Shown piece after piece: positions 1 to 64,000 of a DNA stretch of 64,000 nucleotides. The position numbers were made by a program, and so were the translations under genes. The notes below the pieces were generated by a model. It was not told where the DNA came from, made no database searches, and saw nothing but the letters and a program-made list of their open reading frames with translations. This DNA is from an uncultured Rhodopila sp. (GTDB lineage: Bacteria > Pseudomonadota > Alphaproteobacteria > Acetobacterales > Acetobacteraceae): assembly GCA_903932145.1 (NCBI GenBank), contig CAIZFE010000098.1, forward strand, positions 124,001 through 188,000, read 5' to 3'. Position 1 is the first letter of the stretch. Each line of letters begins with the position of its first letter.

Positions 1-359
1 CCGGACAGGTCGGTGTGCTTGACCTCATACCCGTCGGGGTTGTTCGGATCGCCCATGATCCATTTCCCGCCCGCGGCCCGCGCCTGTTTGCCGGACACGA
101 TGATGTCGTCCACCCAGAAACCGATATGGTGAATGCCGACGAAATCGACGCCAGTGCCTTGCGCGGCTTCCTCGTCCTTGAAATGCAGGATCGCGAGATT
201 GACAACGCCGTCGGTCAGGAACACGCCTTCGGCCAGCGGGCCATCAAGTTCGGCCACCTCCTCCAGGCCGACGGTGGCTTTGTAGTATTCGGCGGTCTCC
301 CACGGATCGGCGACGCTGAGTGCGACGTGGCGGAGATATCCTTTGCTCTTGACAGTCAT
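1..359 (-). CDS. VOC-family (glyoxalase/dioxygenase-like) protein, C-terminus cut by window edge
   Basis: Reading the minus strand from the ATG at 357-359 gives an open frame to the window edge, starting MTVKSKGYLRHVALSVADP. The residues LRHVALSVADPWETAEYY and, further on, GIHHIGFWVDD are the paired beta-strand signatures of vicinal oxygen chelate folds, where His and Glu ligate a metal. About 119 residues are visible and the C-terminus lies outside the window. A metal-dependent isomerase or dioxygenase role follows from the family; the substrate cannot be read. It is transcribed away from the cassette repeat at 556-764. Confidence 0.8.
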   Translation of the reverse strand, partial: MTVKSKGYLRHVALSVADPWETAEYYKATVGLEEVAELDGPLAEGVFLTDGVVNLAILHFKDEEAAQGTGVDFVGIHHIGFWVDDIIVSGKQARAAGGKWIMGDPNNPDGYEVKHTDLS

Positions 360-555
360 GGCTTGGCTCCCTCGGTTATTGTGGTGGAGGGAGTGTGACT
401 CCGGGTTGCGCAAAAGCGCAAGTTTTGCGGAGCATATCCCATGCCCGAACGCGGCATCGCAATACCCGCTTCTTCCCGGGTAGTTCATCATGTCCGGATG
501 GCGGATTGGCGATAACCGAAGCAGGTTTGCTGTCCAATGACCAATAAGATGGCCA

Positions 556-764
556 GCGTAAACGATTTGTTAATACATTACGGTCAATATGAAGAAGCCG
601 GCGGGATTTCCCCGCCGACTTTAACACCCGGAGGTCGCTATGTTTCAACCAGACGACTTCCTGGCGCTAATGATGGTGATCGTGATCATAAAAGTCAAGA
701 TAATCATCAGAAAACGTTAGGGGAGCGGGTCGGTCCTTCAGGAGGGGCCGGCCCACCCCGGGTG
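556..764 (+). repeat. Small-peptide cassette, copy 1 (209 bp)
   Basis: First of five copies of a 207-209 bp unit in this window; the others lie at 38835, 39403, 40260 and 40761. All share in order: an AT-rich leader containing ACGATTTGTTAAT, a GC-rich hairpin (arms GCCGGCGG and CCGCCGGC; the right arm here has one G-to-A change), a GGAGG ribosome binding site, a 26-codon ORF, and a second long hairpin of the form GGGYCGG...CCGGCCC, ending in CCCCGGGTG. It sits alone between the VOC gene and tyrA, about 38 kb from the other four, so it behaves as an interspersed element. No terminal inverted repeats or target duplication were seen. Confidence 0.9.
640..720 (+). CDS. 26-residue hydrophobic-cationic small peptide (cassette copy 1)
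   Basis: ATG at 640 follows GGAGG by five bases, an ideal ribosome binding site. The peptide begins M-FQPD, then DFLALMMVIVIIKVK, an III stretch and a basic RKR end, so one membrane-length hydrophobic segment carries two interior lysines. The same reading frame is kept in all five cassettes with mostly conservative changes (M/V, I/V, R/K, K/Q), while residues 2-5 differ in every copy. Size, hydrophobicity, basic tail and flanking hairpins resemble type I toxin peptides such as the Ldr, Ibs and TisB groups, but no sequence match is claimed. The function is inferred. Confidence 0.6.
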   Translation: MFQPDDFLALMMVIVIIKVKIIIRKR

Positions 765-862
765 CCCGATGCCTCCAGCTTATGCCGGGGCGAACGGTAG
801 CTCGCCCTGTGTCGCGTGCTTCCTGACAGACCGGCGCAAAACGCCGATCCGTTCGAAGGCTT

Positions 863-1750
863 CTAAACCTGTTTCCGCTCGATCAAACTGCGGCGGATCT
901 TACGCCCGCGTTCGACCTTGTCTTCGATATACGCCGTGTCGCCCCAGCGCACCGCGCGCGCCATGGCCTGCGCGTCTTCCATGAAGCGCTGTAGCATCTC
1001 CAGCAGAGCCTCGCGGTTGTTCAGGAAAATGTCGCGCCACATCACCGGATCCGACGCTGCGATGCGGGTGAAATCGCGGAAGCCGGAGGCGGCAAAGTTC
1101 ACAACTTCCTGGCGGCTTTCGTTGCCCAGATCGTCGGCCGTGCCGCAGATCGTGAACGCAATCAAATGCGGCAGATGCGACACGATCGCCAGAACCCGAT
1201 CATGATGGCTCGGTTCCATCCGCTCGGTCTGCGCGCCGCAGCGCTGCCACAACGCCTCGACCTTGGCGATCGACGCCTCGTCGGTGCCGGGGATGGGGGT
1301 CAGCAGCGTCCAGCGGTTCTGGAACAATTCCACGAAACCGGAATCCGGGCCGGAGTGTTCGGTGCCCGCGATTGGATGCGCCGGCACGAAGTGCACGCCC
1401 GCGGGAACCAGCGGCCCGACATCGCGGATAACCGACTGCTTGGTCGATCCCACGTCCGTCAGAACCGCGCCCGGCATCAGGTGAGGGGCAATCCGAGCGG
1501 CGAGGTCGGCGAAGGCGCCAACGGGGGCGCAGAGCATGACGCAGTCCGCGCCCTCCACGGCCTTCGCCGGGTCCAGTTCCACGCGGTCGGCGAAGCCAAG
1601 CTCCATTACCCGGTCCAAAGTGGCCTGGGTGCGGGCGTTGACGACGATCTCCGCCGCGATGTCGCCGCGTTCGCGTGCGATGCGGGCGACCGACGAACCG
1701 ATCAGTCCGACACCCAGCAGTGCGAGACGCTTGAAGACCGGGTCAGCCAC
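863..1750 (-). CDS. tyrA: Prephenate/arogenate dehydrogenase
   Basis: About 295 residues. It oxidises and decarboxylates prephenate or arogenate in tyrosine synthesis. The N-terminal Rossmann motif is GVGLIG at residues 13-18, and [10 protein letters not shown] is the conserved substrate-binding loop of the TyrA family. I prefer the GTG at 1748-1750, which overlaps the stop codon of upstream hisC by eight bases (GTGGCTGA). A longer frame to 1795 exists but only adds residues encoded inside hisC before the Rossmann strand. It is the third gene of a tightly overlapping operon with a chorismate mutase and hisC. The prephenate versus arogenate preference cannot be decided here. Confidence 0.92.
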
Positions 1751-2837
1751 GGGCTTGCCGCATGAATTCAGCGAAGCCATCGACCACCAAGCCAACTTCC
1801 TCGGCGGTTCCGACCGTCACGCGCAGGCAGTGCGGCAATCCGTAGCCGGCGACCTTGCGGATAATGATGCCATTGGTGCGCAGAAAGGCGTCGGCGGCGT
1901 TGGCGGCCTCAACCGTTTCCAGCTCGACCAGCACGAAATTGCCTTCGCTTGGCCAGACCTTCAGGCCGGTCGCCGCGATCCCGGCGGCCAGCTTCGGGCG
2001 ATATTCGGCGTTGTGGGCGCAGCCGGCCTCGACCCAACCCGGTTCGGACAGTGCGGCGATGGCGGCAGCCTGTGCGGCGACGGAGACGTTGAACGGCCCT
2101 CGCACCCGGTTAAGCACATCGACAATGGCGGGCGGTGCGTAGCACCAGCCGATGCGCATGCCGCCCAGGCCGTAGATTTTGGAAAATGTCCGTGTCATCA
2201 CCGTGTTGTCGGTGGCATCGACCAGCTTCACGCCGGCGTCGTAGGCCGGATGGGTGACGTATTCCGCATAGGCGGAATCCAGCACCAGCAACACTTCGGG
2301 CGGCAGCGCGGCGCGGAATCGGGCGATATCATCGGCCGGCAGCATCGAACCGGTGGGGTTGTTCGGATTGGCGATGAACATCAGTCGGGTGGCCGGCGAC
2401 ACCGCCGCCAGCATCGCGTCCAGGTCAGTGGTCAGGTTGCGTTCGGGAACCTTGATCACCCGGCTGCCAGCGTAGGTGCCAGCGATGTAGTAGATGGAGA
2501 ACCCGTGCTCGGACATGACGATGTCTCGCCCCGGGCCGCCATAGGACAGGCAGAACTGATACAGCAGGTCGTCCGAACCGGCGCCGCAAACGATGCGGGC
2601 AGGGTCCAGGCCCCAGCGCTTGCCGATGGCCTCGCGTAACTTATCGGCGCCGCCGTCGGGGTAACGATACGACCCCTCGGCCGCGGCCGCGATCGCGGCA
2701 CGGGCTGACGGAGGGACCCCGAAAGCGCCCTCGTTGGACGACAGCTTCACGGTGCGGTTAGCACCGGGCAGTTCCGATTCACCGGCGACATACGGGTGGA
2801 TGGTCAGGATTTCCGGGCGAGGCGACGGGCTGGTCAT
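1743..2837 (-). CDS. hisC: Histidinol-phosphate / aromatic aminotransferase
   Basis: 364 residues, the usual length for a class II-fold HisC. NPNNPTG at residues 157-163 and [14 protein letters not shown] with the PLP-binding lysine at residue 220 are diagnostic. The gene overlaps the chorismate mutase stop by four bases (ATGA) and is followed by tyrA with an eight-base overlap. Position between chorismate mutase and tyrA suggests that this copy transaminates aromatic keto acids (prephenate or phenylpyruvate), as broad HisC enzymes do, perhaps in addition to histidinol phosphate. That split of function is inference; the fold and cofactor use are secure. Confidence 0.93.
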
Positions 2838-3733
2838 CGGGCCACCCCCCCGACAGGAACCGCATAGCTACCCAGCACCACCGGCTGGCGCAGGACGACA
2901 CCCAGACGCAACAGCCTTGCGTCGTCGTCGGCGAGATACCCCTCGACCTCGACCAACACATTGGCGACCGGCGATCCCGGCCGGCGGACCAGCACCATTG
3001 TTTCCGGCTTCAAACCCGCCGTCGTCAGTTCCCCGGACAGACGCGCCCGGCTGACCTCGCTATCGCACTCCATGCCCAGAAACGACCGGTCGTCGCCGCT
3101 GGCATCGGGGGCGGTCGATGCCACCACAATCGCTTGCGTGTTCGGTGCGCCGTCGGGACGCGGCTTCCAGAATGGCAAACGCCCGATGATGTGCAGGCGA
3201 GGCTCGTGATGCAGCAGAGCGACCCACCAGCTATCGGTTTCCGATGGGTAAGGCAGCACGGCGACAGAGGCGAGGCCCTGGCTGACATCCACCAAAGCCT
3301 GGCCGGCACTGGTGGTGCTGCGCAACGGCGTCAACGCGCCGAAATGTTCGCGCGCCAACTGGGTGAACGTGGCCCCGGGATCGGAGTCGCACACCGCCAG
3401 CGAAAAGCCGCCTTGCATCGACGTCGTGCCAGCCAGCAGTTCCCGCCAGATGCGCACCAGCGAAACCGGCGGCAGGCTGCCGCGATGCCGAGCCAGCAGG
3501 CGACGCACGATCGAGGCTTCGCGGCCCGGCCGAAACGCCGCTGGCTTGCCGGAACGCGCCACGTACTCAACGATTTCCGCGCGTTGCATCAGCAAATCAT
3601 GGACCGTGTTATCGATCCGATCGAGTTCCGCCCGCAAGGCAGGCAAACCACCGGTGCGCCAACCATCCTGCGGAGGCGGTTCCTCCGTCATGGGGACAGG
3701 CGCGGCATCGACTATGGAAACGGAGCTGGACAT
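2834..3733 (-). CDS. Chorismate mutase with a prephenate-dehydratase-like C-terminal domain
   Basis: 299 residues. Residues ~28-100 look like an AroQ-type chorismate mutase: [20 protein letters not shown], then [13 protein letters not shown] and IWRELL. The remaining ~190 residues have the arrangement of a prephenate dehydratase ([12 protein letters not shown] resembles the substrate-lobe start) followed by an ACT-like end, but I do not see the catalytic Thr-Arg-Phe motif of active dehydratases. The protein may therefore be a mutase with a degenerate, perhaps regulatory, second domain. First gene of the operon with hisC and tyrA; metX is transcribed divergently from the 136-bp gap. The mutase assignment is firm and the C-terminal role is inferred. 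Confidence 0.82.
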
Positions 3734-3869
3734 CGTTCTCGCCGTTAAGGAACGGCAGACTTAGCGGATGCGCACCGGTCTGCAAACCCATTCGCGAGAC
3801 CGGGCTTACCGATCAGTATTTCGACGCCCCGTTGCGAGCCGCATCCGCAGGTCCTATTCAATCGTCGCA

Positions 3870-5048
3870 ATGGATCAGCCAGCGACATGCGCCGACCCGG
3901 CCCACTCCCACGTCACGTTCGACGACGGGATTGTGCTGGAGTGTGGGAACACCTTGAGGCGCCATACGGTCGCGTTCCGCACCTATGGCACCCTGAACGC
4001 CGACCGTTCCAACGCGGTTCTGGTGTGTCATGCGCTGACCGGCGACCAGTATGTCGCCGAGGAACATCCCATTACTGGCAAGCCGGGATGGTGGGACAAT
4101 GTCGTCGGGCCGGGGTGTCCGGTGGATACGGAGCGGTTTTTCGTCATTTGTCCCAATGTGTTAGGCGGCTGCATGGGCAGCACAGGGCCGTTGAGCAACC
4201 GGGAACTGCCGGATGGCACCGAGTCGGACGAACCCTGGGGCACCGAGTTCCCGCCGGTCACGATTCGCGACATGGTGCGCGCGCAAAAACGCCTGATCGA
4301 GCACCTGGGGATCGAGCGGCTGTTTGCCGTCCTGGGTGGCTCCATGGGTGGCATGCAGGTGTTGCAGTGGGCGGCGTCGTATCCGGATGCCGTTTTCGCG
4401 GCGTTGCCGATCGCCACCGCCGCTTATCACACTGCCCAGAACATCGCGTTTCATGAGGTCGGGCGTCAGGCGATATTCGCCGATCCGGACTGGCTGAACG
4501 GCCAGTACTGGCGAACCGGCCGCATTCCGGCGCGCGGATTGGCGGTAGCCAGGATGTGCGCGCATATCACCTATCTGTCCGAGGAAGCACTGACCCGCAA
4601 ATTCGGCCGCCGTTTGCAGAATGCGCCCAAGGACAGCACCGAGGCGATCAACCTGTTCGGGGAAATGTTCGAGGTCGAGAGCTACCTGCGGCACCAGGGC
4701 AGCACCTTCGTGCAGCGGTTCGACGCCAACAGCTATCTGACGATCACCCGGGCGATGGATTATTTCGATCTGGCCGCCGATTGCGGCGGCGATCTGACGG
4801 CGGCGTTCAAGGGCACACAGACGCGGTTCTTGCTGGCCTCGTTCACCTCCGACTGGTTGTTCCCGACCACGCAAAGCCGGTCGGTGGCGCGGGCGCTGAA
4901 CCGGGCAGGGGCCAACGTGTCGTTCGTGGAATTCCCGACTGACAAGGGGCACGACGCGTTTCTGTTGGAGGAGCCGGACTTTCATCGCACGCTGGCCGGG
5001 TTCCTGCGCGGATGCGCGGCGCATGCCGGATTGGGTGTTTTCTCATGA
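3870..5048 (+). CDS. metX: Homoserine O-acetyltransferase (MetX)
   Basis: About 392 residues from the ATG at 3870. It transfers an acyl group to homoserine, the first committed step of methionine synthesis. Alpha/beta-hydrolase fold: nucleophile elbow LGGSMGGMQ with Ser158, Asp in SDWLFPT and His in [10 protein letters not shown] complete the triad. The frame stays open to 3768, but the extra 34 residues precede the conserved [10 protein letters not shown] start of the family, so I chose 3870; neither start has a clear Shine-Dalgarno. The stop overlaps metW by four bases. Acetyl versus succinyl donor cannot be read with certainty. Confidence 0.93.
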
Positions 5049-5683
5049 GCACGCTCGATCCGGTTCGCTTCCTGGCGAAGAACATGCGTGTCGATCTGGC
5101 CCTGATCGCCGGGATGATCGCCCCGGGGACACGGGTTTTAGACATCGGCTGCGGCGATGGAACGCTGATCGATCACCTGTTCAAAACCAAGAACTGTGAC
5201 GCGCGCGGTATCGAGATCGACATGGGCGAGGTGACCCACGCGGTCGCCTATGGCTTGCCGGTGATGCACGGCGATGCCGATACCGATTTGGCGTACTACC
5301 CCGATAATGCATTCGATTACGTGGTGCTGTCCCGAGCGTTACAGGCGGTGGAGCGGCCGAGGGAGGTTTTGCAGCAGATGCTGCGGATCGGCACGCGCGC
5401 GGTCGTCAGCTTCCCGAATTTTGGCCACTGGCTGGTGCGCTGGCAGTTGCTGTCCACCGGTCGCATGCCGGTGAACGCGACCTGGGATCGGCCTTGGCAC
5501 GAGACTCCGAACATCCATCCCTGCACGATCCGCGATTTTTTCGTGCTGTGCGAGGAAGAGGGTTACGTTGTGGAGCGCTGGCTCGCGGCCGACGATGCCG
5601 GCCGGCGCGGCCCGTGGCGGCGATTCCTGCGATTGGCCAATTTGTTCGGAGAGCAAGGCGTGTTCTTGCTGCGACGCCGATAG
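5045..5683 (+). CDS. metW: Methionine biosynthesis protein MetW
   Basis: 212 residues from the ATG overlapping the metX stop (ATGA), which implies translational coupling. [15 protein letters not shown] is the SAM-binding motif I of class I methyltransferase folds, and the tail [23 protein letters not shown] is typical of MetW. The family is almost always encoded beside metX and is thought to activate or partner the acyltransferase rather than methylate. A longer frame from 5012 would start inside metX and is not needed. Confidence 0.93.
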
Positions 5684-5693
5684 GCCTGTTGCC

Positions 5694-6707
5694 GTGACCG
5701 TTCGGGGCCTGCGCCGTATCGACGCCCTCGCTGCTCGGGCACCGGCGCGGCGCCGATGGCGGATTCGTGTCGCCGTTCTGGTGTCGGTTCTGATTCATGC
5801 GCTGATCGGCGTGGTCCTGCTGGTGACGATCAGGCACGAGCCAAAGGAAGAAATGTTACCGCCTCCATCGGCGGTGACGATGGTGTTCGATGGGGGCCGT
5901 AAGGCCGGCCCGACACTGCCCAGTCCGTCGCTACCGATGCCGCCGCCGGCGCCCCCTTTGGCGCCCCCTCCGGCTCCGACCGCCGCGCCGCCGCAGCCGG
6001 TCGCCCCACCGGTGCAGCAGCAGGCACAGCCGGTCGCGCCGCCTCCGCCGGAGGCCGTCGAACCTGAAACGGCACCGCCGCCCCCGCCCCCGCCGCCTCC
6101 GATGGAAGCGGAGCCGGCGCCACAACCTCGGCCGCAGCAGCCGAAGCAGGCGTTGGTGACCAAGCCGCCCCCGGCCCCGAAGCCGCCGGCGCCGCCAAAG
6201 CCGTCCGATTTCCCGGCGCCGATGAATTTCAGCTTCGGGCCGACCGGTCCCAAGGTTCCCGTGCAGGCAGCGCCGGCCCAGCACGCCGCGAAAGCGCATT
6301 TCCCCGGCACCATTGATATGTCGATGGGGCCGGCTTCACCGGGTGAGGCGAATGCGACTCCGTTTGGCGACCGTGAAGACGCGGCCGTGGCGGACTGGCG
6401 CAACGCGCTCAGCCGGTGGGTGTCCGAACACGCCTACTATCCGCCGCAGGCGATCCGCGACCTGCAGGAGGGCGACGCGAAGGTGCATGTCATCGTGCTG
6501 CCGAACGGCAAGGTGAAGGAAGTCGAGTTGATCGGCCGTTCGGGATCCGTATGGCTGGACATGGGCCTGGTGGCGCTGTTTCGCGACCAGCACATTCCGC
6601 CGCTGCCGTCCGGTGAGACGGATCCGGTCGAGTTCAATTTCACGATGCATTATATTCTGCAAATCATGCAGTCGGGCGGAGGCGGGGGCATGCGCTTCGG
6701 GCGGTGA
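5694..6707 (+). CDS. TonB/TolA-like energy-transducer protein
   Basis: 337 residues from a GTG at 5694, eleven bases after the metW stop. It has an N-terminal basic segment, one membrane helix (VAVLVSVLIHALIGVVLLV, ~residues 23-41), a long Pro/Ala-rich linker typical of periplasm-spanning TonB or TolA proteins, and a C-terminal TonB-like domain (VHVIVLPNGKVKEVELIGRS, ~residues 265-284). It would couple inner-membrane proton-motive force to an outer-membrane receptor or structure. No exbB/exbD or receptor is adjacent, so the partner is unknown. The linker is low complexity and creates several spurious overlapping frames. Confidence 0.8.
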   Translation: MTVRGLRRIDALAARAPARRRWRIRVAVLVSVLIHALIGVVLLVTIRHEPKEEMLPPPSAVTMVFDGGRKAGPTLPSPSLPMPPPAPPLAPPPAPTAAPPQPVAPPVQQQAQPVAPPPPEAVEPETAPPPPPPPPPMEAEPAPQPRPQQPKQALVTKPPPAPKPPAPPKPSDFPAPMNFSFGPTGPKVPVQAAPAQHAAKAHFPGTIDMSMGPASPGEANATPFGDREDAAVADWRNALSRWVSEHAYYPPQAIRDLQEGDAKVHVIVLPNGKVKEVELIGRSGSVWLDMGLVALFRDQHIPPLPSGETDPVEFNFTMHYILQIMQSGGGGGMRFGR

Positions 6708-6857
6708 GGGTGGGCGATTGCGTGGAACGCAATGGCAGGCGACGGAAATATCTTGGACCTCGGCCTGCGCCACTTGTCCCGGCAGCCAATAGCGGCAGAC
6801 TGCTGACCTTACGTCCGAGGGCAAACCCGGCGGAGAAAAAAAGCGGAGGACAGCACC

Positions 6858-7634
6858 ATGCAACCCAACCCCATGCGCGCGGCCCTGAAACGCGGGGAAC
6901 CGCAAATCGGCACCTGGCTCACCCTGGTGCGCAACCCCGCCATCCTGTCGCTGATGCAAGCCGCCGGCCTCGACTTCGCCCGCGTGGACATGGAGCATAC
7001 CGCGCTGACCATCGAAGCCATCGCCGACCTGGCGGTGCTGTCCCGCGCGCTGAATTTTCCGATCGCCGTTCGGCCGCCCAAGGCGAACAGGGAGTGGATC
7101 ACCCGCCTGCTCGATGTCGGCGTCTGGAATCTGCACTGCCCGCAGGTCGAGAACGCCGCCCATGCCAAGGAGATCGTGGCCTGCTCCCGCTACGCGCCGT
7201 TGGGATTGCGCGGCAATGGCGGCCTGAGCGCCGCGACTGACTTCGACGGGTCGCTGTCCGTGTCGGATCGCCGCACGCATGCCAACCGGGAGGTGTTCGT
7301 CACGGTGATGTTCGAGACCGCCCGCGCCTTTGACGACCTGGACGCGATCGCCGCCATGCCGGGTATCGACGCGCTGACGATCGGGCCGGCCGATCTGGCC
7401 CAGGACCTTGGCGTGTTCGGGGCGCCGGAGCAGGCAAAGGTGCTGGACGCACACCGCGACCGCGTGCTCGCCGCCTGCCGCAAACATGGGAAAGTGTGCG
7501 CCATGCTGGTGGGCAGCTTCGAGGAGATGCAGCGCTGGAAGGACGCCGGCGCGCTGCTGTTGGCCTACTCCAGCGACGCCGACGTGCTGTATCGCGGTTA
7601 CAGCGCGGCGATGAAGCAGATCAAGGGCGAGTAG
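6858..7634 (+). CDS. HpcH/HpaI aldolase family protein
   Basis: 258 residues, preceded by GGAGGA nine bases before the ATG. IGTWLTLVRNPAILSLMQAAGLDFARVDMEH is the family N-terminus, with an acidic metal ligand in VDMEHT, and LTIGPADLAQDLG carries the conserved second acidic cluster. Members are class II (metal-dependent) aldolases that cleave 2-keto-3-deoxy or 4-hydroxy-2-oxo acids to pyruvate or similar. The substrate cannot be determined. The gene stands alone between the TonB-like gene and a divergent HTH/nucleotidyltransferase pair. Confidence 0.88.
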   Translation: MQPNPMRAALKRGEPQIGTWLTLVRNPAILSLMQAAGLDFARVDMEHTALTIEAIADLAVLSRALNFPIAVRPPKANREWITRLLDVGVWNLHCPQVENAAHAKEIVACSRYAPLGLRGNGGLSAATDFDGSLSVSDRRTHANREVFVTVMFETARAFDDLDAIAAMPGIDALTIGPADLAQDLGVFGAPEQAKVLDAHRDRVLAACRKHGKVCAMLVGSFEEMQRWKDAGALLLAYSSDADVLYRGYSAAMKQIKGE

Positions 7635-7651
7635 CGGCTTCCTCCAAGCGA

Positions 7652-8104
7652 TTACATCGCCTCCGAAACATGAAATTTTGCCAGGCCACCCAATTGGGCG
7701 CGTGTGACGGCGGCGCGCAACGTCTGAAACAGCGCCGGATCGGTGAGTGCCAAGTCCGGCGCCGGCCCCGTTCGCACGAAATCGAGGAAATCCCGCAAGC
7801 CTTCCCGGTTCCGTGCTTTCACCATCCGGCCCACCACTGGCACGCCGCGCTCATATTCCAGCAGGTTTCCGACCAGGGACACCCAGCGATCTCGGGTCAT
7901 CGCGGGCCGATCGTCCAGGCCCGAAGCCAGGGCGCGCGATGCCAACAGGATCGGCCGCGGAACCGCATGTGTGCTGGCCTCGTAATAGGCGAGCATGCGC
8001 TCGCTGATGCCGAGTTCCTTCGCGGCGGTGGGTGGCGAAAGTTTGGCGGCCCTGCGCCAGCGGCGGAGCGCCAGTGCGCCTTCCATGCCTGGTTTGGCTT
8101 GCAT
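7652..8104 (-). CDS. Small HTH (XRE-like) protein
   Basis: 150 residues. The N-terminal third reads as a helix-turn-helix: MEGALALRRWRRAAKLSP, then AAKELGISERMLAYYEAS, with the usual LGIS turn. The C-terminal half has no motif I recognise. It is transcribed divergently from a nucleotidyltransferase-like gene at 8177, with only 72 bp between the starts, so it could regulate the pair in the way HTH antitoxins do. That pairing is inference. An internal ATG seven residues in is an alternative start. Confidence 0.65.
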   Translation of the reverse strand: MQAKPGMEGALALRRWRRAAKLSPPTAAKELGISERMLAYYEASTHAVPRPILLASRALASGLDDRPAMTRDRWVSLVGNLLEYERGVPVVGRMVKARNREGLRDFLDFVRTGPAPDLALTDPALFQTLRAAVTRAQLGGLAKFHVSEAM

Positions 8105-8176
8105 GACTCTGAAACCTTGCTACCGCGCCTGTGATGCTTCAGTTTCCTGCAACCATTGCAGGGATTTTTTTCCAAC

Positions 8177-8734
8177 ATGGCATTGGATGCAGACCAACTC
8201 AAGGATCTATTGGCCGCGATTGACCGTCATCTGGTTGCGCCAGCGTCGATATGCCTGATTGGCAGTGGCGCAACAATCCTGCTCGGCCAGTTGGCGCGGC
8301 AGACCGACGACATCGATGTCTGGGCGCGCGCAAGTCGTGTTTCCCTGGCGGATCTGCGCCAAGCGGCGGTGGCGGCCGGGTGTGACTTCGACCCTCGGGA
8401 CGAACGGCCACGCGTGCCGTATTTGCAAATCGTGCACCCGGGGATTGTTCAAGTCCCCGGATGGAACGCGGCGAAGCGCGCATTCCTGGGCGAACCAGAG
8501 CGGGAGGTCTGGCGCGGCAACAAACTGACGGTGACGGTGCCTCCGCCGCATGTTCTTGTGGCTTCAAAGCTGCTGCGCGGCGAAGACCGGGATTTCGAGG
8601 ATTGCTTCTGGTTGATCGCCGCGCATACGATCGACGCGGCGGCTGTGACAGCGGCCGTGAAGGCGTTACCAAAGGCGCAGCGTGGGATAGCGATGGAGAA
8701 TTGGAAGATACTGTCTCTGATGCGGCCTGAGTAA
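8177..8734 (+). CDS. Nucleotidyltransferase-like (DUF6036/AbiEii-like) protein
   Basis: About 185 residues from ATG 8177; an upstream TTG at 8156 is possible. ICLIGSGATILLG followed by QTDDIDVWA matches the GG/GS...DxD layout of nucleotidyltransferase-fold proteins grouped with DUF6036 and AbiEii toxins, here with a Gly-Ser and an Asp-Ile-Asp. The middle holds LVASKLLRGEDRDFEDC, a second conserved piece of that group where Lys and a downstream Asp are retained. Together with the divergent HTH gene it may form a toxin-antitoxin-like pair; the substrate is not known. Confidence 0.65.
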   Translation: MALDADQLKDLLAAIDRHLVAPASICLIGSGATILLGQLARQTDDIDVWARASRVSLADLRQAAVAAGCDFDPRDERPRVPYLQIVHPGIVQVPGWNAAKRAFLGEPEREVWRGNKLTVTVPPPHVLVASKLLRGEDRDFEDCFWLIAAHTIDAAAVTAAVKALPKAQRGIAMENWKILSLMRPE

Positions 8735-8783
8735 CGCGAAGGGTGCGGATGAAAGCCGGCGGCGTGCGATAGCGTGGTTGGTT

Positions 8784-11312
8784 TCACTCTGGCGGGCAAC
8801 CGAGCCGGCGGCGTTTGGCGACGACCCATCGGACCCAGTCGGTTGCCCCGGCTTGCCGGAACAGGGCCTCGGCCAGGGCGAACAGGCGGCAGGCCTCAGG
8901 GCGATCATGGGTGGCCTCGGCTACCTGCGCCAATCCTTCAAGACTGAGAGCCTCTCCATAGGGCGAGCCAGCGCGTTGGTAGCGTTGGCGGGCGTCCTGA
9001 TACAGCGCGCGGGCTTCGTCGTTACGGCCCTGCATCCGCTCGATCTCGGCCAGGCCCACGAGGCAGTCCGCTTCGCCGGTCAAGTTGCCCGCGTGTTGGT
9101 GTCGTTGGCGGGCGTCCTGATACAGCGCGCGGGCTTCGTTGTTGCGGTTCTGCATCCGCTCGATCCCGGCCAGGCCCCAGAGGCAGTCCGCTTCGCCGGT
9201 CAACGCGCCCGCGCGTTGGTAGCGTTGGCGGGCGTCCTGATACAGCGCACGGGCTTCGTCGTTGCGGTTCTGCATCCGCTCGATCCCGGCCAGACCCACT
9301 AGGCAGTTCGCTTCGCCGGTCAAGTTGCCCGCGCGTTGGTAGCGTTGGCGGGCGTCCTGATACAGCGCGCGGGCTTCGTCGTTGCGGTCCTGCATCCGCT
9401 CGATCGCGGCCAGGCCCAGGAGGCAGTTCGCTTCGCCGGTCAAGTTGCCCGCGCGTTGGTAGCGTTGTCGGGCGTCCTGATACAGCGCGCGGGCTTCGTC
9501 GTAGCGGCCCTGCATCCGCTCGATCCCGGCCAGGCCCCGGAGGCAGTCCGCTTCGCGTTCGTCGTGAGGCGCGTCTCGTAGTCTGGTCCGCGCGGCATCG
9601 AACCAGCACCGCGCATTTTCGTTGTCCGATCGCATGCGGGCGGTTTCTGCCCGGGCAATCAGGCAGGCGGCCTCGCCGTGCGGGTCGCCGTCGCGGAAGC
9701 ATGCCGCGCCCAGCGCTTCGAATAGTGTGTCGGCGGTGGCGCCGGTGTAACGCATGGCCCGGGACAGCCCGTCCAGAACGGCGACAGCCTCAGGGCGACG
9801 GAGTGGTTCGGACGCTGCATGCAACATCGCGGCGGCGATGTTGGGGAGTTCGAGATTCAGGCGTGCGACCGCCTCCGCGCTGTCCGCCTTGCCGACACGG
9901 GCACCGTCGTCCCTGGCGATGGCCATGTAGTAAGAGACCCACAGTGCGGTGTCCTGCTCGGACGGTGCGTTGTCCTTCATGCGGGCGACGTCGCGGATCG
10001 GGGGGAGCAGGTCGATGCGGCCGTCTCGCTCCTCCAGCAAACCGACCAGACGCAACTGGTTGTCGGCCTCGGCGGCGTCCTGTTGCAACAGAGCGTATTG
10101 GTCATCCAGTGCCAGTCCGGCGGGCAGTTGTCCGAGCAGGGCGAAGAGCCGCCTGCCGGCGACGCGCAGGGTTGGCGCACTGAGCGAGAACGCGATGCAG
10201 GCGGCGAGGTCGCCCTCGCGGGTACCCTCTTTCCCGCGTGCCGTCGCCGCTTTCAGGCCCATCGACTGCCATTCCTTGCGCGGCCGTTCCAGGGTTGGAT
10301 AAACCGCGGCGCGCTTTGCGGTGAGATAGATGCCCAGCGGGATGCAGCCGGTTCGGTCGAGGAAGAAATCCAGATCCTCACCGTCCGGGTAGTCCCGGTT
10401 GGCCGTCGTGCGAAAGGCCCGCCTGGCGGTGTCCCGGTCCAGGACGGTCAATTTGAGCCATTTGTCCCACATGTCGCCCATGGTGTCGTCGCTGCGCAGG
10501 GAGGCGATCAGGGCAATGGCCGGTTCGGCACGGAGGCGGCGGAGCAGCGCCTCGGTCGCGTCGCGATCCCGGTGCCAGGGCGTTTCGAGGTTATCAAGGA
10601 CCAGCAGGGCCGGCGCTTCGCCAAGCCGCAGCAGAACGGCATCTTCGCGGGCGGCTTTCTCCAGTCCGATGGCGGCGGCGATGGCTTCGACGATACCGGT
10701 CGCGGTTTCGACGGCAGCGAGTTTGACGAACCATCGCCGATGTTTGAATTGGCCGATCATCGTTGGGTGGAGGGCGACTTTCTCGGTTAACGTGGTCTTG
10801 CCGAACCCCGGGCCGCCGAGCACCAGGGCTGACCCGCCGTTTGCGCTGGGGACGAGGGCGGCGATCAGGCTGAGGATGTCTTCGTCGCGGCCAAGGCAGA
10901 GGGCTTTGTCGTCGATGTTCGGGGGATTGAGCGACGAGGGCCCTGATGGACGAGAGGTTTCGGATGGTGGTCCGTTCTCGGATTCGATGACCCGGCCGCG
11001 TGCATAGGATTCGCGAAGTGCCCGCCGGTCCTCGATTCCAAATGTGTGGTCGCCACCAAATAATACCCGTTCGATCCCCTTCCGGTTTTGGGGGCTGATG
11101 GGATCGCCATCGAGCCAATTCCGGATCGACTTTTCATTGACCCCGAGGGCGGCGGAGAATTCCTTAACCGTCCAGGCGCCATGCTCTTCCGAGTGTGGCG
11201 GGCGAATACCGGCGTCCATAAAGAATCGCAACAACTGCGGAAACGGCCACCGATTTCCACCCGGTGGCAGCGCACTCCCGTTTTCCGATCCAGTTCCGGT
11301 TTGCTCCGTCAC
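8784..11312 (-). CDS. STAND-type NTPase with N-terminal HTH and C-terminal TPR array
   Basis: 842 residues from a GTG start with GGAGGGG upstream. The N-terminus has a helix-turn-helix-like stretch (WTVKEFSAALGVNEKSIRNW, residues 48-67). A P-loop ATPase follows: Walker A GGPGFGKTT at 166-174 and Walker B LLVLDNLE at 235-242, the NB-ARC/NACHT-like order. The C-terminal part is TPR-like, and residues 586-785 are five near-identical 40-residue units (core GIERMQ...DEARALYQDARQRYQRAG). STAND proteins act as ligand-triggered switches in signalling and in antiphage defence (Avs-type). No effector domain is obvious, so regulator versus defence is open. Confidence 0.85.
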   Translation of the reverse strand: MTEQTGTGSENGSALPPGGNRWPFPQLLRFFMDAGIRPPHSEEHGAWTVKEFSAALGVNEKSIRNWLDGDPISPQNRKGIERVLFGGDHTFGIEDRRALRESYARGRVIESENGPPSETSRPSGPSSLNPPNIDDKALCLGRDEDILSLIAALVPSANGGSALVLGGPGFGKTTLTEKVALHPTMIGQFKHRRWFVKLAAVETATGIVEAIAAAIGLEKAAREDAVLLRLGEAPALLVLDNLETPWHRDRDATEALLRRLRAEPAIALIASLRSDDTMGDMWDKWLKLTVLDRDTARRAFRTTANRDYPDGEDLDFFLDRTGCIPLGIYLTAKRAAVYPTLERPRKEWQSMGLKAATARGKEGTREGDLAACIAFSLSAPTLRVAGRRLFALLGQLPAGLALDDQYALLQQDAAEADNQLRLVGLLEERDGRIDLLPPIRDVARMKDNAPSEQDTALWVSYYMAIARDDGARVGKADSAEAVARLNLELPNIAAAMLHAASEPLRRPEAVAVLDGLSRAMRYTGATADTLFEALGAACFRDGDPHGEAACLIARAETARMRSDNENARCWFDAARTRLRDAPHDEREADCLRGLAGIERMQGRYDEARALYQDARQRYQRAGNLTGEANCLLGLAAIERMQDRNDEARALYQDARQRYQRAGNLTGEANCLVGLAGIERMQNRNDEARALYQDARQRYQRAGALTGEADCLWGLAGIERMQNRNNEARALYQDARQRHQHAGNLTGEADCLVGLAEIERMQGRNDEARALYQDARQRYQRAGSPYGEALSLEGLAQVAEATHDRPEACRLFALAEALFRQAGATDWVRWVVAKRRRLGCPPE
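8958..9557 (-). repeat. Five tandem 120-bp repeats encoding identical-register TPR units
   Basis: Inside the STAND gene, 120-bp units recur with breaks at 9557, 9437, 9317, 9197, 9077 and 8957. Most of each unit is identical at the DNA level (for example the shared segment GGCGGGCGTCCTGATACAGC, plus strand). Amino acid differences cluster at a few positions: residues 4-7 of the unit, the position before ERMQ, and the end of the unit. A sixth, strongly diverged unit lies downstream. The pattern indicates recent expansion or gene conversion. Confidence 0.93.
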
Positions 11313-11412
11313 TTTCCCCTCCGTTTCCGGGTCCGATTAACCACCGATCCACGTTGCTGCTTCCGGCGACTCGCCGGCCCATGAAGTTCCTCGCAATAGT
11401 GAGGAGGTCGTT

Positions 11413-11691
11413 ATGGTTGTCCATACCCATCATGTAACAGTCGAAGCAATGGCGGCACGTTTCAGTGCCGATGCGACGGCCGCGTGGCACACGCTTGGTC
11501 CGGTCGGTGACGCCTGCCTGCATGGGCTGGCGGACTGCAACCTGCACTTCTGCATCTACGGTGCGCTGGCGGGGGTGATGTTCATGCAGGCGTGGCATGC
11601 GTGGCAGGACCGGAAGCCACACCACGTCCGGGCGCATGGGATGGCCGGACTGGTAAACGTCTTGATGGCAATTCTTCAGTGGCACGGATAA
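11413..11691 (+). CDS. His-rich small hypothetical protein
   Basis: 92 residues. The ATG is preceded by GAGGAGGTCGTT, a strong ribosome binding site, which supports a real gene. The sequence is rich in histidine and has a Cys/His cluster (CLHGLADCNLHFC) followed by a hydrophobic segment (IYGALAGVMFMQAWHAW) and HHVRAHG. I do not recognise a family. The composition allows a metal- or heme-binding membrane-associated protein, which is speculation. It diverges from the STAND gene across 100 bp. Confidence 0.6.
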   Translation: MVVHTHHVTVEAMAARFSADATAAWHTLGPVGDACLHGLADCNLHFCIYGALAGVMFMQAWHAWQDRKPHHVRAHGMAGLVNVLMAILQWHG

Positions 11692-11790
11692 CGGCCCGCG
11701 GTAGGCGGCTGGATATGAAAAATCCGCCTTGGCCGCCTGACCAGTGATTTCGTCATGGTCCGGCTTATCCCTCGCGCAAGCAACGCCGCC

Positions 11791-12168
11791 CTACTTACAA
11801 GGGAACCGTTCGGCCAGGAATTTGAACAGCCCGCCGGTGGCCGGCAGTTCGCGATGCTCCGGCAGGGCATGCACCCAGTTCACAAACTCGCCCAAGGTCG
11901 CCGCCCGGCTCGGGGACGGGGAAGGGAAGCAGAACGGCTTCTTGTCGCCGCTGTGCTGCAACTCCAGATCGACCGCGGCCTGCGCGAAGCCATGGCAATA
12001 GTTGATCCTGGCGTCAGCCGCCGGCTCCCTGGGATTGGCACCGCACAATTCGGCCAGATCCCCGGCCGTCCTGACGTGCGGCGCGATCGTCTGAGCCGCC
12101 CCCGCGCCCGACACCGAGGCAACGGAAACCATCACGGCCAGCAAGGGAACCACGAAAAGCGACTTCAT
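11791..12168 (-). CDS. Secreted Rap1a/Tai-like protein
   Basis: About 125 residues from ATG 12168, which has GGAGG eight bases upstream; the frame also extends further without a better start. A clear signal peptide (MKSLFVVPLLAVMVSVASVS, then cleavage near GAGAAQ). The mature part has the Cys-spaced pattern of Rap1a/Tai-type proteins: LAELCG, INYCHGFAQAAVD and a final PC. In Serratia, Rap1a-type proteins are immunity proteins for type VI effectors, but many relatives stand alone with no known role; no T6SS genes are near. Periplasmic location is likely. Confidence 0.6.
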   Translation of the reverse strand: MKSLFVVPLLAVMVSVASVSGAGAAQTIAPHVRTAGDLAELCGANPREPAADARINYCHGFAQAAVDLELQHSGDKKPFCFPSPSPSRAATLGEFVNWVHALPEHRELPATGGLFKFLAERFPCK

Positions 12169-12182
12169 CCGAAAAACCTCCA

Positions 12183-12908
12183 TCAGCCTGTGATCGTGCC
12201 GGCAACCGGACCGTCCTGCGTCCAACGCTCCCACCCCCGGGCGCGCAGATCACAGGCCGGGCATGTCCCGCATCCGAAACCCCATATGTGGCGATCGGTG
12301 CGATTCCCCAAGTAGCAGGTATGTGTCAGTTCGCGAATGACCCCCACCAGCGCCTCGCCGCCCAGATCGAACGCCAGCGCCCAGGTCGCCGCTTTGTCAC
12401 GCCACATCAGGGGAGTCTCCAGCACGAACCGCCGCTGCATGCCCAGATTCAACGCCAGTTGCATCGCTTTCACGGTATCGTCGCGACAGTCCGGGTAGCC
12501 GGAGTAATCTGTCTCGCACACGCCGGTCACGATCCGTCGCAGCCCGCGCCGGTACGCGATCGCCGCCGCGCAGGTCAGGAACAGCAGGTTGCGGCCCGGC
12601 ACGAAGGTGTTCGGCAGGCCGCCCTGATCCATCTCGATCGCGATATCCGCCGTCATCGCGGTCTGCCCGAGCCCGGCGATGGTGGCGGTGAGATCGACGA
12701 CGTGGTCGATGCCGAGACGATCGCACGCCAGCGCCTGGCGGATCGGTTCGCGGCATGCCATCTCGATTGCATGGCGCTGGCCGTAGTGGAAACCCACCGT
12801 CTCCACATGCGGATACCGCGCCAGCGCCCAGGCCAGGCATGTGGTCGAATCCTGTCCACCGGAGAACAACACCAGGGCGGTGTCCGGGGTCTGGCTGCGT
12901 TGCGTCAT
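12183..12908 (-). CDS. queC: 7-cyano-7-deazaguanine synthase (QueC)
   Basis: 241 residues. It converts 7-carboxy-7-deazaguanine to preQ0 with ATP and ammonia in queuosine synthesis. PP-loop SGGQDS at residues 16-21; [12 protein letters not shown] is a conserved family stretch; the C-terminal zinc cysteines are in [15 protein letters not shown]. Other queuosine genes are not adjacent. The Rap1a-like gene starts 15 bp after its stop on the same strand, so the two may be cotranscribed. I found no preQ1-type aptamer in the 206-bp upstream gap. Confidence 0.95.
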
Positions 12909-13114
12909 GGCGCCTCTGTCAAAAACTGTGTGTCGATCTTATCATCACCCCATAAACCGTGATCTTGCGGAAGAACACATTGAAAGCTTAACCATCTGAT
13001 TTTGTTGAATTTGCGTTGGAGTGCTGGTAAGGTGTAGGGTTTTGTGAATCCGACCAATCGACGATCGCAACCCCAACCCTGGCGCCGCATGGCGCACAAC
13101 GTGGAGGAGCCGGC

Positions 13115-13411
13115 ATGAGCGACGATCCAATCCTGTCCGCGTTGGTTCGGCTTGAATCGGGGTTGGGCCGCCTTGAAACAGTGCAAACACGCCTCCGTGT
13201 TGACCTGATGGCGCGGATTGACCGGATACAATCCCACCTGGACAGCCTTGATGAATACCTGACCCCGGGCCTCGACCACAACGATCACGTCGAACGCCGC
13301 GCGCGGAGTGTGGCCGAGGATAACCGGCTGCTGGGCGCGCAGATAATGACCCTGACCAAACTCCTGCGGCAGTTAGAGGGGCGGATCAACAGCCTGGAGG
13401 ACCGAAAATGA
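13115..13411 (+). CDS. Small coiled-coil hypothetical protein
   Basis: 98 residues, with GGAGGAG upstream of the ATG. Heptad-like leucine/isoleucine spacing (LVRLESGLGRLETVQTRL and ITLTKLLRQL-type stretch near the C-terminus) predicts a coiled coil. Its stop overlaps the moeB start by four bases (ATGA), so it is probably translated with moeB. No catalytic motif is visible and I do not recognise the family. Confidence 0.65.
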   Translation: MSDDPILSALVRLESGLGRLETVQTRLRVDLMARIDRIQSHLDSLDEYLTPGLDHNDHVERRARSVAEDNRLLGAQIMTLTKLLRQLEGRINSLEDRK

Positions 13412-14265
13412 GCGGCACCCCGTCGTCTGAAAAAAGCGAATGGACTCAACACATGGATTTTTCGGAAGACGAAATCCAGCGCTACTCCCGCCACATCCTG
13501 TTGCAGGAGGTCGGCGGCACAGGGCAGGCGAAACTGAAAGCCGCGCGCGTCCTGGTGATCGGCGCCGGAGGCCTCGGTTCGCCGCTGATGCTGTATCTGG
13601 CGGCGGCAGGGGTCGGGACGATCGGCATCGTCGATGACGACGTGGTGGATCTGTCTAACCTGCAGCGCCAGATCGCCCACACGACGGATCGCATCGGCAC
13701 GCTGAAGGTCGAATCCGCCGCCAAAGCCGCCAAAGCGATCAACCCCGACCTGAATGTCGAGGCGTACGCCACGCGCCTGTCGGCCGATAATGCGCTCGAC
13801 CTGATCGGCCGCTACGACATCGTCTGCGACGGCACCGACAATTTCGGCACCCGCTTTCTGATCGCCGACGCCTGCGCGCTGGCAAAGCGCACGCTGGTGT
13901 CGGCCGCCGTCCTGCGGTTCGAGGGCCAACTATCGACCTTCAAACCGCATGAAGGCGGTCCGTGCTACCGCTGCCTGTATTCGGAAGCGCCGCCGCCCGG
14001 CACCGTCCCGACATGCAGCGAAGCTGGCGTGCTGGGCGCGGTCACCGGCGTGATGGGGACGTTGCAGGCGACCGAAGTGCTGAAGGAAATCCTCGGCATC
14101 GGCGAATCCATGTCCGGCAGGCTGATGGTCTGGGACGCGCTGGACAGCCGCTTCCGCAACATCAAACTGCGTCCCGATCCGTCCTGCGCCCTGTGCGGCC
14201 CGGACGCCACGATCCATGACCTCAGCGCGCACGGCACCCCCGAAGGACCCGCCTGTGCCATCTGA
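13408..14265 (+). CDS. moeB: ThiF/MoeB/HesA-family adenylyltransferase
   Basis: 285 residues. It adenylates the C-terminal glycine of a ubiquitin-like sulfur carrier (MoaD or ThiS type). Nucleotide loop GAGGLG at residues 52-57; the ATP-site DDDVVDLSNLQRQI is a family hallmark; the zinc cysteines are in CYRCLY and CALCG; the adenylation-active region contains CDGTDNFGTRF. The start overlaps the preceding coiled-coil gene; an internal ATG at MDFSEDEIQRYSRH could also serve. Followed by an overlapping DsrE-family gene. MoeB versus ThiF cannot be separated without a partner gene. Confidence 0.88.
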   Translation: MSGTPSSEKSEWTQHMDFSEDEIQRYSRHILLQEVGGTGQAKLKAARVLVIGAGGLGSPLMLYLAAAGVGTIGIVDDDVVDLSNLQRQIAHTTDRIGTLKVESAAKAAKAINPDLNVEAYATRLSADNALDLIGRYDIVCDGTDNFGTRFLIADACALAKRTLVSAAVLRFEGQLSTFKPHEGGPCYRCLYSEAPPPGTVPTCSEAGVLGAVTGVMGTLQATEVLKEILGIGESMSGRLMVWDALDSRFRNIKLRPDPSCALCGPDATIHDLSAHGTPEGPACAI

Positions 14266-14635
14266 CCCGCTCGGTATCCTGCTGCTGTCGGGCGATCACG
14301 ACCGTGCCCACTACGCCTTCGTCGTCGCCTCCGGAGCCGCCGCGATCGGGCGGCAGGTCGTCCTGTTCGCGAGCAACAAAGGCTGCCTCGCGCTGTGCCG
14401 CGACTGGTCGGGCCTGACGGACGCCAACCGTGATGCCCGCATCCAGGCTAACGGCGTCGCCGGCCTGGAAACGCTGCGGGACGCCTGCCAGGAGATGGAT
14501 GTCCGCATGATCGCCTGCGAGGCCGGCCTGCGCGCCGAGGCGCTGGACTCCGGCCTGCTGCTGCCCGGCATTGAGGTTTCCGGTATCGTCACATTTCTCT
14601 CCGCCGTGGGAAGCGGGCAGATTATAACGATCTGA
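14255..14635 (+). CDS. DsrE/DsrF-family small protein
   Basis: 126 residues from GTG 14255, which overlaps the moeB stop by 11 bases. The fold start LGILLLSGDHDRAHYAFVVASGAAA and the later MIACEAGLRAEAL, VSGIVTFL fit the DsrE-like family of sulfur-relay or peroxiredoxin-like proteins; one cysteine (ACEAG) sits at the position often used for persulfide transfer. Coupling to moeB supports a sulfur-transfer role, which is inferred. A longer frame from 14216 lies inside moeB and is not favoured. Confidence 0.75.
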   Translation: MPSDPLGILLLSGDHDRAHYAFVVASGAAAIGRQVVLFASNKGCLALCRDWSGLTDANRDARIQANGVAGLETLRDACQEMDVRMIACEAGLRAEALDSGLLLPGIEVSGIVTFLSAVGSGQIITI

Positions 14636-14681
14636 CGCATCCGGCTTGTATCGGTCAGGTTCGGTGTGGCAGGGATAACGA

Positions 14682-15473
14682 ATGCATCCTACGGTTCGAT
14701 TTTTGATGGCTTCGGCCTGTCTATGGGCGATCGGTACGCCCGGGGCCGGGGCGCAAATGTCGCCGCCCGCCGGCACGCTGCAGCCCAATGTCCACCTGCC
14801 CCACGATCAACCGATCAAGCCGCCCGCCGCGGCCCCCCGGCAGCCGGTGCATAAAGAGGCCGGGCCGGCAAAAATCCCGGTCGTGCCGCCGCATGGGCCG
14901 GCGCATCCCAACAAACCGGTCGCCGCGGCGGCAAAACCGGCGGTGGCACCGATCATCCCACCGGTTGCCCCACCGTCCGCCCCGGCCCAGCCGCCAGCCG
15001 AGACCAAAGCCGCGCCGGAAAAGCTGCCTGATCCCGAGAAGCCGGAAGGAGCGGTCCTCAAGCTGCCGCGCTTTGCCTCCTTGCGGTCGGATGATGTCAA
15101 TATGCGGGCCGGCCCGGGCGCGCGGTACCGGATCGACTGGGTATACAAGCGCCGTGATCTGCCGGTGGAAATCGAGCGCGAGTTCGACGTCTGGCGCTGG
15201 GTGCGCGATGCCGACGGTATCCAGGGGTGGGTGCATCAGGCCACGCTGATGGGGCGCCGCAACTTCATCGTGCAAAAGGCTGACGCCACGCTGCGATCGG
15301 AAGCCAGCGAAGCGGGATCGGCCGTGGCTATCCTCAAACCCGGGGTGATCGGGCGCATTCGCTCCTGCGAGGCGACGTCGGCTTGGTGCAATGTACAGAG
15401 TGGATCCTATCGCGGCTACTTGCGGCGGGACCAGTTCTGGGGCTTATTGCCGAACGAGCCGATTGCACCCTGA
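14682..15473 (+). CDS. Secreted protein with C-terminal bacterial SH3 domains
   Basis: 263 residues. A signal peptide (MHPTVRFLMASACLWAIG) is followed by a ~100-residue Pro/Ala-rich linker and then two SH3-like modules: RSDDVNMRAGPGARYRIDW, which is the classic SH3b start, and a second beginning VQKADATLRSEAS. A YLRRDQFWG end is typical of the SH3-containing DUF1058-like group. It is expected in the periplasm, probably binding cell-wall peptides; the partner is unknown. Confidence 0.78.
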   Translation: MHPTVRFLMASACLWAIGTPGAGAQMSPPAGTLQPNVHLPHDQPIKPPAAAPRQPVHKEAGPAKIPVVPPHGPAHPNKPVAAAAKPAVAPIIPPVAPPSAPAQPPAETKAAPEKLPDPEKPEGAVLKLPRFASLRSDDVNMRAGPGARYRIDWVYKRRDLPVEIEREFDVWRWVRDADGIQGWVHQATLMGRRNFIVQKADATLRSEASEAGSAVAILKPGVIGRIRSCEATSAWCNVQSGSYRGYLRRDQFWGLLPNEPIAP

Positions 15474-15674
15474 ACAGTCGCTGACATGCGTGCACAGTCG
15501 AAGCCAAAGCGAGTTCCTTTAAAGACTCGCCAGTATTTCACGATTATTCACGCTGAAATACGGTTTTCCGACGCATAGTTAACCAGGATACGGCTACTCT
15601 CTTTCGTGTGCTTTCATCACACTGTGATCGTCCGCCTGGTTCAGCCGGGTTCGCTTGCAGAAGGCAGTAAAGCC

Positions 15675-16145
15675 ATGAACATGATTGCCCCCGAGGCCGT
15701 GTCCCGTGACCTCGACTTCCCCGGCAGTATGACGACGCAAAAGCAGGGCGTCGTTGCCGTCGTCACCGACGATCTGGCCACGATCGACAGACTGGCGCCG
15801 GTCTTGGATTTTCTGGATCTGAAGATGGAAATCGTCTCGGCCGGCACGGATCTGATGCAGGTCTTGCAGGAACAGCGCCCGATGGCGGTGATCAGCGACG
15901 TGGAAGGGGACGAACAGGACGGATTTCACACCATGAAACTGGTGGCGAATTATCGCCGCGATGTGCCTGTGTTGCTGTTGACCGACGGTGACCCGGTGCT
16001 GATGGGCGCTGCCGATGCCATCCAGGACCTGTGGGGACTGACCTCGGTGACCCGGACAAGCGCCTTCGCGATTGCGGGCCAGGTCGTCGCCTTCCTGTTC
16101 ACTGCCGGCCGGAGCGCCGGATGTATGCGGCTGTTGCCGGTCTGA
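15675..16145 (+). CDS. CheY-like receiver-domain protein (diverged)
   Basis: About 156 residues from ATG 15675 (AAGG nine bases upstream); the longer frame from 15606 has no better signal. VVAVVTDDLATIDRLAPVLDFL and AVISDVEGDEQDGFHTMKLV follow the receiver order, with an aspartate in ISDVEG at the phosphorylation strand and VPVLLLTDGDP at the beta-4 strand. The final lysine motif is not clear, so phosphorylation is uncertain. No kinase is adjacent. A single-domain or degenerate response regulator is the best call. Confidence 0.6.
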   Translation: MNMIAPEAVSRDLDFPGSMTTQKQGVVAVVTDDLATIDRLAPVLDFLDLKMEIVSAGTDLMQVLQEQRPMAVISDVEGDEQDGFHTMKLVANYRRDVPVLLLTDGDPVLMGAADAIQDLWGLTSVTRTSAFAIAGQVVAFLFTAGRSAGCMRLLPV

Positions 16146-16168
16146 TCGCGACCGGCCATAAAGCGGTG

Positions 16169-16963
16169 TCAGGGCGCGGAGATGTCCGCCGTCCCCCTCC
16201 CGCTGGCCGAACACCGGTGCCGTTGTTGACGCGCGCTGGCGGCATAAGCGCCGAACGGGCGGTTCGGCCGGCTGTTCGGCTCGACGATTGAGGCGTGATA
16301 GGCGTTCCAATCTGCATCGGTCAGATCGGACGGTCCAGATGTCACCTCCACCTTGTTGAGCGTGTCGTTACTGTAGCTGTGTCGCGGCACCGGCTGCACC
16401 TGCACCAGAGGATAGTCGGCACGCAGGCGCACCGGCATGTGACTTCGGGTGAACCGCATGTTGGTGAACAGAGGACCGAACCAGCGGTCTGTTTCCACGA
16501 TCCCCTCGAACAGGCAGATCCCGCCGGCCTGTGGCAAATTGACCGGCGACCGCACCAGAAGATGCCAATCCGGCGCGGTCCGCGCAATCAGGCCGGTCCA
16601 CAGTTGAACGGTCCCGGGCTCCGGCAATGCCGTCAGGAACGGCGGTGAGCAGCCCTTCAACGCCGCGGGGGCGACACGATCGAATTCATCCATGTAATCG
16701 GGAAGTTGCGCCGCCGTTTGCAAAGGCATCCAATCCGGCGCTTCGTCACAGCGCCAGAAGACGTCACTGCCATCCCATAACAGTTCGAGATCGATCGGCG
16801 GAAACAACCACCACCCGAACGCGGTCGCGCTGGTGAGTGCCTCGCAGTAACGCACGGCCCGCATCGGCAGCGTGCCCATGGCGGAGCGGTCTGCCCGCAT
16901 CGGTATGCGGCCCCGACTGGTGAGCCGATGAAACCGAACAATGGGCTGGTCAGGATTGGACAT
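16169..16963 (-). CDS. DUF6065-like protein
   Basis: About 264 residues from ATG 16963; the frame extends to 17008. The pattern MRAVRYCEALTSATAFGWW, then WHLLVRSPVNLPQ, FEGIVETDRW and FTNMRFTRSHMPVRL agrees with what I recall of DUF6065 proteins (xxFGWxL ... EGIVETDW ... NxxFTRP). The function of the family is unknown. A 53-residue repeat peptide is encoded upstream on the same strand (17332-17493), 368 bp away, which may or may not be related. The family call is from memory and should be treated as tentative. Confidence 0.55.
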   Translation of the reverse strand: MSNPDQPIVRFHRLTSRGRIPMRADRSAMGTLPMRAVRYCEALTSATAFGWWLFPPIDLELLWDGSDVFWRCDEAPDWMPLQTAAQLPDYMDEFDRVAPAALKGCSPPFLTALPEPGTVQLWTGLIARTAPDWHLLVRSPVNLPQAGGICLFEGIVETDRWFGPLFTNMRFTRSHMPVRLRADYPLVQVQPVPRHSYSNDTLNKVEVTSGPSDLTDADWNAYHASIVEPNSRPNRPFGAYAASARQQRHRCSASGRGTADISAP

Positions 16964-17331
16964 GCTGGAAGATCTTTCAGCGATGGTGGGTTGGTTCCAG
17001 GCAACCATGGGATGGCGCGATTCGGCCGTCCGCGCGTCGCATACGACGTGTAGCCGGGACTGTGTTGCCTTGAATTGGGGGGTGCGATCCGCGGCCGGGG
17101 CTAAATCCGCTCCGGCCGGGAGCGCAAGCTCGCCATCTGGTTATGCCCTTTTTGAACCCCTCGTCAGTGGGCCCGGGGGCATCGCCGAATGGGAGGTGGC
17201 GTCGGGTGTGACCCCGCTCGGATCGCTTAACGAAGAACGAAGGTACCTGGCAGGTATTGCATCAGTATCTTTTGACCATCGCAAACCTGTCGCGTCGTGC
17301 GCTCGATAGGCGGACGCGTATTATCCTTGCT
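16964..17331. other. Intergenic, no gene seen
   Basis: 368 bp between the DUF6065-like gene and the repeat-peptide gene. Base composition is mixed and no frame with a ribosome binding site or recognisable motif was found on either strand. It may carry the DUF6065 promoter. Confidence 0.5.
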
Positions 17332-17493
17332 TCAGGCGGTCTTCACCGGCAGGCGGATACCACCACCTAGAACGATCTTGCCGGTGTCGGCGGTCTTCAC
17401 CGGCAGGCGAATGCCGCCGCCCAGAACAATCTTGCCGGTATCGGCGGTGGATGCCGAAGAAGCGTCAACGGCGATTTGTGTACAAAAGAGCAT
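17332..17493 (-). CDS. 53-residue peptide with tandem 18-residue repeat
   Basis: Minus-strand ATG at 17493 with AAGGA eight bases upstream. After a short lead (MLFCTQIAVDASSAS) come two exact copies of TADTGKIVLGGGIRLPVK and a final TA. The two 54-bp DNA copies differ at seven bases (GAC/GAT, ATC/ATT twice, CTA/CTG, GGT/GGC three times), and every difference is synonymous. This is strong evidence that the peptide is translated and its sequence selected. No family recognised. The lead-plus-repeat layout would suit a modified or processed peptide or a small structural or adhesive protein. It is upstream of, and codirectional with, the DUF6065-like gene. Confidence 0.65.
   Translation of the reverse strand: MLFCTQIAVDASSASTADTGKIVLGGGIRLPVKTADTGKIVLGGGIRLPVKTA
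17336..17443 (-). repeat. Two 54-bp direct repeats inside the peptide gene
   Basis: Units 17336-17389 and 17390-17443, in the same frame, 47 of 54 bases identical. A few bases of a third unit start at 17444. All mismatches fall at third codon positions of the minus-strand ORF. Confidence 0.92.
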
Positions 17494-17849
17494 CGGGATT
17501 TCCTTGTTTGTTTGAATGCGCCAAACAGGCTCAAGGCAAACAGCAAACTGCCCTGATCAGGATCGTCTTGATGGTATTTCGTAAAATGGACGCGGACCTG
17601 AACAGATGAGCAGCCTTTCGAAGTCACACAGAAAGGATGCCGCCTGAGGTCTCAAGACATAGATGTCCTGTTGGCAGTCGCGGACTTATATGGAAAACAA
17701 ACCTTAGTAAATAAAATTATTCCTAATAAAATCACAAAACTGAAAAATATCCGGTCATTTGACAAATCAGGCGACGTTTTGGACGAACGCCCGTTCTTTC
17801 ACAGGCGCGTTGTCGCGTCCATTGGTTTCTCCAGGGGACGGCATATCGC
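17494..17849. other. AT-rich intergenic stretch
   Basis: 356 bp, clearly more AT-rich than the surroundings around 17690-17770. No supported gene; a weak TTG-initiated plus-strand frame at 17671-17862 lacks a ribosome binding site. It may hold the promoter of the repeat-peptide gene and the 3' end of the YeiH transcript, and may be of foreign origin. Confidence 0.5.
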
Positions 17850-18896
17850 CTACAGGGCGTGAGTCCATGCCTGCACCGCAAGGCTCGACGCCGCGACCAC
17901 GAACCACGTCACCAAACCCAGCACGAGCGGCCGGCTTCCAGCGTCGACAAACGCGCGCCAGTGACCTTGCAGGCCGACCGCGGCCAGGGCGACGACCATC
18001 ACCAGGCGACCTAACATCTGGACCTGCGGCGCGTGTGATCCGATCAGACCGGCGGTGTTCACGGCCGCCGCAAGGATGAACAAGATAATAAATGTCGGCA
18101 CTGCCGCGTAAACCCGCCTGGCCAGCGACTCTCCGCCAGAACGGTCTTCTTTGACAACGAAGGGAAGTGCCAGTCCAAAGCCCAGCACCAGCGGGATGAT
18201 CAGTGTGGTTCGGGTCAGCTTGACGATCGTCGCGGTCGTGCCGGCCGCCTGGCTGAACGCGAACCCCGCCGCGACCACGGCCGAGGTGTCATTTACCGCA
18301 GTGCCTGCCCAGATGCCGAAGCCGTTGTCGCTCAAGCCCAACAGGTGGCCGAGCGCAGGGAAGGTAAACACGGCCACCATATTGAAAAAGAACACCACGG
18401 TGACCGAATAGGCGATCTCCTCGGCCTTGGCTCGGATTACCGGTGCCAGCGCGGCGATGGCCGAGGCGCCGCAGATCGTCGTGCCGATGCCGATCAGGCA
18501 GCGCATCCGCCAGTCGATCCCCAGGTATTTGCCAAACCACAAGGCACAGATCAGGCCCGAAGCCATAGTTACGCCCAGCAAGGGCAGTGACCCGAGGCCG
18601 GTATGCACAATATCGCCCAGATCGAGGCTGGCGCCGAGCAGGACGATGCCGGATTTCAGGCAAAGCTTGCTGGTCTCGGAAATCCCCAGTGCCTTCTGCT
18701 GCCGCAACGCCGGAATGGCATTGACGATCAGGACGCCCAGGGCAATCGCGAACAGCGGCGCACCGATCAGCGGCGCGAACCAACCGCCGGCAACCGCCAG
18801 GGCTGCGATCCCGATGCACAAGGCCAGCCCGAGGCCGCGGCGGAGCCGGGCTTCGGTTGCCGCCCGTGATCGCACAGGGACAGTCGTCAAATTCAT
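17850..18896 (-). CDS. YeiH-family putative sulfate exporter
   Basis: About 348 residues from ATG 18896; a GTG at 18926 would add ten residues. At least nine hydrophobic segments. IGIGTTICGASAIAALAPVI and GIWAGTAVNDTSAVVAAGFAF are conserved motifs of the YeiH/YadS (Cons98) transporter family, which includes TauZ-type proteins suggested to export sulfate or small acids. Located in the inner membrane. No sulfur genes are adjacent, so the substrate is uncertain. Confidence 0.85.
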   Translation of the reverse strand: MNLTTVPVRSRAATEARLRRGLGLALCIGIAALAVAGGWFAPLIGAPLFAIALGVLIVNAIPALRQQKALGISETSKLCLKSGIVLLGASLDLGDIVHTGLGSLPLLGVTMASGLICALWFGKYLGIDWRMRCLIGIGTTICGASAIAALAPVIRAKAEEIAYSVTVVFFFNMVAVFTFPALGHLLGLSDNGFGIWAGTAVNDTSAVVAAGFAFSQAAGTTATIVKLTRTTLIIPLVLGFGLALPFVVKEDRSGGESLARRVYAAVPTFIILFILAAAVNTAGLIGSHAPQVQMLGRLVMVVALAAVGLQGHWRAFVDAGSRPLVLGLVTWFVVAASSLAVQAWTHAL

Positions 18897-19129
18897 CGCC
18901 ACGCTCGTTTCCTCACACTCTGCCACGATTGTGCGTCACCGGATAATATCTGTCATCAATCGCCAAAACCTTGAAAGGTTTTTTGTCTTTCGGAGTCGGA
19001 AATAGAAAAGCCGACCCGTGCCCGACCCGCATCGCGTCTCATCGCGGCTTGTCGTCACCGGACCTGTAAGAACCTCCCATTATCACGACTCAGTGAAGTC
19101 AAGTCATCGACGGGTTCGTACTTATTGTC

Positions 19130-21433
19130 GTGCGGCATCGAAGCAGATACAGACGGTTGTATATTGCGCGGTATGATTGTGATGATCTTCAACACAGTGA
19201 ACACCCGGGGGGCAGTGCCATCTTAAGGCAGGCCGCCAACGCCGATCCTTTCCCGGAGAACCAGGAGGCGGAGCCTCGCCTACGGCTGCGGCTTTTCGGA
19301 CACATGACGGTTGATGACGCGAAAGGGCGCAGCTACCTGCCGCGCACCCGCAAGACACGCGCCTTGTTGGCCGTTCTGACCATCGCCAGCCCGAAACCGG
19401 TCCTTCGCATGCGTTTGGCCGGGCTTCTCTGGAGCCGGCGGGAGAACGAGCAGGCCAGGGCATCGCTCCGCCAAAGCGTCCATGAATTGCAGGATACACT
19501 CGGCCCGGCGTGGAGCCATATATTCAAGGTCGACCGTCACCACTTGTCGTTGCGTCGTGAGTGTCTCGATATCGATGCCGCGATGCTGGCGCAGCCATCC
19601 AGTCTCCCGCGAACTCTGGATCTGTTTGAGTCGACTTTACTTGACGACTTGAGTGGTCTCGATCCCGCGTTCGACCACTGGTTGGACGACGAGCGCGCCC
19701 GATTCGATCGCGTCGGCCGCACGATAGGCGAATCCATCCTGGCCAGGTGCTCTGATCCCCAATCGGCTATCGACGCGGCCGAGCAATTACTGTGCATAGA
19801 CCGCGCCCACGAAGGTGCATGGCGGGCGATCATGCGCAGCCATCAGGAGCGTGGCGATCCGGACGCCGCGGCGCTGTGTTATGAGCGCTGCCGCAGCGTG
19901 TTGGCCGAACGCTCCGGAGCCCGGCCGTCACCGGAAACGCAAGATTTGATGGACTTGATCCGACGGCAGACCTGGCCCAACCCCCGACAGCCAGAAACCG
20001 CCCGGTCAGTGGCATCGCCCGGGGCACTGATCCCGCCGCCGCCTTTGCTGCTGCCATCCATGACGGCGGCGGCGCCGCAATACAGCCCTGCCCGTCGCGA
20101 TAGATCGGCATTGCGGTTGAGGGTCGCGCCGTTTCGCACCGCCGGCGAAGCACCGGACGATGGCCTCGCAGTCGGATTGGCGGAAGAGATTTCCGCCGGG
20201 CTGTCGCGGTTCCGTTGGATTTCCTGCGTGCCGGCCAGCCTTTGGTTCCCGGGTTCGGACCTCGACGGGGCGGACACCACGGTGGCTGGCGGCCTCGGCG
20301 CCGACTTTGTGCTGGAGGGGACGATCCAACGGGCTGGCCAGCGCGTCCGCATCCATGTGCGTCTGCTGGATATGCGTGCCGGCGGGGAGATCGCATGGTC
20401 CGGGCGCTTCGATCGGGTCATTAGCGATTTGCTTGCCCTACAGGACGAGATCGCCGCCGCGATCGTGGCGCAGATCGATCCTGAGCTCATGCAGTATGAG
20501 GGCCGCCGTACTGCCGCGATGCGGCCCGATGACATGAGCGGCCGTGATCTGCTGTTGCAGGCGCTGCCTGCGATCTTCCGTCTGGAGAAACATAGTTTCA
20601 TTGATGCCCGCCGGTTGCTGGACATGTCTCTCCGCGCTGATCCTGGTAGTTCGGTTGCCCATGGCTGGCTCGCCTACTGGAACCTGTTGCATGTCGGGCA
20701 AGGATGGGCGGCCGATCCTGCGTTCGGCGCGGCCGAGGCCGGCCGGCTGGCGGAACGGGCGATCTTGCTTGATCCGAATGATGCGCGTGCCTTGACCCTG
20801 GCAGGGCACGTACGCGGCTTTCTGGGCAAAGCGCCGGACGAGGCCAGTGCCCTGCATGAACGCGCGATCACATTGAATCCGAACCTGGCCCTGGCCTGGT
20901 GTTTCTCGGGTATGGCCCATTCTTATATGGGGCGGCACGAGGAAGCGTTGCGGCGCGTGATTCAGTCATGCCGTTTGTCACCGTCGGACCCACACCAGTT
21001 TTTCTTCGATCAAGCGTTGATCATAGTGCATTTGATGCGCGACGACTATGCCGGAGCGGCGGCCGTCGGGCGGCGGGCTATCCAGATCAACCCTCTGTTT
21101 TCATCAACGTATAAGAGCTACCTCGCCGCTCTCGGGCTGATGGACCGCGCTGGCGAGGCGCAGATGGTTTTGCGCCGGTTGTTGGAACTGGAACCGGGTT
21201 TTTCAGTCCAGGATGCCGTGCGACGGACGCCGTTCGTCTGCCCGCGGGATGTCGCCCGTTATGCCGAGGGGCTCCGCCGAGCGGGCTTGCCGGAGGTGGG
21301 CCGGGTGGTTCCCGGGGACCAATTGACGCTGACAATCGGACCCCCACCCATTGATCTTGTGCTGGCCACATTGCACAGTTCCGAAGGAAAAGCAGAATTG
21401 CCCGCCCCGATAGATCGAGGAACCGCTGAATGA
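19130..21433 (+). CDS. SARP/BTAD-type transcriptional regulator with TolB-like and TPR regions
   Basis: Up to 767 residues from a GTG at 19130; the true start may be a little downstream, but the winged-helix part begins at about residue 50 (LRLRLFGHMTVDDAKG, then LPRTRKTRALLAVL). BTAD-like helices follow (AIDAAEQLLCIDRAHEGAWR), then a segment like the TolB-type region found in adenylate cyclase/CadC-like regulators (DGLAVGLAEEISAGLSRF ... GADFVLEGTIQRAG), and TPR repeats to the end. These regulators activate nearby operons. Its stop overlaps the start of the binding-protein gene (ATGA), an unusual coupling. Confidence 0.8.
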   Translation: MRHRSRYRRLYIARYDCDDLQHSEHPGGSAILRQAANADPFPENQEAEPRLRLRLFGHMTVDDAKGRSYLPRTRKTRALLAVLTIASPKPVLRMRLAGLLWSRRENEQARASLRQSVHELQDTLGPAWSHIFKVDRHHLSLRRECLDIDAAMLAQPSSLPRTLDLFESTLLDDLSGLDPAFDHWLDDERARFDRVGRTIGESILARCSDPQSAIDAAEQLLCIDRAHEGAWRAIMRSHQERGDPDAAALCYERCRSVLAERSGARPSPETQDLMDLIRRQTWPNPRQPETARSVASPGALIPPPPLLLPSMTAAAPQYSPARRDRSALRLRVAPFRTAGEAPDDGLAVGLAEEISAGLSRFRWISCVPASLWFPGSDLDGADTTVAGGLGADFVLEGTIQRAGQRVRIHVRLLDMRAGGEIAWSGRFDRVISDLLALQDEIAAAIVAQIDPELMQYEGRRTAAMRPDDMSGRDLLLQALPAIFRLEKHSFIDARRLLDMSLRADPGSSVAHGWLAYWNLLHVGQGWAADPAFGAAEAGRLAERAILLDPNDARALTLAGHVRGFLGKAPDEASALHERAITLNPNLALAWCFSGMAHSYMGRHEEALRRVIQSCRLSPSDPHQFFFDQALIIVHLMRDDYAGAAAVGRRAIQINPLFSSTYKSYLAALGLMDRAGEAQMVLRRLLELEPGFSVQDAVRRTPFVCPRDVARYAEGLRRAGLPEVGRVVPGDQLTLTIGPPPIDLVLATLHSSEGKAELPAPIDRGTAE

Positions 21434-22470
21434 TTCGATTTGCCAGACTTGCCGTGCTCGGCGTTACCGCGGGTTTTCTGATCGGTGCCGGTTGGGTGCG
21501 GCCGGTGGCGGCCCAGGGTTCAGGTTCGGCAACCCTGGACGCGTCCAGGGCGCACGGTCAGCTCTTATGCGGCATTGCCGGCAATATCCCCGGCTTTTCG
21601 CTGCCGGACAGTCAGGGCATCATGAAGGGCCTGGACGCCGATACCTGCCGGGCGGTCGCAGCCGCCGCGCTGGGCGATGCCGGAAAGGCTAAGTTCGTTC
21701 CGACCACCACGCAGAACCGCTTCACCGCGCTGCAATCCGGCGAAGTCGATCTTCTGGCGCGCGAGACGACCTGGACGCTGGGGCGGGAGGGCAACCTTGG
21801 CCTGGAGTTCGCCTGGATCAATTACTATGATGGCACCGGCTTTCTGGTGAAGACGTCCGCCGGCGTGAAGTCGGCGAAAGAGATGGACGGGGCGACGGTT
21901 TGCGTGCAGCCGGGCAGCAGCACGGAATTGGCCATCAATGACTATTTCCGCCTGAACAAGCTGAAGTTCACGCCGATTACCATCGCCGACCTGTCGGAAA
22001 TCCAGGCCGCGTTTCTGTCCGGCCGCTGCGATGCGTATTCGACCGACGCGTCCGCGCTGGCGACATTCCGGTTCACTCAGGGACCGAAGGCGAATGATCT
22101 GGTGCTGCTGCCCGAGATCATCAGCAAGGAGCCGCTGGGGGTGATGGTCCGTAAGGGCGACGACAAGTGGTTTGACCTTGTCCGCTGGACCTTCGCCGCG
22201 ATGATCACCGCCGAGGAAAAGGGCATCACCAGCGCCAACGTGGACACGTTCATGGACAGCACCGATCCCGACATCCGCCGCCTTCTTGGTGTCGAGGGTG
22301 ACATGGGCAAGGCGTTGGGCCTGGATAACAAATGGGCCTACAACGTGATCAAACAGGTCGGCAACCTGGGTGAGATGTGGGATCGGGACATCACCCCGAT
22401 GGGTGTACCGCGGGGCATTAACAACCTCTGGAACAAGGGTGGGTTGCAATACGCACCGCCGATCCGCTGA
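21430..22470 (+). CDS. Periplasmic amino-acid-binding protein (AapJ/BztA-like)
   Basis: 346 residues with a signal peptide (LAVLGVTAGFLIGAGWVRPVAA). LLCGIAGNIPGFSLPDSQG and GLDADTCRAVAAAALGD are the AapJ/BztA N-terminus of general L-amino-acid ABC transporters; the TTQNRFTALQSGEVDLLARETTWTL-type block (split here as TQNRFTALQSGEVDLL and RETTWTL) is highly conserved. No permease or ATPase genes follow, so this copy is an orphan. It begins inside the stop codon of the SARP-type regulator, suggesting a ligand-sensing partnership; that link is inference. Confidence 0.88.
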   Translation: MIRFARLAVLGVTAGFLIGAGWVRPVAAQGSGSATLDASRAHGQLLCGIAGNIPGFSLPDSQGIMKGLDADTCRAVAAAALGDAGKAKFVPTTTQNRFTALQSGEVDLLARETTWTLGREGNLGLEFAWINYYDGTGFLVKTSAGVKSAKEMDGATVCVQPGSSTELAINDYFRLNKLKFTPITIADLSEIQAAFLSGRCDAYSTDASALATFRFTQGPKANDLVLLPEIISKEPLGVMVRKGDDKWFDLVRWTFAAMITAEEKGITSANVDTFMDSTDPDIRRLLGVEGDMGKALGLDNKWAYNVIKQVGNLGEMWDRDITPMGVPRGINNLWNKGGLQYAPPIR

Positions 22471-22749
22471 GGGTCTGCCAAGACCCGGCCGTCACTTTCG
22501 GTTGCTGTCTCGTCGCGCTGGCTTGGTTCGGTGCCAGCGCGATCGGACGGTATTGGGTGCGGGCGGCTCGCCAGCCCAGCCTGTGCCGCGGCTTACCGTC
22601 GTGACCGCACCGCGTGCCGGCGCCATCATGTGAGCGATGCCAGGTCGAACATGCAGCCGATCACGACGGCTCGATTGCGGTATCGCCATGAATTGAGACA
22701 TTTCGAGACGAATCGCGTTGCATTTCCGCCGCATTGTCTGCAAAATAAA

Positions 22750-25190
22750 ATGGTGTTCGGAACCAGTGCGCGGATGGCGATCAGACAGTATGGCCGGTTG
22801 ATTCGACCGGTAGGTGTCGTGGTCACGCGCTTACCTCCTGGCATGTTAATATTGCTGTATCTGCTCGCTTTTATTGTCATTCTGCCGAACGTCGGCGGAA
22901 CCGCGTCGCCGGCCGGATTGACCGAGGTCTCGGGTCAGGATGTCGTCATTGAGGCCAGAGACGGCCTGATCACAGCGACATTCAATGATCGAACCGACGA
23001 TTCGGTTCTGCGGCCGCGCTGCCTGAGTTGGTTGCGAAGGGTGTCCAGTCGGTTAATCTGCACGGCAGCCCTGTCAGCGACAGCGTGTTGCTCGCTGGCA
23101 TTCCGGGTCTGATCGCGCTCGATCTTGGCGGCACCCAGGTGCGCAATCTGGCGCCGCTGCAAAGCCTGACGGGCTTACAGGTTCTTAACCTGCAGTTTCT
23201 GCGGATCGATGATCTTCGGCCGCTCGCTGCGATGACCGGACTGCGGACGCTCAATCTCGGCGGCACCGAAGTCAGCGACCTGACGCCGCTCGCCGGCATC
23301 GCCGATCTGCGCAATCTGGTTCTGTCGGTCACCAAAGTGAAAGACCTGACGCCGATCGCGGTGCTCGCGCAACTTCGGTCGCTTGATCTCAGCAGCACCC
23401 GGGTTTGGGATATCCGGCCATTGGCGCGAATGATCAGGCTACAGTTGCTCAATTTGAACGGCGCGCCGGTTGACGATATCGAGCCACTGGCCGGTCTGAC
23501 GGAGCTTCGAACGTTGGATCTGGGCGGTACCCGGATCGCGGATGTTCAGGCCCTTGTTGCCTTGCGGGAGCTGCGGTCGCTGAACATCGAAAGCACGCAG
23601 GTTGCCGACATCGCGCCGCTGGCACGGTTGCCTTTTCTGCATTCAATCGCCTCCGGCGGGTCGTTGATACGGACGATGGAAGCCCTGAACCGGGTCGCGG
23701 CCACCCCGGCGGCGCCCCCCTCTCCGCCCGAACAGGATGTCGTGCTGGTCTGGAACGACCAGGTCAACCGGGCGATCCAGACGACGTGGACCGACGCTTT
23801 TGTTGCGTCCCGGGCGCTGGCGATCGAAAGCATCGCGATTCTGGACACGCTGAAGTCGATCGATGAGGCCGGCGCCTTCCTCGTGCGGTTGCCGGCGCCG
23901 CGCGGCATATCAGCCAATATCGCCGCCGCGGCCGCCGCGCATAGCGTTCTGAGCCATCTGTTTCCGTCGCAGCGCGCGATGTTCGATCGGACCTTGGCAA
24001 CGGCCCTGATGCGCGAACCAGCGGGACCCGTCCGCGACCAGGCGGTCGCTTTCGGCAAGTCGATCGCTGAAGCGGTGATCATGGTGCGCGACGAGGACGG
24101 ATCTATGGTTCCCGCCGCCGATCGCGACGAAGCCGACTCTGGCGCGTCTCAAAGCCGTGACGGGGCATGGCGTCCGGTCCCACCCGACATGCGGCCGGCC
24201 GCGCATCCCGAATGGGCGAGCTTACAGCCGTTTTCGTTGACCCGGCCCGAGCAATTCCGCGCCGCCGGTCCGCCCGCTATCGATACGGATGCATACAGGC
24301 AGTCTCGGGCGGAGGTCGCGTCGCTTGGCGCGGCCGCATCGACCACGCGCACAGCCGAACAAACTGAAATCGCGCATTACTGGAGCGACGCCATCGGTTC
24401 TTACGCTCCGGCGGGCCATTGGAATGCGATCGCCGCGCACATCGTCGCGCCGCTCGGTCTCGGCGTGGCGGTGGAAGCCGAACTGTTCGCGGAACTCAAT
24501 GTCGCCATCGCCGATGCGGGCATCGCGATGGCCGACGCAAAATACACGTATCGCATGTGGCGGCCGATTACCGCGATCCAGTTGGGCGACGACGCCCGGA
24601 CCGCGAACCCGGAGTGGCAGTCGCTGCTGAAAACACCCAACTATCCAGGTTATATCTCGGGGCATTCCGCCTTTAGCGGGGCGGCGGCGGTGGTGCTGAC
24701 GGCCTGGTTCGGAAGCCGTCCCTTCACGTTTTCCAGCGCGAGTTTACCGGGCGTGACGCGTCATTTCGCCAACTTCGACCAGGCGGCGGCGGAAGCGGGG
24801 GCGAGCCGGGTGTTCGGTGGCATCCATTTTTCGTTCGACATTGTGGATGGCCAGACGACGGGCCGTGCGGTTGGCGCCTGGACGATGGCGAATTTTGCCC
24901 GCGTGGGCGAGGATCGCGGTCCAATCATCATGATGATGAGCAGTGCGATGCCAATGTTCGGCCGGGATCCGCATCAACGGATGGGCTGCGTGCTGGACAA
25001 TGTGGCGCCGGTGGGATCGGTGTCGGTTGCGCTGGATAACGGCGAGGCCCCGTTCAGTGTAGCCGTGGACGAACAAGGCACTTTTGCGTTGCCGCAGGCA
25101 CGTCCTGGCATGTCGCAACCGCACTCCGCGGTTCTGTCGGCGACCAGCATCACCGGGCGGAAAAGCGAGATTCGGGTCTCACTCGATTAA
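22750..25190 (+). pseudogene. LRR plus vanadium-haloperoxidase/PAP2-like protein, frameshifted
   Basis: The N-terminal frame from ATG 22750 has a membrane segment (MLILLYLLAFIVILPNVG), then the frame is lost near 23008-23016. One extra G there would restore VLAAALPELVAKGVQSVNL into the long frame that runs to 25190. That frame encodes about nine short leucine-rich repeats (LTGLQVLNLQFLRIDDL-type) and a haloperoxidase/acid-phosphatase domain with K-x6-RP (KYTYRMWRP), SGH in YPGYISGHSAF and SRVFGGIHFSFD. All three vanadate/phosphate-binding motifs are intact. It could be a real pseudogene, a sequencing error, or an LRR-haloperoxidase expressed from an internal start (TTG 23028). Confidence 0.72.
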
Positions 25191-25277
25191 GCGCGTCTTT
25201 TCGGATGCGCCAACCTTGCCGAAACGCGATGGATGAGCATTGATGCGCGCCGTTCAACGCGTCCAAGGGGAAACAGA

Positions 25278-26183
25278 ATGAAATTGGTGACGTTCGTGTC
25301 GGCTGGCACCATCGCCTACGGCGTGCATCTTGACGATGCGGTGCTTCATCTCCCGCTCGCCGCCACGTTGGCCGGCGAGCCTGCGTTGCCGTCCGACATG
25401 ATCGGCTTCATCGCCACCGGATCGGCCGGTCTGGCCACCGCCCGCCGCTTGATTGCCGCCACGGGCGCGGTTCTTGAAGCGCGTATCCCCACGGCTCACG
25501 TCCGCCTGCTGGCGCCCATTCCCCGTCCGGCCAAGAACGTTTTCTGCGTTGGCCGCAACTACGTGGACCATGTCGCCGAGGGCTACCGGGCGCGCGGGAC
25601 CGAAATCAAGCTGCCGGAATTCCCGCAGTTCTTCACCAAGCCGCCAACCGCTGTGATCGGGCCGGACGAGACCTTCACCCATAATCCAGACCTGACGCAG
25701 ATGTTGGATTATGAGGTCGAACTCGCGGTGATCATCGGCACCCGCGGCTGTAACATCGCGGCGGACGACGCCTTCCAGCATGTCTATGGATACACGATCG
25801 CCAACGACATCACCGCCCGTGACCTGCAACGCCGGCATGACCAGTGGTTCAAGGGCAAGGGCCTCGACCGGTCCTGCCCGCTGGGTCCCTGGATCGTCAC
25901 CGCCGACGACATCGCCGATTACCGCGCCATCGAACTCTCCCTGTTCGTGAACGGGGAGCGCCGGCAGAACGCCAAGGTGGCGCAGATGATCTTCGACATT
26001 CCGGCGATCATCGCCTCGCTGTCGGCCGGCATGACGCTGGAACCCGGCGACATCATCATCACCGGCACGCCGTCCGGCGTCGGCTACGCGATGACACCGC
26101 CGCATCCGCTGAAGGCGGGCGACGAAGTGGTGTGCGAGATCGCGCCGATCGGCCGCCTGGTCACACGGATCGTCGGCAAATGA
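25278..26183 (+). CDS. Fumarylacetoacetate hydrolase family protein
   Basis: 301 residues from ATG 25278 with AAGGGG ten bases upstream; an earlier frame start adds residues without signal. RPAKNVFCVGRNYVDHVAE, FTKPPTAVIGP and the metal-binding acidic set in LDYEVELAVIIG are family hallmarks, as is the C-terminal GDIIITGTPSGVG. Members hydrolyse C-C bonds of diketo acids or decarboxylate oxaloacetate-like substrates. The stop overlaps the next gene by four bases, forming a two-gene operon with a polysaccharide-deacetylase-like protein. Confidence 0.92.
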   Translation: MKLVTFVSAGTIAYGVHLDDAVLHLPLAATLAGEPALPSDMIGFIATGSAGLATARRLIAATGAVLEARIPTAHVRLLAPIPRPAKNVFCVGRNYVDHVAEGYRARGTEIKLPEFPQFFTKPPTAVIGPDETFTHNPDLTQMLDYEVELAVIIGTRGCNIAADDAFQHVYGYTIANDITARDLQRRHDQWFKGKGLDRSCPLGPWIVTADDIADYRAIELSLFVNGERRQNAKVAQMIFDIPAIIASLSAGMTLEPGDIIITGTPSGVGYAMTPPHPLKAGDEVVCEIAPIGRLVTRIVGK

Positions 26184-27010
26184 CGCTCCCCGCCGGATGG
26201 CCGGAGGGCAAGCCGCTCGCCATCGCCGTCAGTGTGATGCTGGAGGGGTGGACTGACGACGCCGCCCCCGGCATCGGCCCGATGGGCAACGTGCTGCGCG
26301 CCGGTGTGCTGGACTTGCAGGCTCGGTCTTGGGCCGAATACGGCGCCCGGGTCGGGGCATGGCGCATCCTCGACATTCTGGCGCAGGCCGGGGTGCGGGC
26401 GGTGTTCTACACCAGCGGCGTCCTCGCCGAACGCTATCCCGCGCTGATGCGGGCGATCGCCGATGCCGGGCACAGCGTCGCCGGCCATGGCTGGAGCCAG
26501 CACATCATCCCGGCGACCCAGACGCCAGAGGAGGAAACCCGCGACCTCGCCCGATGCGTCAGCATCCTGACCGAGACTACCGGCACCTCTCCGCTGGGCT
26601 GGGTCAGCCCGCGCTGCACCCCGAGCGTTCGGACCACCGCGCTGCTGGCGGGCAGCGGGTTCAGATGGCACGCGGATTTTTTCGACAACGATCTGCCGCG
26701 GATCGAGCCGACCACCGCCGGTCCCATCGTCGCCATGCCGTTCACAATGGAGGTGAACGACATGCCGCTGTCGGTGCGCTACGGGCAGGAACCGGAGGCG
26801 TTTCCGCGCATGCTGGAGAAGGTTGTGGCCGGCTGGCCGAGGCTGGGCAACCGGCCGGGCTGCGTGGATATTACTGTGCATGCGCATGTCTATGGCCGTC
26901 CGGCCGGAGCCCTGGCGTTCATCGACGCGCTGGACGTCGCCAAACGCTACGAAAACCGAGCCTGGCTGACCGATCATGACGCGCTGGCGAGACTGTGGCG
27001 GCCGGTCTGA
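26180..27010 (+). CDS. Polysaccharide-deacetylase-like (NodB-fold) protein
   Basis: 276 residues from the ATG overlapping the upstream stop. AWRILDILAQAGVRAVFYTSG, HSVAGHGWSQHI and HADFFDNDLPR follow the NodB-fold order seen in the PuuE/allantoinase-like branch rather than in chitin deacetylases. The metal His pair is in SVAGHGWSQH; the first catalytic Asp position is less clear. Pairing with a FAH-family hydrolase suggests catabolism of a small amide or cyclic compound, which is inference. Confidence 0.78.
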   Translation: MTLPAGWPEGKPLAIAVSVMLEGWTDDAAPGIGPMGNVLRAGVLDLQARSWAEYGARVGAWRILDILAQAGVRAVFYTSGVLAERYPALMRAIADAGHSVAGHGWSQHIIPATQTPEEETRDLARCVSILTETTGTSPLGWVSPRCTPSVRTTALLAGSGFRWHADFFDNDLPRIEPTTAGPIVAMPFTMEVNDMPLSVRYGQEPEAFPRMLEKVVAGWPRLGNRPGCVDITVHAHVYGRPAGALAFIDALDVAKRYENRAWLTDHDALARLWRPV

Positions 27011-27108
27011 TCCATTTGCGCCGACGTCCCGTCATCTCTGTTCTGTTTATGGAAAAGCATCTGAACCACTTCTAGGCTTACGCTTCTCTTCGATGGGGGC
27101 GGAAACCG

Positions 27109-27750
27109 ATGCGGACGCTTGGTCTGGTACGATGTCTTGCGCTGATCGTGGGCCTCAGCGCCTGCGCGCCAAATCATGCCCTCACCAACGAGGCATACCC
27201 GGGCGCCGCGATCCCGCGCCCGGATCATATTTTTGTCGCGTATTTCGCCATGCTTCCCGAACAGGTGACGCTCGATCAGGGGGTTAGTGCCCGGTTCGTT
27301 CGTACGGCCGACGATCGGCCTCTGCCCGAACGGGCATTGCGGGCGCTGCGGCCGTTGCAGGCATCGGTGGCCGAGGGGCTTGTGAACCGGCTGAAGACCT
27401 ATGGACTGTCGGCCGAAATCGCCACGAACAACAGCGGTAGCGGCAGCGGCCTGCTGGTGCAGGGGCAGATCGTCAGTATCGACCGCGGCAAGACGACGAA
27501 GCGCGCGCTGATCGGCCTGGGGACCGTCGGCGGTATCGAGGCGGATACGCAGCTCTATGACCTCGCCGAAACAGGACCGCCGCGATTTTTGATGGCGTTG
27601 GAGGGACAGACCGCCAATGGAGGCGCGCCGGACGCAGCCAGACTGGCGGATGCCGTCGCCAAACGGATACGGGTGTTCGCCGTCGCCCGGGGCTGGATTC
27701 AGCCCGGGGACGTGAAACGCGATATCGCTGTCATGGACGCCGATCGCTGA
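27109..27750 (+). CDS. DUF4410-like lipoprotein
   Basis: 213 residues with a lipobox (IVGLSAC, Cys at about residue 19), so probably lipid-anchored. The pattern with a central Gly-rich VGGIEADTQLYDL and LVQGQIVSIDRGKTTKRALIG agrees with DUF4410 proteins, a family of unknown function. It stands alone between the deacetylase-like gene and an SDR gene. Confidence 0.65.
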   Translation: MRTLGLVRCLALIVGLSACAPNHALTNEAYPGAAIPRPDHIFVAYFAMLPEQVTLDQGVSARFVRTADDRPLPERALRALRPLQASVAEGLVNRLKTYGLSAEIATNNSGSGSGLLVQGQIVSIDRGKTTKRALIGLGTVGGIEADTQLYDLAETGPPRFLMALEGQTANGGAPDAARLADAVAKRIRVFAVARGWIQPGDVKRDIAVMDADR

Positions 27751-27841
27751 CGTCAGGACGGCGCCGCACTTGATCCCGGCGGGCGGATGCACTGTAACCG
27801 TGGCAACCACGGGACAGCCCGGCGGATCAAGGAGACTAAAC

Positions 27842-28651
27842 ATGGGCGGACGACTTCAAGGCAAGATCGCGATTGTCAGCGGCGCAGGCTGCATCGGCCC
27901 CGGCTGGGGCAACGGCCGGGCGGCGGCGGTGGCGTTTGCTCGGGAAGGTGCGAAGGTGTTCGCGGTGGACCATCAGGCCGAGGCGATGACGGAAACCGTG
28001 GAGCGCGCCAATGCCGCCGCGGCGCATGGCGGTGAAATCGTCACCCATACCTGCGATGTCACGAACAGCGAGCAGGTGCGCGCGATGGTCGCCGCCTGCG
28101 TCACGACGTTCGGCCGGGTGGATATCCTGGTCAACAACGTCGGCGGCTCGACCAAGGGCGGCGTCGTCGAGCTGTCCGAGGAGGCCTGGGACCGGCAAAT
28201 GGACCTGAATCTGAAGACCGTGTTCCTGGGCTGCAAGCACGCGATCCCGGTGATGATCGCCAACGGCGGCGGCGCGATCGTCAACCTGTCCTCGGCGTCC
28301 GGGGTGCGCTGGACCGGCGCCGCTCAGGTGGGATACGCGTCGTCGAAGGCGGCGGTGATCCAGTTTGGTAAGGTCACGGCGGTGGAATACGCGCCCAAGG
28401 GCATCCGGGTGAACACCGTGGTGCCGGGGCAGATGCACACCCCGATGGTGGAGGCCCGGTTGGCCGGTCAACGGGCCGGCGGCGATGTGGAGGCGTTGTT
28501 GAAAAGCCGGGTCGCGCGCATCCCGTTGGGGTTCATGGGGGACGGCCGCGACATCGCCAACGCCGTGCTGTTCCTGGCCTGCGACGAGGCTCGGTTTATC
28601 ACGGGCACCGAAATCGTCGTCGATGGGGGCATGACGGCCCGCTGCGATTAG
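27842..28651 (+). CDS. SDR-family oxidoreductase
   Basis: 269 residues from ATG 27842 with AAGGAG eight bases upstream. Classic short-chain dehydrogenase: the nucleotide site is GAGCIGPGWGNGRAAA (slightly extended glycine motif), then NNVGGS, the catalytic Ser in IVNLSSASG, and YASSK with Tyr and Lys. The C-terminal FITGTEIVVDGGMT is conserved. NAD(P) preference and substrate cannot be read. Confidence 0.9.
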   Translation: MGGRLQGKIAIVSGAGCIGPGWGNGRAAAVAFAREGAKVFAVDHQAEAMTETVERANAAAAHGGEIVTHTCDVTNSEQVRAMVAACVTTFGRVDILVNNVGGSTKGGVVELSEEAWDRQMDLNLKTVFLGCKHAIPVMIANGGGAIVNLSSASGVRWTGAAQVGYASSKAAVIQFGKVTAVEYAPKGIRVNTVVPGQMHTPMVEARLAGQRAGGDVEALLKSRVARIPLGFMGDGRDIANAVLFLACDEARFITGTEIVVDGGMTARCD

Positions 28652-28720
28652 CGACACGGCAGGGCGATCTGGGTGCGCAAGCGCCCGATCCGACATGGCC
28701 CCATCGTCATGGCCCAACCG

Positions 28721-28745
28721 TCATGGCCCGGCTCGTCCGGGCCAC
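28721..28745. repeat. Interspersed palindromic repeat, copy 1
   Basis: The core GGCCCGGCTCGTCCGGGCC (28725-28743) is a 7-bp-arm palindrome with flanking TCATGG/CCAC. Related copies occur at 48057-48081 and 56766-56790 in the opposite orientation. Such intergenic hairpins are REP-like; no function is implied. Confidence 0.75.
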
Positions 28746-28937
28746 CTATCGCGGCACCGCCAGGGCATAGGGGCGGGGACAAGAAGCACAGGCGTCACCA
28801 TAAGGCGTTTGGCGGCGAGGATTTACCGCCAGGCGATGCCGTAATTGCTTCATCACTCTCAACATCGTCTCAAAAGCCACAACGTGAGAACTATTCCCAT
28901 ACTGTGAGACGATCTCTTCAATCCACTGGTCCCACCA

Positions 28938-29744
28938 TCACCCTAATCGAACCCGCGATCCCGCCGCCTTTCCACCCGTCAGGCTGAACGCAACCCCCGG
29001 CCCATCCCCACCCGTCAGCAATTGATTGGCGGTGCTCGCCAGCATCCCCGCCCGGATCGACGCCGCGCCGCGTTCGGCAGCCGGCATTCCGGGTAGGCCG
29101 GAGGAGATCTCCGAGGCTTCGCTGACCAGCGCGATCGCCCACATCTCCCGATGGCGCTTGTCCGCGGCGGTATCCCCGGCCGTGGCGGCGACCGGACTGG
29201 CCGCAGGCTCGACGGGCTGGGCGGCGGCTTTGGGCTGCGGCCCCGCCAGCCGATCGCTGGCCTCCGCCGCCAATAGTTCGGCGGCCGCGTCGCTAAGAAA
29301 AGGTTCCGTGTCAAGTGTGTCCTCGCATGCCTCAGGCATGGCGGCCGGTTCCGGCTGCGCCATCACATCTTCATCCTGTGGTTGTGGTATGGCCCGCAGC
29401 AGCCGCCGGTTCTGTTCCGCCGCTCGGTTCAGCGCGTTGGCATTGCCGCGCAGGCGCAGGACCATGGACACGGGCAGGTCCTCGCCAAACGATTGAGTGA
29501 GCGAATCCAACGCCGCGAGCCCGTAGGCGATGATCTGAGCGACCGCGATCAGCTCCGCGAAATTGCGCACGCGGTAGGTGTTCAGCGCCTCAATCGCCGC
29601 CAGGCGCGCCAGGCCGGTGTCTCCGCCCGTGACCCGCCGGAAAATGGGCGCAATGATCGAGATGACGAGGTTCAGCAGAAGGTCCGAAGGCCGGAGGAAG
29701 CCTGCCGGGGATGGTGCTTTTGTAGGCGTGGCTAACTGGGACAT
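28938..29744 (-). CDS. Hypothetical protein, paralogue of the 47.7-kb gene in its N-terminal domain
   Basis: About 268 residues from ATG 29744. Residues ~16-80 (RPSDLLLNLVISIIAPIF, GGDTGLARLAAIEALNTY, FAELIAVAQIIAYGLAAL) align with the 95-residue protein at 47723-48010 (RPSRLLQDVILNLLTPLF, NGDTTLARCTAQGALDAH, VPELLAVAQVIAF). The rest is a low-complexity Ala/Pro/Glu-rich linker and a C-terminal helical stretch. No known family recognised; the shared domain looks helical. A longer frame from 29807 lacks a better start. Confidence 0.65.
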   Translation of the reverse strand: MSQLATPTKAPSPAGFLRPSDLLLNLVISIIAPIFRRVTGGDTGLARLAAIEALNTYRVRNFAELIAVAQIIAYGLAALDSLTQSFGEDLPVSMVLRLRGNANALNRAAEQNRRLLRAIPQPQDEDVMAQPEPAAMPEACEDTLDTEPFLSDAAAELLAAEASDRLAGPQPKAAAQPVEPAASPVAATAGDTAADKRHREMWAIALVSEASEISSGLPGMPAAERGAASIRAGMLASTANQLLTGGDGPGVAFSLTGGKAAGSRVRLG

Positions 29745-30018
29745 GCCGTGCGACCTTGACAAAATGTCTGGGCTATCTACCAAAGGTTGTGTAAAATGTA
29801 AAGACAATATTCTTTATAAGCAGTTCCCGCCACGCGATTGTCTTGTCAGCATACCGCCGCGCCACGCCACGTTGCGCTACACGGCCATCCGGCCGACGAC
29901 TTGCCAGAACGCCGCGTTAAACGGTTGCGGCTTTATGGCGGGTTGGACGCGGTTTCCGGACGAACCGCTCGGGTGAGTGCCCAGGGAAGCAATCGACCGG
30001 CTGGAGAGAGTGACCGGT

Positions 30019-30531
30019 ATGAGCGGATCGACGGCGGCCAGATCCCTGATGATCTATAACGAACGCACCAGGCTTATCGCGAACGCCTATGATCGGGCAT
30101 CGACCGCCATGGGGGCGGGCAGTCTGCTGCCGCTGATCAACCTCTCCAAACCGAGCGACGGGATGCTCTCCGCGCCGGCCGTCATTCAGTTCGTCCTGGC
30201 GGCCTCGTTCTTCATATTTTGCGGGCGTGTTACACTGGCTGGCCAGACGGGCTTTAGAAGGGCTTCGATGATGGACCCGTTCCTGCTGTTGGCCTATTTT
30301 GCCCTGCCGGCGACGATCTCTCTGCTGGCGTTCGTGGGGTTGAAGCTGCACGAGCGGAGGGCACGGCCGATGGCCCAAACGGACGAGCCTGAAGTTGGCG
30401 AGGTGTGGGCCGCCCGCGATGGTGTTCGGGTGAGCATTGTCCTGGACGGTCTCAGTGAGACGGTCTCCGAACGTGATTTGCAACGCGCGATCGAGGCCGC
30501 GAACAGAGCGTTGACGACAAAGGTCGAATAA
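30019..30531 (+). CDS. Hypothetical membrane protein
   Basis: About 170 residues from ATG 30019 (GGAGAGAG upstream); a GTG at 29977 is an alternative. Two predicted membrane segments: VIQFVLAASFFIFCG and LLLAYFALPATISLLAFVGL. A soluble C-terminal part follows (VGEVWAARDGVRVSIVLDGL ... LQRAIEAANRAL). No family recognised. It lies in the accessory stretch downstream of the paralogue gene. Confidence 0.5.
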   Translation: MSGSTAARSLMIYNERTRLIANAYDRASTAMGAGSLLPLINLSKPSDGMLSAPAVIQFVLAASFFIFCGRVTLAGQTGFRRASMMDPFLLLAYFALPATISLLAFVGLKLHERRARPMAQTDEPEVGEVWAARDGVRVSIVLDGLSETVSERDLQRAIEAANRALTTKVE

Positions 30532-30727
30532 GAGGCAGAAACCGGTTCCGAGGGCCGGCCATTGCCGTCAAGCTTCCTTACCGCTTTTCTGGTAAGTGGG
30601 ATAGGCTCCCCTTCAGATCGTTTGTCACACCACCACCACCGCAACCCGGCAACCCGACTAGCAATGATTTCATAATCATAGTATCTCGCGGTCGTCGTCG
30701 CAATTTGACCTACCGAGAGGGTTCCCA

Positions 30728-31183
30728 GTGTCTGACCTGACTACTGATCGTATGCGTGAAGGTCTCATCAAATTGGGGATCGGGTCCCTTGGGACACTGG
30801 CGATCGCCATTCTGACTTCCGTTGTGAATACGGAAAAGCCCCCTTATGGCACCGATACCGTTCTGGCATTCTTTGGTGAGGATATTTTTTCACTCATTGT
30901 ATTTCTATCGATATGGAAAAAAGAAATATTATTGTCCCAGGTAAATATTTTATTGTCATATGGTGCGATTCGAACTAAGTCTCTGAAACGTATCATGATT
31001 ATATTTTTTTTGTTAGCTTTCCTGTTTTGGATTTTCGTCCCCTCCTATCTCGTGTGGACACTGCTGCCGCAGGTTCACGCCAAAACAATGTTTGTGTTTA
31101 TAGGTCTAATAAAGATTCATTTATGGTTTGTAGGCTTCGGGCTTGCCTATGCCTGTCTGCTAGCGCTTTGGCGGGGAGAATAA
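30728..31183 (+). CDS. AT-rich orphan membrane protein
   Basis: 151 residues from GTG 30728 (GAGAGGG nine bases upstream). Four hydrophobic segments, including IFSLIVFLSIW, IMIIFFLLAFLFWIFVPSYL and WFVGFGLAYACLLALW. Base composition is visibly more AT-rich than the neighbours (for example 30901-31020), a sign of transfer. No family recognised. It could be an inner-membrane effector or immunity protein, but nothing in the sequence decides. Confidence 0.55.
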   Translation: MSDLTTDRMREGLIKLGIGSLGTLAIAILTSVVNTEKPPYGTDTVLAFFGEDIFSLIVFLSIWKKEILLSQVNILLSYGAIRTKSLKRIMIIFFLLAFLFWIFVPSYLVWTLLPQVHAKTMFVFIGLIKIHLWFVGFGLAYACLLALWRGE

Positions 31184-31274
31184 TGATCCCCCCACCGCTT
31201 GAATCGTAGCGTTGTGGTAAGTGGCTCACGAACCGCACCAAGCGTTCTATAAATCAGCTCTTAGCTTGCCGTTT

Positions 31275-31898
31275 TCAAAAACGTGCGGAAAAATGTTCGA
31301 GAATTAGCAAGCCAGCCAACTTTGAAATTTCTACAAACGTGTCTGTTATTTCGAAATAATCCTCCTCTGCTCGAGGAGGGTCTTCTGCGGAGATGACGAA
31401 CCTTATTGTGTGCGTGCTTTCATCCAAGCTTGTTATAGATGAATAGAAGTGGCGACCCGATAGGTGTACAAGATCGGAAGTTTGTTCATAGACTTGATTG
31501 ATCCATGGGTTATTTTCACTTAATTTTCCACGCAGATATGCATCAGACATCTTCTTGCCGGATCGGTCTTTTAGACCGTTCATTTTCTGTCCGTCAAGCA
31601 CTGCGCGGCATAAGACCTCTCGGTCATCCACGAGAAGCAAGGCATTGATTCGCATAGCTGTGTCGAGTTGCATACGCAGGATTGCTGCTGCGCACGGAAA
31701 ATTCCGGGCCATCACCAAATCCCTGAATCCCTTCGATTGTGCGAACGTTCGCTTAAGTGCCCCCATTATAAAAAGATCAGTTTGGTAAATCTCCGCATAC
31801 TGGCGTAGTAGGGAATATGCGGTCCGCAAAAGCTCGGTATCAAACGCCTCAAGCCGAGCGAGCCTGTCTTGCAGAGTTTGTTCGTCCTCCAAACTCAT
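31275..31898 (-). CDS. Hypothetical cytosolic protein
   Basis: 207 residues, moderately AT-rich. The N-terminus is helical (LQDRLARLEAFDTELLRTAY), with FRDLVMARNFPCAAAILRMQ in the middle and a DLVHLSGRHFYSS region that resembles the histidine-containing helix of DUF5677/HEPN-like proteins, although I cannot show an R-x4-6-H motif with confidence. No family named. It lies between two orphan genes in the accessory stretch. Confidence 0.55.
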   Translation of the reverse strand: MSLEDEQTLQDRLARLEAFDTELLRTAYSLLRQYAEIYQTDLFIMGALKRTFAQSKGFRDLVMARNFPCAAAILRMQLDTAMRINALLLVDDREVLCRAVLDGQKMNGLKDRSGKKMSDAYLRGKLSENNPWINQVYEQTSDLVHLSGRHFYSSITSLDESTHTIRFVISAEDPPRAEEDYFEITDTFVEISKLAGLLILEHFSARF

Positions 31899-32166
31899 AT
31901 GCTTACTTACCTATATGGTGCCTGCTCATACTGCGCCAAAAAAATTATCCTGTAAACCGCGAAATCATGCTCCGGCTGACGTTGTGGTTATTATAATATC
32001 GCGCGTGGGTTCTCCGGAATCACGCCGCCGGATTGCCACCTTGACCGGACGGGTCGTCAACTTCGCCGGTCACCCCATCTCCACGGTTTGCGTCTTGGCC
32101 TAAACCCATCAGTCGGGTCACCAGGGGCCATGTGGGATCAGCCGATGAGCAGCCGGTGCGGCTCCC

Positions 32167-32526
32167 CTAACTCGGATTCCACGCCTCTCTATTACAGGCA
32201 AGTTTCGTTTCATCCTCGCCACGGGCATTGACGCAGTTGCTCGCCGCTTTCCAATAGCGGTTTGTTGAAGGCATGTTTAACGGAAGATCGCAATGCGCGG
32301 CGACCATTATTTGTGTGATGATTGATTGGCTTACGGTTTCTGTGTTGATCCGGAGTTGCGTGACCGCCTGACGTGGTGCGCTGTTATCGCCGATGCTAAG
32401 CCATGTATGGAAGCTTTTTTCCTTTTCCGTAAGTTCATACGAGTTCAGAAGACTAGCACATCGATCTAAGGCAAACGCACTGTGCGCAAGCATGACACAC
32501 AGAAGGGCGGCTATTAGGCGGGTCAT
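32167..32526 (-). CDS. Small secreted hypothetical protein
   Basis: 119 residues with a signal peptide (MTRLIAALLCVMLAHSAFA). The mature part has four cysteines (RCAS, HCDL, NCVN, ACNR) that could form two disulfides. GAGG precedes the ATG. No family recognised. It abuts the resolvase remnant and lies in the mobile, degraded part of the window. Confidence 0.5.
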   Translation of the reverse strand: MTRLIAALLCVMLAHSAFALDRCASLLNSYELTEKEKSFHTWLSIGDNSAPRQAVTQLRINTETVSQSIITQIMVAAHCDLPLNMPSTNRYWKAASNCVNARGEDETKLACNREAWNPS

Positions 32527-32555
32527 TGGTGAGCCTCACAAGATGGGATGGCAGT

Positions 32556-33050
32556 TTAAGCGCGCAGCCTTGAAATCGTAATGTGCGAGACATTATACGA
32601 TTTTGCAATGTCCCGCATAGCCACGCCCGCACAGCGGCGGCGTAGCTCCTCTTTGATCTGGTGCGGGGGCCTCGCCCTTGCGGATCAGCTCGCAGCTCAC
32701 GCTCAAACTCGGCTACGCCGCCCATAACGGTCAGTATAAGCCGCACGTGTGCCGTCGTCGTGTCGGCCTATGTGTCGCCAAGGGATTTGAAACCGGCCTT
32801 GCGGTCTGCGATCGTTCCAAGCGTATTGGGAAGGTCGTGCATCGATCGCGCCAGCCGATCGAGCCGCGTCACCATCAGTCCGTTGTCGGTGTCCGGTATC
32901 CCAAGCGCCTTAGCAAGCTGGGCGCAGTCGGCCTTGGCTCTGCGCGCCGCCTCGCGGAACACCTTTGCGCATCCGTTGGCGCAAAGCAGCCGCACCTGAG
33001 AGTCAGCGCTCTGGAGGCGAGCAAGCGTCTGCGACGCCGAATGGACGGCG
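32556..33050 (-). pseudogene. Serine resolvase/invertase remnant
   Basis: Minus-strand fragments in different frames spell a resolvase: CAKVFREAARRAKADCAQL, then NGLMVTRLDRLARSMHDL, DRKAGFKSLGDT, LTVMGGVAEFEREL and the C-terminal HTH piece VAMRDIAKSYNVSHITISRL ending at TAA 32556-32558. The family motif VTRLDRLARS is clear, but the N-terminal catalytic-serine region is missing and at least two frameshifts are needed. It lies directly downstream of clpS on the same strand and marks an old transposon of the Tn3/IS607-like serine recombinase group. Confidence 0.78.
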
Positions 33051-33068
33051 GCAGCCCCCCAGGCAACC

Positions 33069-33374
33069 TTATTCCTCCGGCTCGGTCGTGAACAACAAGG
33101 GATAGCCTTTGCGTCGGCCAGCATCCGTCGCGTTCGTTGCCTTGGCTTCCGCCACGTCCTTCGTGAAGACGGCGACGACACACACGCCGCGTCGATGCGC
33201 TGTCATCATCACGCGCAGGGCCTGATCCTCGCTCAGGCGAAATTCCGCCTTCAGAACCAAAACGACGAATGCGCGGGGCGTAAAGTCGTCATTGACCAAA
33301 ATGACCTTGTGGAGATGCGGGCGTTCGACCTTTATCTCCTCTTTGATTTTGGGCTTGGTGATGATGTCGGTCAT
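33069..33374 (-). CDS. clpS: ATP-dependent Clp protease adaptor ClpS
   Basis: About 101 residues from ATG 33374; ATG 33386 would add four residues but its AAGGA is directly adjacent. ClpS delivers N-degron substrates to ClpAP. VILVNDDFTPRAFVVLVL is the N-degron pocket motif (Asn-Asp-Asp), and MMTAHRRGVCVVAVFTKDVAEAKA follows the ClpA-binding helix region. No clpA is adjacent. The resolvase remnant begins 19 bp after its stop. Confidence 0.9.
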   Translation of the reverse strand: MTDIITKPKIKEEIKVERPHLHKVILVNDDFTPRAFVVLVLKAEFRLSEDQALRVMMTAHRRGVCVVAVFTKDVAEAKATNATDAGRRKGYPLLFTTEPEE

Positions 33375-33509
33375 CGGCGGTACCATTCCTTATGGGGCGA
33401 GGCGTGCCCCGGCGTCGATCCCGCCCTGGGGACGAAGGGCGAGTCAAGGATCGGGCCGTTGTCCCGAACGCAGCATAGTGCCCTCGCTCGACGCACACAA
33501 AGGTGCCGG

Positions 33510-33934
33510 CTACGGCGGCGCGTCTGGGGTCTGCGAGGACGGCGCGGGTAAAAAACGCAACAACCCAACAATCGCGGCAACAAAGCCGCTTGCCACCGCA
33601 ATCGCCTCTGTCGCCTGCGCGGCCGACACGTTCGCACCTGGGCCGGTTTCATAATCGGCCATGGCCTTGAGAGTATAGGTCCGGCCAAGAAACGCGTGAA
33701 GATCGCGGCCGATCATCGGCTCGTTTCTCACCAGCAAGGCAAATGCCGATTAAACGCCGCCGTGGCTTTTCGGTGAGCGTCCCTGCTTTTCAAAGATCAA
33801 CGCTTGCGCCGCATGAAACCCGCAAGATAAGCCGCGCGTCCCGCGTCGGCGGTGAAGTCCTGCGCCAACAGTGCCGGGGCGCGATCGAGAAATTCCTTGG
33901 ATTTCACAAGAAACGCGCTGGTTTCCGGTTTCAC
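33510..33934 (-). pseudogene. HEPN-domain protein, frameshifted and with an internal stop
   Basis: GTG 33934 overlaps the stop of the MNT gene by four bases. The reading begins SAFLVKSKEFLDRAPALLAQ, then AYLAG; a missing base shifts the frame to GFHAAQALIFEKQGRSPKSH, then GV is followed by a TAA where a residue is expected, and the frame continues SAFALLVRNEPMIGRDLHAF and LGRTYTLKAMADYETG. These pieces are the HEPN family of MNT/HEPN pairs. One frameshift and one stop make the toxin non-functional unless suppressed. Confidence 0.75.
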
Positions 33935-34254
33935 AGATCGACGCCATCGACGCGAATCTCGTGCATCAATGGCGTGCGCTCGTCGTAAGCTCCGGCGCCG
34001 TACGGCATCGCATGCACAACCGCGCCGTCCTCGTAAAGAATATCGGTGGCGAGGTCAGCCAGGCGGTTCAACTCGCGCGCCCGGTCAGGCATATCGCGCA
34101 GGAACACCGCCACATCATGATCGGACTCCGGCCGCGCATCGCCCCGCGCGCGCGATCCGTAGAGCACGACGCGTTCGAGCCGCGCGCCATACGCTTCACC
34201 GAGCGCGTGGCGGAAGTGAACCAGGATCGGATCGTCGAGCGCAACGTGGGACAC
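33931..34254 (-). CDS. MNT-type minimal nucleotidyltransferase
   Basis: 107 residues from a GTG start. LYGSRARGDARPESDHDVAVF has the GS-x10-DxD nucleotidyltransferase motif with both aspartates (Gly-Ser then Asp-His-Asp). MNT proteins of HEPN/MNT modules antagonise the HEPN RNase, in some systems by adenylylating or AMPylating it. Here the HEPN gene downstream is broken while the MNT frame is intact. The MFS gene is transcribed divergently. Confidence 0.82.
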   Translation of the reverse strand: MSHVALDDPILVHFRHALGEAYGARLERVVLYGSRARGDARPESDHDVAVFLRDMPDRARELNRLADLATDILYEDGAVVHAMPYGAGAYDERTPLMHEIRVDGVDL

Positions 34255-34469
34255 GATTTGTTCTATGGCGCGCCAGGCGGCAAGTCAAGCATCCCATAGG
34301 ACAAAGCACATGTCCGTCCGGTCCACGGATGCGTCCGCACAATCGGATGCCGAACCCGCGGATACCGATCGGGTCCGGGTGCGGCGGTCGATCGCATCGG
34401 CGATGCCCCGCACCGCCGGCGCGAAAATCCGCTGGCCAAACGCCGCCCCATCCCGCACGCTGCAAGCGC

Positions 34470-35990
34470 ATGAAACTCCCCTGGCGAACCCGCACCACCG
34501 CAACCAGCGCAACCGGGACGGACCGCACCTTCCGCCTGGTGTTGTATGACGCGCTGGCCAGCGAGGCGATGTCCACTCTGACGTCGGGCGTGTTCCTGGC
34601 GGGCTATCTGGTGGACCTCGGCGCTAGCAACCTCGCGATCGGCGTCCTCGCGGCGGTTCCGTTCGCGGTGCAGTTCCTGCAATTGCCGGCGGTGGTCCTG
34701 GTGGAGCGCATCCGCTCCCGCCGAGCGATCTGCGCATGGTCGGCGGGCGTGGGCCGGTTGTTCCTGTTCGTCGCCGCGCTGGCGCCGTTCGTCGGGGCGG
34801 AAATGGGGGTGATCCTGCTGATCGCGGCCGTGGCGGTGTATCAGGCGATGGCGGCGATCGCGGGCTGCTCCTGGAACTCCTGGATGCGCGATCTCGTTCC
34901 GGAAACCGAGTTCGGCCGCTTCTTCGGCCGCCGCACCGCCGCGACAACCGCGCTGTCGACGTGTCTCGCGCTGGTCTGCGGGCTGTTCATCGACCGGTGG
35001 AAGGCGTTGCTGCCGGGGCATCCCGTCTATGTCTATGCCTGCATGTTCGTTTTCAGCGGGGTGATGGGCTTCATCGGGGTCTGGCTGCTGGCGATCACGC
35101 CCGACCAGCCGATGCCGGAAGCCGCGGAACGGACGCCGACCCGGACCTTGTTCGCGATGCCATTCCGCGACAGCAATTTCCGCCGGCTGATGATCTTCCT
35201 CGCCTCCTGGAACTTCGCCGCCAACCTCGCCGCGCCGTTTTTCGTTGTCTATATGCTGAAGACCATCGGCTACCAGATGAGCACCATCATCGTCCTCACC
35301 ACGGCCAGCCAGCTCAGCAACCTCGCGGCGCTGGGTCTCTGGGGCACGCTGATAGACCGTTTCAGCAACAAAGCCGTGCTGGGTATCGCCGCTCCGTTGT
35401 TCTTGTTGTGCACGCTGGCCTGGACGTTCACCGGCCTGGCCTGGGTTCAGCCCGCCGTATTCTTCATTCTGCTCGGTATTCACGTCCTGATGGGCATCGC
35501 AACGGCGGGGGTGGCGTTGGCGTCGGGTAATATCGCCATGAAATTATCGCCGGCCGGGCAGGCCACGTCCTATCTGGCGGCCAACAGCGTGGTCAGCGCG
35601 ACCTGCGCCTCGGTCGCGCCGATCATCGGCGGTCTGTGCGCCGATTTCTTCAGCGCGCGGGACCTGAGTTTCGGCTTCACCTGGAAGTCCAGCACGGATG
35701 CGGTCTCGCTACAGGTGCTGGATTTTCATGCGTGGACGTTCCTGTTCGGGATGGCGGCGATTGTCGGTCTGTATTCGCTGCACAGGCTGTCATCGGTGCA
35801 GGAGACTGCCGGAACGACCGACCCGCTGCTGCTGCGCCACCTGTTGCTGGAGGCGCGGCGCTCGGTTCAGAGCATGTCCAGCGCGGCCGGACTGCTGCGT
35901 ATTGTACGGATGCCGGCCTGGGTTGCCCGGCCGCGCGGTGGTAGGCCGGCGGTGCGGATCGAACCCACCCTGGGGTGGCCGAAAGGCTGA
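34470..35990 (+). CDS. MFS-type transporter
   Basis: About 506 residues from ATG 34470; the frame is open far upstream but the first membrane segment starts near residue 35. About twelve hydrophobic segments, among them SGVFLAGYLVDLGASNLAIG, AEMGVILLIAAVAVYQAM and HAWTFLFGMAAIVGLYSLH. An MFS fold without a clear substrate signature. It faces ettA, with a perfect inverted repeat between the two stops. Confidence 0.8.
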   Translation: MKLPWRTRTTATSATGTDRTFRLVLYDALASEAMSTLTSGVFLAGYLVDLGASNLAIGVLAAVPFAVQFLQLPAVVLVERIRSRRAICAWSAGVGRLFLFVAALAPFVGAEMGVILLIAAVAVYQAMAAIAGCSWNSWMRDLVPETEFGRFFGRRTAATTALSTCLALVCGLFIDRWKALLPGHPVYVYACMFVFSGVMGFIGVWLLAITPDQPMPEAAERTPTRTLFAMPFRDSNFRRLMIFLASWNFAANLAAPFFVVYMLKTIGYQMSTIIVLTTASQLSNLAALGLWGTLIDRFSNKAVLGIAAPLFLLCTLAWTFTGLAWVQPAVFFILLGIHVLMGIATAGVALASGNIAMKLSPAGQATSYLAANSVVSATCASVAPIIGGLCADFFSARDLSFGFTWKSSTDAVSLQVLDFHAWTFLFGMAAIVGLYSLHRLSSVQETAGTTDPLLLRHLLLEARRSVQSMSSAAGLLRIVRMPAWVARPRGGRPAVRIEPTLGWPKG

Positions 35991-36036
35991 GGCGAGGCGA
36001 AGTTGGCGGTGACTGAGGCCGTGACGATGGACGGAC

Positions 36037-36067
36037 GGACAGGCGGAACGAAGCGTTCCGCCTGTCC
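36037..36067. terminator. Bidirectional hairpin between MFS and ettA
   Basis: A 14-bp perfect inverted repeat with a three-base AAG loop (arm GGACAGGCGGAACG) lies 47 bp after the MFS stop and 18 bp after the ettA stop on the other strand. There is no long T tract, so termination may be partial or Rho-assisted, but position and stability fit a shared terminator for converging genes. Confidence 0.75.
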
Positions 36068-36084
36068 TTAATCGTTTCGAATAG

Positions 36085-37764
36085 TTACCGAGCTAGGGGG
36101 CGGTATTTGATGCGGTGCGGTTCGGTGGCTTCGGCGCCCAGGCGGCGGCGTTTGTCTTCTTCGTAGGCCTGGAAGTTACCCTCGAACCATTCGACGTGGC
36201 TGTCGCCCTCGAACGCCAGGATGTGGGTGGCCAGACGATCCAGGAACCAGCGATCATGGCTGATGATCACCGCGCAACCGGCGAACTCGGCCAGTGCTTC
36301 TTCCAGCGCCCGCAACGTATCGACGTCGAGATCGTTCGTCGGTTCATCCAACAGCAGCACATTGTGCTCGATCTTCAGCATTTTTGCCAAATGGACGCGG
36401 TTGCGCTCGCCGCCTGACAGAATGCCGACCTTCTTCTGCTGGTCGGAGCCTTTGAAGTTGAACGCCGCCACGTAGGCACGCGAATTCACCGCCCGCTTGC
36501 CCAGGTGGATCACTTCGTCGCCGCCGCTGATTTCCTGCCAGACGGTCTTTTCGGGGTCCAGCGTGTCACGCGACTGATCGACGTAGCCCAGTTTCACCGT
36601 GTCGCCGATCCGTAACGATCCGGAGTCCGGCACTTCCTGGCCGGTGATCATGCGGAACAACGTCGTTTTGCCGGCGCCGTTCGGGCCGATCACGCCGACG
36701 ATGCCGCCGGGCGGCAGCTTGAAGTTCAGCTTCTCGATCAGTTCGGTGTCGCCGTAGCCTTTGCACAGGTCCTCGGCCTCGATCACGATGTTGCCCAGGC
36801 GCGGTCCGGGCGGAATGGCGATTTCCGCCACACCGGTGACGAGTTCCTGCGACTTCTGCAACATCTCCTCATACTTCGCGATACGGGCGCGACTCTTGGT
36901 CTGGCGGGCGCGCGGCGAGGCGGCGATCCATTCGGATTCCGCGGCCAAAGAGCGTTGGCGAGCCGATTCTTCTTTTTCCTCCTGCTGCAGGCGCTTGCGT
37001 TTTTGTTGCAGCCAGGACGAGTAATTGCCCTCGAACGGATAGCCGCGGCCGCGTTCGAGTTCGAGCATCCAGCCGGTCACGTTATCCAGGAAGTAACGGT
37101 CATGGGTGACGACCATCACGGTGCCGGCATAATCATGCAGGGTATGTTCCAGCCAGGCGACGCTTTCGGCGTCCAAATGGTTGGTTGGCTCATCGAGCAG
37201 CAGCAGGTCGGGCTTTTCCAGCAGCAGCTTGCACAGCGCGACGCGGCGCTTCTCGCCACCCGACAGCATCGTGACGGGGGCATCGGCGGGCGGGCAGCGC
37301 AGGGCGTCCAGGGCGATATCGACCTTGCGGTCGAGCTCCCAGCCGTCCTTGGAGTCGATCAGCTCCTGCAGGTCCCCCTGCTCGACCAGCAGCTTGTTCA
37401 TCTGGTCGTCGTCCATCGGTTCGGCGAACAGCATGGAGATTTCGTTGAAGCGTTCCAGCGCCCGTTTCAGGTCGGCGAAAGCTTCCTCGACGTTCTCGCC
37501 CACGGTCAGGTTGGGATCGAGGTGCGGTTCCTGCGCCAGATAGCCGACGGTGGCGCCGGGCGCGGCCCAGGCTTCGCCGCCGTATTCCGTCTCGATGCCG
37601 GCCATGATCTTCATCAGCGTCGATTTACCGGCGCCGTTGACGCCCAGAATGCCGATTTTCACGCCGGGGAGGAAGGACAGGGTGATGCCCTTGAACACCT
37701 CCCGGCCGCCCTGGAAGTTTTTCGTGAGGTCTTTCAACACATAGACGTACTGATAGCTGGCCAT
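36085..37764 (-). CDS. ettA: Energy-dependent translational throttle protein EttA (ABC-F)
   Basis: 559 residues, standard EttA length. Two ABC domains: Walker A GVNGAGKST at 41-49 and GPNGAGKTT in the second half; signatures LSGGEKRRVALC and LSGGERNRVHLA; Walker B LLLLDEPTNHLD and LLLDEPTNDLD. The arm insert and linker (LQQKRKRLQQEEKEE) match the EttA subfamily. It gates the first step of elongation on the ribosome according to the energy state. Codirectional neighbours are absent; it is probably a single transcript. Confidence 0.96.
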   Translation of the reverse strand: MASYQYVYVLKDLTKNFQGGREVFKGITLSFLPGVKIGILGVNGAGKSTLMKIMAGIETEYGGEAWAAPGATVGYLAQEPHLDPNLTVGENVEEAFADLKRALERFNEISMLFAEPMDDDQMNKLLVEQGDLQELIDSKDGWELDRKVDIALDALRCPPADAPVTMLSGGEKRRVALCKLLLEKPDLLLLDEPTNHLDAESVAWLEHTLHDYAGTVMVVTHDRYFLDNVTGWMLELERGRGYPFEGNYSSWLQQKRKRLQQEEKEESARQRSLAAESEWIAASPRARQTKSRARIAKYEEMLQKSQELVTGVAEIAIPPGPRLGNIVIEAEDLCKGYGDTELIEKLNFKLPPGGIVGVIGPNGAGKTTLFRMITGQEVPDSGSLRIGDTVKLGYVDQSRDTLDPEKTVWQEISGGDEVIHLGKRAVNSRAYVAAFNFKGSDQQKKVGILSGGERNRVHLAKMLKIEHNVLLLDEPTNDLDVDTLRALEEALAEFAGCAVIISHDRWFLDRLATHILAFEGDSHVEWFEGNFQAYEEDKRRRLGAEATEPHRIKYRPLAR

Positions 37765-37900
37765 GATCCGTCGCTTCTCCGTTCGCCGCCGGTTCTACAG
37801 CGCATTCGTCAGAGTTGGTAGCGGGACGTGCGGGTTCCAGGCCGGTTGACGTTTTCGGCTTGTGGGCGTGAGGTTACCGGCGGGTAGGGGAGGGACGGCA

Positions 37901-38752
37901 ATGAAAGCGCTGACGCGGGACCAGGTGGAGTTCTTTCGGTATAACGGCTTCCTGTTTCCGATGCCGGCGTTGTCGCCGCCGGAAATCGCTGATTGCCTGG
38001 CCGGGCTGGAGCGGCTGGAGACCTCGCTGGGCTGCGCGGTCGCGGATGCGGACCCGAAATGGCGGTCGCACGGGCATATGCACTCGCCGTGGATCGAGGG
38101 GCTGATCCGGCATCCTCGCATCCTGGATGCGATCGAGGACGTGATCGGACCGAACATCCTGGTCTGGACCAGCACGTTTTTCATCAAAGAGCCGCACTCG
38201 CCGACGTATGCGGCGTGGCATCAGGACGGCGGCTATTTTGGTCTGGATCCGAAAGAGTCGGTGTGCGCCTGGGTGGCGTTGACCGATGCCAGCCGGGAGG
38301 CGGGGTGCATGGAACAGTTGTCGTTTCGGGGCGAGCCGCGGTTGTATCACCATTCGCCGATGGGGTTGCCGAACAGTATCAACCGGGCGGGTCAAACGAT
38401 TGTCGATGTGTTCGATGACTCGAACCCGACCGCGATGGCGCTGCCGGCCGGGTCATTCTCGTTGCATCACGAGTTGGCGGTGCATCGCTCGGCGCCGAAC
38501 AACGCGTCGCACCGGCGGGTGGGGATCGGGCTGAACTACATGCCGACGCATGTGCGGGTGGACGGGCCGGTGCGCTGCCGGGCGATGCTGGTACGCGGGG
38601 AGGACCATTTCGGACACTTCGATCTGGTGGAGCCGACGGGCGGCGAGCGCGATGCGGCGGCGCTGGCTGTGCACCAGGATGTCAGCGACCGGTATCGAGA
38701 GAATTACCGCCTACAGGTCGGGCGGCACGAGGCTCGGTTCGCGGGGGCATAG
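37901..38752 (+). CDS. Phytanoyl-CoA dioxygenase (PhyH) family protein
   Basis: 283 residues; ATG 37901 has GGGAGGG nine bases upstream. Iron(II)/2-oxoglutarate-dependent oxygenase fold: the HxD pair is in WHQDGGYF, and the distal His and 2-oxoglutarate Arg lie in LHHELAVHRSAPN. The N-terminal DQVEFFRYNGFLFP is typical. The substrate is unknown; the family hydroxylates lipids, ectoine precursors and various small molecules. It is the last core gene before the cassette region. Confidence 0.88.
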   Translation: MKALTRDQVEFFRYNGFLFPMPALSPPEIADCLAGLERLETSLGCAVADADPKWRSHGHMHSPWIEGLIRHPRILDAIEDVIGPNILVWTSTFFIKEPHSPTYAAWHQDGGYFGLDPKESVCAWVALTDASREAGCMEQLSFRGEPRLYHHSPMGLPNSINRAGQTIVDVFDDSNPTAMALPAGSFSLHHELAVHRSAPNNASHRRVGIGLNYMPTHVRVDGPVRCRAMLVRGEDHFGHFDLVEPTGGERDAAALAVHQDVSDRYRENYRLQVGRHEARFAGA

Positions 38753-38834
38753 GGCGTGAAAGCATTGATCCCGTCGAGCGGCATAGCAGGCCCGGGTCGA
38801 TTTTAAATCGAGCCGGCTCACCGCCAAATGAACC

Positions 38835-39043
38835 GCGTAAACGATTTGTTAATACATTGCGGTCAATATGAAAAAGCCGGCGGAATTTCCCCGCCGGCTT
38901 TAACACCCGGAGGTCGGCATGGTTACAACTAACGACTTCCTGGCGCTGATGGTGGTGATCGTGATCATAAAAGTCAAGATAATCATCAAAAAACGTTAGG
39001 GGAGCGGGCCGGTCCTGAACCAGGGGCCGGCCCACCCCGGGTG
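38835..39043 (+). repeat. Small-peptide cassette, copy 2 (209 bp)
   Basis: Same order of parts as copy 1: ACGATTTGTTAAT leader, hairpin (here GCCGGCGGAATTTCCCCGCC...), GGAGG, 26-codon ORF, and a second hairpin with fully paired GGGCCGG/CCGGCCC arms. It borders the higBA remnant on the 5' side. Confidence 0.93.
38919..38999 (+). CDS. 26-residue hydrophobic-cationic small peptide (cassette copy 2)
   Basis: ATG 38919 lies five bases after GGAGG. Residues 2-5 are VTTN, followed by DFLALMVVIVIIKVK and a IIIKKR end. Compared with copy 1 the core differs only by M to V and R to K, and by synonymous changes (CTA/CTG). See copy 1 for the functional inference. Confidence 0.6.
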   Translation: MVTTNDFLALMVVIVIIKVKIIIKKR

Positions 39044-39099
39044 CAAGATGCACCGGATCAGGAGGCGCGCCATGACGATCCAGAATTCCCGATTCCTGG

Positions 39100-39350
39100 C
39101 TAACGGCATGTCATTACGGTTGAATTGATCGGCGTGAGATGCATCTCACGGAGGATGTCGCCGGGATGCGGAAATCGTGCATCGGCAGGACCGCTGGCTT
39201 GCTGGTGGTCATCGCCGCCGGTGGCGTTCTCGCCGTCAAAGTTGAACACAAGGCGCCAGGTCCCTGACACCAGTACAGTGCATGGCCCGAGGCGATCACC
39301 TCGCAGGGCGTGAAACCGCCAGGCCGGCCATTGATTGCTTCCAGGCGGCG
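39100..39350 (-). pseudogene. Degenerate higBA toxin-antitoxin remnant
   Basis: On the minus strand a HigB-like tail reads WPAWRFHALRGDRLGP, then VLVSGTWRLVFNFDGENATG (compare the PGWRLHPLKGD...VNGNWRLTFRFEG pattern of HigB toxins), followed by a HigA-like start PHPGDILREMHLTPINST (compare HPGEILREEFLKPLGLS). The antitoxin stops after about 24 residues at TAG 39100 and the N-terminus of HigB cannot be followed in one frame. It lies between cassettes 2 and 3. The assignment rests on motif recall and needs a profile search. Confidence 0.6.
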
Positions 39351-39402
39351 GGCTGACACTAAACTGAAAGTGATCCGCCGCCGATTGGCCAAAAGATGGC
39401 CA

Positions 39403-39611
39403 GCGTAAACGATTTGTTAATACTTTGTGGTCAATATGAAAAAACCGGCGGGATTTCCCCGCCGGCTTTAACACCCGGAGGTCGGCATGCTACGAACTTG
39501 CGACTTCCTGGCGCTGATGGTGGTGATCGTGATCATAAAAGTCAAGATAATCATCAAAAAACGTTAGGGGAGCGGGTCGGTCCTGAAGCAGGGGCCGGCC
39601 CACCCCGGGTG
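39403..39611 (+). repeat. Small-peptide cassette, copy 3 (209 bp)
   Basis: Same parts as copies 1 and 2. The upstream flank AAGATGGCCAGCGTAAACG is shared with copy 1, so homology extends a few bases further 5'. The second hairpin is GGGTCGG/CCGGCCC with one G-T pair. Confidence 0.93.
39487..39567 (+). CDS. 26-residue hydrophobic-cationic small peptide (cassette copy 3)
   Basis: ATG 39487 with GGAGG five bases upstream. Residues 2-5 are LRTC; the core DFLALMVVIVIIKVK and the IIIKKR end are identical to copy 2, although the residue 2-5 codons differ completely. See copy 1 for the functional inference. Confidence 0.6.
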   Translation: MLRTCDFLALMVVIVIIKVKIIIKKR

Positions 39612-40259
39612 CCCGATGTCTGGAAGCGGGACGGACGGTGGGTTTGCTGTACTGGGGTTGGTCAGCAATCTCCCATCACTACCATTGAAGATCCGAACAA
39701 AATCGCAAAACCGGCTTCGGAGCAGATTGACGCAAGACGACGGGAGATGCGGATTGTGGCGGACGCCGGACACTGTGCTCCGGCGCTGATGTTCGATTGG
39801 GCGATCCTGGAAGCGCGGGGCGCGCCCGGCAAGAAGTTCAATGCGCCCCACAGAACTCGGCAGTCCAGGTTCTGGCGGAGGAGGGCTCTATTGAGCCGAG
39901 GACGCCCAACACCTGCGTGAACCGGCGACGCCGCGCTTGGTGGTTGCCCGGAGTGATGTCTCGGTGACTGTATTCGCGGAGTAGGTGGACTGTCTGGTCA
40001 ACACGTTGAACGCCCTGCCTGCCATATTGAGAAGTGAAGGCCGGGCGGGCGATGAGCGATGCGAGCGAATACCACGTTGTGTCACTGTATAGGAGGCGTT
40101 CCCGGCTTCGAAACCCGCCGCGTTGTGTTTCCGCCGTCGCCTCGACCGTTCGAGCGCAGACCCGGGCATTCATCCCGTCCGGTGGCGGCGCGATCATCCA
40201 GGCGGTGGCGCGGCCATAAGCAAGACGGATGTGCCGTCGAACGACCAAACAGATGGTCA
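39612..40259. other. Non-coding stretch between cassettes 3 and 4
   Basis: 648 bp without a supported gene. A plus-strand frame around 39700-39850 contains RIVADAGHCAPALMFDWAIL and EARGAPGKKFNAPHRT, which look protein-like but match nothing I know; it may be a fragment of a lost gene. The minus-strand frames here have no recognisable motif. It is probably remnant DNA of the island, like the higBA and mod fragments on either side. Confidence 0.45.
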
Positions 40260-40466
40260 GCGTAAACGATTTGTTAATCATTGCGGTCAATATGAAGAAG
40301 CCGGCGGAATGTCCCCGCCGGCTTAAAACCCGGAGGTCGCCATGTTTTCAAGCTACGACTTCCTGGCGCTAATGATGGTGATCGTGATCATAAAAGTCAA
40401 GGTCATCATCAAGAAACGTTAGGGGAGCGGGTCGGTCCTGGAGCAGGGGCCGGCCCACCCCGGGTG
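40260..40466 (+). repeat. Small-peptide cassette, copy 4 (207 bp)
   Basis: Two small deletions relative to copies 1-3: one A in the AATACATT leader, one base just after the first hairpin (CTTAAAACCC). The ribosome binding site, ORF and second hairpin are kept intact. Confidence 0.93.
40342..40422 (+). CDS. 26-residue hydrophobic-cationic small peptide (cassette copy 4)
   Basis: ATG 40342 with GGAGG upstream. Residues 2-5 are FSSY; the core is DFLALMMVIVIIKVK, then VIIKKR. The indels that distinguish this cassette fall outside the ORF, while the ORF stays exactly 81 nt, consistent with selection on the peptide. Confidence 0.6.
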   Translation: MFSSYDFLALMMVIVIIKVKVIIKKR

Positions 40467-40490
40467 TCCGATGCCTTCATGATGTCGTGG

Positions 40491-40728
40491 ATGCGATATC
40501 CTGACGCAACCGAACAATCCGCCGGCGGCGTTGGCGGCTGGGCGGGCTCCGCCGATGCCGAGGGCGACCTTTGCTTATTCCCCTCGGCTGAGGCCATCGC
40601 CGCGCCGCGATGCCACCGGCAAGGCCGATGCGCTGCCGGACAAAGCCACGCGGGAACCGCTGACTCAGGAGCAAACCGCGCGGTTGGCGGAGGCACTGCG
40701 TCCAGGCGGGTGGCTCGGCACTGACTGA
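40491..40728 (+). pseudogene. Duplicated, decayed 5' fragment of mod
   Basis: This segment aligns with codons ~20-100 of the intact mod gene at 41191. Shared DNA includes CCGAACAATCCGCCGGCGGC and CCACCGGCAAGGCCGA, and in one frame the protein reads TFAYSPRLRPSPRRDATGKA and DKATREPLTQEQTARLAEAL beside TIYAYSPRLTPSLRSDPTGKA and EKATREPLTKEEAALLAGAL of mod. Frameshifts and a stop (TGA near 40728) end it. It lies between cassettes 4 and 5, so the mod 5' end has been duplicated together with, or by, a cassette. Confidence 0.85.
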
Positions 40729-40760
40729 AGGTGAGACGTCGATTGGCCATCAGGCGGTCA

Positions 40761-40968
40761 GAGTAAACGATTTGTTAATACTTTGCTGTCAATATGAAGA
40801 AGCCGGCGGGATTTCCCCGCCGGCTTAACATCCGGAGGTCGCTATGCTTCCAACTCACGACTTCCTGGCGCTGATAGTGGTGATCGTGATCATAAAAGTC
40901 AAGGTCATCATCAAACAACGTTAGGGGAGCGGGCCGGTCCTGAAGCAGGGGCCGGCCCACCCCGGGTG
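40761..40968 (+). repeat. Small-peptide cassette, copy 5 (208 bp)
   Basis: Closest to the intact mod gene. One base is lost after the first hairpin (GGCTTAACATCC). The second hairpin is GGGCCGG/CCGGCCC. About 220 bp separate it from the mod start. Confidence 0.93.
40844..40924 (+). CDS. 26-residue hydrophobic-cationic small peptide (cassette copy 5)
   Basis: ATG 40844 with GGAGG five bases upstream. Residues 2-5 are LPTH; the core is DFLALIVVIVIIKVK, ending VIIKQR. It carries M-to-I, I-to-V and K-to-Q changes, the most diverged copy, yet the length and hydrophobic pattern are unchanged. Confidence 0.6.
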   Translation: MLPTHDFLALIVVIVIIKVKVIIKQR

Positions 40969-41157
40969 TCCGATGTCCGGATGGCGTTGGGGGCACGATG
41001 AACCGGATCGGAAGGCAGGCACGCGATCCCGGCAGCCTGCATCTCGATTGGTTAACGACCCCCGAACACAAGCCATGATTGTGGATATCCACGGAACGCC
41101 CGAGGGGGTAACATGTCCGTCATCTCGACGCGGCTCGGCCGCGCCGGCAGTACACAT

Positions 41158-41190
41158 TGACGATTTGTTAACCACTCGGGGGATATAAGC
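41158..41190 (+). promoter_or_regulatory. mod leader resembling the cassette leader
   Basis: TGACGATTTGTTAACC followed by GGGGGATATAAG just before the mod ATG aligns with the cassette leader (ACGATTTGTTAATAC ... GGTCAATATGAA). The shared part is the AT-rich, promoter-like segment. Exact -35/-10 boxes are not clear, because the spacing from TTGTTA to ATATAA is only about 12 bases. Confidence 0.5.
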
Positions 41191-44100
41191 ATGGCGGGTC
41201 CGCGACGGGCGCAGCCCAAGATTAAGCCAGGGGCGTTGCCAGTGGACGATTACCGCCATCCGGAGGCGACGCGGCCGAACAATCCGCCGGCGGCCTTGGC
41301 TGCCGAAGGGCGGACTCCGGCGGTGCCGAAAACAATCTATGCCTATTCCCCCAGGCTGACGCCGTCGCTGCGCAGCGATCCCACCGGCAAGGCCGACGCT
41401 CTGCCGGAGTTGCTGGAGAAAGCCACGCGGGAGCCATTGACCAAGGAGGAAGCCGCGCTGCTGGCGGGGGCGTTGCGGCGGCACGAACCCTGGCTGGAAT
41501 GGGCGGGCAAGCGGGAGACTCCGGCGTTTGCCGTGGACCCGGTGGCGCTGCACATCCACGAGCGAGTAAGCACCCAGGCCATCCTGCGCACCGCCGCTCG
41601 GCAGGACGTCACGCGCGATTTGTTCGCCGATCCCAAGCTCTCCTATGCGCAGGCGGTGAAGTTCTATCAGCACGATGTGGACTGGTCGAACCGGATGATC
41701 CTGGGCGACAGCTTGCAGGTGATGGCGAGTTTGGCGCAGCGGGAGAATCTCGCGGGGAAGGTCCAGATGATCTATCTGGACCCGCCTTATGGGATCAAAT
41801 TCGGATCTAATTGGCAGCCTGAAGTTGGGGCCAGCAGAGTTTCGGAAAAGGAAAGTGATCTAACTCGGGAGCCAGAAATGGTTAAGGCGTACCGAGATAC
41901 TTGGAATTTAGGTTTGCATTCTTACCTTGCATATCTACGTGACCGACTCATTCTTTGTCGAAATATGCTCGCTGACGGCGGCCATATGTTCCTCCAAATT
42001 AGCGACGATAATATTCATACGGTTCGTCAGTTGATGGATGATGTATTTGGAAGACAGAATTATATTGCTCAAATCGCGGTGCAAAAAACTGGAAGTTCTA
42101 CCGGCGCATTTATCCAGACGAATGTGGATTTTCTCCTTTGGTATTGCCGTGACGTGGATCAAGCTAACAAGACGTTTACAAAGCTCTACGTTAAGCGTGA
42201 ACGACATGGAAAAGGCGGAAGCGGATATAACCGGATTGTGGATGCTACTGGCGCCCGTCGTCAAGTCACCGACGCCGATTTCGACGAACAAGGTGCATTG
42301 CGACCTGGGCTAGAGATTTGGAGTTCCTACCCACTTACATCCGACGGATATCGAGAGACGACCACCGTTCCGTACGCGTTTGAAAATGGAAAATTTCATC
42401 CGGGCGATAATGCCCATTGGAAAGTGAGAACGGAACATCTCGATCGCGTAGCCGCAGCAAATCGTCTGGTAGCGGAGGATAAGCAGATCAGACTTTTGCG
42501 CCTTTGGCACGATTCGCCTGTCGTAACGTTGGGCATGAATTGGAATGACCTGGGCGGTGCAACCGGGAAAGTCTATGTGGTTCAAACGGCCGCGAAGATC
42601 ATTGAGCGTTGTATGCTCATGACCACAAAACCGGGAGACTTGGTGCTTGATCCAACTTGTGGTTCGGGTACTACTGCTTTCGTCGCGGAGCAATGGGGGC
42701 GTCGGTGGATAACTATTGACACATCACGAGTTGCGGTTGCCATTGCTCGCCAACGGCTGATGACTGCCCGATTCGACCAATACAAATTGAAACGCGAAGC
42801 AGCCGGGCTTTCAGAGGGATTTGTCTATAAGACCGCCCAAAATATTACTCTTAAATCTATCGCACAAAATGTCGCTATTGATCCCATTATTGCAAAGCAC
42901 AAACCCATACTTGATCAAAGTCTGAAAAATTTGAACGCCGCGTTGCGTGATGTTGGCGATAATATTCGCCGCCATCTTCTTGGACAACTCGCTGCGAAGG
43001 TGAAGGCGTATGGTAAGCGTTCTGTCACGGATGCTGACCGTCGTCGATGGAGTTTGCCGAAAGTCGGAGAGTCCTTTGAGACATGGTCTGTGCCGTTTGA
43101 CACGGATCCAGACCACCCCGAATCTCTGGCCAAAGCAATCACCAGTTATCGCGAATTTTGGCGGGTAAGGCAGGAGGAAATTGACGCTGCTATTACAGCC
43201 GCAGCCGAGCATGAGGACTTGGTCGATCAGCCCGAAAAGGTATCTGGAATCACGCGTGTCTCCGGCCCGTTTTCGGTTGAAGCGGTCCAGCCCGCGGAAA
43301 CCAGTCTGGACGAAGCCACTCACGCCAGTCCAATCGAAGGTGCTCCCGAAGCGCTGGACGGCACGTTCGCAACTGACGATCAAAACATCCCAACGGCTGA
43401 GCCTAAGAACGCCGAAGCCTATCTCGATCAGATGCTACGTTTGTTGAAAATGGATGGGGTTCGATTCCTCGACAACCGGGTGATGAGCTTCTCCCGTCTG
43501 GACACTATGGGCGCTAGCACATTGGCAATCCACGCCGAGGGGCGCTGGACAGCCCCAGGGGAATCCGACTCCGACCCGGAGGGTAACGCGACTGTCGCTG
43601 TTGGTTTTGGTCCGCAATACGGCCCCGTGACCGCCAGACAGGTGGAGCAACTCATGCGCGCTGCGGCCCGGCGCGGTTACGACGATCTGGTGGTGGCTGG
43701 CTTTTCTTTTGACGGTGCAGCACAGGCGGCGATTCAGGACGCGGAACACCCTGAATTGAAAGTTCACATGGCCCACATTCGCCCCGACGTGAACCCTGGT
43801 ATGGCGGGCTTGCTGAAAGACACCTCGACCGCCCAGCTTTTCACCGTATTCGGAAAGCCGCGCTCCAGACTGGACTCGCTCGCCAACGACGAATGGCAGG
43901 TGACCATGGAGGGCGTGGACATCTACGACCCCGTCACCAGCACGATCACGCCGAGCCGAGCGGACAAGGTCGCGGCATGGTTCCTCGACAGCGACTACGA
44001 CGGACGGACGTTCTGCATCACACAGGCGTTTTTCCCTGACAAGGATGCGTGGTCGAAGCTCAGCGCTGCCCTGAAAGGCGTGTTGGATGAGGCCGCGTTC

Positions 44101-44220
44101 GCCGCCCTGTCCGGCACCGTCAGCCTGCCATTCGCCAAAGGCGAGAACGGGTGCGTGGCAGTGAAAGTGATCGATCCGCGCGGCAACGAGGTGATGCGCC
44201 TGCACCGGTTTGAGGGCTGA
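41191..44220 (+). CDS. mod: Type III restriction-modification DNA methyltransferase (Mod)
   Basis: 1009 residues. It methylates adenine at the recognition site and gives specificity to the complex. Beta-class order: DPPYGIKF (motif IV, residues 197-204) precedes LDPTCGSGTTAFVAEQWGRR (SAM motif I, from ~486). A long C-terminal extension (~690-1009) follows. The N-terminal ~205 and C-terminal ~290 codons are GC-rich (73% in 41461-41520 by hand count) but the centre is AT-rich (33% in 42841-42900), so the target-recognition and catalytic core looks imported. The ribosome binding site is weak. res starts four bases after its stop. Confidence 0.92.
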   Translation: MAGPRRAQPKIKPGALPVDDYRHPEATRPNNPPAALAAEGRTPAVPKTIYAYSPRLTPSLRSDPTGKADALPELLEKATREPLTKEEAALLAGALRRHEPWLEWAGKRETPAFAVDPVALHIHERVSTQAILRTAARQDVTRDLFADPKLSYAQAVKFYQHDVDWSNRMILGDSLQVMASLAQRENLAGKVQMIYLDPPYGIKFGSNWQPEVGASRVSEKESDLTREPEMVKAYRDTWNLGLHSYLAYLRDRLILCRNMLADGGHMFLQISDDNIHTVRQLMDDVFGRQNYIAQIAVQKTGSSTGAFIQTNVDFLLWYCRDVDQANKTFTKLYVKRERHGKGGSGYNRIVDATGARRQVTDADFDEQGALRPGLEIWSSYPLTSDGYRETTTVPYAFENGKFHPGDNAHWKVRTEHLDRVAAANRLVAEDKQIRLLRLWHDSPVVTLGMNWNDLGGATGKVYVVQTAAKIIERCMLMTTKPGDLVLDPTCGSGTTAFVAEQWGRRWITIDTSRVAVAIARQRLMTARFDQYKLKREAAGLSEGFVYKTAQNITLKSIAQNVAIDPIIAKHKPILDQSLKNLNAALRDVGDNIRRHLLGQLAAKVKAYGKRSVTDADRRRWSLPKVGESFETWSVPFDTDPDHPESLAKAITSYREFWRVRQEEIDAAITAAAEHEDLVDQPEKVSGITRVSGPFSVEAVQPAETSLDEATHASPIEGAPEALDGTFATDDQNIPTAEPKNAEAYLDQMLRLLKMDGVRFLDNRVMSFSRLDTMGASTLAIHAEGRWTAPGESDSDPEGNATVAVGFGPQYGPVTARQVEQLMRAAARRGYDDLVVAGFSFDGAAQAAIQDAEHPELKVHMAHIRPDVNPGMAGLLKDTSTAQLFTVFGKPRSRLDSLANDEWQVTMEGVDIYDPVTSTITPSRADKVAAWFLDSDYDGRTFCITQAFFPDKDAWSKLSAALKGVLDEAAFAALSGTVSLPFAKGENGCVAVKVIDPRGNEVMRLHRFEG

Positions 44221-44224
44221 TCCA

Positions 44225-47200
44225 ATGGCCAAAGCGCCGCCACCGGCCCAGCAGGACATCCCAATCCAGCCGGTCGAAAAGCCGATCATTTGCGCTCCCT
44301 ATAAAGAGCCTGATCAGCACTGGAAATATGACACTGTCACCGGCGCGGCCCGCAAGGAACCGGGCCGCCGGCCAGCGTCCTATTGGTATAAGACCGAGCG
44401 GACTGGCGGAGCGCAGCTATCACTGTTGGCGCAGGAACAGCAGGACGACCTGCCGCTGCCGAACCTGCTGCGGGAAGACGTGCGCCGCTGGCGGGACGCC
44501 GACTATCGCGGCGGCACGCAAGCCACGCGGGAATTGCTGCGGCATTGGGGGCGGGAGGATCGGGAACGCCGGTTGTTCTTCGGCCAGCGGGAGGCCGTCG
44601 AGACACTGATCTACCTCGCGGAAATTCGCTTCAACGCCCGAACCAGCCGGCTGCGTTTCACGCCAAAGGTAACGGAAGACGACCTTAATCGTTTGTTGAC
44701 CGGGGTGCGTCCCGGTCCGGCTTTCGGACTTACCCAAGGCGCGGATTTCTTCCCGACGCTGGTAGATAAGCCGTCCGACCCGGCATTGAAGCCGCTGCGG
44801 CGGCTCTGCACGAAGCTGGCGACCGGCAGCGGCAAGACGCTGGTCGCCGCGATGGTTATCACCTGGGCGTTCGTCAATCGCGGCATCAGTCCGGAAAGCC
44901 GCGAGTATCCCAACGTCGTTCTGATCTGCGCCCCGAATCTGACGGTGAAAGAACGGCTGAGCGTGCTGCGGCCGGATGCGGTGGACAACTACTACGACGC
45001 ATTCGATCTGGTGCCGGCCAAGTGGCGGTCGCTTCTGAACCGCGGAACGGTGGTGATCGAGAACTGGCACCGGTTCGCGCCGGAAAGCCCGCACAAGGAA
45101 GGCGACAAGACCTACGCCGTCGTGGACAAAGGTGAGGAAACACCCGTCGATCTGCTCCGCCGCATCATGCGGGAGGCTCCGGACCGATTGCCGATCCTGG
45201 TCATTAACGACGAAGGCCATCATTGCTGGCGGCCGGCGCCAGGGGCACAGGCTGGAGCCGATCTGACCGGAGATGACAAGTCAGAATTCGAGGCCGAAAT
45301 ACAGGAAGCAACCGTCTGGGTCGAAGGCCTCGACCGGTTGAATGCCAGCGGTGGCGACAAGCCTGGAATCTCCTGGGTGCTCGATCTGTCGGCCACGCCG
45401 TTCAGGATCAAGGGCAGCAACTACCCCGAGGGGCAACCGTTCCCCTGGATCGTCTCCGATTTCGGTCTGGTGGATGCCATTGAAAGCGGGATCACCAAAA
45501 TCCCGCGTTTGCCGGTCCAGGACACGACCGGCCGTCCCGATCCGCGATACTTCCGGCTGTGGGAGGCCATTCGCGATGGTCTGCAACCGGGGGAGCGGCT
45601 GCCCGGCCGCTCCGGCAAGCCCAAGCCCGCCGTCGTGTGGCGCGAGGCACAAGGCGCGCTGCTGCAAATCCTCGGTCAGTGGAAGGAACGTTTCGAACGC
45701 ATCCAAGCCGCTCGGCCCGGCGTGGACCGGACCCCGCCGTGTGTGATCGTGGTCTGCGACAACACCGACATCGCCGAGGAATTCTATCGCCGAATCAGTG
45801 GCGAGCAGATTGTCGAAACCGTCACCGAAGCCGAAGTTCTGGAAGTGTTGGAAGACGAAGCGGCAGAGGATGAAGCAGCCCCGACCAAGCGCGGCAAGAA
45901 GCCGAAGCCCAAGACCGTTTACGGCCGTGGCGAGGTGTTTCCTGAGCTGTTCAGCAATACTGCTGCTCGCAAGTTCACCATCCGGATTGACAGCAAGCTG
46001 TTGGCGCAAGCCGAGGCTGGGGGCACCGGTAAGAAGAAAGCCGACGCGGCGGAGGAACTGCGACGTGTCGTGGCAACGGTGGGTAAGACCGGCGAGCCGG
46101 GGCAGCATGTGCGATGCGTCGTTTCGGTGGCGATGCTGACCGAGGGCTGGGACGCGAACACGGTCACCCAAATTCTCGGGCTGCGCGCCTTCACCAGCCA
46201 GTTGCTGTGCGAGCAGGTCGTCGGCCGGGGGTTGCGACGGATGAACTACACACCCGACCCGGCGACTGGTCTGTTGACTGAGGAATACTGCGACGTTTAC
46301 GGTGTGCCGTTTTCCGTGATTCCGTTCCGGGGACGGCCGGTGAACAAGCCTGAGCCGGATGATACGCCGCCCAATCTGGTGAAGGCGCTGCCTGAACGTG
46401 CCGCGATGGAAATGCGTTTTCCGGTGGTGGAGGGGTATGCGTTCGCGCTGCGGCGGAATTTGATCCGTTGCGATGTGGCGGCGATGGAAGTCTTGCGGAT
46501 CGAACCGAACTTGGAACCGACCGGCACGTTCGTGCGGCCACAGGTCGGCGTTCAGGTCAGCCGTGGCATGGCCTCGACGCAGTCACCGTTCGGCTATGAC
46601 CAGCAGAATCGCAGTGCGTATTACGAGTCTACACATGTGCAAACGATCTTGTTCCAGGCGGCGCTGCGGATCGTAGATGAACTCGCGACCGTAAGCACCC
46701 AAGGGGTGGATGGGCGGCGCCGGCGGGTTTTTGCCCTGCAATCGCGGCATGCTTTGTTTCCCCAGGTGTTTCGGATTGTCGAGGAATACTATCGGCAGAA
46801 AGTCATTCTCAACGGGGCGCCAGAACAGGAACTCGGTCTGGAGAAGTATATGCGCCAGATTGTCGAGCGGATGCGGGTGGCGATCCAACCGGACGAGGCG
46901 TCCGGTGAGCCGCCGCTGTTGCCGTTACTGAACCGGACACAAGAAATCGGTAGCACGTCCGGGGTGGAATTTCGGACGAAACGGCCGGTCTATGCCACAA
47001 CGGCCAGCCATATCGGGCATGTTGTTGCCGATACCATGACGTGGGAGCAGGCAACCGCTTTCCGGCTTGAACAGGCTGCCCTCCGTGGCGTGGTGCGATT
47101 TTATGCTCGGAATGAGGGGATGAACTTCACGATCCCCTACGAGTTCCTGAGCGTGGATCATGGGTATGAACCGGATTTTCTGGTGCGTCTGGCGACACCG

Positions 47201-47404
47201 GACGGCGAACCGGATCTGACGTTGATCTTGGAAGTGAAGGGTTTCGAGGGGAATCAAGCCTCGGCGAAGCACGAGGGCGCGCAGCGTTGGGTGAGGGCGG
47301 TGAACAACTGGGGCAAACTCGGCCGATGGGCGTTCCATGTCTGCCGGAATCCCCAGACTTTGGAGCAGGAGTTGGCGTATTTGGTGCAACAGGCGAGAAC
47401 TTAG
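44225..47404 (+). CDS. res: Type III restriction endonuclease/helicase (Res)
   Basis: About 1059 residues from ATG 44225. SF2 helicase core: LATGSGKTLVAAMVITWAF (~residue 198), Walker B box DEGHHC (~329), LDLSATPF (motif III), and EGWDANTVTQILGLRAF with QVVGRGLRR (motifs V-VI). The C-terminus has a PD-(D/E)xK nuclease: EPDFLVRL then LILEVKGFEG (~983-1005). With Mod it forms an ATP-dependent translocating restriction enzyme. The sequence resembles the BPTD_3080-type Res group. It appears intact. Confidence 0.94.
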   Translation: MAKAPPPAQQDIPIQPVEKPIICAPYKEPDQHWKYDTVTGAARKEPGRRPASYWYKTERTGGAQLSLLAQEQQDDLPLPNLLREDVRRWRDADYRGGTQATRELLRHWGREDRERRLFFGQREAVETLIYLAEIRFNARTSRLRFTPKVTEDDLNRLLTGVRPGPAFGLTQGADFFPTLVDKPSDPALKPLRRLCTKLATGSGKTLVAAMVITWAFVNRGISPESREYPNVVLICAPNLTVKERLSVLRPDAVDNYYDAFDLVPAKWRSLLNRGTVVIENWHRFAPESPHKEGDKTYAVVDKGEETPVDLLRRIMREAPDRLPILVINDEGHHCWRPAPGAQAGADLTGDDKSEFEAEIQEATVWVEGLDRLNASGGDKPGISWVLDLSATPFRIKGSNYPEGQPFPWIVSDFGLVDAIESGITKIPRLPVQDTTGRPDPRYFRLWEAIRDGLQPGERLPGRSGKPKPAVVWREAQGALLQILGQWKERFERIQAARPGVDRTPPCVIVVCDNTDIAEEFYRRISGEQIVETVTEAEVLEVLEDEAAEDEAAPTKRGKKPKPKTVYGRGEVFPELFSNTAARKFTIRIDSKLLAQAEAGGTGKKKADAAEELRRVVATVGKTGEPGQHVRCVVSVAMLTEGWDANTVTQILGLRAFTSQLLCEQVVGRGLRRMNYTPDPATGLLTEEYCDVYGVPFSVIPFRGRPVNKPEPDDTPPNLVKALPERAAMEMRFPVVEGYAFALRRNLIRCDVAAMEVLRIEPNLEPTGTFVRPQVGVQVSRGMASTQSPFGYDQQNRSAYYESTHVQTILFQAALRIVDELATVSTQGVDGRRRRVFALQSRHALFPQVFRIVEEYYRQKVILNGAPEQELGLEKYMRQIVERMRVAIQPDEASGEPPLLPLLNRTQEIGSTSGVEFRTKRPVYATTASHIGHVVADTMTWEQATAFRLEQAALRGVVRFYARNEGMNFTIPYEFLSVDHGYEPDFLVRLATPDGEPDLTLILEVKGFEGNQASAKHEGAQRWVRAVNNWGKLGRWAFHVCRNPQTLEQELAYLVQQART

Positions 47405-47408
47405 GAAA

Positions 47409-47485
47409 TGGTGCGCCCGGTAGGACTCGAACCTACAACCGAGCGGTTATGAGCCGCCTGCTCTAACCAATTGAGCTACAGGCGC
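47409..47485 (-). tRNA. tRNA-Ile(CAU), lysidine type
   Basis: 77 nt including the encoded CCA (rc of TGG at 47409-47411). The acceptor stem GCGCCTG pairs with CGGGCGC, D and T arms (GGTTCGAGTCC) are present, and the anticodon loop is CTCATAA, so the anticodon is CAT. The AGAGCAGGCG-N-CTCATAA anticodon region resembles E. coli ileX/ileY rather than elongator or initiator Met, so the C34 is expected to be lysidine-modified and to read AUA. The 3' end lies four bases from the res stop. Confidence 0.85.
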
Positions 47486-47722
47486 GCACCGGCGCCTTAA
47501 TGCCCGCACCCGACGACCGCCGTCAACGTTAAGGATTGCCGACGAGCATCGCTCGCCAGCGCCCGGGCTGATGTCCGGGACAAGTCGGGCATCTTGGTCC
47601 CCCACCGACGGCCCGGTCCGGCAGTGCCCTTCGGACAGGCCGGGTGGCACCTGGAAAATAGTTCTTGTTACGTTCCTTGGTTTCCGCTAGAACTCAGCCA
47701 CACCTTGCAGGAGATGGACGCG

Positions 47723-48010
47723 ATGCCGCAGACCGCCGCTTTCAAAGCCTTGTCCGCAACCGCTCCGGACAGCGCCGATCCCTCGCGCCGCCCGTCGCGC
47801 CTGCTGCAGGATGTTATCCTCAATTTGCTGACCCCGCTGTTCCGGCCCGCCTGCAACGGCGACACCACGCTGGCTCGGTGTACCGCGCAGGGGGCTTTGG
47901 ACGCCCATAACCCGCGCACGGTGCCGGAACTACTCGCGGTTGCTCAGGTGATCGCCTTTCGCCAGTCGGATTTGGCCATCGCCAAGGCAAAAGCAAAAGC
48001 CCGAGCTTAA
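47723..48010 (+). CDS. Small protein, paralogue of the N-terminal domain of the 28.9-kb gene
   Basis: 95 residues from ATG 47723, where AGGAG is eight bases upstream; the ATG at 47714 is directly against the same AGGAG and is less likely. RPSRLLQDVILNLLTPLF, NGDTTLARCTAQGALDAH and ELLAVAQVIAF align with the domain at 28938-29744. It ends with a Lys/Ala-rich tail (IAKAKAKARA). No known family; the domain is probably helical. Confidence 0.65.
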   Translation: MPQTAAFKALSATAPDSADPSRRPSRLLQDVILNLLTPLFRPACNGDTTLARCTAQGALDAHNPRTVPELLAVAQVIAFRQSDLAIAKAKAKARA

Positions 48011-48056
48011 CGCCAAGACCTGCCCGCACCAACCACGCCTGCTCCTGCCGCCACAG

Positions 48057-48081
48057 GTGGCCCGGACAAGCCGGGCCATGA
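48057..48081. repeat. Interspersed palindromic repeat, copy 2
   Basis: Core GGCCCGGACAAGCCGGGCC (48059-48077), flanked by GT and ATGA. Identical over 25 bases to copy 3 at 56766-56790. Confidence 0.85.
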
Positions 48082-48126
48082 CGCGAATGGAAGGCTTGCG
48101 GCCGATGTCTGAATGTCGACGCCCCC

Positions 48127-48891
48127 TTAAAGCCGCCCGCCGTCCACCACCCACAATTGACCGCTGCACATGCGGCTGTCATCAGACGCCAGCCACAGCA
48201 CCATCCGGGACACGTCCTCCGGTATCACCTTGGCCTTCAGGCATTGCACGCGCATCAGGTTGGCCTCGGCTTCGGGAGTCAGCCACAGGTCGATCTGCCG
48301 TTGCGTCATGATCCAGCCGGGGATGACGCAATTCACCCGGATACCGTGACCGCCCAGGTCGCGCGCCATGCCCTTCGTCAGCCCCTCCACCCCGGCCTTG
48401 GCGGTGGTGTAGGCGGGCATGTCGCCATGGTTGGTGTGCCATGAAATCGAGCCGAAATTGATGATCGAGCCACCTCCGGCCGCCTGCATCATCGGCGCCA
48501 CGGCCTGGATGGCGAAGAACTGGTGGCGCAGGTTGGTGGCCATGCGCTCGTCCCAGAACTCTACCGTCACGTCGGCGTAATTGTGGCGCTGATCGTTGGC
48601 GGCATTGTTGACCAGGACCCCGATGGGACCCAGCCGCCCGGCGATGTCGGCGATGGCGGCCTGCAACGCCGGGATATCCTTCAGGTCGCACGGAAGGAAA
48701 ATCGGCGCGGGCAGGCCCTCGGCGGTCAGGCTATCGATCAAACGCGCCGCTGCGTCCTCCGCGATGTCCAGGAACGCAATCCGAGCACCCTGGCGGGCGA
48801 ACTGGGTCACGTGTTCGGCGCCGATGCCGCTGGCGCCGCCGGTCACCAGAACGACGCGGTCGCGCAGGGACGGATAGACGGCGAAGCTCAT
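48127..48891 (-). CDS. SDR-family oxidoreductase
   Basis: 254 residues from ATG 48891, overlapping the gntK stop by four bases. Cofactor site GGASGIG, NNAAND, catalytic Ser in INFGSISWH, and YTTAK with Tyr and Lys; the GQLWVVDGG end is typical. Third gene of the gnd-gntK operon, so it may be a gluconate-type or sugar-acid dehydrogenase feeding gluconate, which is inferred from context only. Confidence 0.88.
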   Translation of the reverse strand: MSFAVYPSLRDRVVLVTGGASGIGAEHVTQFARQGARIAFLDIAEDAAARLIDSLTAEGLPAPIFLPCDLKDIPALQAAIADIAGRLGPIGVLVNNAANDQRHNYADVTVEFWDERMATNLRHQFFAIQAVAPMMQAAGGGSIINFGSISWHTNHGDMPAYTTAKAGVEGLTKGMARDLGGHGIRVNCVIPGWIMTQRQIDLWLTPEAEANLMRVQCLKAKVIPEDVSRMVLWLASDDSRMCSGQLWVVDGGRL

Positions 48892-49394
48892 GACAGTACC
48901 TCCGTCAGCTTCCGAAGGGCATCGGCCACCACGGCGTCCTTGCTGCCCACAATATCGACGATGATCGGATGCTCGTCCGGTCCGGGTTCCTCCAGCGTGG
49001 CAAACTGGCTGTCCAGTAGGGCAGGCGGCATGAAGTGGTTCTTGCGGGCGCTGACCCGATCCGCGATCAGCGCCTTCGACCCGCGCAGATACATCAGCAG
49101 CGTGTCCGACCGGTCGCCGATCAGGATGTCCCGATACACGCGTTTCAGTGCCGAACACGCCACGACGGCCGACTGTCCGGCGGCCAGCAGCTCGTCCTCC
49201 CTGGCCGCGATGGCGCGCAGCCAGGGCCAGCGGTCTTCGTCGGTCAGCGGCGTTCCGGCGGCCATCTTGGCGATGTTGGCTGGAGGATGAAACGAATCAC
49301 CCTCCAGCAGGATCCAGCCTTCCTGACGCGCCAAAGCCGCGGCGACCGAGGTCTTGCCGCTGCCCGACACGCCCATCACAACAACGATTGTCAC
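48888..49394 (-). CDS. gntK: Gluconokinase
   Basis: 168 residues. It phosphorylates gluconate to 6-phosphogluconate with ATP. P-loop GVSGSGKT at residues 8-15; [15 protein letters not shown] and [12 protein letters not shown] are GntK signatures. Its start overlaps the gnd stop and its stop overlaps the SDR start, so the three genes are translationally coupled. Confidence 0.94.
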
Positions 49395-50374
49395 TTCTTG
49401 GCCGGCTCCACATGGCCGCCAAAGCCGAACCGCATGGCGGACAGCACCTTTTCGGCGAAGGTGTGGTGCTGGCGCGAGCGGAAGCGGGTGAACAGCGACG
49501 CGGCCAGCACATCGGCCGGCACGGCTTCCTCGATCGCGGCTTCGATGGTCCAGCGGCCCTCTCCGGAGTCCTCGACCTCGCCGGAGAACGCTTCCAGCTT
49601 TTCATCCTTGGCCATCGCATCGGCGGTCAGGTCGAGCAGCCAGGAACTGACCACGCTGCCGCGGCGCCAGACCTCGGCGATGTCGCCCATGTTGAGGTCG
49701 AAACGGTGATCCTCCGGCAGTTTGTCCGACGACTTGTTGCGCAGGATGTCGAAGCCCTCCGCCATCGCCTGCATCATGCCGTATTCGATGCCATTGTGGA
49801 TCATTTTCACGAAGTGGCCGGCACCGACCGGGCCGGCATGGATGTAGCCTTGTTCGGCGCGGGGATCGCGGCCCTCGCGACCGGGGGTGCGTTCGATGGT
49901 GCCAATCCCGGGGGCCAGCGCGGCAAAGATCGGGTCGAGGTGCTTCACCGCATCCGCGTCGCCGCCGATCATCATGCAGTAGCCGCGTTGCAGGCCCCAG
50001 ACGCCGCCGGAGGTGCCGACGTCGAGATACCGCAGGCCTTTCCCGGCCAGCGCTTTACCGCGCCGAATGTCGTCTTTGTAGTAAGTGTTGCCGCCATCGA
50101 TGATGATGTCGCCTTTGCCGAGCAGGCCGGACAGCGTGTCGATGGTGTCCTCGGTAATCTTGCCGTGTGGCAGCATGACCCAGATCGCTTTCGGCGATCC
50201 GGTCAGCTTGGCGACCATGTCGGAAAGCCCGCTGGCCGTCGTGGCGCCCTCTTTACCCAGCGAGTCCACCGCCGCCTGACTGGCGTCCCATACGACCGAG
50301 GCGTGCCCCGCCTTCATCAACCGCCGGGAGATGTTCGCGCCCATACGGCCCAATCCCACAACACCGATCTGCAT
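49391..50374 (-). CDS. gnd: 6-phosphogluconate dehydrogenase (decarboxylating), NAD-type
   Basis: 327 residues from ATG 50374 (GGAG nine bases upstream); the longer frame to 50416 adds residues before the Rossmann strand. [18 protein letters not shown] is the nucleotide site; [19 protein letters not shown] and [19 protein letters not shown] carry the catalytic Lys and Asn pattern. The ~330-residue length is the short, GndA/YqeC-type form often NAD-linked. It converts 6-phosphogluconate to ribulose 5-phosphate, the step after gluconokinase. Confidence 0.93.
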
Positions 50375-50617
50375 CTGCACTTCTCCGATTTCCATTGGGT
50401 GCGCACCCTGCCACATGCTGGCGCGAAGGCAAGACGGGGCGTGTTCTCGCGCATACGTTATCCCGGCCGAGCCCGGTTATTCGCGGGAATCCGGAGTGTT
50501 AGGAGGGAGTCCTAAGTAGATTCCGTAACTATCGAATAGCCGGCGTGTGTGTAGCATTGCTGTCTGACGTTCCGCAGCCGGCGCGCTGTTCGGCGCGTCC
50601 CGTTCCGGAGAGTCATT

Positions 50618-51745
50618 TTGTCCACAGACCAACCCGACAGCCAGACCGACTCTCGCCCTTCTGTATCGCAGGTGACCGCCCTGGCGACGGTTCCGAACGT
50701 GCCGGCCGTCGTGCCTACAGGCGCAGTCGTGGTCCCACCGGAAGCCGCGATCGTGCCGAAGCGGCGCCGCTTGCTGAAACCGGCGCTGCTGTTGCTGCTG
50801 CTGTTCGCGGGGCTTGCCGGCGGCGGCTACTGGTGGCTGCATCCGCGCGCCAGTCTGCCGCCGGGCATCGCATCGGGAAACGGCCGCCTGGATGCCGACG
50901 AAATCGATATCGCCACGAAATTCGCCGGCCGGATCGCCACGTTGTCCGTCGATGAGGGCGATCTGACGACGGCCGGGCAGGTCGTCGCGAAGATGGATAC
51001 GCGGGACCTCGAGGCCTCGCTGCAACAGTCTCAGGCATTGATTGCCCAGGCGTCCCAGACGTTGCTCGCCGCCAAAGCCACGTTGGAACAGCAAAAGAGC
51101 CAGGTGGTGTTCGCAGGGCAAGAGATCGCGCGCACGCTGGCCCTGGTGGACAAGGGATTTGCCACGCGGGAGACGCTGGACCAGCAACGCCAGACGCTGG
51201 CCAGTGCCATCGCCGGGCAGAACGCCGCCACCGCGGGCATCGCCGGGTCTCAAGCCGCGCTCGATGCCGCCACGCACGCCGCGGAGGTGTATCAGGTCAA
51301 TATCGCCGACGGCTCCCTGGTGGCGCCGCGCGACGGGCGGATCGAATATCGGGTCGCGAATGTGGGGGAGGTTCTGCCGGCCGGCGGCAAGGTCTTCACC
51401 ATGCTCGATACCAGCTATGTTTACATGGATATCTACCTGTCAACACTGTCGGCGGGACGTGTAAAATTGGGCACCGACGCCCGTATCGTCCTGGATTCCT
51501 ACCCGGCGCATCCGTTTCCGGCCAAGGTCGTGTTCATCGCCGCGCAAGCACAGTTCACGCCCAAAACAGTGGAAACCAAGGATGAGCGAGACGTGCTGAT
51601 GTTCCGGGTGCGCGTCCGGATCGATCCGGAACAGTTGAAGGCGCATGCGGCGGCGGTGCGCAGCGGATTGCCGGGCATGGCCTATGTCCAGACCGAACCC
51701 AACGTGGTTTGGCCGGTAACGCTGCAAACTGCCGCACCGAAATGA
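50618..51745 (+). CDS. HlyD-family membrane fusion protein (periplasmic adaptor)
   Basis: 375 residues from TTG 50618 with GGAGAG upstream. One N-terminal membrane helix ([20 protein letters not shown]). Barrel-sandwich and hairpin segments follow: [19 protein letters not shown], then a helical hairpin rich in Gln/Ala, and [20 protein letters not shown]. It bridges an inner-membrane ABC exporter to the outer membrane. The stop overlaps the start of the ABC transporter gene. Similar to E. coli YhiI. Confidence 0.9.
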
Positions 51746-54453
51746 CTGCGCTGGCGGCGCAACTGGATGCGGTCTCGCACATTTATGGCAAAGCCGTCGC
51801 ACTGGATAACGTCTCGCTGTCGATTCCAGCCGGTTGCATGGTGGGGATTATCGGTCCGGACGGCGTCGGCAAGTCGTCCGTCCTCAGCCTGATCGCCGGC
51901 GCTCGGCAGATCCAGTCTGGTACCGTTACGGTGCTCGGTGGTAACATGGCCGATGCGGGATACAGGGCCGCATTGTGTCCAAGGGTTGCGTTCATGCCGC
52001 AGGGTTTGGGGCGGAATCTGTACCCCGACCTGAGTGTTCGCGAGAATATCGAGTTCTTCAGCCGCCTGTTCGGGCAATCGCGCGCCGAACGGACATGGCG
52101 TATCGCCGAACTGCTGGGGGCGACCGGCCTGACCGCGTTCGCCGACCGTCCGGCCAAGAAACTATCGGGCGGGATGCGCCAGAAGCTGGGTCTGTGCTGT
52201 TCCCTGATCCACGACCCCGATCTGCTGATTCTGGACGAGCCCACAACCGGCGTCGATCCGTTATCGCGCCGCCAGTTCTGGGAATTGGTCGATCTCATGC
52301 GGTCACGGCGCGCGGGCATGAGCGTCGTCGTGGCAACGGCTTATATGGAGGAAGCCGAACGGTTCGACTGGCTGATCGCCATGAACGCCGGCAAGGTCCT
52401 GGCGACCGGAACGCCGGCCGACCTGAAGCAGGCGCACCATGTCGATACGGTGGAGGAAGCTTTCATCGCCGTCCTGCCGGAGGCGCAACGACGCGGCCAC
52501 ACCGCGCTGAAGATCCCCCCGCGCAAGGTTATGGACGCCGAACCGGTTATCACCGCGCATGATTTGACGTGCCGTTTTGGTGATTTCACCGCGGTGGACA
52601 AGGTCAGCTTCAAGATCGAGCGTGGCGAGATCTTCGGATTCCTCGGATCGAACGGCTGCGGCAAAAGCACGACGATGAAGATGCTGACCGGGCTGTTGCC
52701 GGCCACGTCGGGAGACGCACTGCTGTTCGGCCACCCGGTTCAGGCCGGCGGCATCGCTGTGCGCAATCGTATCGGCTATATGTCGCAATCGTTCTCGCTG
52801 TATACTGAACTGACCGTCCGGCAGAACCTTGATCTGCATGCGCATCTTTTCCATTTGCCGCGGGAAAAGGCGCGGACCCGTATTACCGAATTGACCCGGC
52901 AATTTGGCCTGGGAGACTACCTGGACCAACGCACATTGGACCTGCCGCTGGGCATCCGCCAGCGGCTTTCGCTCGCCGTGGCCATCGTTCATCAGCCGGA
53001 AATCCTGATCCTGGATGAACCGACGTCGGGCGTCGACCCGCTGGAGCGGGATCATTTCTGGGAATTGCTGATTGACCTTGCGCGCAATCAGGGCGTAACG
53101 ATTTTCGTGTCCACCCATTTCATGAATGAGGCCGCGCGCTGCGATCGGGTGTCGCTGATGGATGCCGGACGTGTGCTGGCCACCGATACGCCGGCCGGGT
53201 TGGTCAAGGCCCGCGGGGTCGCCTCGCTGGAGGAGGCGTTCATCGCCTACCTTGAGGAAGCCAAGGGCGCTTCGCCGGCACCGGCTTCGTTGCGAGCGAT
53301 CTCCAACAGCGCGTCGGTCGAACGTCCCTGGTTCAGTCCGCGACGCTTGCTGGCCTACACCATCCGTGAAAGCCTGGAACTGTTGCGCGATCCGGTGAGG
53401 CTTGGCTTCGGGCTTTTCGGCACAGCCATGCTGATGATTGTCTTCGCGTTCGGCGTCTCTACCGACGTCAACAATCTCACGTTCGCGGCGCTCGACCGCG
53501 ACCAGACACGGGAAAGCCGAGCCTATTTGGAGGAATTGAGGGGGTCGGCCTATTTTGTGGAGAAGCCGCCGATCACCGACTACACCGACCTTGAGGCGCG
53601 GCTACAGGACGGCAGCATCAACGCCGCCATCGAGATACCGCCGGGCTTCGGACGCGATATCAAGCGCGGCAGACCGGTCTGGGTGTCCGCGACGGTGGAC
53701 GGAGCGATGCCATTCCGGGCGCAAACCATTCGCGGGTATTTGCAAGCCATGCACCAGCTTTATCTGGCCGATCCGATCGTCACCACGACGCGGCCGGCGC
53801 CTTCGCCGCCCGCCGATATTGAAATACGGTTCAAGTACAACCAGGACTTCGACAGCATCTATGCCATGGTGCCCTCCAACATCTCCATGATGCTGGCGCT
53901 GTTCCCGGCGATCCTGATGGCTCTGGCGATCGTCCGGGAAAAGGAGCTTGGATCGATCACGAATCTGTATGTCACCCCGGTCACGCGGCTGGAGTTCCTG
54001 ATCGGCAAACAGCTTCCCTATATCGCGATCGCGATGGTCAATTTCGGACTGCTGTTCCTGATGGCGATTTTCATCTTCCATGTGCCGCTCAAGGGAAGTT
54101 TCATCACGCTGCTGCTGGGTGTTTTGCTGTATGTCACGACGACAACCGCCTATGGGATGCTGGTTTCGGCGTTCACCAAAACTCAGATTGCCGCCTTGTT
54201 CGGCACCGCGATCCTGACGGTTCTACCGGCGACCCAATTCTCCGGCATGATGACCCCCGTCTCCTCGCTGACCGGCATGGCTCGGATCATCGGGCAGGGG
54301 TTTCCGATGACCTATTTTGTGCCCATCAGTGTCGGCACGTTTACCAAGGGTCTCGGTTTCCAGGATCTGAGCGGCAATGTGGCGCGGTTGGCGATTTTCA
54401 TTCCGGTGCTGCTGTTGCTCAGCCTGCTGCTACTCCGTAAGCAGGAAAAGTGA
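51742..54453 (+). CDS. rbbA: ABC transporter: two ATPase domains fused to an ABC-2 permease (RbbA/YhiH-like)
   Basis: 903 residues. ATPase 1: [33 protein letters not shown]. ATPase 2: GSNGCGKST, then [12 protein letters not shown] (signature with LG instead of SG) and [12 protein letters not shown]. The C-terminal permease has about six membrane segments ([32 protein letters not shown]). This order matches RbbA/YhiH, described as a ribosome-associated ATPase, but the context with HlyD and YhhJ indicates an efflux system. The second signature is atypical, so that site may be impaired. Confidence 0.9.
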
Positions 54454-55580
54454 TGATGCGCAGCCTGTCGAATATCTTCTGGCTTGGCACCAAGGAGCTT
54501 CGCAGCTTCCTGCACGATTACGTTCTGATCGGGCTTGTGATCTACGCTTTTTCATTCGCCGTGATCACCTCCGCGCAAAGCAATTCGCAAGAATTGAATA
54601 ATGCCTCGATCGCCATCGCCGATGAGGACCATTCCCAATTGTCGCGCCGTATCGCCGGTGCTTTCCTGCCACCGCTGTTTCAAACGCCGCAGTTCATCGC
54701 AGTGGCCGACATCGTTCCGCTGATGAACGCCGGCAAATATACCTTCGTGATCGATATCCCGCCGCGGTTCGAGCAAGACGTGCGAGGCGGCCGAAGCCCG
54801 GGGTTGCAGATCGATGTCGATGCAACCGCGATGATACAGGCCGGCCTGGGGTCGGGCGACGCGCAGCAGATCATCACCACTGAAATCGCCGAATTTCTGG
54901 CCCACACCGAACAGGCGCCTCTGTCCACGGTTAATCTGGACGTGCGAATCGCCTTCAATCCGAACGTAACGACCGCCTGGTTCACCAGCGTCATGGGGAT
55001 CATCAACAACGTTACTATGCTGGCGATCATCATGTCCGGTGCCGCGATTATCCGCGAACGGGAGCACGGAACGATGGATCATCTGCTGGCGATGCCGCTG
55101 ACCCCGTTTGAGATCGCGATGTCCAAGGTGTGGGCAAACGGCCTGGTGATCACTGTCGCCGTCGGGCTTTCGCTATACGTCGCCGTGCGCACCATTCTCG
55201 GCATTCCCATCGCCGGGTCGATCCCGCTTTTCATGGTTGGCGTGGTGATCTACCTGTTCTTCGCCACCGCCGTCGGCATTTTTCTGGGAACCGTGACCCG
55301 GTCGATGCCGCAACTCGGGCTGCTGTTCATGCTGGTCTTCCTGCCCATGAACATGCTGTCCGGCAGCAACACGCCGCTGGAGAGCATGCCGGTGTGGCTG
55401 TCCACCGCGATGCAGGCGTCACCCTCGACCCATTTCGTATCGTTCGCGCAGTCCATCCTGTACCGGGGCGCCGGGATCGGCATCGTCTGGCCGCAATTCC
55501 TCGCCGTCGCCCTGGTGGGAGGGCTGTTTTTCGGCCTGGCCCTGTGGCGGTTCCGTTCGGTGGCGGCACAGACGACGTGA
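54453..55580 (+). CDS. ABC-2-type permease (YhhJ-like)
   Basis: About 375 residues; ATG 54453 overlaps the preceding stop. A first membrane helix, a large periplasmic domain (NASIAIADEDHSQLSRRIAG), then five to six helices including IREREHGTMDHLLAMPLTPFEIAMSK, the typical ABC-2 signature. Third gene of the HlyD-RbbA-YhhJ export operon. Substrates of such systems are usually hydrophobic drugs or toxins; here unknown. Confidence 0.9.
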   Translation: MMRSLSNIFWLGTKELRSFLHDYVLIGLVIYAFSFAVITSAQSNSQELNNASIAIADEDHSQLSRRIAGAFLPPLFQTPQFIAVADIVPLMNAGKYTFVIDIPPRFEQDVRGGRSPGLQIDVDATAMIQAGLGSGDAQQIITTEIAEFLAHTEQAPLSTVNLDVRIAFNPNVTTAWFTSVMGIINNVTMLAIIMSGAAIIREREHGTMDHLLAMPLTPFEIAMSKVWANGLVITVAVGLSLYVAVRTILGIPIAGSIPLFMVGVVIYLFFATAVGIFLGTVTRSMPQLGLLFMLVFLPMNMLSGSNTPLESMPVWLSTAMQASPSTHFVSFAQSILYRGAGIGIVWPQFLAVALVGGLFFGLALWRFRSVAAQTT

Positions 55581-55594
55581 AGCCGCCGCCCCGC

Positions 55595-56677
55595 TCACTC
55601 CCGGGGATTGACCATAACCTTGGCGTGCGTCTCCGGGTTCGCCAACGCGGCAAAGGCCCCGCTGACCCCGTCCAGCCCCACCGTTCCGGTCACCAACGGC
55701 GAGACATCCACCTTCCCCTCCGCAATGAATGCCAGGCTTTCGGCGAACTCGGCCGCCGTGTAGGCCAGCACGAACTGGACGTTCAGTTGCTTGACAATAC
55801 CGAAAAACGGCTCGATCCGATCCGTTTCCATGCACACGCCGACCACGACGACGCGGGCGCCGGCCGGGGCGCCCTCCAGCACCTGTTGGATCACGCTGGG
55901 GACGCCGACGCATTCGAAAATCACCGCCGGGCGCAGCTTCGGGCCGAGGCCGAACAATTGCGCGTAGCGGCTGCCGTCGAAGCCCGCGGGCGTCGCGGTT
56001 TGCCGCCATGTCTCGTAGGGGGAGACCTCGGCCGGATCGATCACGATGTCCGCGCCCATCTTCAGCGCCAGCGCCCGCCGCGCGGGGGAGTAATCGGCGG
56101 CGATGATCGGATGCACGTTCTTGATCGCCAGCCCGGCGATCACCGCCAGCCCGACCGGGCCGCAGCCGACCACCAGCGGCACGTCCTGGGGCGTTAACCG
56201 CGCGTGCTGGACGGCGTGCCAGCCGACCGCCAAAGGCTCCGTCAGCGCCGCCTTTTCGGCCGGCAATCCGTTCGGCACCGGCAACAGCAACCGATCCGCC
56301 AGCGGCATGTATTGCGCGAAGCCGCCGGCGATGTCGTTCGAGTAACCGATGCCCTGTACCGTCTCGCCGGCCAGCGTCATCGGCATCGAGCAGACCAGCG
56401 TGCCGGGGGCCAACCGAGCCGGGGTGTTCGGGCCGTAGTCGATCACCTCGCAGCAGAATTCGTGGCCGAAGACCACGTCGCGGTCGGCGTCCATCGACCA
56501 GCGGTTGCCGGCTCGCTTTGCCAGATTGACGAACTGATGCGTGTGTTTGGCGGCGTGCAGATCGGAGCCGCAAATGCCGCAGGCGAGGGTGCGGACCAGC
56601 ACCTGGCCCTGCACCGGCACCGGATCGGGCAGCGTATCGACGACGATCGAGCCTTGGCGGAAGACGGCGGCGCGCAT
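55595..56677 (-). CDS. Zinc-dependent alcohol dehydrogenase-like protein (MDR family)
   Basis: 360 residues. Catalytic zinc site: ACGICGSDLHAAKH at the N-terminus and FGHEFCCEV. The structural four-Cys zinc loop is not evident. Nucleotide site VVGCGPVGLAVIAGLAIKNV. Polyol or sugar-acid dehydrogenase is possible. It converges with the exporter operon. Confidence 0.9.
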   Translation of the reverse strand: MRAAVFRQGSIVVDTLPDPVPVQGQVLVRTLACGICGSDLHAAKHTHQFVNLAKRAGNRWSMDADRDVVFGHEFCCEVIDYGPNTPARLAPGTLVCSMPMTLAGETVQGIGYSNDIAGGFAQYMPLADRLLLPVPNGLPAEKAALTEPLAVGWHAVQHARLTPQDVPLVVGCGPVGLAVIAGLAIKNVHPIIAADYSPARRALALKMGADIVIDPAEVSPYETWRQTATPAGFDGSRYAQLFGLGPKLRPAVIFECVGVPSVIQQVLEGAPAGARVVVVGVCMETDRIEPFFGIVKQLNVQFVLAYTAAEFAESLAFIAEGKVDVSPLVTGTVGLDGVSGAFAALANPETHAKVMVNPRE

Positions 56678-56765
56678 GGTGGTTTCCTTTTTCTAAGTCA
56701 GTTCTGTCGTCAATTGTTATGGCGGGCGCGCCGGGCTCGCTATCGCGGCGCCTGTGCGCGCGATG

Positions 56766-56790
56766 GTGGCCCGGACAAGCCGGGCCATGA
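56766..56790. repeat. Interspersed palindromic repeat, copy 3
   Basis: Core GGCCCGGACAAGCCGGGCC (56768-56786), the same 25 bases as copy 2, in the intergenic space between the alcohol dehydrogenase and VOC genes. Confidence 0.85.
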
Positions 56791-56869
56791 CGATTGTGGA
56801 ATGACGGAGCCTCACGGTTCGCCCGTGTTGCCTCTTACGCCGGAGGTTTCACACCGCACGCACCCTTCA

Positions 56870-57817
56870 TCACACGCTGACATGCCCGATGAATTTCGGC
56901 GGCGGACGGTCGCCCCATTGCGAGCGTAGGCCTTCCTCCGCCGACACCAGATTGCCGCCGTTGCGGACGTTCAGGCGGTCGCTGTCGGCCCAGTGCTCGT
57001 GCACCCGGCGCCATGGATCGGCCCAGTAATCATAGACCTGACTGCCGAGTAAATGCCGGCCGATCCCCCACATATGCTCGAATTTTTCTTGCTTGACCAG
57101 GTGTTCGTGGCCGATGAACACGTCGTCGATGTCCTGCACCTCGAACGAGAAATGATTCAGCCCGGCCCGTTCGGTTTTCATGCAGAAGAACGCGTGGTGA
57201 TCGACATACTCGTCGCCGCGGTCGATGCGGCTGAACTGGCCGATGATGTTGTCCTGTTGGCCGGCATACACGTCGTCCGACCGGATCAGACCGAGCGTAT
57301 CGCGGAACCAGGCGACGGTTTCGGTGTTTTTCGGGGAGCCCATGACGGCGTGGGCGATTCGTTTCACGCTGGACGGGCCTTGGCGGAAGCGGATTACCTC
57401 ACCGGCGCGCTTCAGCGGTTCGGGGCCGGAGTTGATCGGCTGGCGCACCACCTGGATCGGCCATGCGGCTTCGATGCCGTGCACGACCTCGATCGTGTAG
57501 CCGTTGGGTTCCTGGATGCGGACGCGCTGGCCGCCGCCGGGTTCGTCGAGATGCTCGATGCCCGAGGCGCCGGGTAGTTTCGCCAGCGTGCGCAGATCGT
57601 CTTCGCTGTCGGCATACCAGGCAAAGCCGAGATAGGCCGGATCGCCGCGTTCGGTGATGTGGATGTGATGGGCCGGATCGGTGCCGCGCATATACAGCGC
57701 GTTCGGCGTCCTCGCCGCTCGGGTCATGCCGAAGGCGGTGAGAAATTCCTCCTGCTGGTCCAAATCCGGCGACCGCAACCGGCCGTAGGCGAGATCCCTG
57801 ACCTTGATAACCGCCAT
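56870..57817 (-). CDS. Two-domain VOC extradiol-dioxygenase-like protein
   Basis: 315 residues. Two VOC modules: KVRDLAYGRLRSPDLDQQEEFL and, at ~150, IAHAVMGSPKNTETVAWFRD. Metal ligands fit His in RIAHAV, His in LNHFSFEV, and Glu near the end, as in catechol 2,3-dioxygenases. It may cleave an aromatic ring. It is related in fold to the partial VOC gene at 1-359, but not its neighbour. Confidence 0.85.
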   Translation of the reverse strand: MAVIKVRDLAYGRLRSPDLDQQEEFLTAFGMTRAARTPNALYMRGTDPAHHIHITERGDPAYLGFAWYADSEDDLRTLAKLPGASGIEHLDEPGGGQRVRIQEPNGYTIEVVHGIEAAWPIQVVRQPINSGPEPLKRAGEVIRFRQGPSSVKRIAHAVMGSPKNTETVAWFRDTLGLIRSDDVYAGQQDNIIGQFSRIDRGDEYVDHHAFFCMKTERAGLNHFSFEVQDIDDVFIGHEHLVKQEKFEHMWGIGRHLLGSQVYDYWADPWRRVHEHWADSDRLNVRNGGNLVSAEEGLRSQWGDRPPPKFIGHVSV

Positions 57818-58048
57818 CGCACGCTCCTTCTTCTGCCGGTCGCGCCGGTCGCGCCGGCCGTTCAGGGGAGCGTAACCGTCTCCGCCTTGCGTGTCATCAG
57901 GGGGAGGAGACGGACTGGATAGCGGCGTTCACGCGAGCGGAGACGGCACTTTATCCTCACAAGCGGCCTCGTTATCTGGTGATCGAGCGAGTTGCGTTTC
58001 GCCCAAGGCTATGAAAGCTCCAGGTGCCGGCGCCGATAGACGGGAGCG

Positions 58049-58444
58049 TCAAATGGTCCGCTCAATCAGTGTAAGGGTACCATTCGGTTCGCTGATCGTC
58101 GCACTACTGTTTGCGTTGAACACCCCAAGGGTTGGCGAGGAAGCCTCCTTGATGAGGAAGCTGGAATATGGCGTGCTGGTGGTTGCAGCGAATGCCAACA
58201 CCCCGTACGCATTTTGTCCGAAATCTGTGAGTTTGACGGTTACTGAGCCGAGATCTGTGTAAGTGACTTTGCCAGCGCCTGCGCCGGAGCCTTGTGATCC
58301 GATCGAACCGGGATTGTTGACCCCATACACGTCAAACGTAACGCTCGTAACCGCCTTGCCAGCACCCGCGCCTGAACTTTGGGATCCTGTTTGGGCGCTT
58401 GTCTCGAAAACGCCACCGAGCAAAATGATGTCACTGGTCGTCAT
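58049..58444 (-). CDS. Small beta-rich repeat-containing hypothetical protein
   Basis: 131 residues; GGAGGG lies seven bases upstream of the ATG. Two Gly/Ser/Ala-rich segments (TGSQSSGAGAGKAVTSVTFD and IGSQGSGAGAGKVTYTDLGS) precede beta-strand-like stretches. No signal peptide is seen. No family recognised; a cytoplasmic or type I-exported structural role is possible. Confidence 0.55.
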   Translation of the reverse strand: MTTSDIILLGGVFETSAQTGSQSSGAGAGKAVTSVTFDVYGVNNPGSIGSQGSGAGAGKVTYTDLGSVTVKLTDFGQNAYGVLAFAATTSTPYSSFLIKEASSPTLGVFNANSSATISEPNGTLTLIERTI

Positions 58445-58829
58445 GGTTTCCCTCCGTGCATTAGTTAATATTCAGCATTGCTTGTGCTGGTCTGTCAACG
58501 CGGGATTTTGTGGTGTCGGCCCCTTGCATAGTTTGGGGTATCGTCAGTCAATATTTGGTGATAGCGCGCTAGTTGTTGCTTGTTAACAATTATAGGGGCG
58601 AGTGCAGCACGGTTGAGTCGGCGGGCCAGTAGCAGGCCTTGAAGGGGGCCGGTATCCAGTCGGGTCCGTGGGCGCGATACGTGACCTAGGGGAGGGCCGC
58701 CATTATCCCGCCATTGGATGGATGGGTGCCGCGCTTGCATGTCGTCCGGCAATCGCCGCGATCGCGGTCTCTTTCTCGCTGTCCGATTTGGACTCTCGAT
58801 TATTAGGATATCAGACTGATCCGGGCAGG
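58445..58829. other. Intergenic, no gene seen
   Basis: 385 bp upstream of the 131-residue gene. An open frame continues from the XRE remnant to 58495 but lacks a protein-like pattern after the DELLPDG motif. It probably contains the promoter of the 58.4-kb gene. Confidence 0.5.
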
Positions 58830-59062
58830 ACCCGTCGGGCAACAACTCATCAACGCTCAATCCCAACTGCCGGGCGAGCCGCCGACAGATTGACACCGAT
58901 CCCTCGCGCCGGCCCTTCCACATCGTCGCCGGACAGCGTTTGCAGCGTCCCGGCCGCGACAGCCCGCATCGCGGCCTTGGCGTCGGCCGCGTCGATCAGG
59001 TCTTGGTAGTCCTCGGCGGTCAGCGTCGCGCGGCGAGGCGTGGCGGGGGTGTTAGAAGGCAT
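58830..59062 (-). pseudogene. XRE-type antitoxin remnant with deleted HTH
   Basis: The N-terminal part is intact in one frame (LTAEDYQDLIDAADAKAAMR, then TLQTLSGDDVE). After a frameshift the C-terminal part continues as KGRREGSVSICRRLARQLGL then SVDELLPDG. The usual RVWREHRGLTQAALAxxAGIS-type helix-turn-helix, about 30 residues, is missing between the two. This matches an internal deletion with loss of frame. The start overlaps the stop of the MNT-like gene. Confidence 0.72.
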
Positions 59063-59348
59063 AGATCGCGTCGGCGGTCGCGGCTGGCGCGATGGTGGGT
59101 TTCAGTGCCTCGCGATCGATGCCATCGACCGGCCCGCCGAACAGCGCCGCGATGTATGCCTTGAGGCCGGCGTAACCCCGGACGCCGATATGCGCGTCGG
59201 GATCGATTTCTATCATGATGTCGGTATCGCTGCCGGGGTGCTCGTCGCCGCGTGCGCGCGCGCCGAACAGCGCCGCCCGGGCCACGCCGCGCGACCGGAG
59301 TGCGGCTTCGTTCTCTCGCAATCGGGCGATGATGTCCTGGCGATCCAT
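59052..59348 (-). CDS. MNT-like nucleotidyltransferase with altered motif
   Basis: 98 residues from ATG 59348. LFGARARGDEHPGSDTDIMI matches the GS-x10-DxD motif except that Gly-Ala replaces Gly-Ser (Asp-Thr-Asp is kept). The Ser-to-Ala change may reduce activity. It is followed by the XRE remnant; no HEPN gene is present. Confidence 0.75.
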   Translation of the reverse strand: MDRQDIIARLRENEAALRSRGVARAALFGARARGDEHPGSDTDIMIEIDPDAHIGVRGYAGLKAYIAALFGGPVDGIDREALKPTIAPAATADAIYAF

Positions 59349-59355
59349 GGCCGTC

Positions 59356-59862
59356 TTATAGCACAACAATGCGGCCGACGGAGCCGTCAAAAGAGAGAGG
59401 GCGGTGCCCATGCCCGAGCCCCGGGGCGTTGCCGATCATGGCTCGTCGGACGGGGTTGTCGGTGGCCCAATCGAGGCTGTTGACGAAGCTGGAGAGCGCG
59501 AGGTGCCACACTTCGAGTTGGCCGCCGAGGGCTAGCAAACCGAGCGTGGCTGAGTTGGCGCCCGGGAGGAGGACGACGGCGATGAGGGTGCTGCGACGCT
59601 CTATGCGCTCGGCCCGGGCGCCGAGAAAGACGCCGAACAAGCCCATCGGCACCAGGCGGAGCATGGTCATCATCGCGACCAGGAACGCGGAGTTGGTGCG
59701 CTGATAGACGAACACGCCGATGGCCACGGTTTCCAGCCCGCGGACGCTGAAGACCACGAGACCGACGGACCATAGGTGCCAGAAGTCGGCGAACTCCGGG
59801 CGCAATAGCCGGCGCAATGGCGATGGCGCGCGGGCTTGCGTCGTGCCCTGCACGGTGTTCAC
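59356..59862 (-). pseudogene. Truncated MFS transporter
   Basis: About 168 residues, equal to the first four or five membrane segments of an MFS protein (VGLVVFSVRGLETVAIGVFV, MMTMLRLVPMGLFGVFLGA). The family DNPVRRAMIG motif is present but the remaining seven or so segments are missing and the frame ends in SFDGSVGRIVVL. The MNT-like gene begins within its tail. Confidence 0.7.
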
Positions 59863-60133
59863 GGATGGTTTCCTCCCTAGCGGGGGGAGTGCAGCACGGT
59901 TGGGGGGGTGGGCGAACGGGAAGGTAATGATGTTGCGCGGCCGCTTTTATCCGTCACAAGATGGCGGAAGCTTGTCGGGAGCGGGATCGGAGGTTCCGGA
60001 TACACAGCACCCTGGTTCTGACACTTGCCGACCAGGCGCGCTTTTACTGCCATCGACCGCGAGCAGACCTAGACATACGTCCGGCGAAGGGATACTGGGG
60101 CCCGAGTTTCATGGCGCAACGAGGTGAGTCTAA

Positions 60134-61117
60134 ATGCAGGAGGTTACCAAGTTCAACCTCAAGGGATTGCTAGGCGAGCTTCTAAGCGTCCAACCGGCCA
60201 TTTTTGAGGTCTATCTGTTCGGTTCGCGAGCCTACCGAACCGGGAGCCTCCGATCCGACTGTGATCTGCTCGTTCGGGGAGATAGTGAAAGCCACGTCCG
60301 CTCAAGTGAGTTGCGTAACTTTGCCATGACGCAGTGCCCAGCTTTGGATTTCTTCATAGCCGAAGGCGGCCGGGCCACCAGCTGTATGAACGACAGCTTT
60401 GTGAGGGCAGCCTCGTTTGAGGAGTTAGTCGATAAGCTGGATGCTGTCCTGTTGTGGTCAAAATCCGAGGGGTTTGCTGACTTCGAATTCGACTTTGAAT
60501 CCAAGTGGGTGTTCAGCACCAGCATCAATGTCGTTCACGCTGCCACGGTTTTGCCCAGCGGACATATTGCAGAATTAAGCTGGCAAACATTGATTAAGCG
60601 AGCCGAGCAGGGCGGATTGCCCGCTCGGCCGTTTATCGGGGAAACAATCGACAAAGCGACCGCACAAATCTCAGACGTTCTGCAACGGGTTTTGATGCGA
60701 CCTTCCGACCTAGGTCAACGCGGGCAGGCCAAACGGGGTTGGACCGTCAATTTGGCAGATGAGTATGACTGCCAGAATCTATTCTTCACAGTAGTGAAGC
60801 CCTGGCTGCCGCAGCTAGAGAGAGAAGAGGTTGAGTTGATATACGACGATCAGAAAAAGATCTCTGATTTTAGTTTGTTTGAAGGAAAGCTCGTCATCGA
60901 ATTGAAGCACGTCGATAGCGACCAAAAGAAAAGGGAGGTGATAAAGACGCTTGATGGGCTAAGTCGATTCTATTCACGAAACGCAAATGTTGTTTGTCTA
61001 TTGGTGGTGATATTCGTAGCAAATTCTGTGTCACTAGACGATAGCAAGTGGGAGGCAGACTACACCTTCTTCACGAAGGTGCCCAGGATCATAACAAAGG
61101 TTCTGCGCTTGCCCTAG
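60134..61117 (+). CDS. Nucleotidyltransferase fused to a PD-(D/E)xK-like nuclease domain
   Basis: 327 residues; ATG 60134 with GAGGTGA ten bases upstream. The N-terminus has a complete GS-x10-DxD motif (LFGSRAYRTGSLRSDCDLLV). The C-terminal ~90 residues contain KKISDFSLFEGKLVIELKHV, a good fit to the D-x(~10)-E-x-K of PD-(D/E)xK nucleases, followed by a helical segment with TLDGLSRFYSRNANVVCLLV. No family I can name with this order. It could be a defence or toxin protein; composition is more AT-rich than the core genome. Confidence 0.72.
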   Translation: MQEVTKFNLKGLLGELLSVQPAIFEVYLFGSRAYRTGSLRSDCDLLVRGDSESHVRSSELRNFAMTQCPALDFFIAEGGRATSCMNDSFVRAASFEELVDKLDAVLLWSKSEGFADFEFDFESKWVFSTSINVVHAATVLPSGHIAELSWQTLIKRAEQGGLPARPFIGETIDKATAQISDVLQRVLMRPSDLGQRGQAKRGWTVNLADEYDCQNLFFTVVKPWLPQLEREEVELIYDDQKKISDFSLFEGKLVIELKHVDSDQKKREVIKTLDGLSRFYSRNANVVCLLVVIFVANSVSLDDSKWEADYTFFTKVPRIITKVLRLP

Positions 61118-61166
61118 ACTGGGATTTGCTAGGGCAGCCGGGTTCGGAAAGGGCTATCTTACCGTC

Positions 61167-61376
61167 ATGGACACGATGAACCTCGCCACTGGTCGAACTC
61201 CGCCCGCCGAGACAGGCGCGGACCGAAGGCGTCGGCACCCCCAGGAAGCTGAGGGCATTTTCCATGCACGCGCGTCGGACGCCGCCGGACGCATCGTGTC
61301 TTCTGAAGCGGTCGATGGCTGGATCGATAGCCTCGATGCAGATCAAGAGTTGCCGGCGCCCCGTCCCGGCCAATGA
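61167..61376 (+). CDS. Antitoxin-like small ORF (RHH/ParD-type pattern)
   Basis: 69 residues. The tail GRIVSSEAVDGWIDSLDADQ followed by ELPAPRPGQ resembles the C-termini of CopG/ParD-like antitoxins (for example GIPHEKVREWLLSWGTDKELPPP-type, split here). The stop overlaps an ATG (ATGA at 61373), where a toxin would begin, but only about 33 codons follow before a stop. Possibly a decayed TA operon. The call is weak. Confidence 0.35.
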   Translation: MDTMNLATGRTPPAETGADRRRRHPQEAEGIFHARASDAAGRIVSSEAVDGWIDSLDADQELPAPRPGQ

Positions 61377-61521
61377 CGGCATGCCCGGCCACCTGTGTTG
61401 TCACCGGACGGCCGGGTTGGTCGCGGGGTCTGGTCCCGAGATACCGACACTGGGGCGTAGCTAATCGGTCCAACTGAGCCGGGTCTTATCTGAGTTATTG
61501 GCGGAGCAAGGTCCCTGCTCG

Positions 61522-62364
61522 TTACCCGGAACTGTCAGTCGTGTGGGCCGGTCGATGGCGGATCTCCGTCAAGTACAAGGCTTCCATGATCGACACGATA
61601 AAGTTCCGAAACACATTCGTGAAATTGTCAGTCACCACGAACAACTGACCGTCCTGTGGCTGGCAGCTTTCGATGACGTCGGCTAAAAACATTTTTGCCA
61701 AATCAGTGTCTTTGGTCAGCCGGCTCATCAGACCGTCCATGCTTGTTTGGAATTTTCCCAGCCACTTTTCTGTGACCCTGCCGCCCCCATGGACGTACAG
61801 GTGTCGAAAATCCAAGAAAAATTTCCATACCTCCTCGGCGTCTTTGAAATTTTGGATCAGGGTCCTCTTGGCAAGGACGTTACGGAATTGATCAAACGTT
61901 CCGTCCTTCTTCAGCTTGGCCAGTATTTGTGACATTACGGCTTTTTCGGGAAAATCTTTACCAGAGCTGACTGCGTCTTTGATTGCAGCCTCAAATATCG
62001 CGAACAGGAACAAAAATTCGCTGGCATTGATAAACGTGATGAGGGAGTTCGTCGCAGAAATCTGTTGCGCTTTTATCGGCTCGATGAGCGCGTTCCGGTC
62101 AAGGCCGCGCGCCTCATTGGTTTGGGGCGTTCGGAAGTCGACGCCAATCCCAATGTAATCGACCCTCAAGCGCTCGTGGTCACTGGCTGCAAAGCTCGAC
62201 GTGCCGCAGATTAGTTCGAATATTTCGGCTTCGGGAGTTTCGTTTATGATTTCATATGTTACGAGGCTCGTGGCAACCAGCATCGAGTAATTTCGATAGA
62301 AGGTATCGTAATAGGGGACCCGTCCAATTTCGGGTTTGAGCATCGAAATCGTCATGTTTTGCAT
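61522..62364 (-). CDS. HEPN-like protein
   Basis: 280 residues. ASEFLFLFAIFEAAIKDAVS and FFLDFRHLYVHGGGRVTEKW are the two HEPN helices, with an R-x4-H motif (RHLYVH) typical of HEPN ribonucleases. Moderately AT-rich. It lies 156 bp downstream of a DNA methyltransferase on the same strand, in a defence-like cluster with SIR2. RNase activity is inferred. Confidence 0.6.
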   Translation of the reverse strand: MQNMTISMLKPEIGRVPYYDTFYRNYSMLVATSLVTYEIINETPEAEIFELICGTSSFAASDHERLRVDYIGIGVDFRTPQTNEARGLDRNALIEPIKAQQISATNSLITFINASEFLFLFAIFEAAIKDAVSSGKDFPEKAVMSQILAKLKKDGTFDQFRNVLAKRTLIQNFKDAEEVWKFFLDFRHLYVHGGGRVTEKWLGKFQTSMDGLMSRLTKDTDLAKMFLADVIESCQPQDGQLFVVTDNFTNVFRNFIVSIMEALYLTEIRHRPAHTTDSSG

Positions 62365-62520
62365 CGGAAAGACTCCAACTGAGGCGAGGGATTTGGAATA
62401 GGCCGTTCGCCATCTGATTCATCGCGTAGCGTTTGCAGTGCGCCCCAAACGTGACCGCCCGCCTGGTAGTTGCGCGATCACAGTGCAACGCCTTTGAAGG
62501 GCTTCTTTGGAGGAACATGC

Positions 62521-63651
62521 TCATCCTTTTTTTAGGACGAGAATTAGCTCGCGTTTGGTTGCTGATCCTGTATTCCGGGAACGTCTGACGTCCGGGATCT
62601 CGTCCTGAATGACTTGCTCGACGCGCAAGGTGGGGTATTCCTCGACGAGGGTAGCAAAAATCCGCTCAGCAGGATGCGACTTAATGCGCTTACGGAGTAC
62701 CGTTTCTCCAACGATCAGTACACAATGTCCTCCTTGACGCAGGTACTTTAACGCGTTGCGAGCGAATGCAGCCGTAATGGCGTCGGATTGACCTTGCTTC
62801 TCCGTTGGCTCCGGCGAATAATTAGCCGTTCTTCGGTCCAAGAACCACATACGTAGCCTATTATCCCTGACATAATCGAGTGCATTCATGTATGGAGGAC
62901 TGGTTACGATCGCATCTACTTCGTAGTCGAGCCGTAGGTCAGCGACTCCCACTTGCCCCACTTTTAGCACCCCTGTACGATCTACGGAACGACCGTCTTT
63001 GTAAGCGCGCCGCAGCTTTGCCGCGAGCCTGGGCGCGAGTGCGCGCTCTGTATACATCTCCGGATAATCAGTTCGGGGGAATTTTCGATCGCGGAGATAG
63101 GGCACAAGGTGGCTGCTCGGATATGACAAGAACCCTGGCCGCTGGTGGTGGAGAATGCTCAACAGGCAGGCGAGCAGAAACTGATCATCCTTTTCGAGGC
63201 ACTCGTCTGCGAATTGCAAAGCGTTTTGAAGGGTTTCTGGATGGAAGAATTTTCGGACCCAATCTGGAACATCTTCATCTGCATATCGCGGACGCTCACG
63301 CGCGGCGACGAGTCTTTGCGTCAGTCGATGGGCCGCAGCTTCCAAGGATACTGGAGCTTCCAACTTCGCCCGCGTCAGTGCGACAGCATAAGGATTGGTG
63401 TCAAACGCCAATACGCGTCGCCCCAGAAGCAAAGCTTCGAGTGGGATTGTACCAGATCCGGAGAAGCAATCCAGCACGATATCACCTGGAGCCGTGAAAC
63501 GCTGGAGTAGTTGGCGTGCGATCACGGGCTTCAGCTTGCCAATGTACGGCGCAAGCTGGTGTAACCGAGCGTCCGCGTCCAATGCAGGCTGCTTCCATTC
63601 GTGCGGCGCTGCCTCCGCCGTGGCGGCGAGTTGTCCGATCATTGTCACCAC
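62521..63651 (-). CDS. DNA methyltransferase (SPPY-type)
   Basis: 376 residues from GTG 63651 (or ATG 63642). SAM motif DIVLDCFSGSGTIPLEALLL and motif IV TSPPYMNALDYVRDN. A C-terminal VLIVGETVLRKRIKSH follows. The Ser-Pro-Pro-Tyr suggests an N4-cytosine or N6-adenine amino-MTase. The start overlaps the stop of the SIR2-like gene upstream by seven bases. No restriction enzyme is recognised nearby. Confidence 0.88.
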   Translation of the reverse strand: MVTMIGQLAATAEAAPHEWKQPALDADARLHQLAPYIGKLKPVIARQLLQRFTAPGDIVLDCFSGSGTIPLEALLLGRRVLAFDTNPYAVALTRAKLEAPVSLEAAAHRLTQRLVAARERPRYADEDVPDWVRKFFHPETLQNALQFADECLEKDDQFLLACLLSILHHQRPGFLSYPSSHLVPYLRDRKFPRTDYPEMYTERALAPRLAAKLRRAYKDGRSVDRTGVLKVGQVGVADLRLDYEVDAIVTSPPYMNALDYVRDNRLRMWFLDRRTANYSPEPTEKQGQSDAITAAFARNALKYLRQGGHCVLIVGETVLRKRIKSHPAERIFATLVEEYPTLRVEQVIQDEIPDVRRSRNTGSATKRELILVLKKG

Positions 63652-64000
63652 GCCGCCGTCGCGGCGATCTCCTGGCGTGCGGCCTCGACCTTGGGCACAA
63701 GAGCAGCAACTGAGTCGGCGAGCGACTGATGGTTATTTGCTGGATCGTACAACAGCGCCTTAAGATTCATTGTCTCCTCCAGGACCCGCAAGGTACCTGC
63801 CCGAGCCGAGTTCTCAGGCATCACCATGTAGTGCGGGCGCGCACCCTCGAAGCGGTATGCGTGATCTTCGAGCAACAACTGCATATCCGGGTCCCGCATT
63901 GACGCGCCAAGAAACACGAATGTGTGAGTTACGAACAAACCTCGGAGCAGCTGATAGAAATGGCCGTAATCCCGTCGAGCCAATGCGTACTGACTACGGG
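63645..64000 (-). CDS. SIR2-like protein, C-terminus only (N-terminus beyond window)
   Basis: The minus-strand frame is open to the window edge. The visible ~118 residues read RSQYALARRDYGHFYQLL, then GLFVTHTFVFLGASMRDPDM, the conserved C-terminal half of prokaryotic SIR2-fold defence proteins (FxGxSxxDPD). These cleave NAD in several antiphage systems. It ends inside the methyltransferase start. Confidence 0.8.
   Translation of the reverse strand, partial: RSQYALARRDYGHFYQLLRGLFVTHTFVFLGASMRDPDMQLLLEDHAYRFEGARPHYMVMPENSARAGTLRVLEETMNLKALLYDPANNHQSLADSVAALVPKVEAARQEIAATAAW

What the first reader, a model, noticed from the sequence alone, without database searches (positions are those of the whole stretch)
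17332..17493. 53-residue peptide with an 18-residue repeat kept identical by synonymous change
Two 54-bp units differ at seven sites, all synonymous, so TADTGKIVLGGGIRLPVK is under strong selection. The ORF has a ribosome binding site, a short lead segment and repeats that could be released or modified, and it lies on the same strand as a DUF6065-like gene. It overlaps a longer antisense frame that would hide it in routine annotation.
Basis: partly seen in the sequence, partly recalled or inferred. Interest (0 to 1): 0.72.

Follow-up and report, generated by a model that had tools for sequence, protein, structure and literature searches.

The report
Repeat peptide with paired TPR sensor
A tiny overlooked gene makes a peptide built of identical repeated units and, in many related bacteria, sits beside the same unknown enzyme-like protein and often the same sensor-regulator, which suggests an undescribed peptide signalling system.

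Summary
The ORF is real: 53 aa, minus strand, two identical 18-aa units, seven synonymous differences. It belongs to a family of short precursor peptides with 1 to 19 counted units. Such a peptide lies upstream of a diverged DUF6065 gene in 65 of 80 fetched relatives (54 automatic, 11 by eye); the automatic test finds 1 of 29 for ordinary DUF6065 genes. The DUF6065-like protein models as a dUTPase fold. A third conserved neighbour is a TPR sensor domain fused to a BTAD module or to a histidine kinase (53 of 84 loci). The window's genome has three DUF6065-like genes, each beside one of its three best sensors.

Within 34 of 34 filtered precursors the core triplet (LG-xxx-RLP) is identical in every unit, while 18 triplets occur between precursors; with three unfiltered loci added, 35 of 37. 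Core variation follows the sensor's TPR region more than other parts, but this weakens without one clade.

Best reading: a multi-unit peptide signal read by a TPR receptor (0.5). Release, export and chemistry are not shown.

The parts
17332..17493 (-). 53-aa precursor peptide: 15-aa leader, two identical 18-aa units, TA tail
   Evidence: homologues
17389..17442 (-). unit 1 DNA (TADTGKIVLGGGIRLPVK), first in translation
17335..17388 (-). unit 2 DNA (same 18 residues, 7 synonymous differences)
17499..17505 (-). Shine-Dalgarno-like AAGGAAA before the peptide ATG
   Evidence: SD-like site in 51 of 56 homologues by a loose pattern
16169..16963 (-). DUF6065-like (subfamily B) protein, predicted dUTPase/dCTP-deaminase fold; a longer start at 17008 is possible
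   Evidence: PF19541 63.8 bits, cut-off 26.6 (longer start); alignment A1; model and fold search
19130..21433 (+). BTAD-TPR regulator, the proposed receptor (HTH/BTAD matches at residues 72-278, C-terminal sensor part with TPR matches at about 535-690)
   Evidence: Pfam and NCBIfam; conserved neighbour; own-genome counts
17850..18926 (-). YeiH-type permease (PF03601) upstream of the peptide; cluster seen in 21 of 88 loci; accessory
15606..16145 (+). small receiver-like protein, convergent with the DUF6065-like gene; cluster seen in 24 of 88 loci
   Evidence: (26.8 bits, under the 30.2 cut-off)
17531..17556 (-). 5'-UTR stem-loop before the SD, kept with compensatory changes in close relatives
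   Evidence: not listed by the terminator scan
17650..17727 (-). conserved promoter-like block 157-234 nt upstream of the start (TTGAC in most of the close relatives, TTTAC in the window)
   Evidence: alignment; not listed by the promoter scan

Best explanation
The ORF encodes a multi-unit precursor of a lineage-specific peptide signal. Each unit has a flank (D-x-G-K/R-I/V-x-L) and a core (G-x-x-x-R-L-P here, G-x-x-A-P-x-L in the 17-aa arrays). I propose that the dUTPase-fold DUF6065-like partner, encoded just downstream, handles the precursor or its units (binding or maturing them), and that the core is read by the C-terminal TPR region of the neighbouring sensor, whose output is a BTAD transcription factor in most loci and a histidine kinase with receiver in others. 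Shown: conservation as coding sequence, copy-number variation, the three-gene association, the output swap, core homogeneity. Supported only statistically: core-TPR covariation. Inferred: release of units, export and re-entry or purely internal sensing, and the activity of the DUF6065-like protein.
For: An upstream unit peptide in 65 of 80 DUF6065-like loci (54 automatic, 11 by eye; 7 of the other 15 lack upstream DNA). Like for like, the automatic test gives 42 of 80 by the repeat criterion and 54 of 80 by either criterion, against 0 of 29 and 1 of 29 for ordinary DUF6065 loci. All four strong DUF6065-like hits outside the family in a search of 385 class genomes have a repeat peptide upstream. 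Sensor within 3.5 kb in 53 of 84 loci, 32 of 41 with full flanks. The sensor domain is shared by the BTAD-type and histidine-kinase proteins at 43-54% identity over 393-527 residues in the 25 rows listed. Own genome: three DUF6065-like genes and three strong sensors, one beside each. Core residues +5..+7 identical in all units of 34 of 34 filtered type-1/3 precursors, 18 distinct triplets between them; unit-to-unit dN/dS about 0.10 in the core half and 0.58 in the flank. Core distance correlates with TPR distance, partial r 0.41 given DUF6065 and the N-terminal half, p at the permutation floor; DUF6065 and the N-terminal half have no positive residual once TPR is controlled. Characters simulated on the proteins' trees reach the observed value in 0 to 1.0% of 600 runs in 8 settings.
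Against: No secretion signal is apparent by eye (no tool used) and no dedicated exporter, importer or protease is consistently present. 9 of 41 loci with full flanks lack a sensor nearby, six of them Elioraea and one Rhodopila globiformis. The pairing of 8 loci with upstream DNA but no peptide is unexplained. Without one clade of five loci the core-TPR partial r is 0.31 and simulation p 0.015-0.18; the dereplicated set without that clade gives p 0.053. Given DUF6065 alone, the N-terminal HTH-BTAD half also correlates with the core (r 0.27, p 0.005). Position +7 alone, the most variable, covaries weakly with TPR (0.10, p 0.05-0.07), as much with DUF6065 and more with the middle region (0.22, p 0.002). 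Core identity is broken in L146 and L129, and among 17-aa-type precursors in L193, L185 and L189.
Confidence: 0.5

Rival explanations
1. A multi-core RiPP-type natural product: the DUF6065-like protein is a new maturase acting on each unit, the product is an effector (antibiotic, metallophore, other), and the BTAD-TPR protein is merely its pathway regulator.
For: Leader plus repeated cores, core invariant per precursor, a downstream partner with many invariant residues including Arg23, Asp25, Cys40 and Glu157-Thr158-Asp159. SARP/BTAD-type regulators occur in antibiotic clusters of Streptomyces (start of abstracts in the listing).
Against: No known RiPP enzyme family recurs: apart from DUF6065, sensor, receiver, YeiH, SBP and the peptide itself, no gene cluster is present in more than 12 of 88 loci. 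Pfam was run on representatives only, so rare partners could be missed.
Confidence: 0.25
2. The peptide stays intact and is an adaptor or multivalent ligand: the flank binds the DUF6065-like protein, the core binds the sensor TPR, so the dUTPase-fold protein gates the regulator, much as phage dUTPases gate the Stl repressor.
For: Flank distance covaries with DUF6065 (partial r 0.45 for the first unit, 0.28 for the last) and core with TPR; the structure matches include dUTPases solved with Stl.
Against: Flank-DUF6065 covariation is not clearly above a neutral character evolving on the DUF6065 tree (p 0.04 and 0.23). Single-unit members carry no multivalency.
Confidence: 0.15
3. The long arrays are beta-solenoid structural proteins and the short ones degenerate relatives.
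For: AlphaFold2 gives a 14-unit array a solenoid at mean pLDDT 89.6.
Against: The five models range from 60.1 to 89.6. A paper reports confident but unrealistic AF2 solenoids for repeat proteins (PMC11795689; title and start of abstract seen in the listing). One- and two-unit members occupy the same cassette.
Confidence: 0.05
4. A non-coding or chance repeat; the real gene is the antisense frame or none.
For: The antisense frame is open in the window, shares third codon positions, and is open in 37 of 56 homologues.
Against: It is broken in 19 of 56, whereas unit peptides with the same partner gene recur across genera on the sense strand.
Confidence: 0.01

Closest known systems
RRNPP/RRNPPA peptide quorum sensing, especially Rap-Phr systems with tandem pheromone propeptides (PMC11343458, abstract and outline seen; PMC10075063, passages seen)
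   Same: Small propeptide gene beside a gene for a TPR-containing receptor; propeptides may hold several pheromone copies.
   Different: There: Bacillota, candidate receptors of 250-500 aa. Here: Alphaproteobacteria, regulators of 596-825 aa with BTAD or kinase-receiver output, a conserved dUTPase-fold partner, no signal peptide seen by eye.
Multi-core RiPP precursors (general kind, recalled)
   Same: Leader plus repeated near-identical cores; dedicated partner gene.
   Different: No known maturase; no paper in the held library mentions DUF6065, or 'dUTPase fold' together with RiPP.
PF19541 DUF6065
   Same: The window gene passes the Pfam cut-off.
   Different: Diverged subfamily tied to repeat peptides; 28 of 29 ordinary DUF6065 loci tested, among them the C101 copy of the same genome (L090), show no unit peptide upstream.
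Phage dUTPase regulators that bind Stl (titles)
   Same: Predicted fold; a dUTPase-fold protein linked to a regulator.
   Different: Association is with BTAD/kinase TPR proteins; nucleotide chemistry untested.

Membership tests
RRNPP quorum sensing | Receptor with TPR domain encoded next to the propeptide | tested here: met
   TPR matches in the window regulator and in 4 of 5 further representatives (L164 shows BTAD only); adjacency in 53 of 84 loci
RRNPP quorum sensing | Receptor of 250-500 aa (criterion in a passage of PMC10075063) | tested here: not met
   window regulator 767 aa; 13 others 596-825 aa
RRNPP quorum sensing | Secreted propeptide with export signal | not tested
   no signal-peptide tool used; leaders look non-secretory by eye
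RiPP | Precursor with leader and core(s) | tested here: met
   (architecture only)
RiPP | Known class-defining modification enzyme in the cluster | tested here: inconclusive
   no recurrent candidate among clustered neighbours; Pfam run on representatives only
RiPP | Modified product | not testable with these tools
   needs mass spectrometry
dUTPase/dCTP deaminase superfamily | dUTPase-type fold | tested here: met
   Foldseek best E 3.2e-4, prob 1.00, two matches under 0.001; VIA Z 9.9 over 109-131 residues in the best rows; predicted model, pLDDT 79.6
dUTPase/dCTP deaminase superfamily | Catalytic motifs 1-5 | tested here: inconclusive
   EGIVETD..FGP and PLxQVQP resemble motifs 3 and 4 by eye (motifs recalled, from no call); motif 5 not seen; no site-level alignment made
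PF19541 DUF6065 | Score above gathering cut-off | tested here: met
   63.8 vs 26.6 bits

The most novel reading that the evidence does not exclude
A new class of Gram-negative peptide communication: multi-unit, genome-specific peptide 'words', each matched to its own TPR sensor whose output is interchangeable (transcription factor or histidine kinase), with a dUTPase-fold protein recruited as a peptide-handling enzyme or switch. Several parallel channels exist per genome (three in this one).
Probability: 0.35. Interest if true: 0.92.

Novelty: new variant of a known kind. Interest (0 to 1): 0.78.

Why it matters
A passage of PMC10075063 says that signals in Pseudomonadota are typically small molecules made by enzymes, whereas in Bacillota they are oligopeptides. 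A peptide-receptor module with swapped outputs in Alphaproteobacteria would cut across that division, give DUF6065 a context and a fold, and offer a ready set of natural specificity variants. Named strains whose loci carry peptide, DUF6065-like gene and BTAD-TPR gene are Acidisphaera sp. S103 (L116) and Roseomonas acroporae NAR14 (L169); Rhodopila globiformis DSM 161 (L179) and Elioraea tepidiphila DSM 17972 (L157) carry peptide and DUF6065-like gene without a sensor nearby.

Tried and rejected
Families: the window peptide has no Pfam or NCBIfam hit and only weak PHROG matches, best E 0.019. A long array (L172) reaches the cut-off of the J25-family lasso peptide model (23.0 bits, E 6e-5) and two PHROGs of unknown function (4e-5, 7e-5), but no single stretch passes in any of them, so I take these as sums over repeats. 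The window regulator's match to TIGR04510 (peptide modification system cyclase, E 0.032) covers residues 570-612, a TPR stretch, only; it also matches TIGR02917 (1.4e-6) and a HilA/EilA model (2.5e-4), both far below their cut-offs. Rfam, window 12000-24000: none. Papers: DUF6065, six unit strings, and 'dUTPase fold' with RiPP each gave 0 papers; three other searches listed nothing that I recognised as this system. The library holds open-access PMC papers only.

dUTPase motif-5 mimicry (motif recalled) was considered and dropped, since many units lack the aromatic. Double-glycine cleavage after LGG/LGA/LGS is possible, but relatives have GN, GM or GD there and no C39-type gene was seen among the Pfam-scanned neighbours.

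Results against, and rows dropped. More distant DUF6065 relatives L101, L102 and L103 show no unit peptide upstream. One search examined 53 sources and kept 49 (L134, L146, L182, L193 failed the similarity filter, which itself favours like units); L129 was not entered and L119 is masked. By eye L134 and L182 agree, L146, L193 and L129 differ. In the 17-aa type the triplet is not fully fixed (within-precursor identity 0.98, 0.98, 0.88). Covariation used 41 loci, then 36 after removing five histidine-kinase loci; with only the 16 loci that have YeiH, core-sensor given YeiH is r 0.34, p 0.018, and unconditioned r 0.11, p 0.19. The site scan's top columns are dominated by the five-locus GS clade. 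One search scored at most six candidates per genome, so it can miss loci. Random 1.86-kb windows gave 14 of 343 repeat-criterion hits and 5 weaker ones; loci shorter than 9 kb were not masked there, so true peptides may be among them. The control set was 29 of 30 loci (one too short) with 1.5 kb upstream, against 1.8 kb for the test set. The five kinases were recognised by a sequence motif and BLAST; Pfam was run on one (L140). BTAD was confirmed by Pfam in the window and 4 of 5 further regulators (not L182).

Full report
Observation. The ORF at 17332-17493 (minus) exists as described, with two 54-nt copies differing at 7 sites. Its two units are identical in protein. Comparison settles it: of 56 related peptide genes the matching antisense frame is broken in 19, and an SD-like site (loose pattern) precedes 51.

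Family. A search of 59 genomes found peptide matches at E <= 0.001 in 23, all in the window's own genus; 42 of 59 matched at the loose limit of 10. Translations show leaders followed by units. I call them type 1 (..DxGKIxLGGGFRLP.., mostly 2-4 units), type 2 (17-aa units ..DAGKVRLGGFAPTLAT.., up to 19 counted, many running off contig ends) and type 3 (one or two C-terminal units..DTGRIRFGAGYRLP). The window genome has all three: the window (C98), an array at the end of C36 whose unit recurs at the start of C44, and a single-unit peptide on C111.

Partner 1. The gene downstream, 16169-16963, is a DUF6065-like protein. A profile of 17 such proteins (A1) hits 33 of 33 genomes of the genus including the window's, and 34 of all 59 searched. 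In 385 genomes of the class, seven hit: the window's, four strong (three of one genus) and two weak at about 3e-11; the four strong ones have repeat peptides upstream (GNMSPAF or LGMMAPAF units). More distant DUF6065 relatives L101-L103 have none. In a named collection 231 relatives were found and the best 80 kept: Rhodopila, Acidisphaera and other Acetobacteraceae, Elioraea, one Roseomonas, Rhodospirillales and other MAGs. Upstream unit peptides: 54 of 80 automatically (42 by the repeat criterion, 12 by the weaker motif only), 11 more by eye, 7 without upstream DNA, 8 not found. Control: ordinary DUF6065 loci 0 of 29 by the repeat criterion, 1 of 29 by the weaker motif; random windows 14 and 5 of 343, not fully masked.

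Fold. The model of the DUF6065-like protein (pLDDT 79.6, pTM 0.76; residues 28-31, 35-44 and 254-264 under 50) matches dUTPases: best Foldseek E 3.2e-4 (two matches under 0.001), Z 9.9 over 109-131 residues in the best rows. Invariant residues in A1 include Arg23, Asp25, Cys40, Glu157, Thr158, Asp159 and Gln188. A shared fold does not show activity.

Partner 2. The 767-aa protein at 19130-21433 has BTAD and TPR matches. Among 84 loci with a called DUF6065-like gene, a protein of this cluster lies within 3.5 kb in 53; among the 41 with full flanks, in 32. The usual order is BTAD-TPR divergent, then (YeiH), peptide, DUF6065-like, and in 24 loci a convergent receiver-like gene; type 2 loci have TldD upstream and, where enough DNA is held, often BTAD-TPR downstream; five type 3 loci have a BT1-type transporter upstream and a histidine kinase downstream. 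These kinases (HisKA-HATPase-REC in L140) share their C-terminal part with the BTAD-TPR proteins, 43-54% identity over 393-527 residues in the rows listed, E down to 9e-148. So the sensor domain, rather than the output, is what stays with the peptide. The window's genome has four BTAD hits; the two strongest are on C44 and in the window. It has three strong sensor-domain hits (C98, C44, C111), one beside each DUF6065-like gene; the fourth (C35, 31% identity) lies in a different neighbourhood without such a gene called, and two more are weak.

Selection on the unit. In 34 type-1/3 precursors with at least two units that passed a similarity filter, residues +5 to +7 after the K/R are identical in all units, yet between precursors 18 triplets occur and identity at +7 is 0.15; flank residues agree at 0.58 within a precursor. 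Synonymous differences are about as frequent in the core half (0.29) as in the flank (0.34), so identity is held by selection on the protein rather than by recent copying. Adding by eye three loci left out (L134, L146, L129) gives 35 of 37. In type 2 the triplet is nearly but not fully fixed within precursors (0.98, 0.98, 0.88).

Covariation. In 36 loci core distance correlates with TPR-region distance (r 0.51), partial r 0.41 given DUF6065 and the N-terminal half; once TPR is controlled DUF6065 and the N-terminal half give -0.11 and -0.04. Given DUF6065 alone the N-terminal half still correlates (0.27, p 0.005). Flank distance instead tracks DUF6065. Leaving out either large clade keeps the core-TPR partial at 0.26 and 0.35, p 0.008 and 0.006. 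Characters simulated on four trees reach the observed value in 0-1.0% of 600 runs. Without the five-locus GS clade this becomes 1.5-17.7% on three trees, and a dereplicated set without it gives p 0.053. Position +7 alone shows little with TPR and more with the middle region. The flank result is not clearly above neutral on the DUF6065 tree. Partial Mantel tests also tend to be lenient (recalled). I treat the receptor claim as supported, not proven.

Upstream DNA. In close relatives a promoter-like block and a stem-loop precede the peptide; in 12 sequences RNAalifold gives 12 pairs, 7 with at least one two-sided change. The consensus scans list neither, no shuffle test was run, and by eye the stem-loop is not evident in the more distant loci.

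Array structure. AlphaFold2 draws a 14-unit array as a beta-solenoid at 89.6; a paper reports that AF2 gives confident but unrealistic solenoids for repeats (PMC11795689, listing), and one-unit members exist, so I give this little weight.

Verdict. The cassette is real, recurrent and, as far as searches of the held open-access library show, unnamed. Signalling through the TPR sensor is the best mechanism at about 0.5; a RiPP-type product is the main rival.

Noticed in passing
window 16169-16963: The diverged DUF6065 protein models as a dUTPase-like fold; canonical DUF6065 shares the Cys and Asp motifs by eye, so the fold may hold for the whole Pfam family.
   Followed up: partly
window 17531-17556 (-): Terminator-like 5'-UTR stem-loop with compensatory changes between a promoter-like block and the SD of the peptide; possible attenuator.
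   Followed up: partly
alignment A1, C-terminal tail of DUF6065-like proteins: A Cys-Pro pair recurs in the tail of 9 of 13 genus proteins (not the window's, which has Cys-Ser) and in none of the four outgroup proteins.
   Followed up: no
L044, L045, L047, L050, L052, L061, L063: TldD lies directly upstream of 17-aa-unit arrays, several of which end contigs; true array lengths are unknown.
   Followed up: partly
L185: A contig titled Solirubrobacterales carries a TldD-array-DUF6065 cassette like the alphaproteobacterial ones; perhaps mis-binned.
   Followed up: no
L178, L186, L190, L191: Elioraea DUF6065-like genes beside a cysteine-synthase-like gene with no peptide found upstream.
   Followed up: no
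window 21430-22470 (+): A family-3 solute-binding protein gene follows the BTAD-TPR gene; its cluster is seen in 19 of 88 loci.
   Followed up: no
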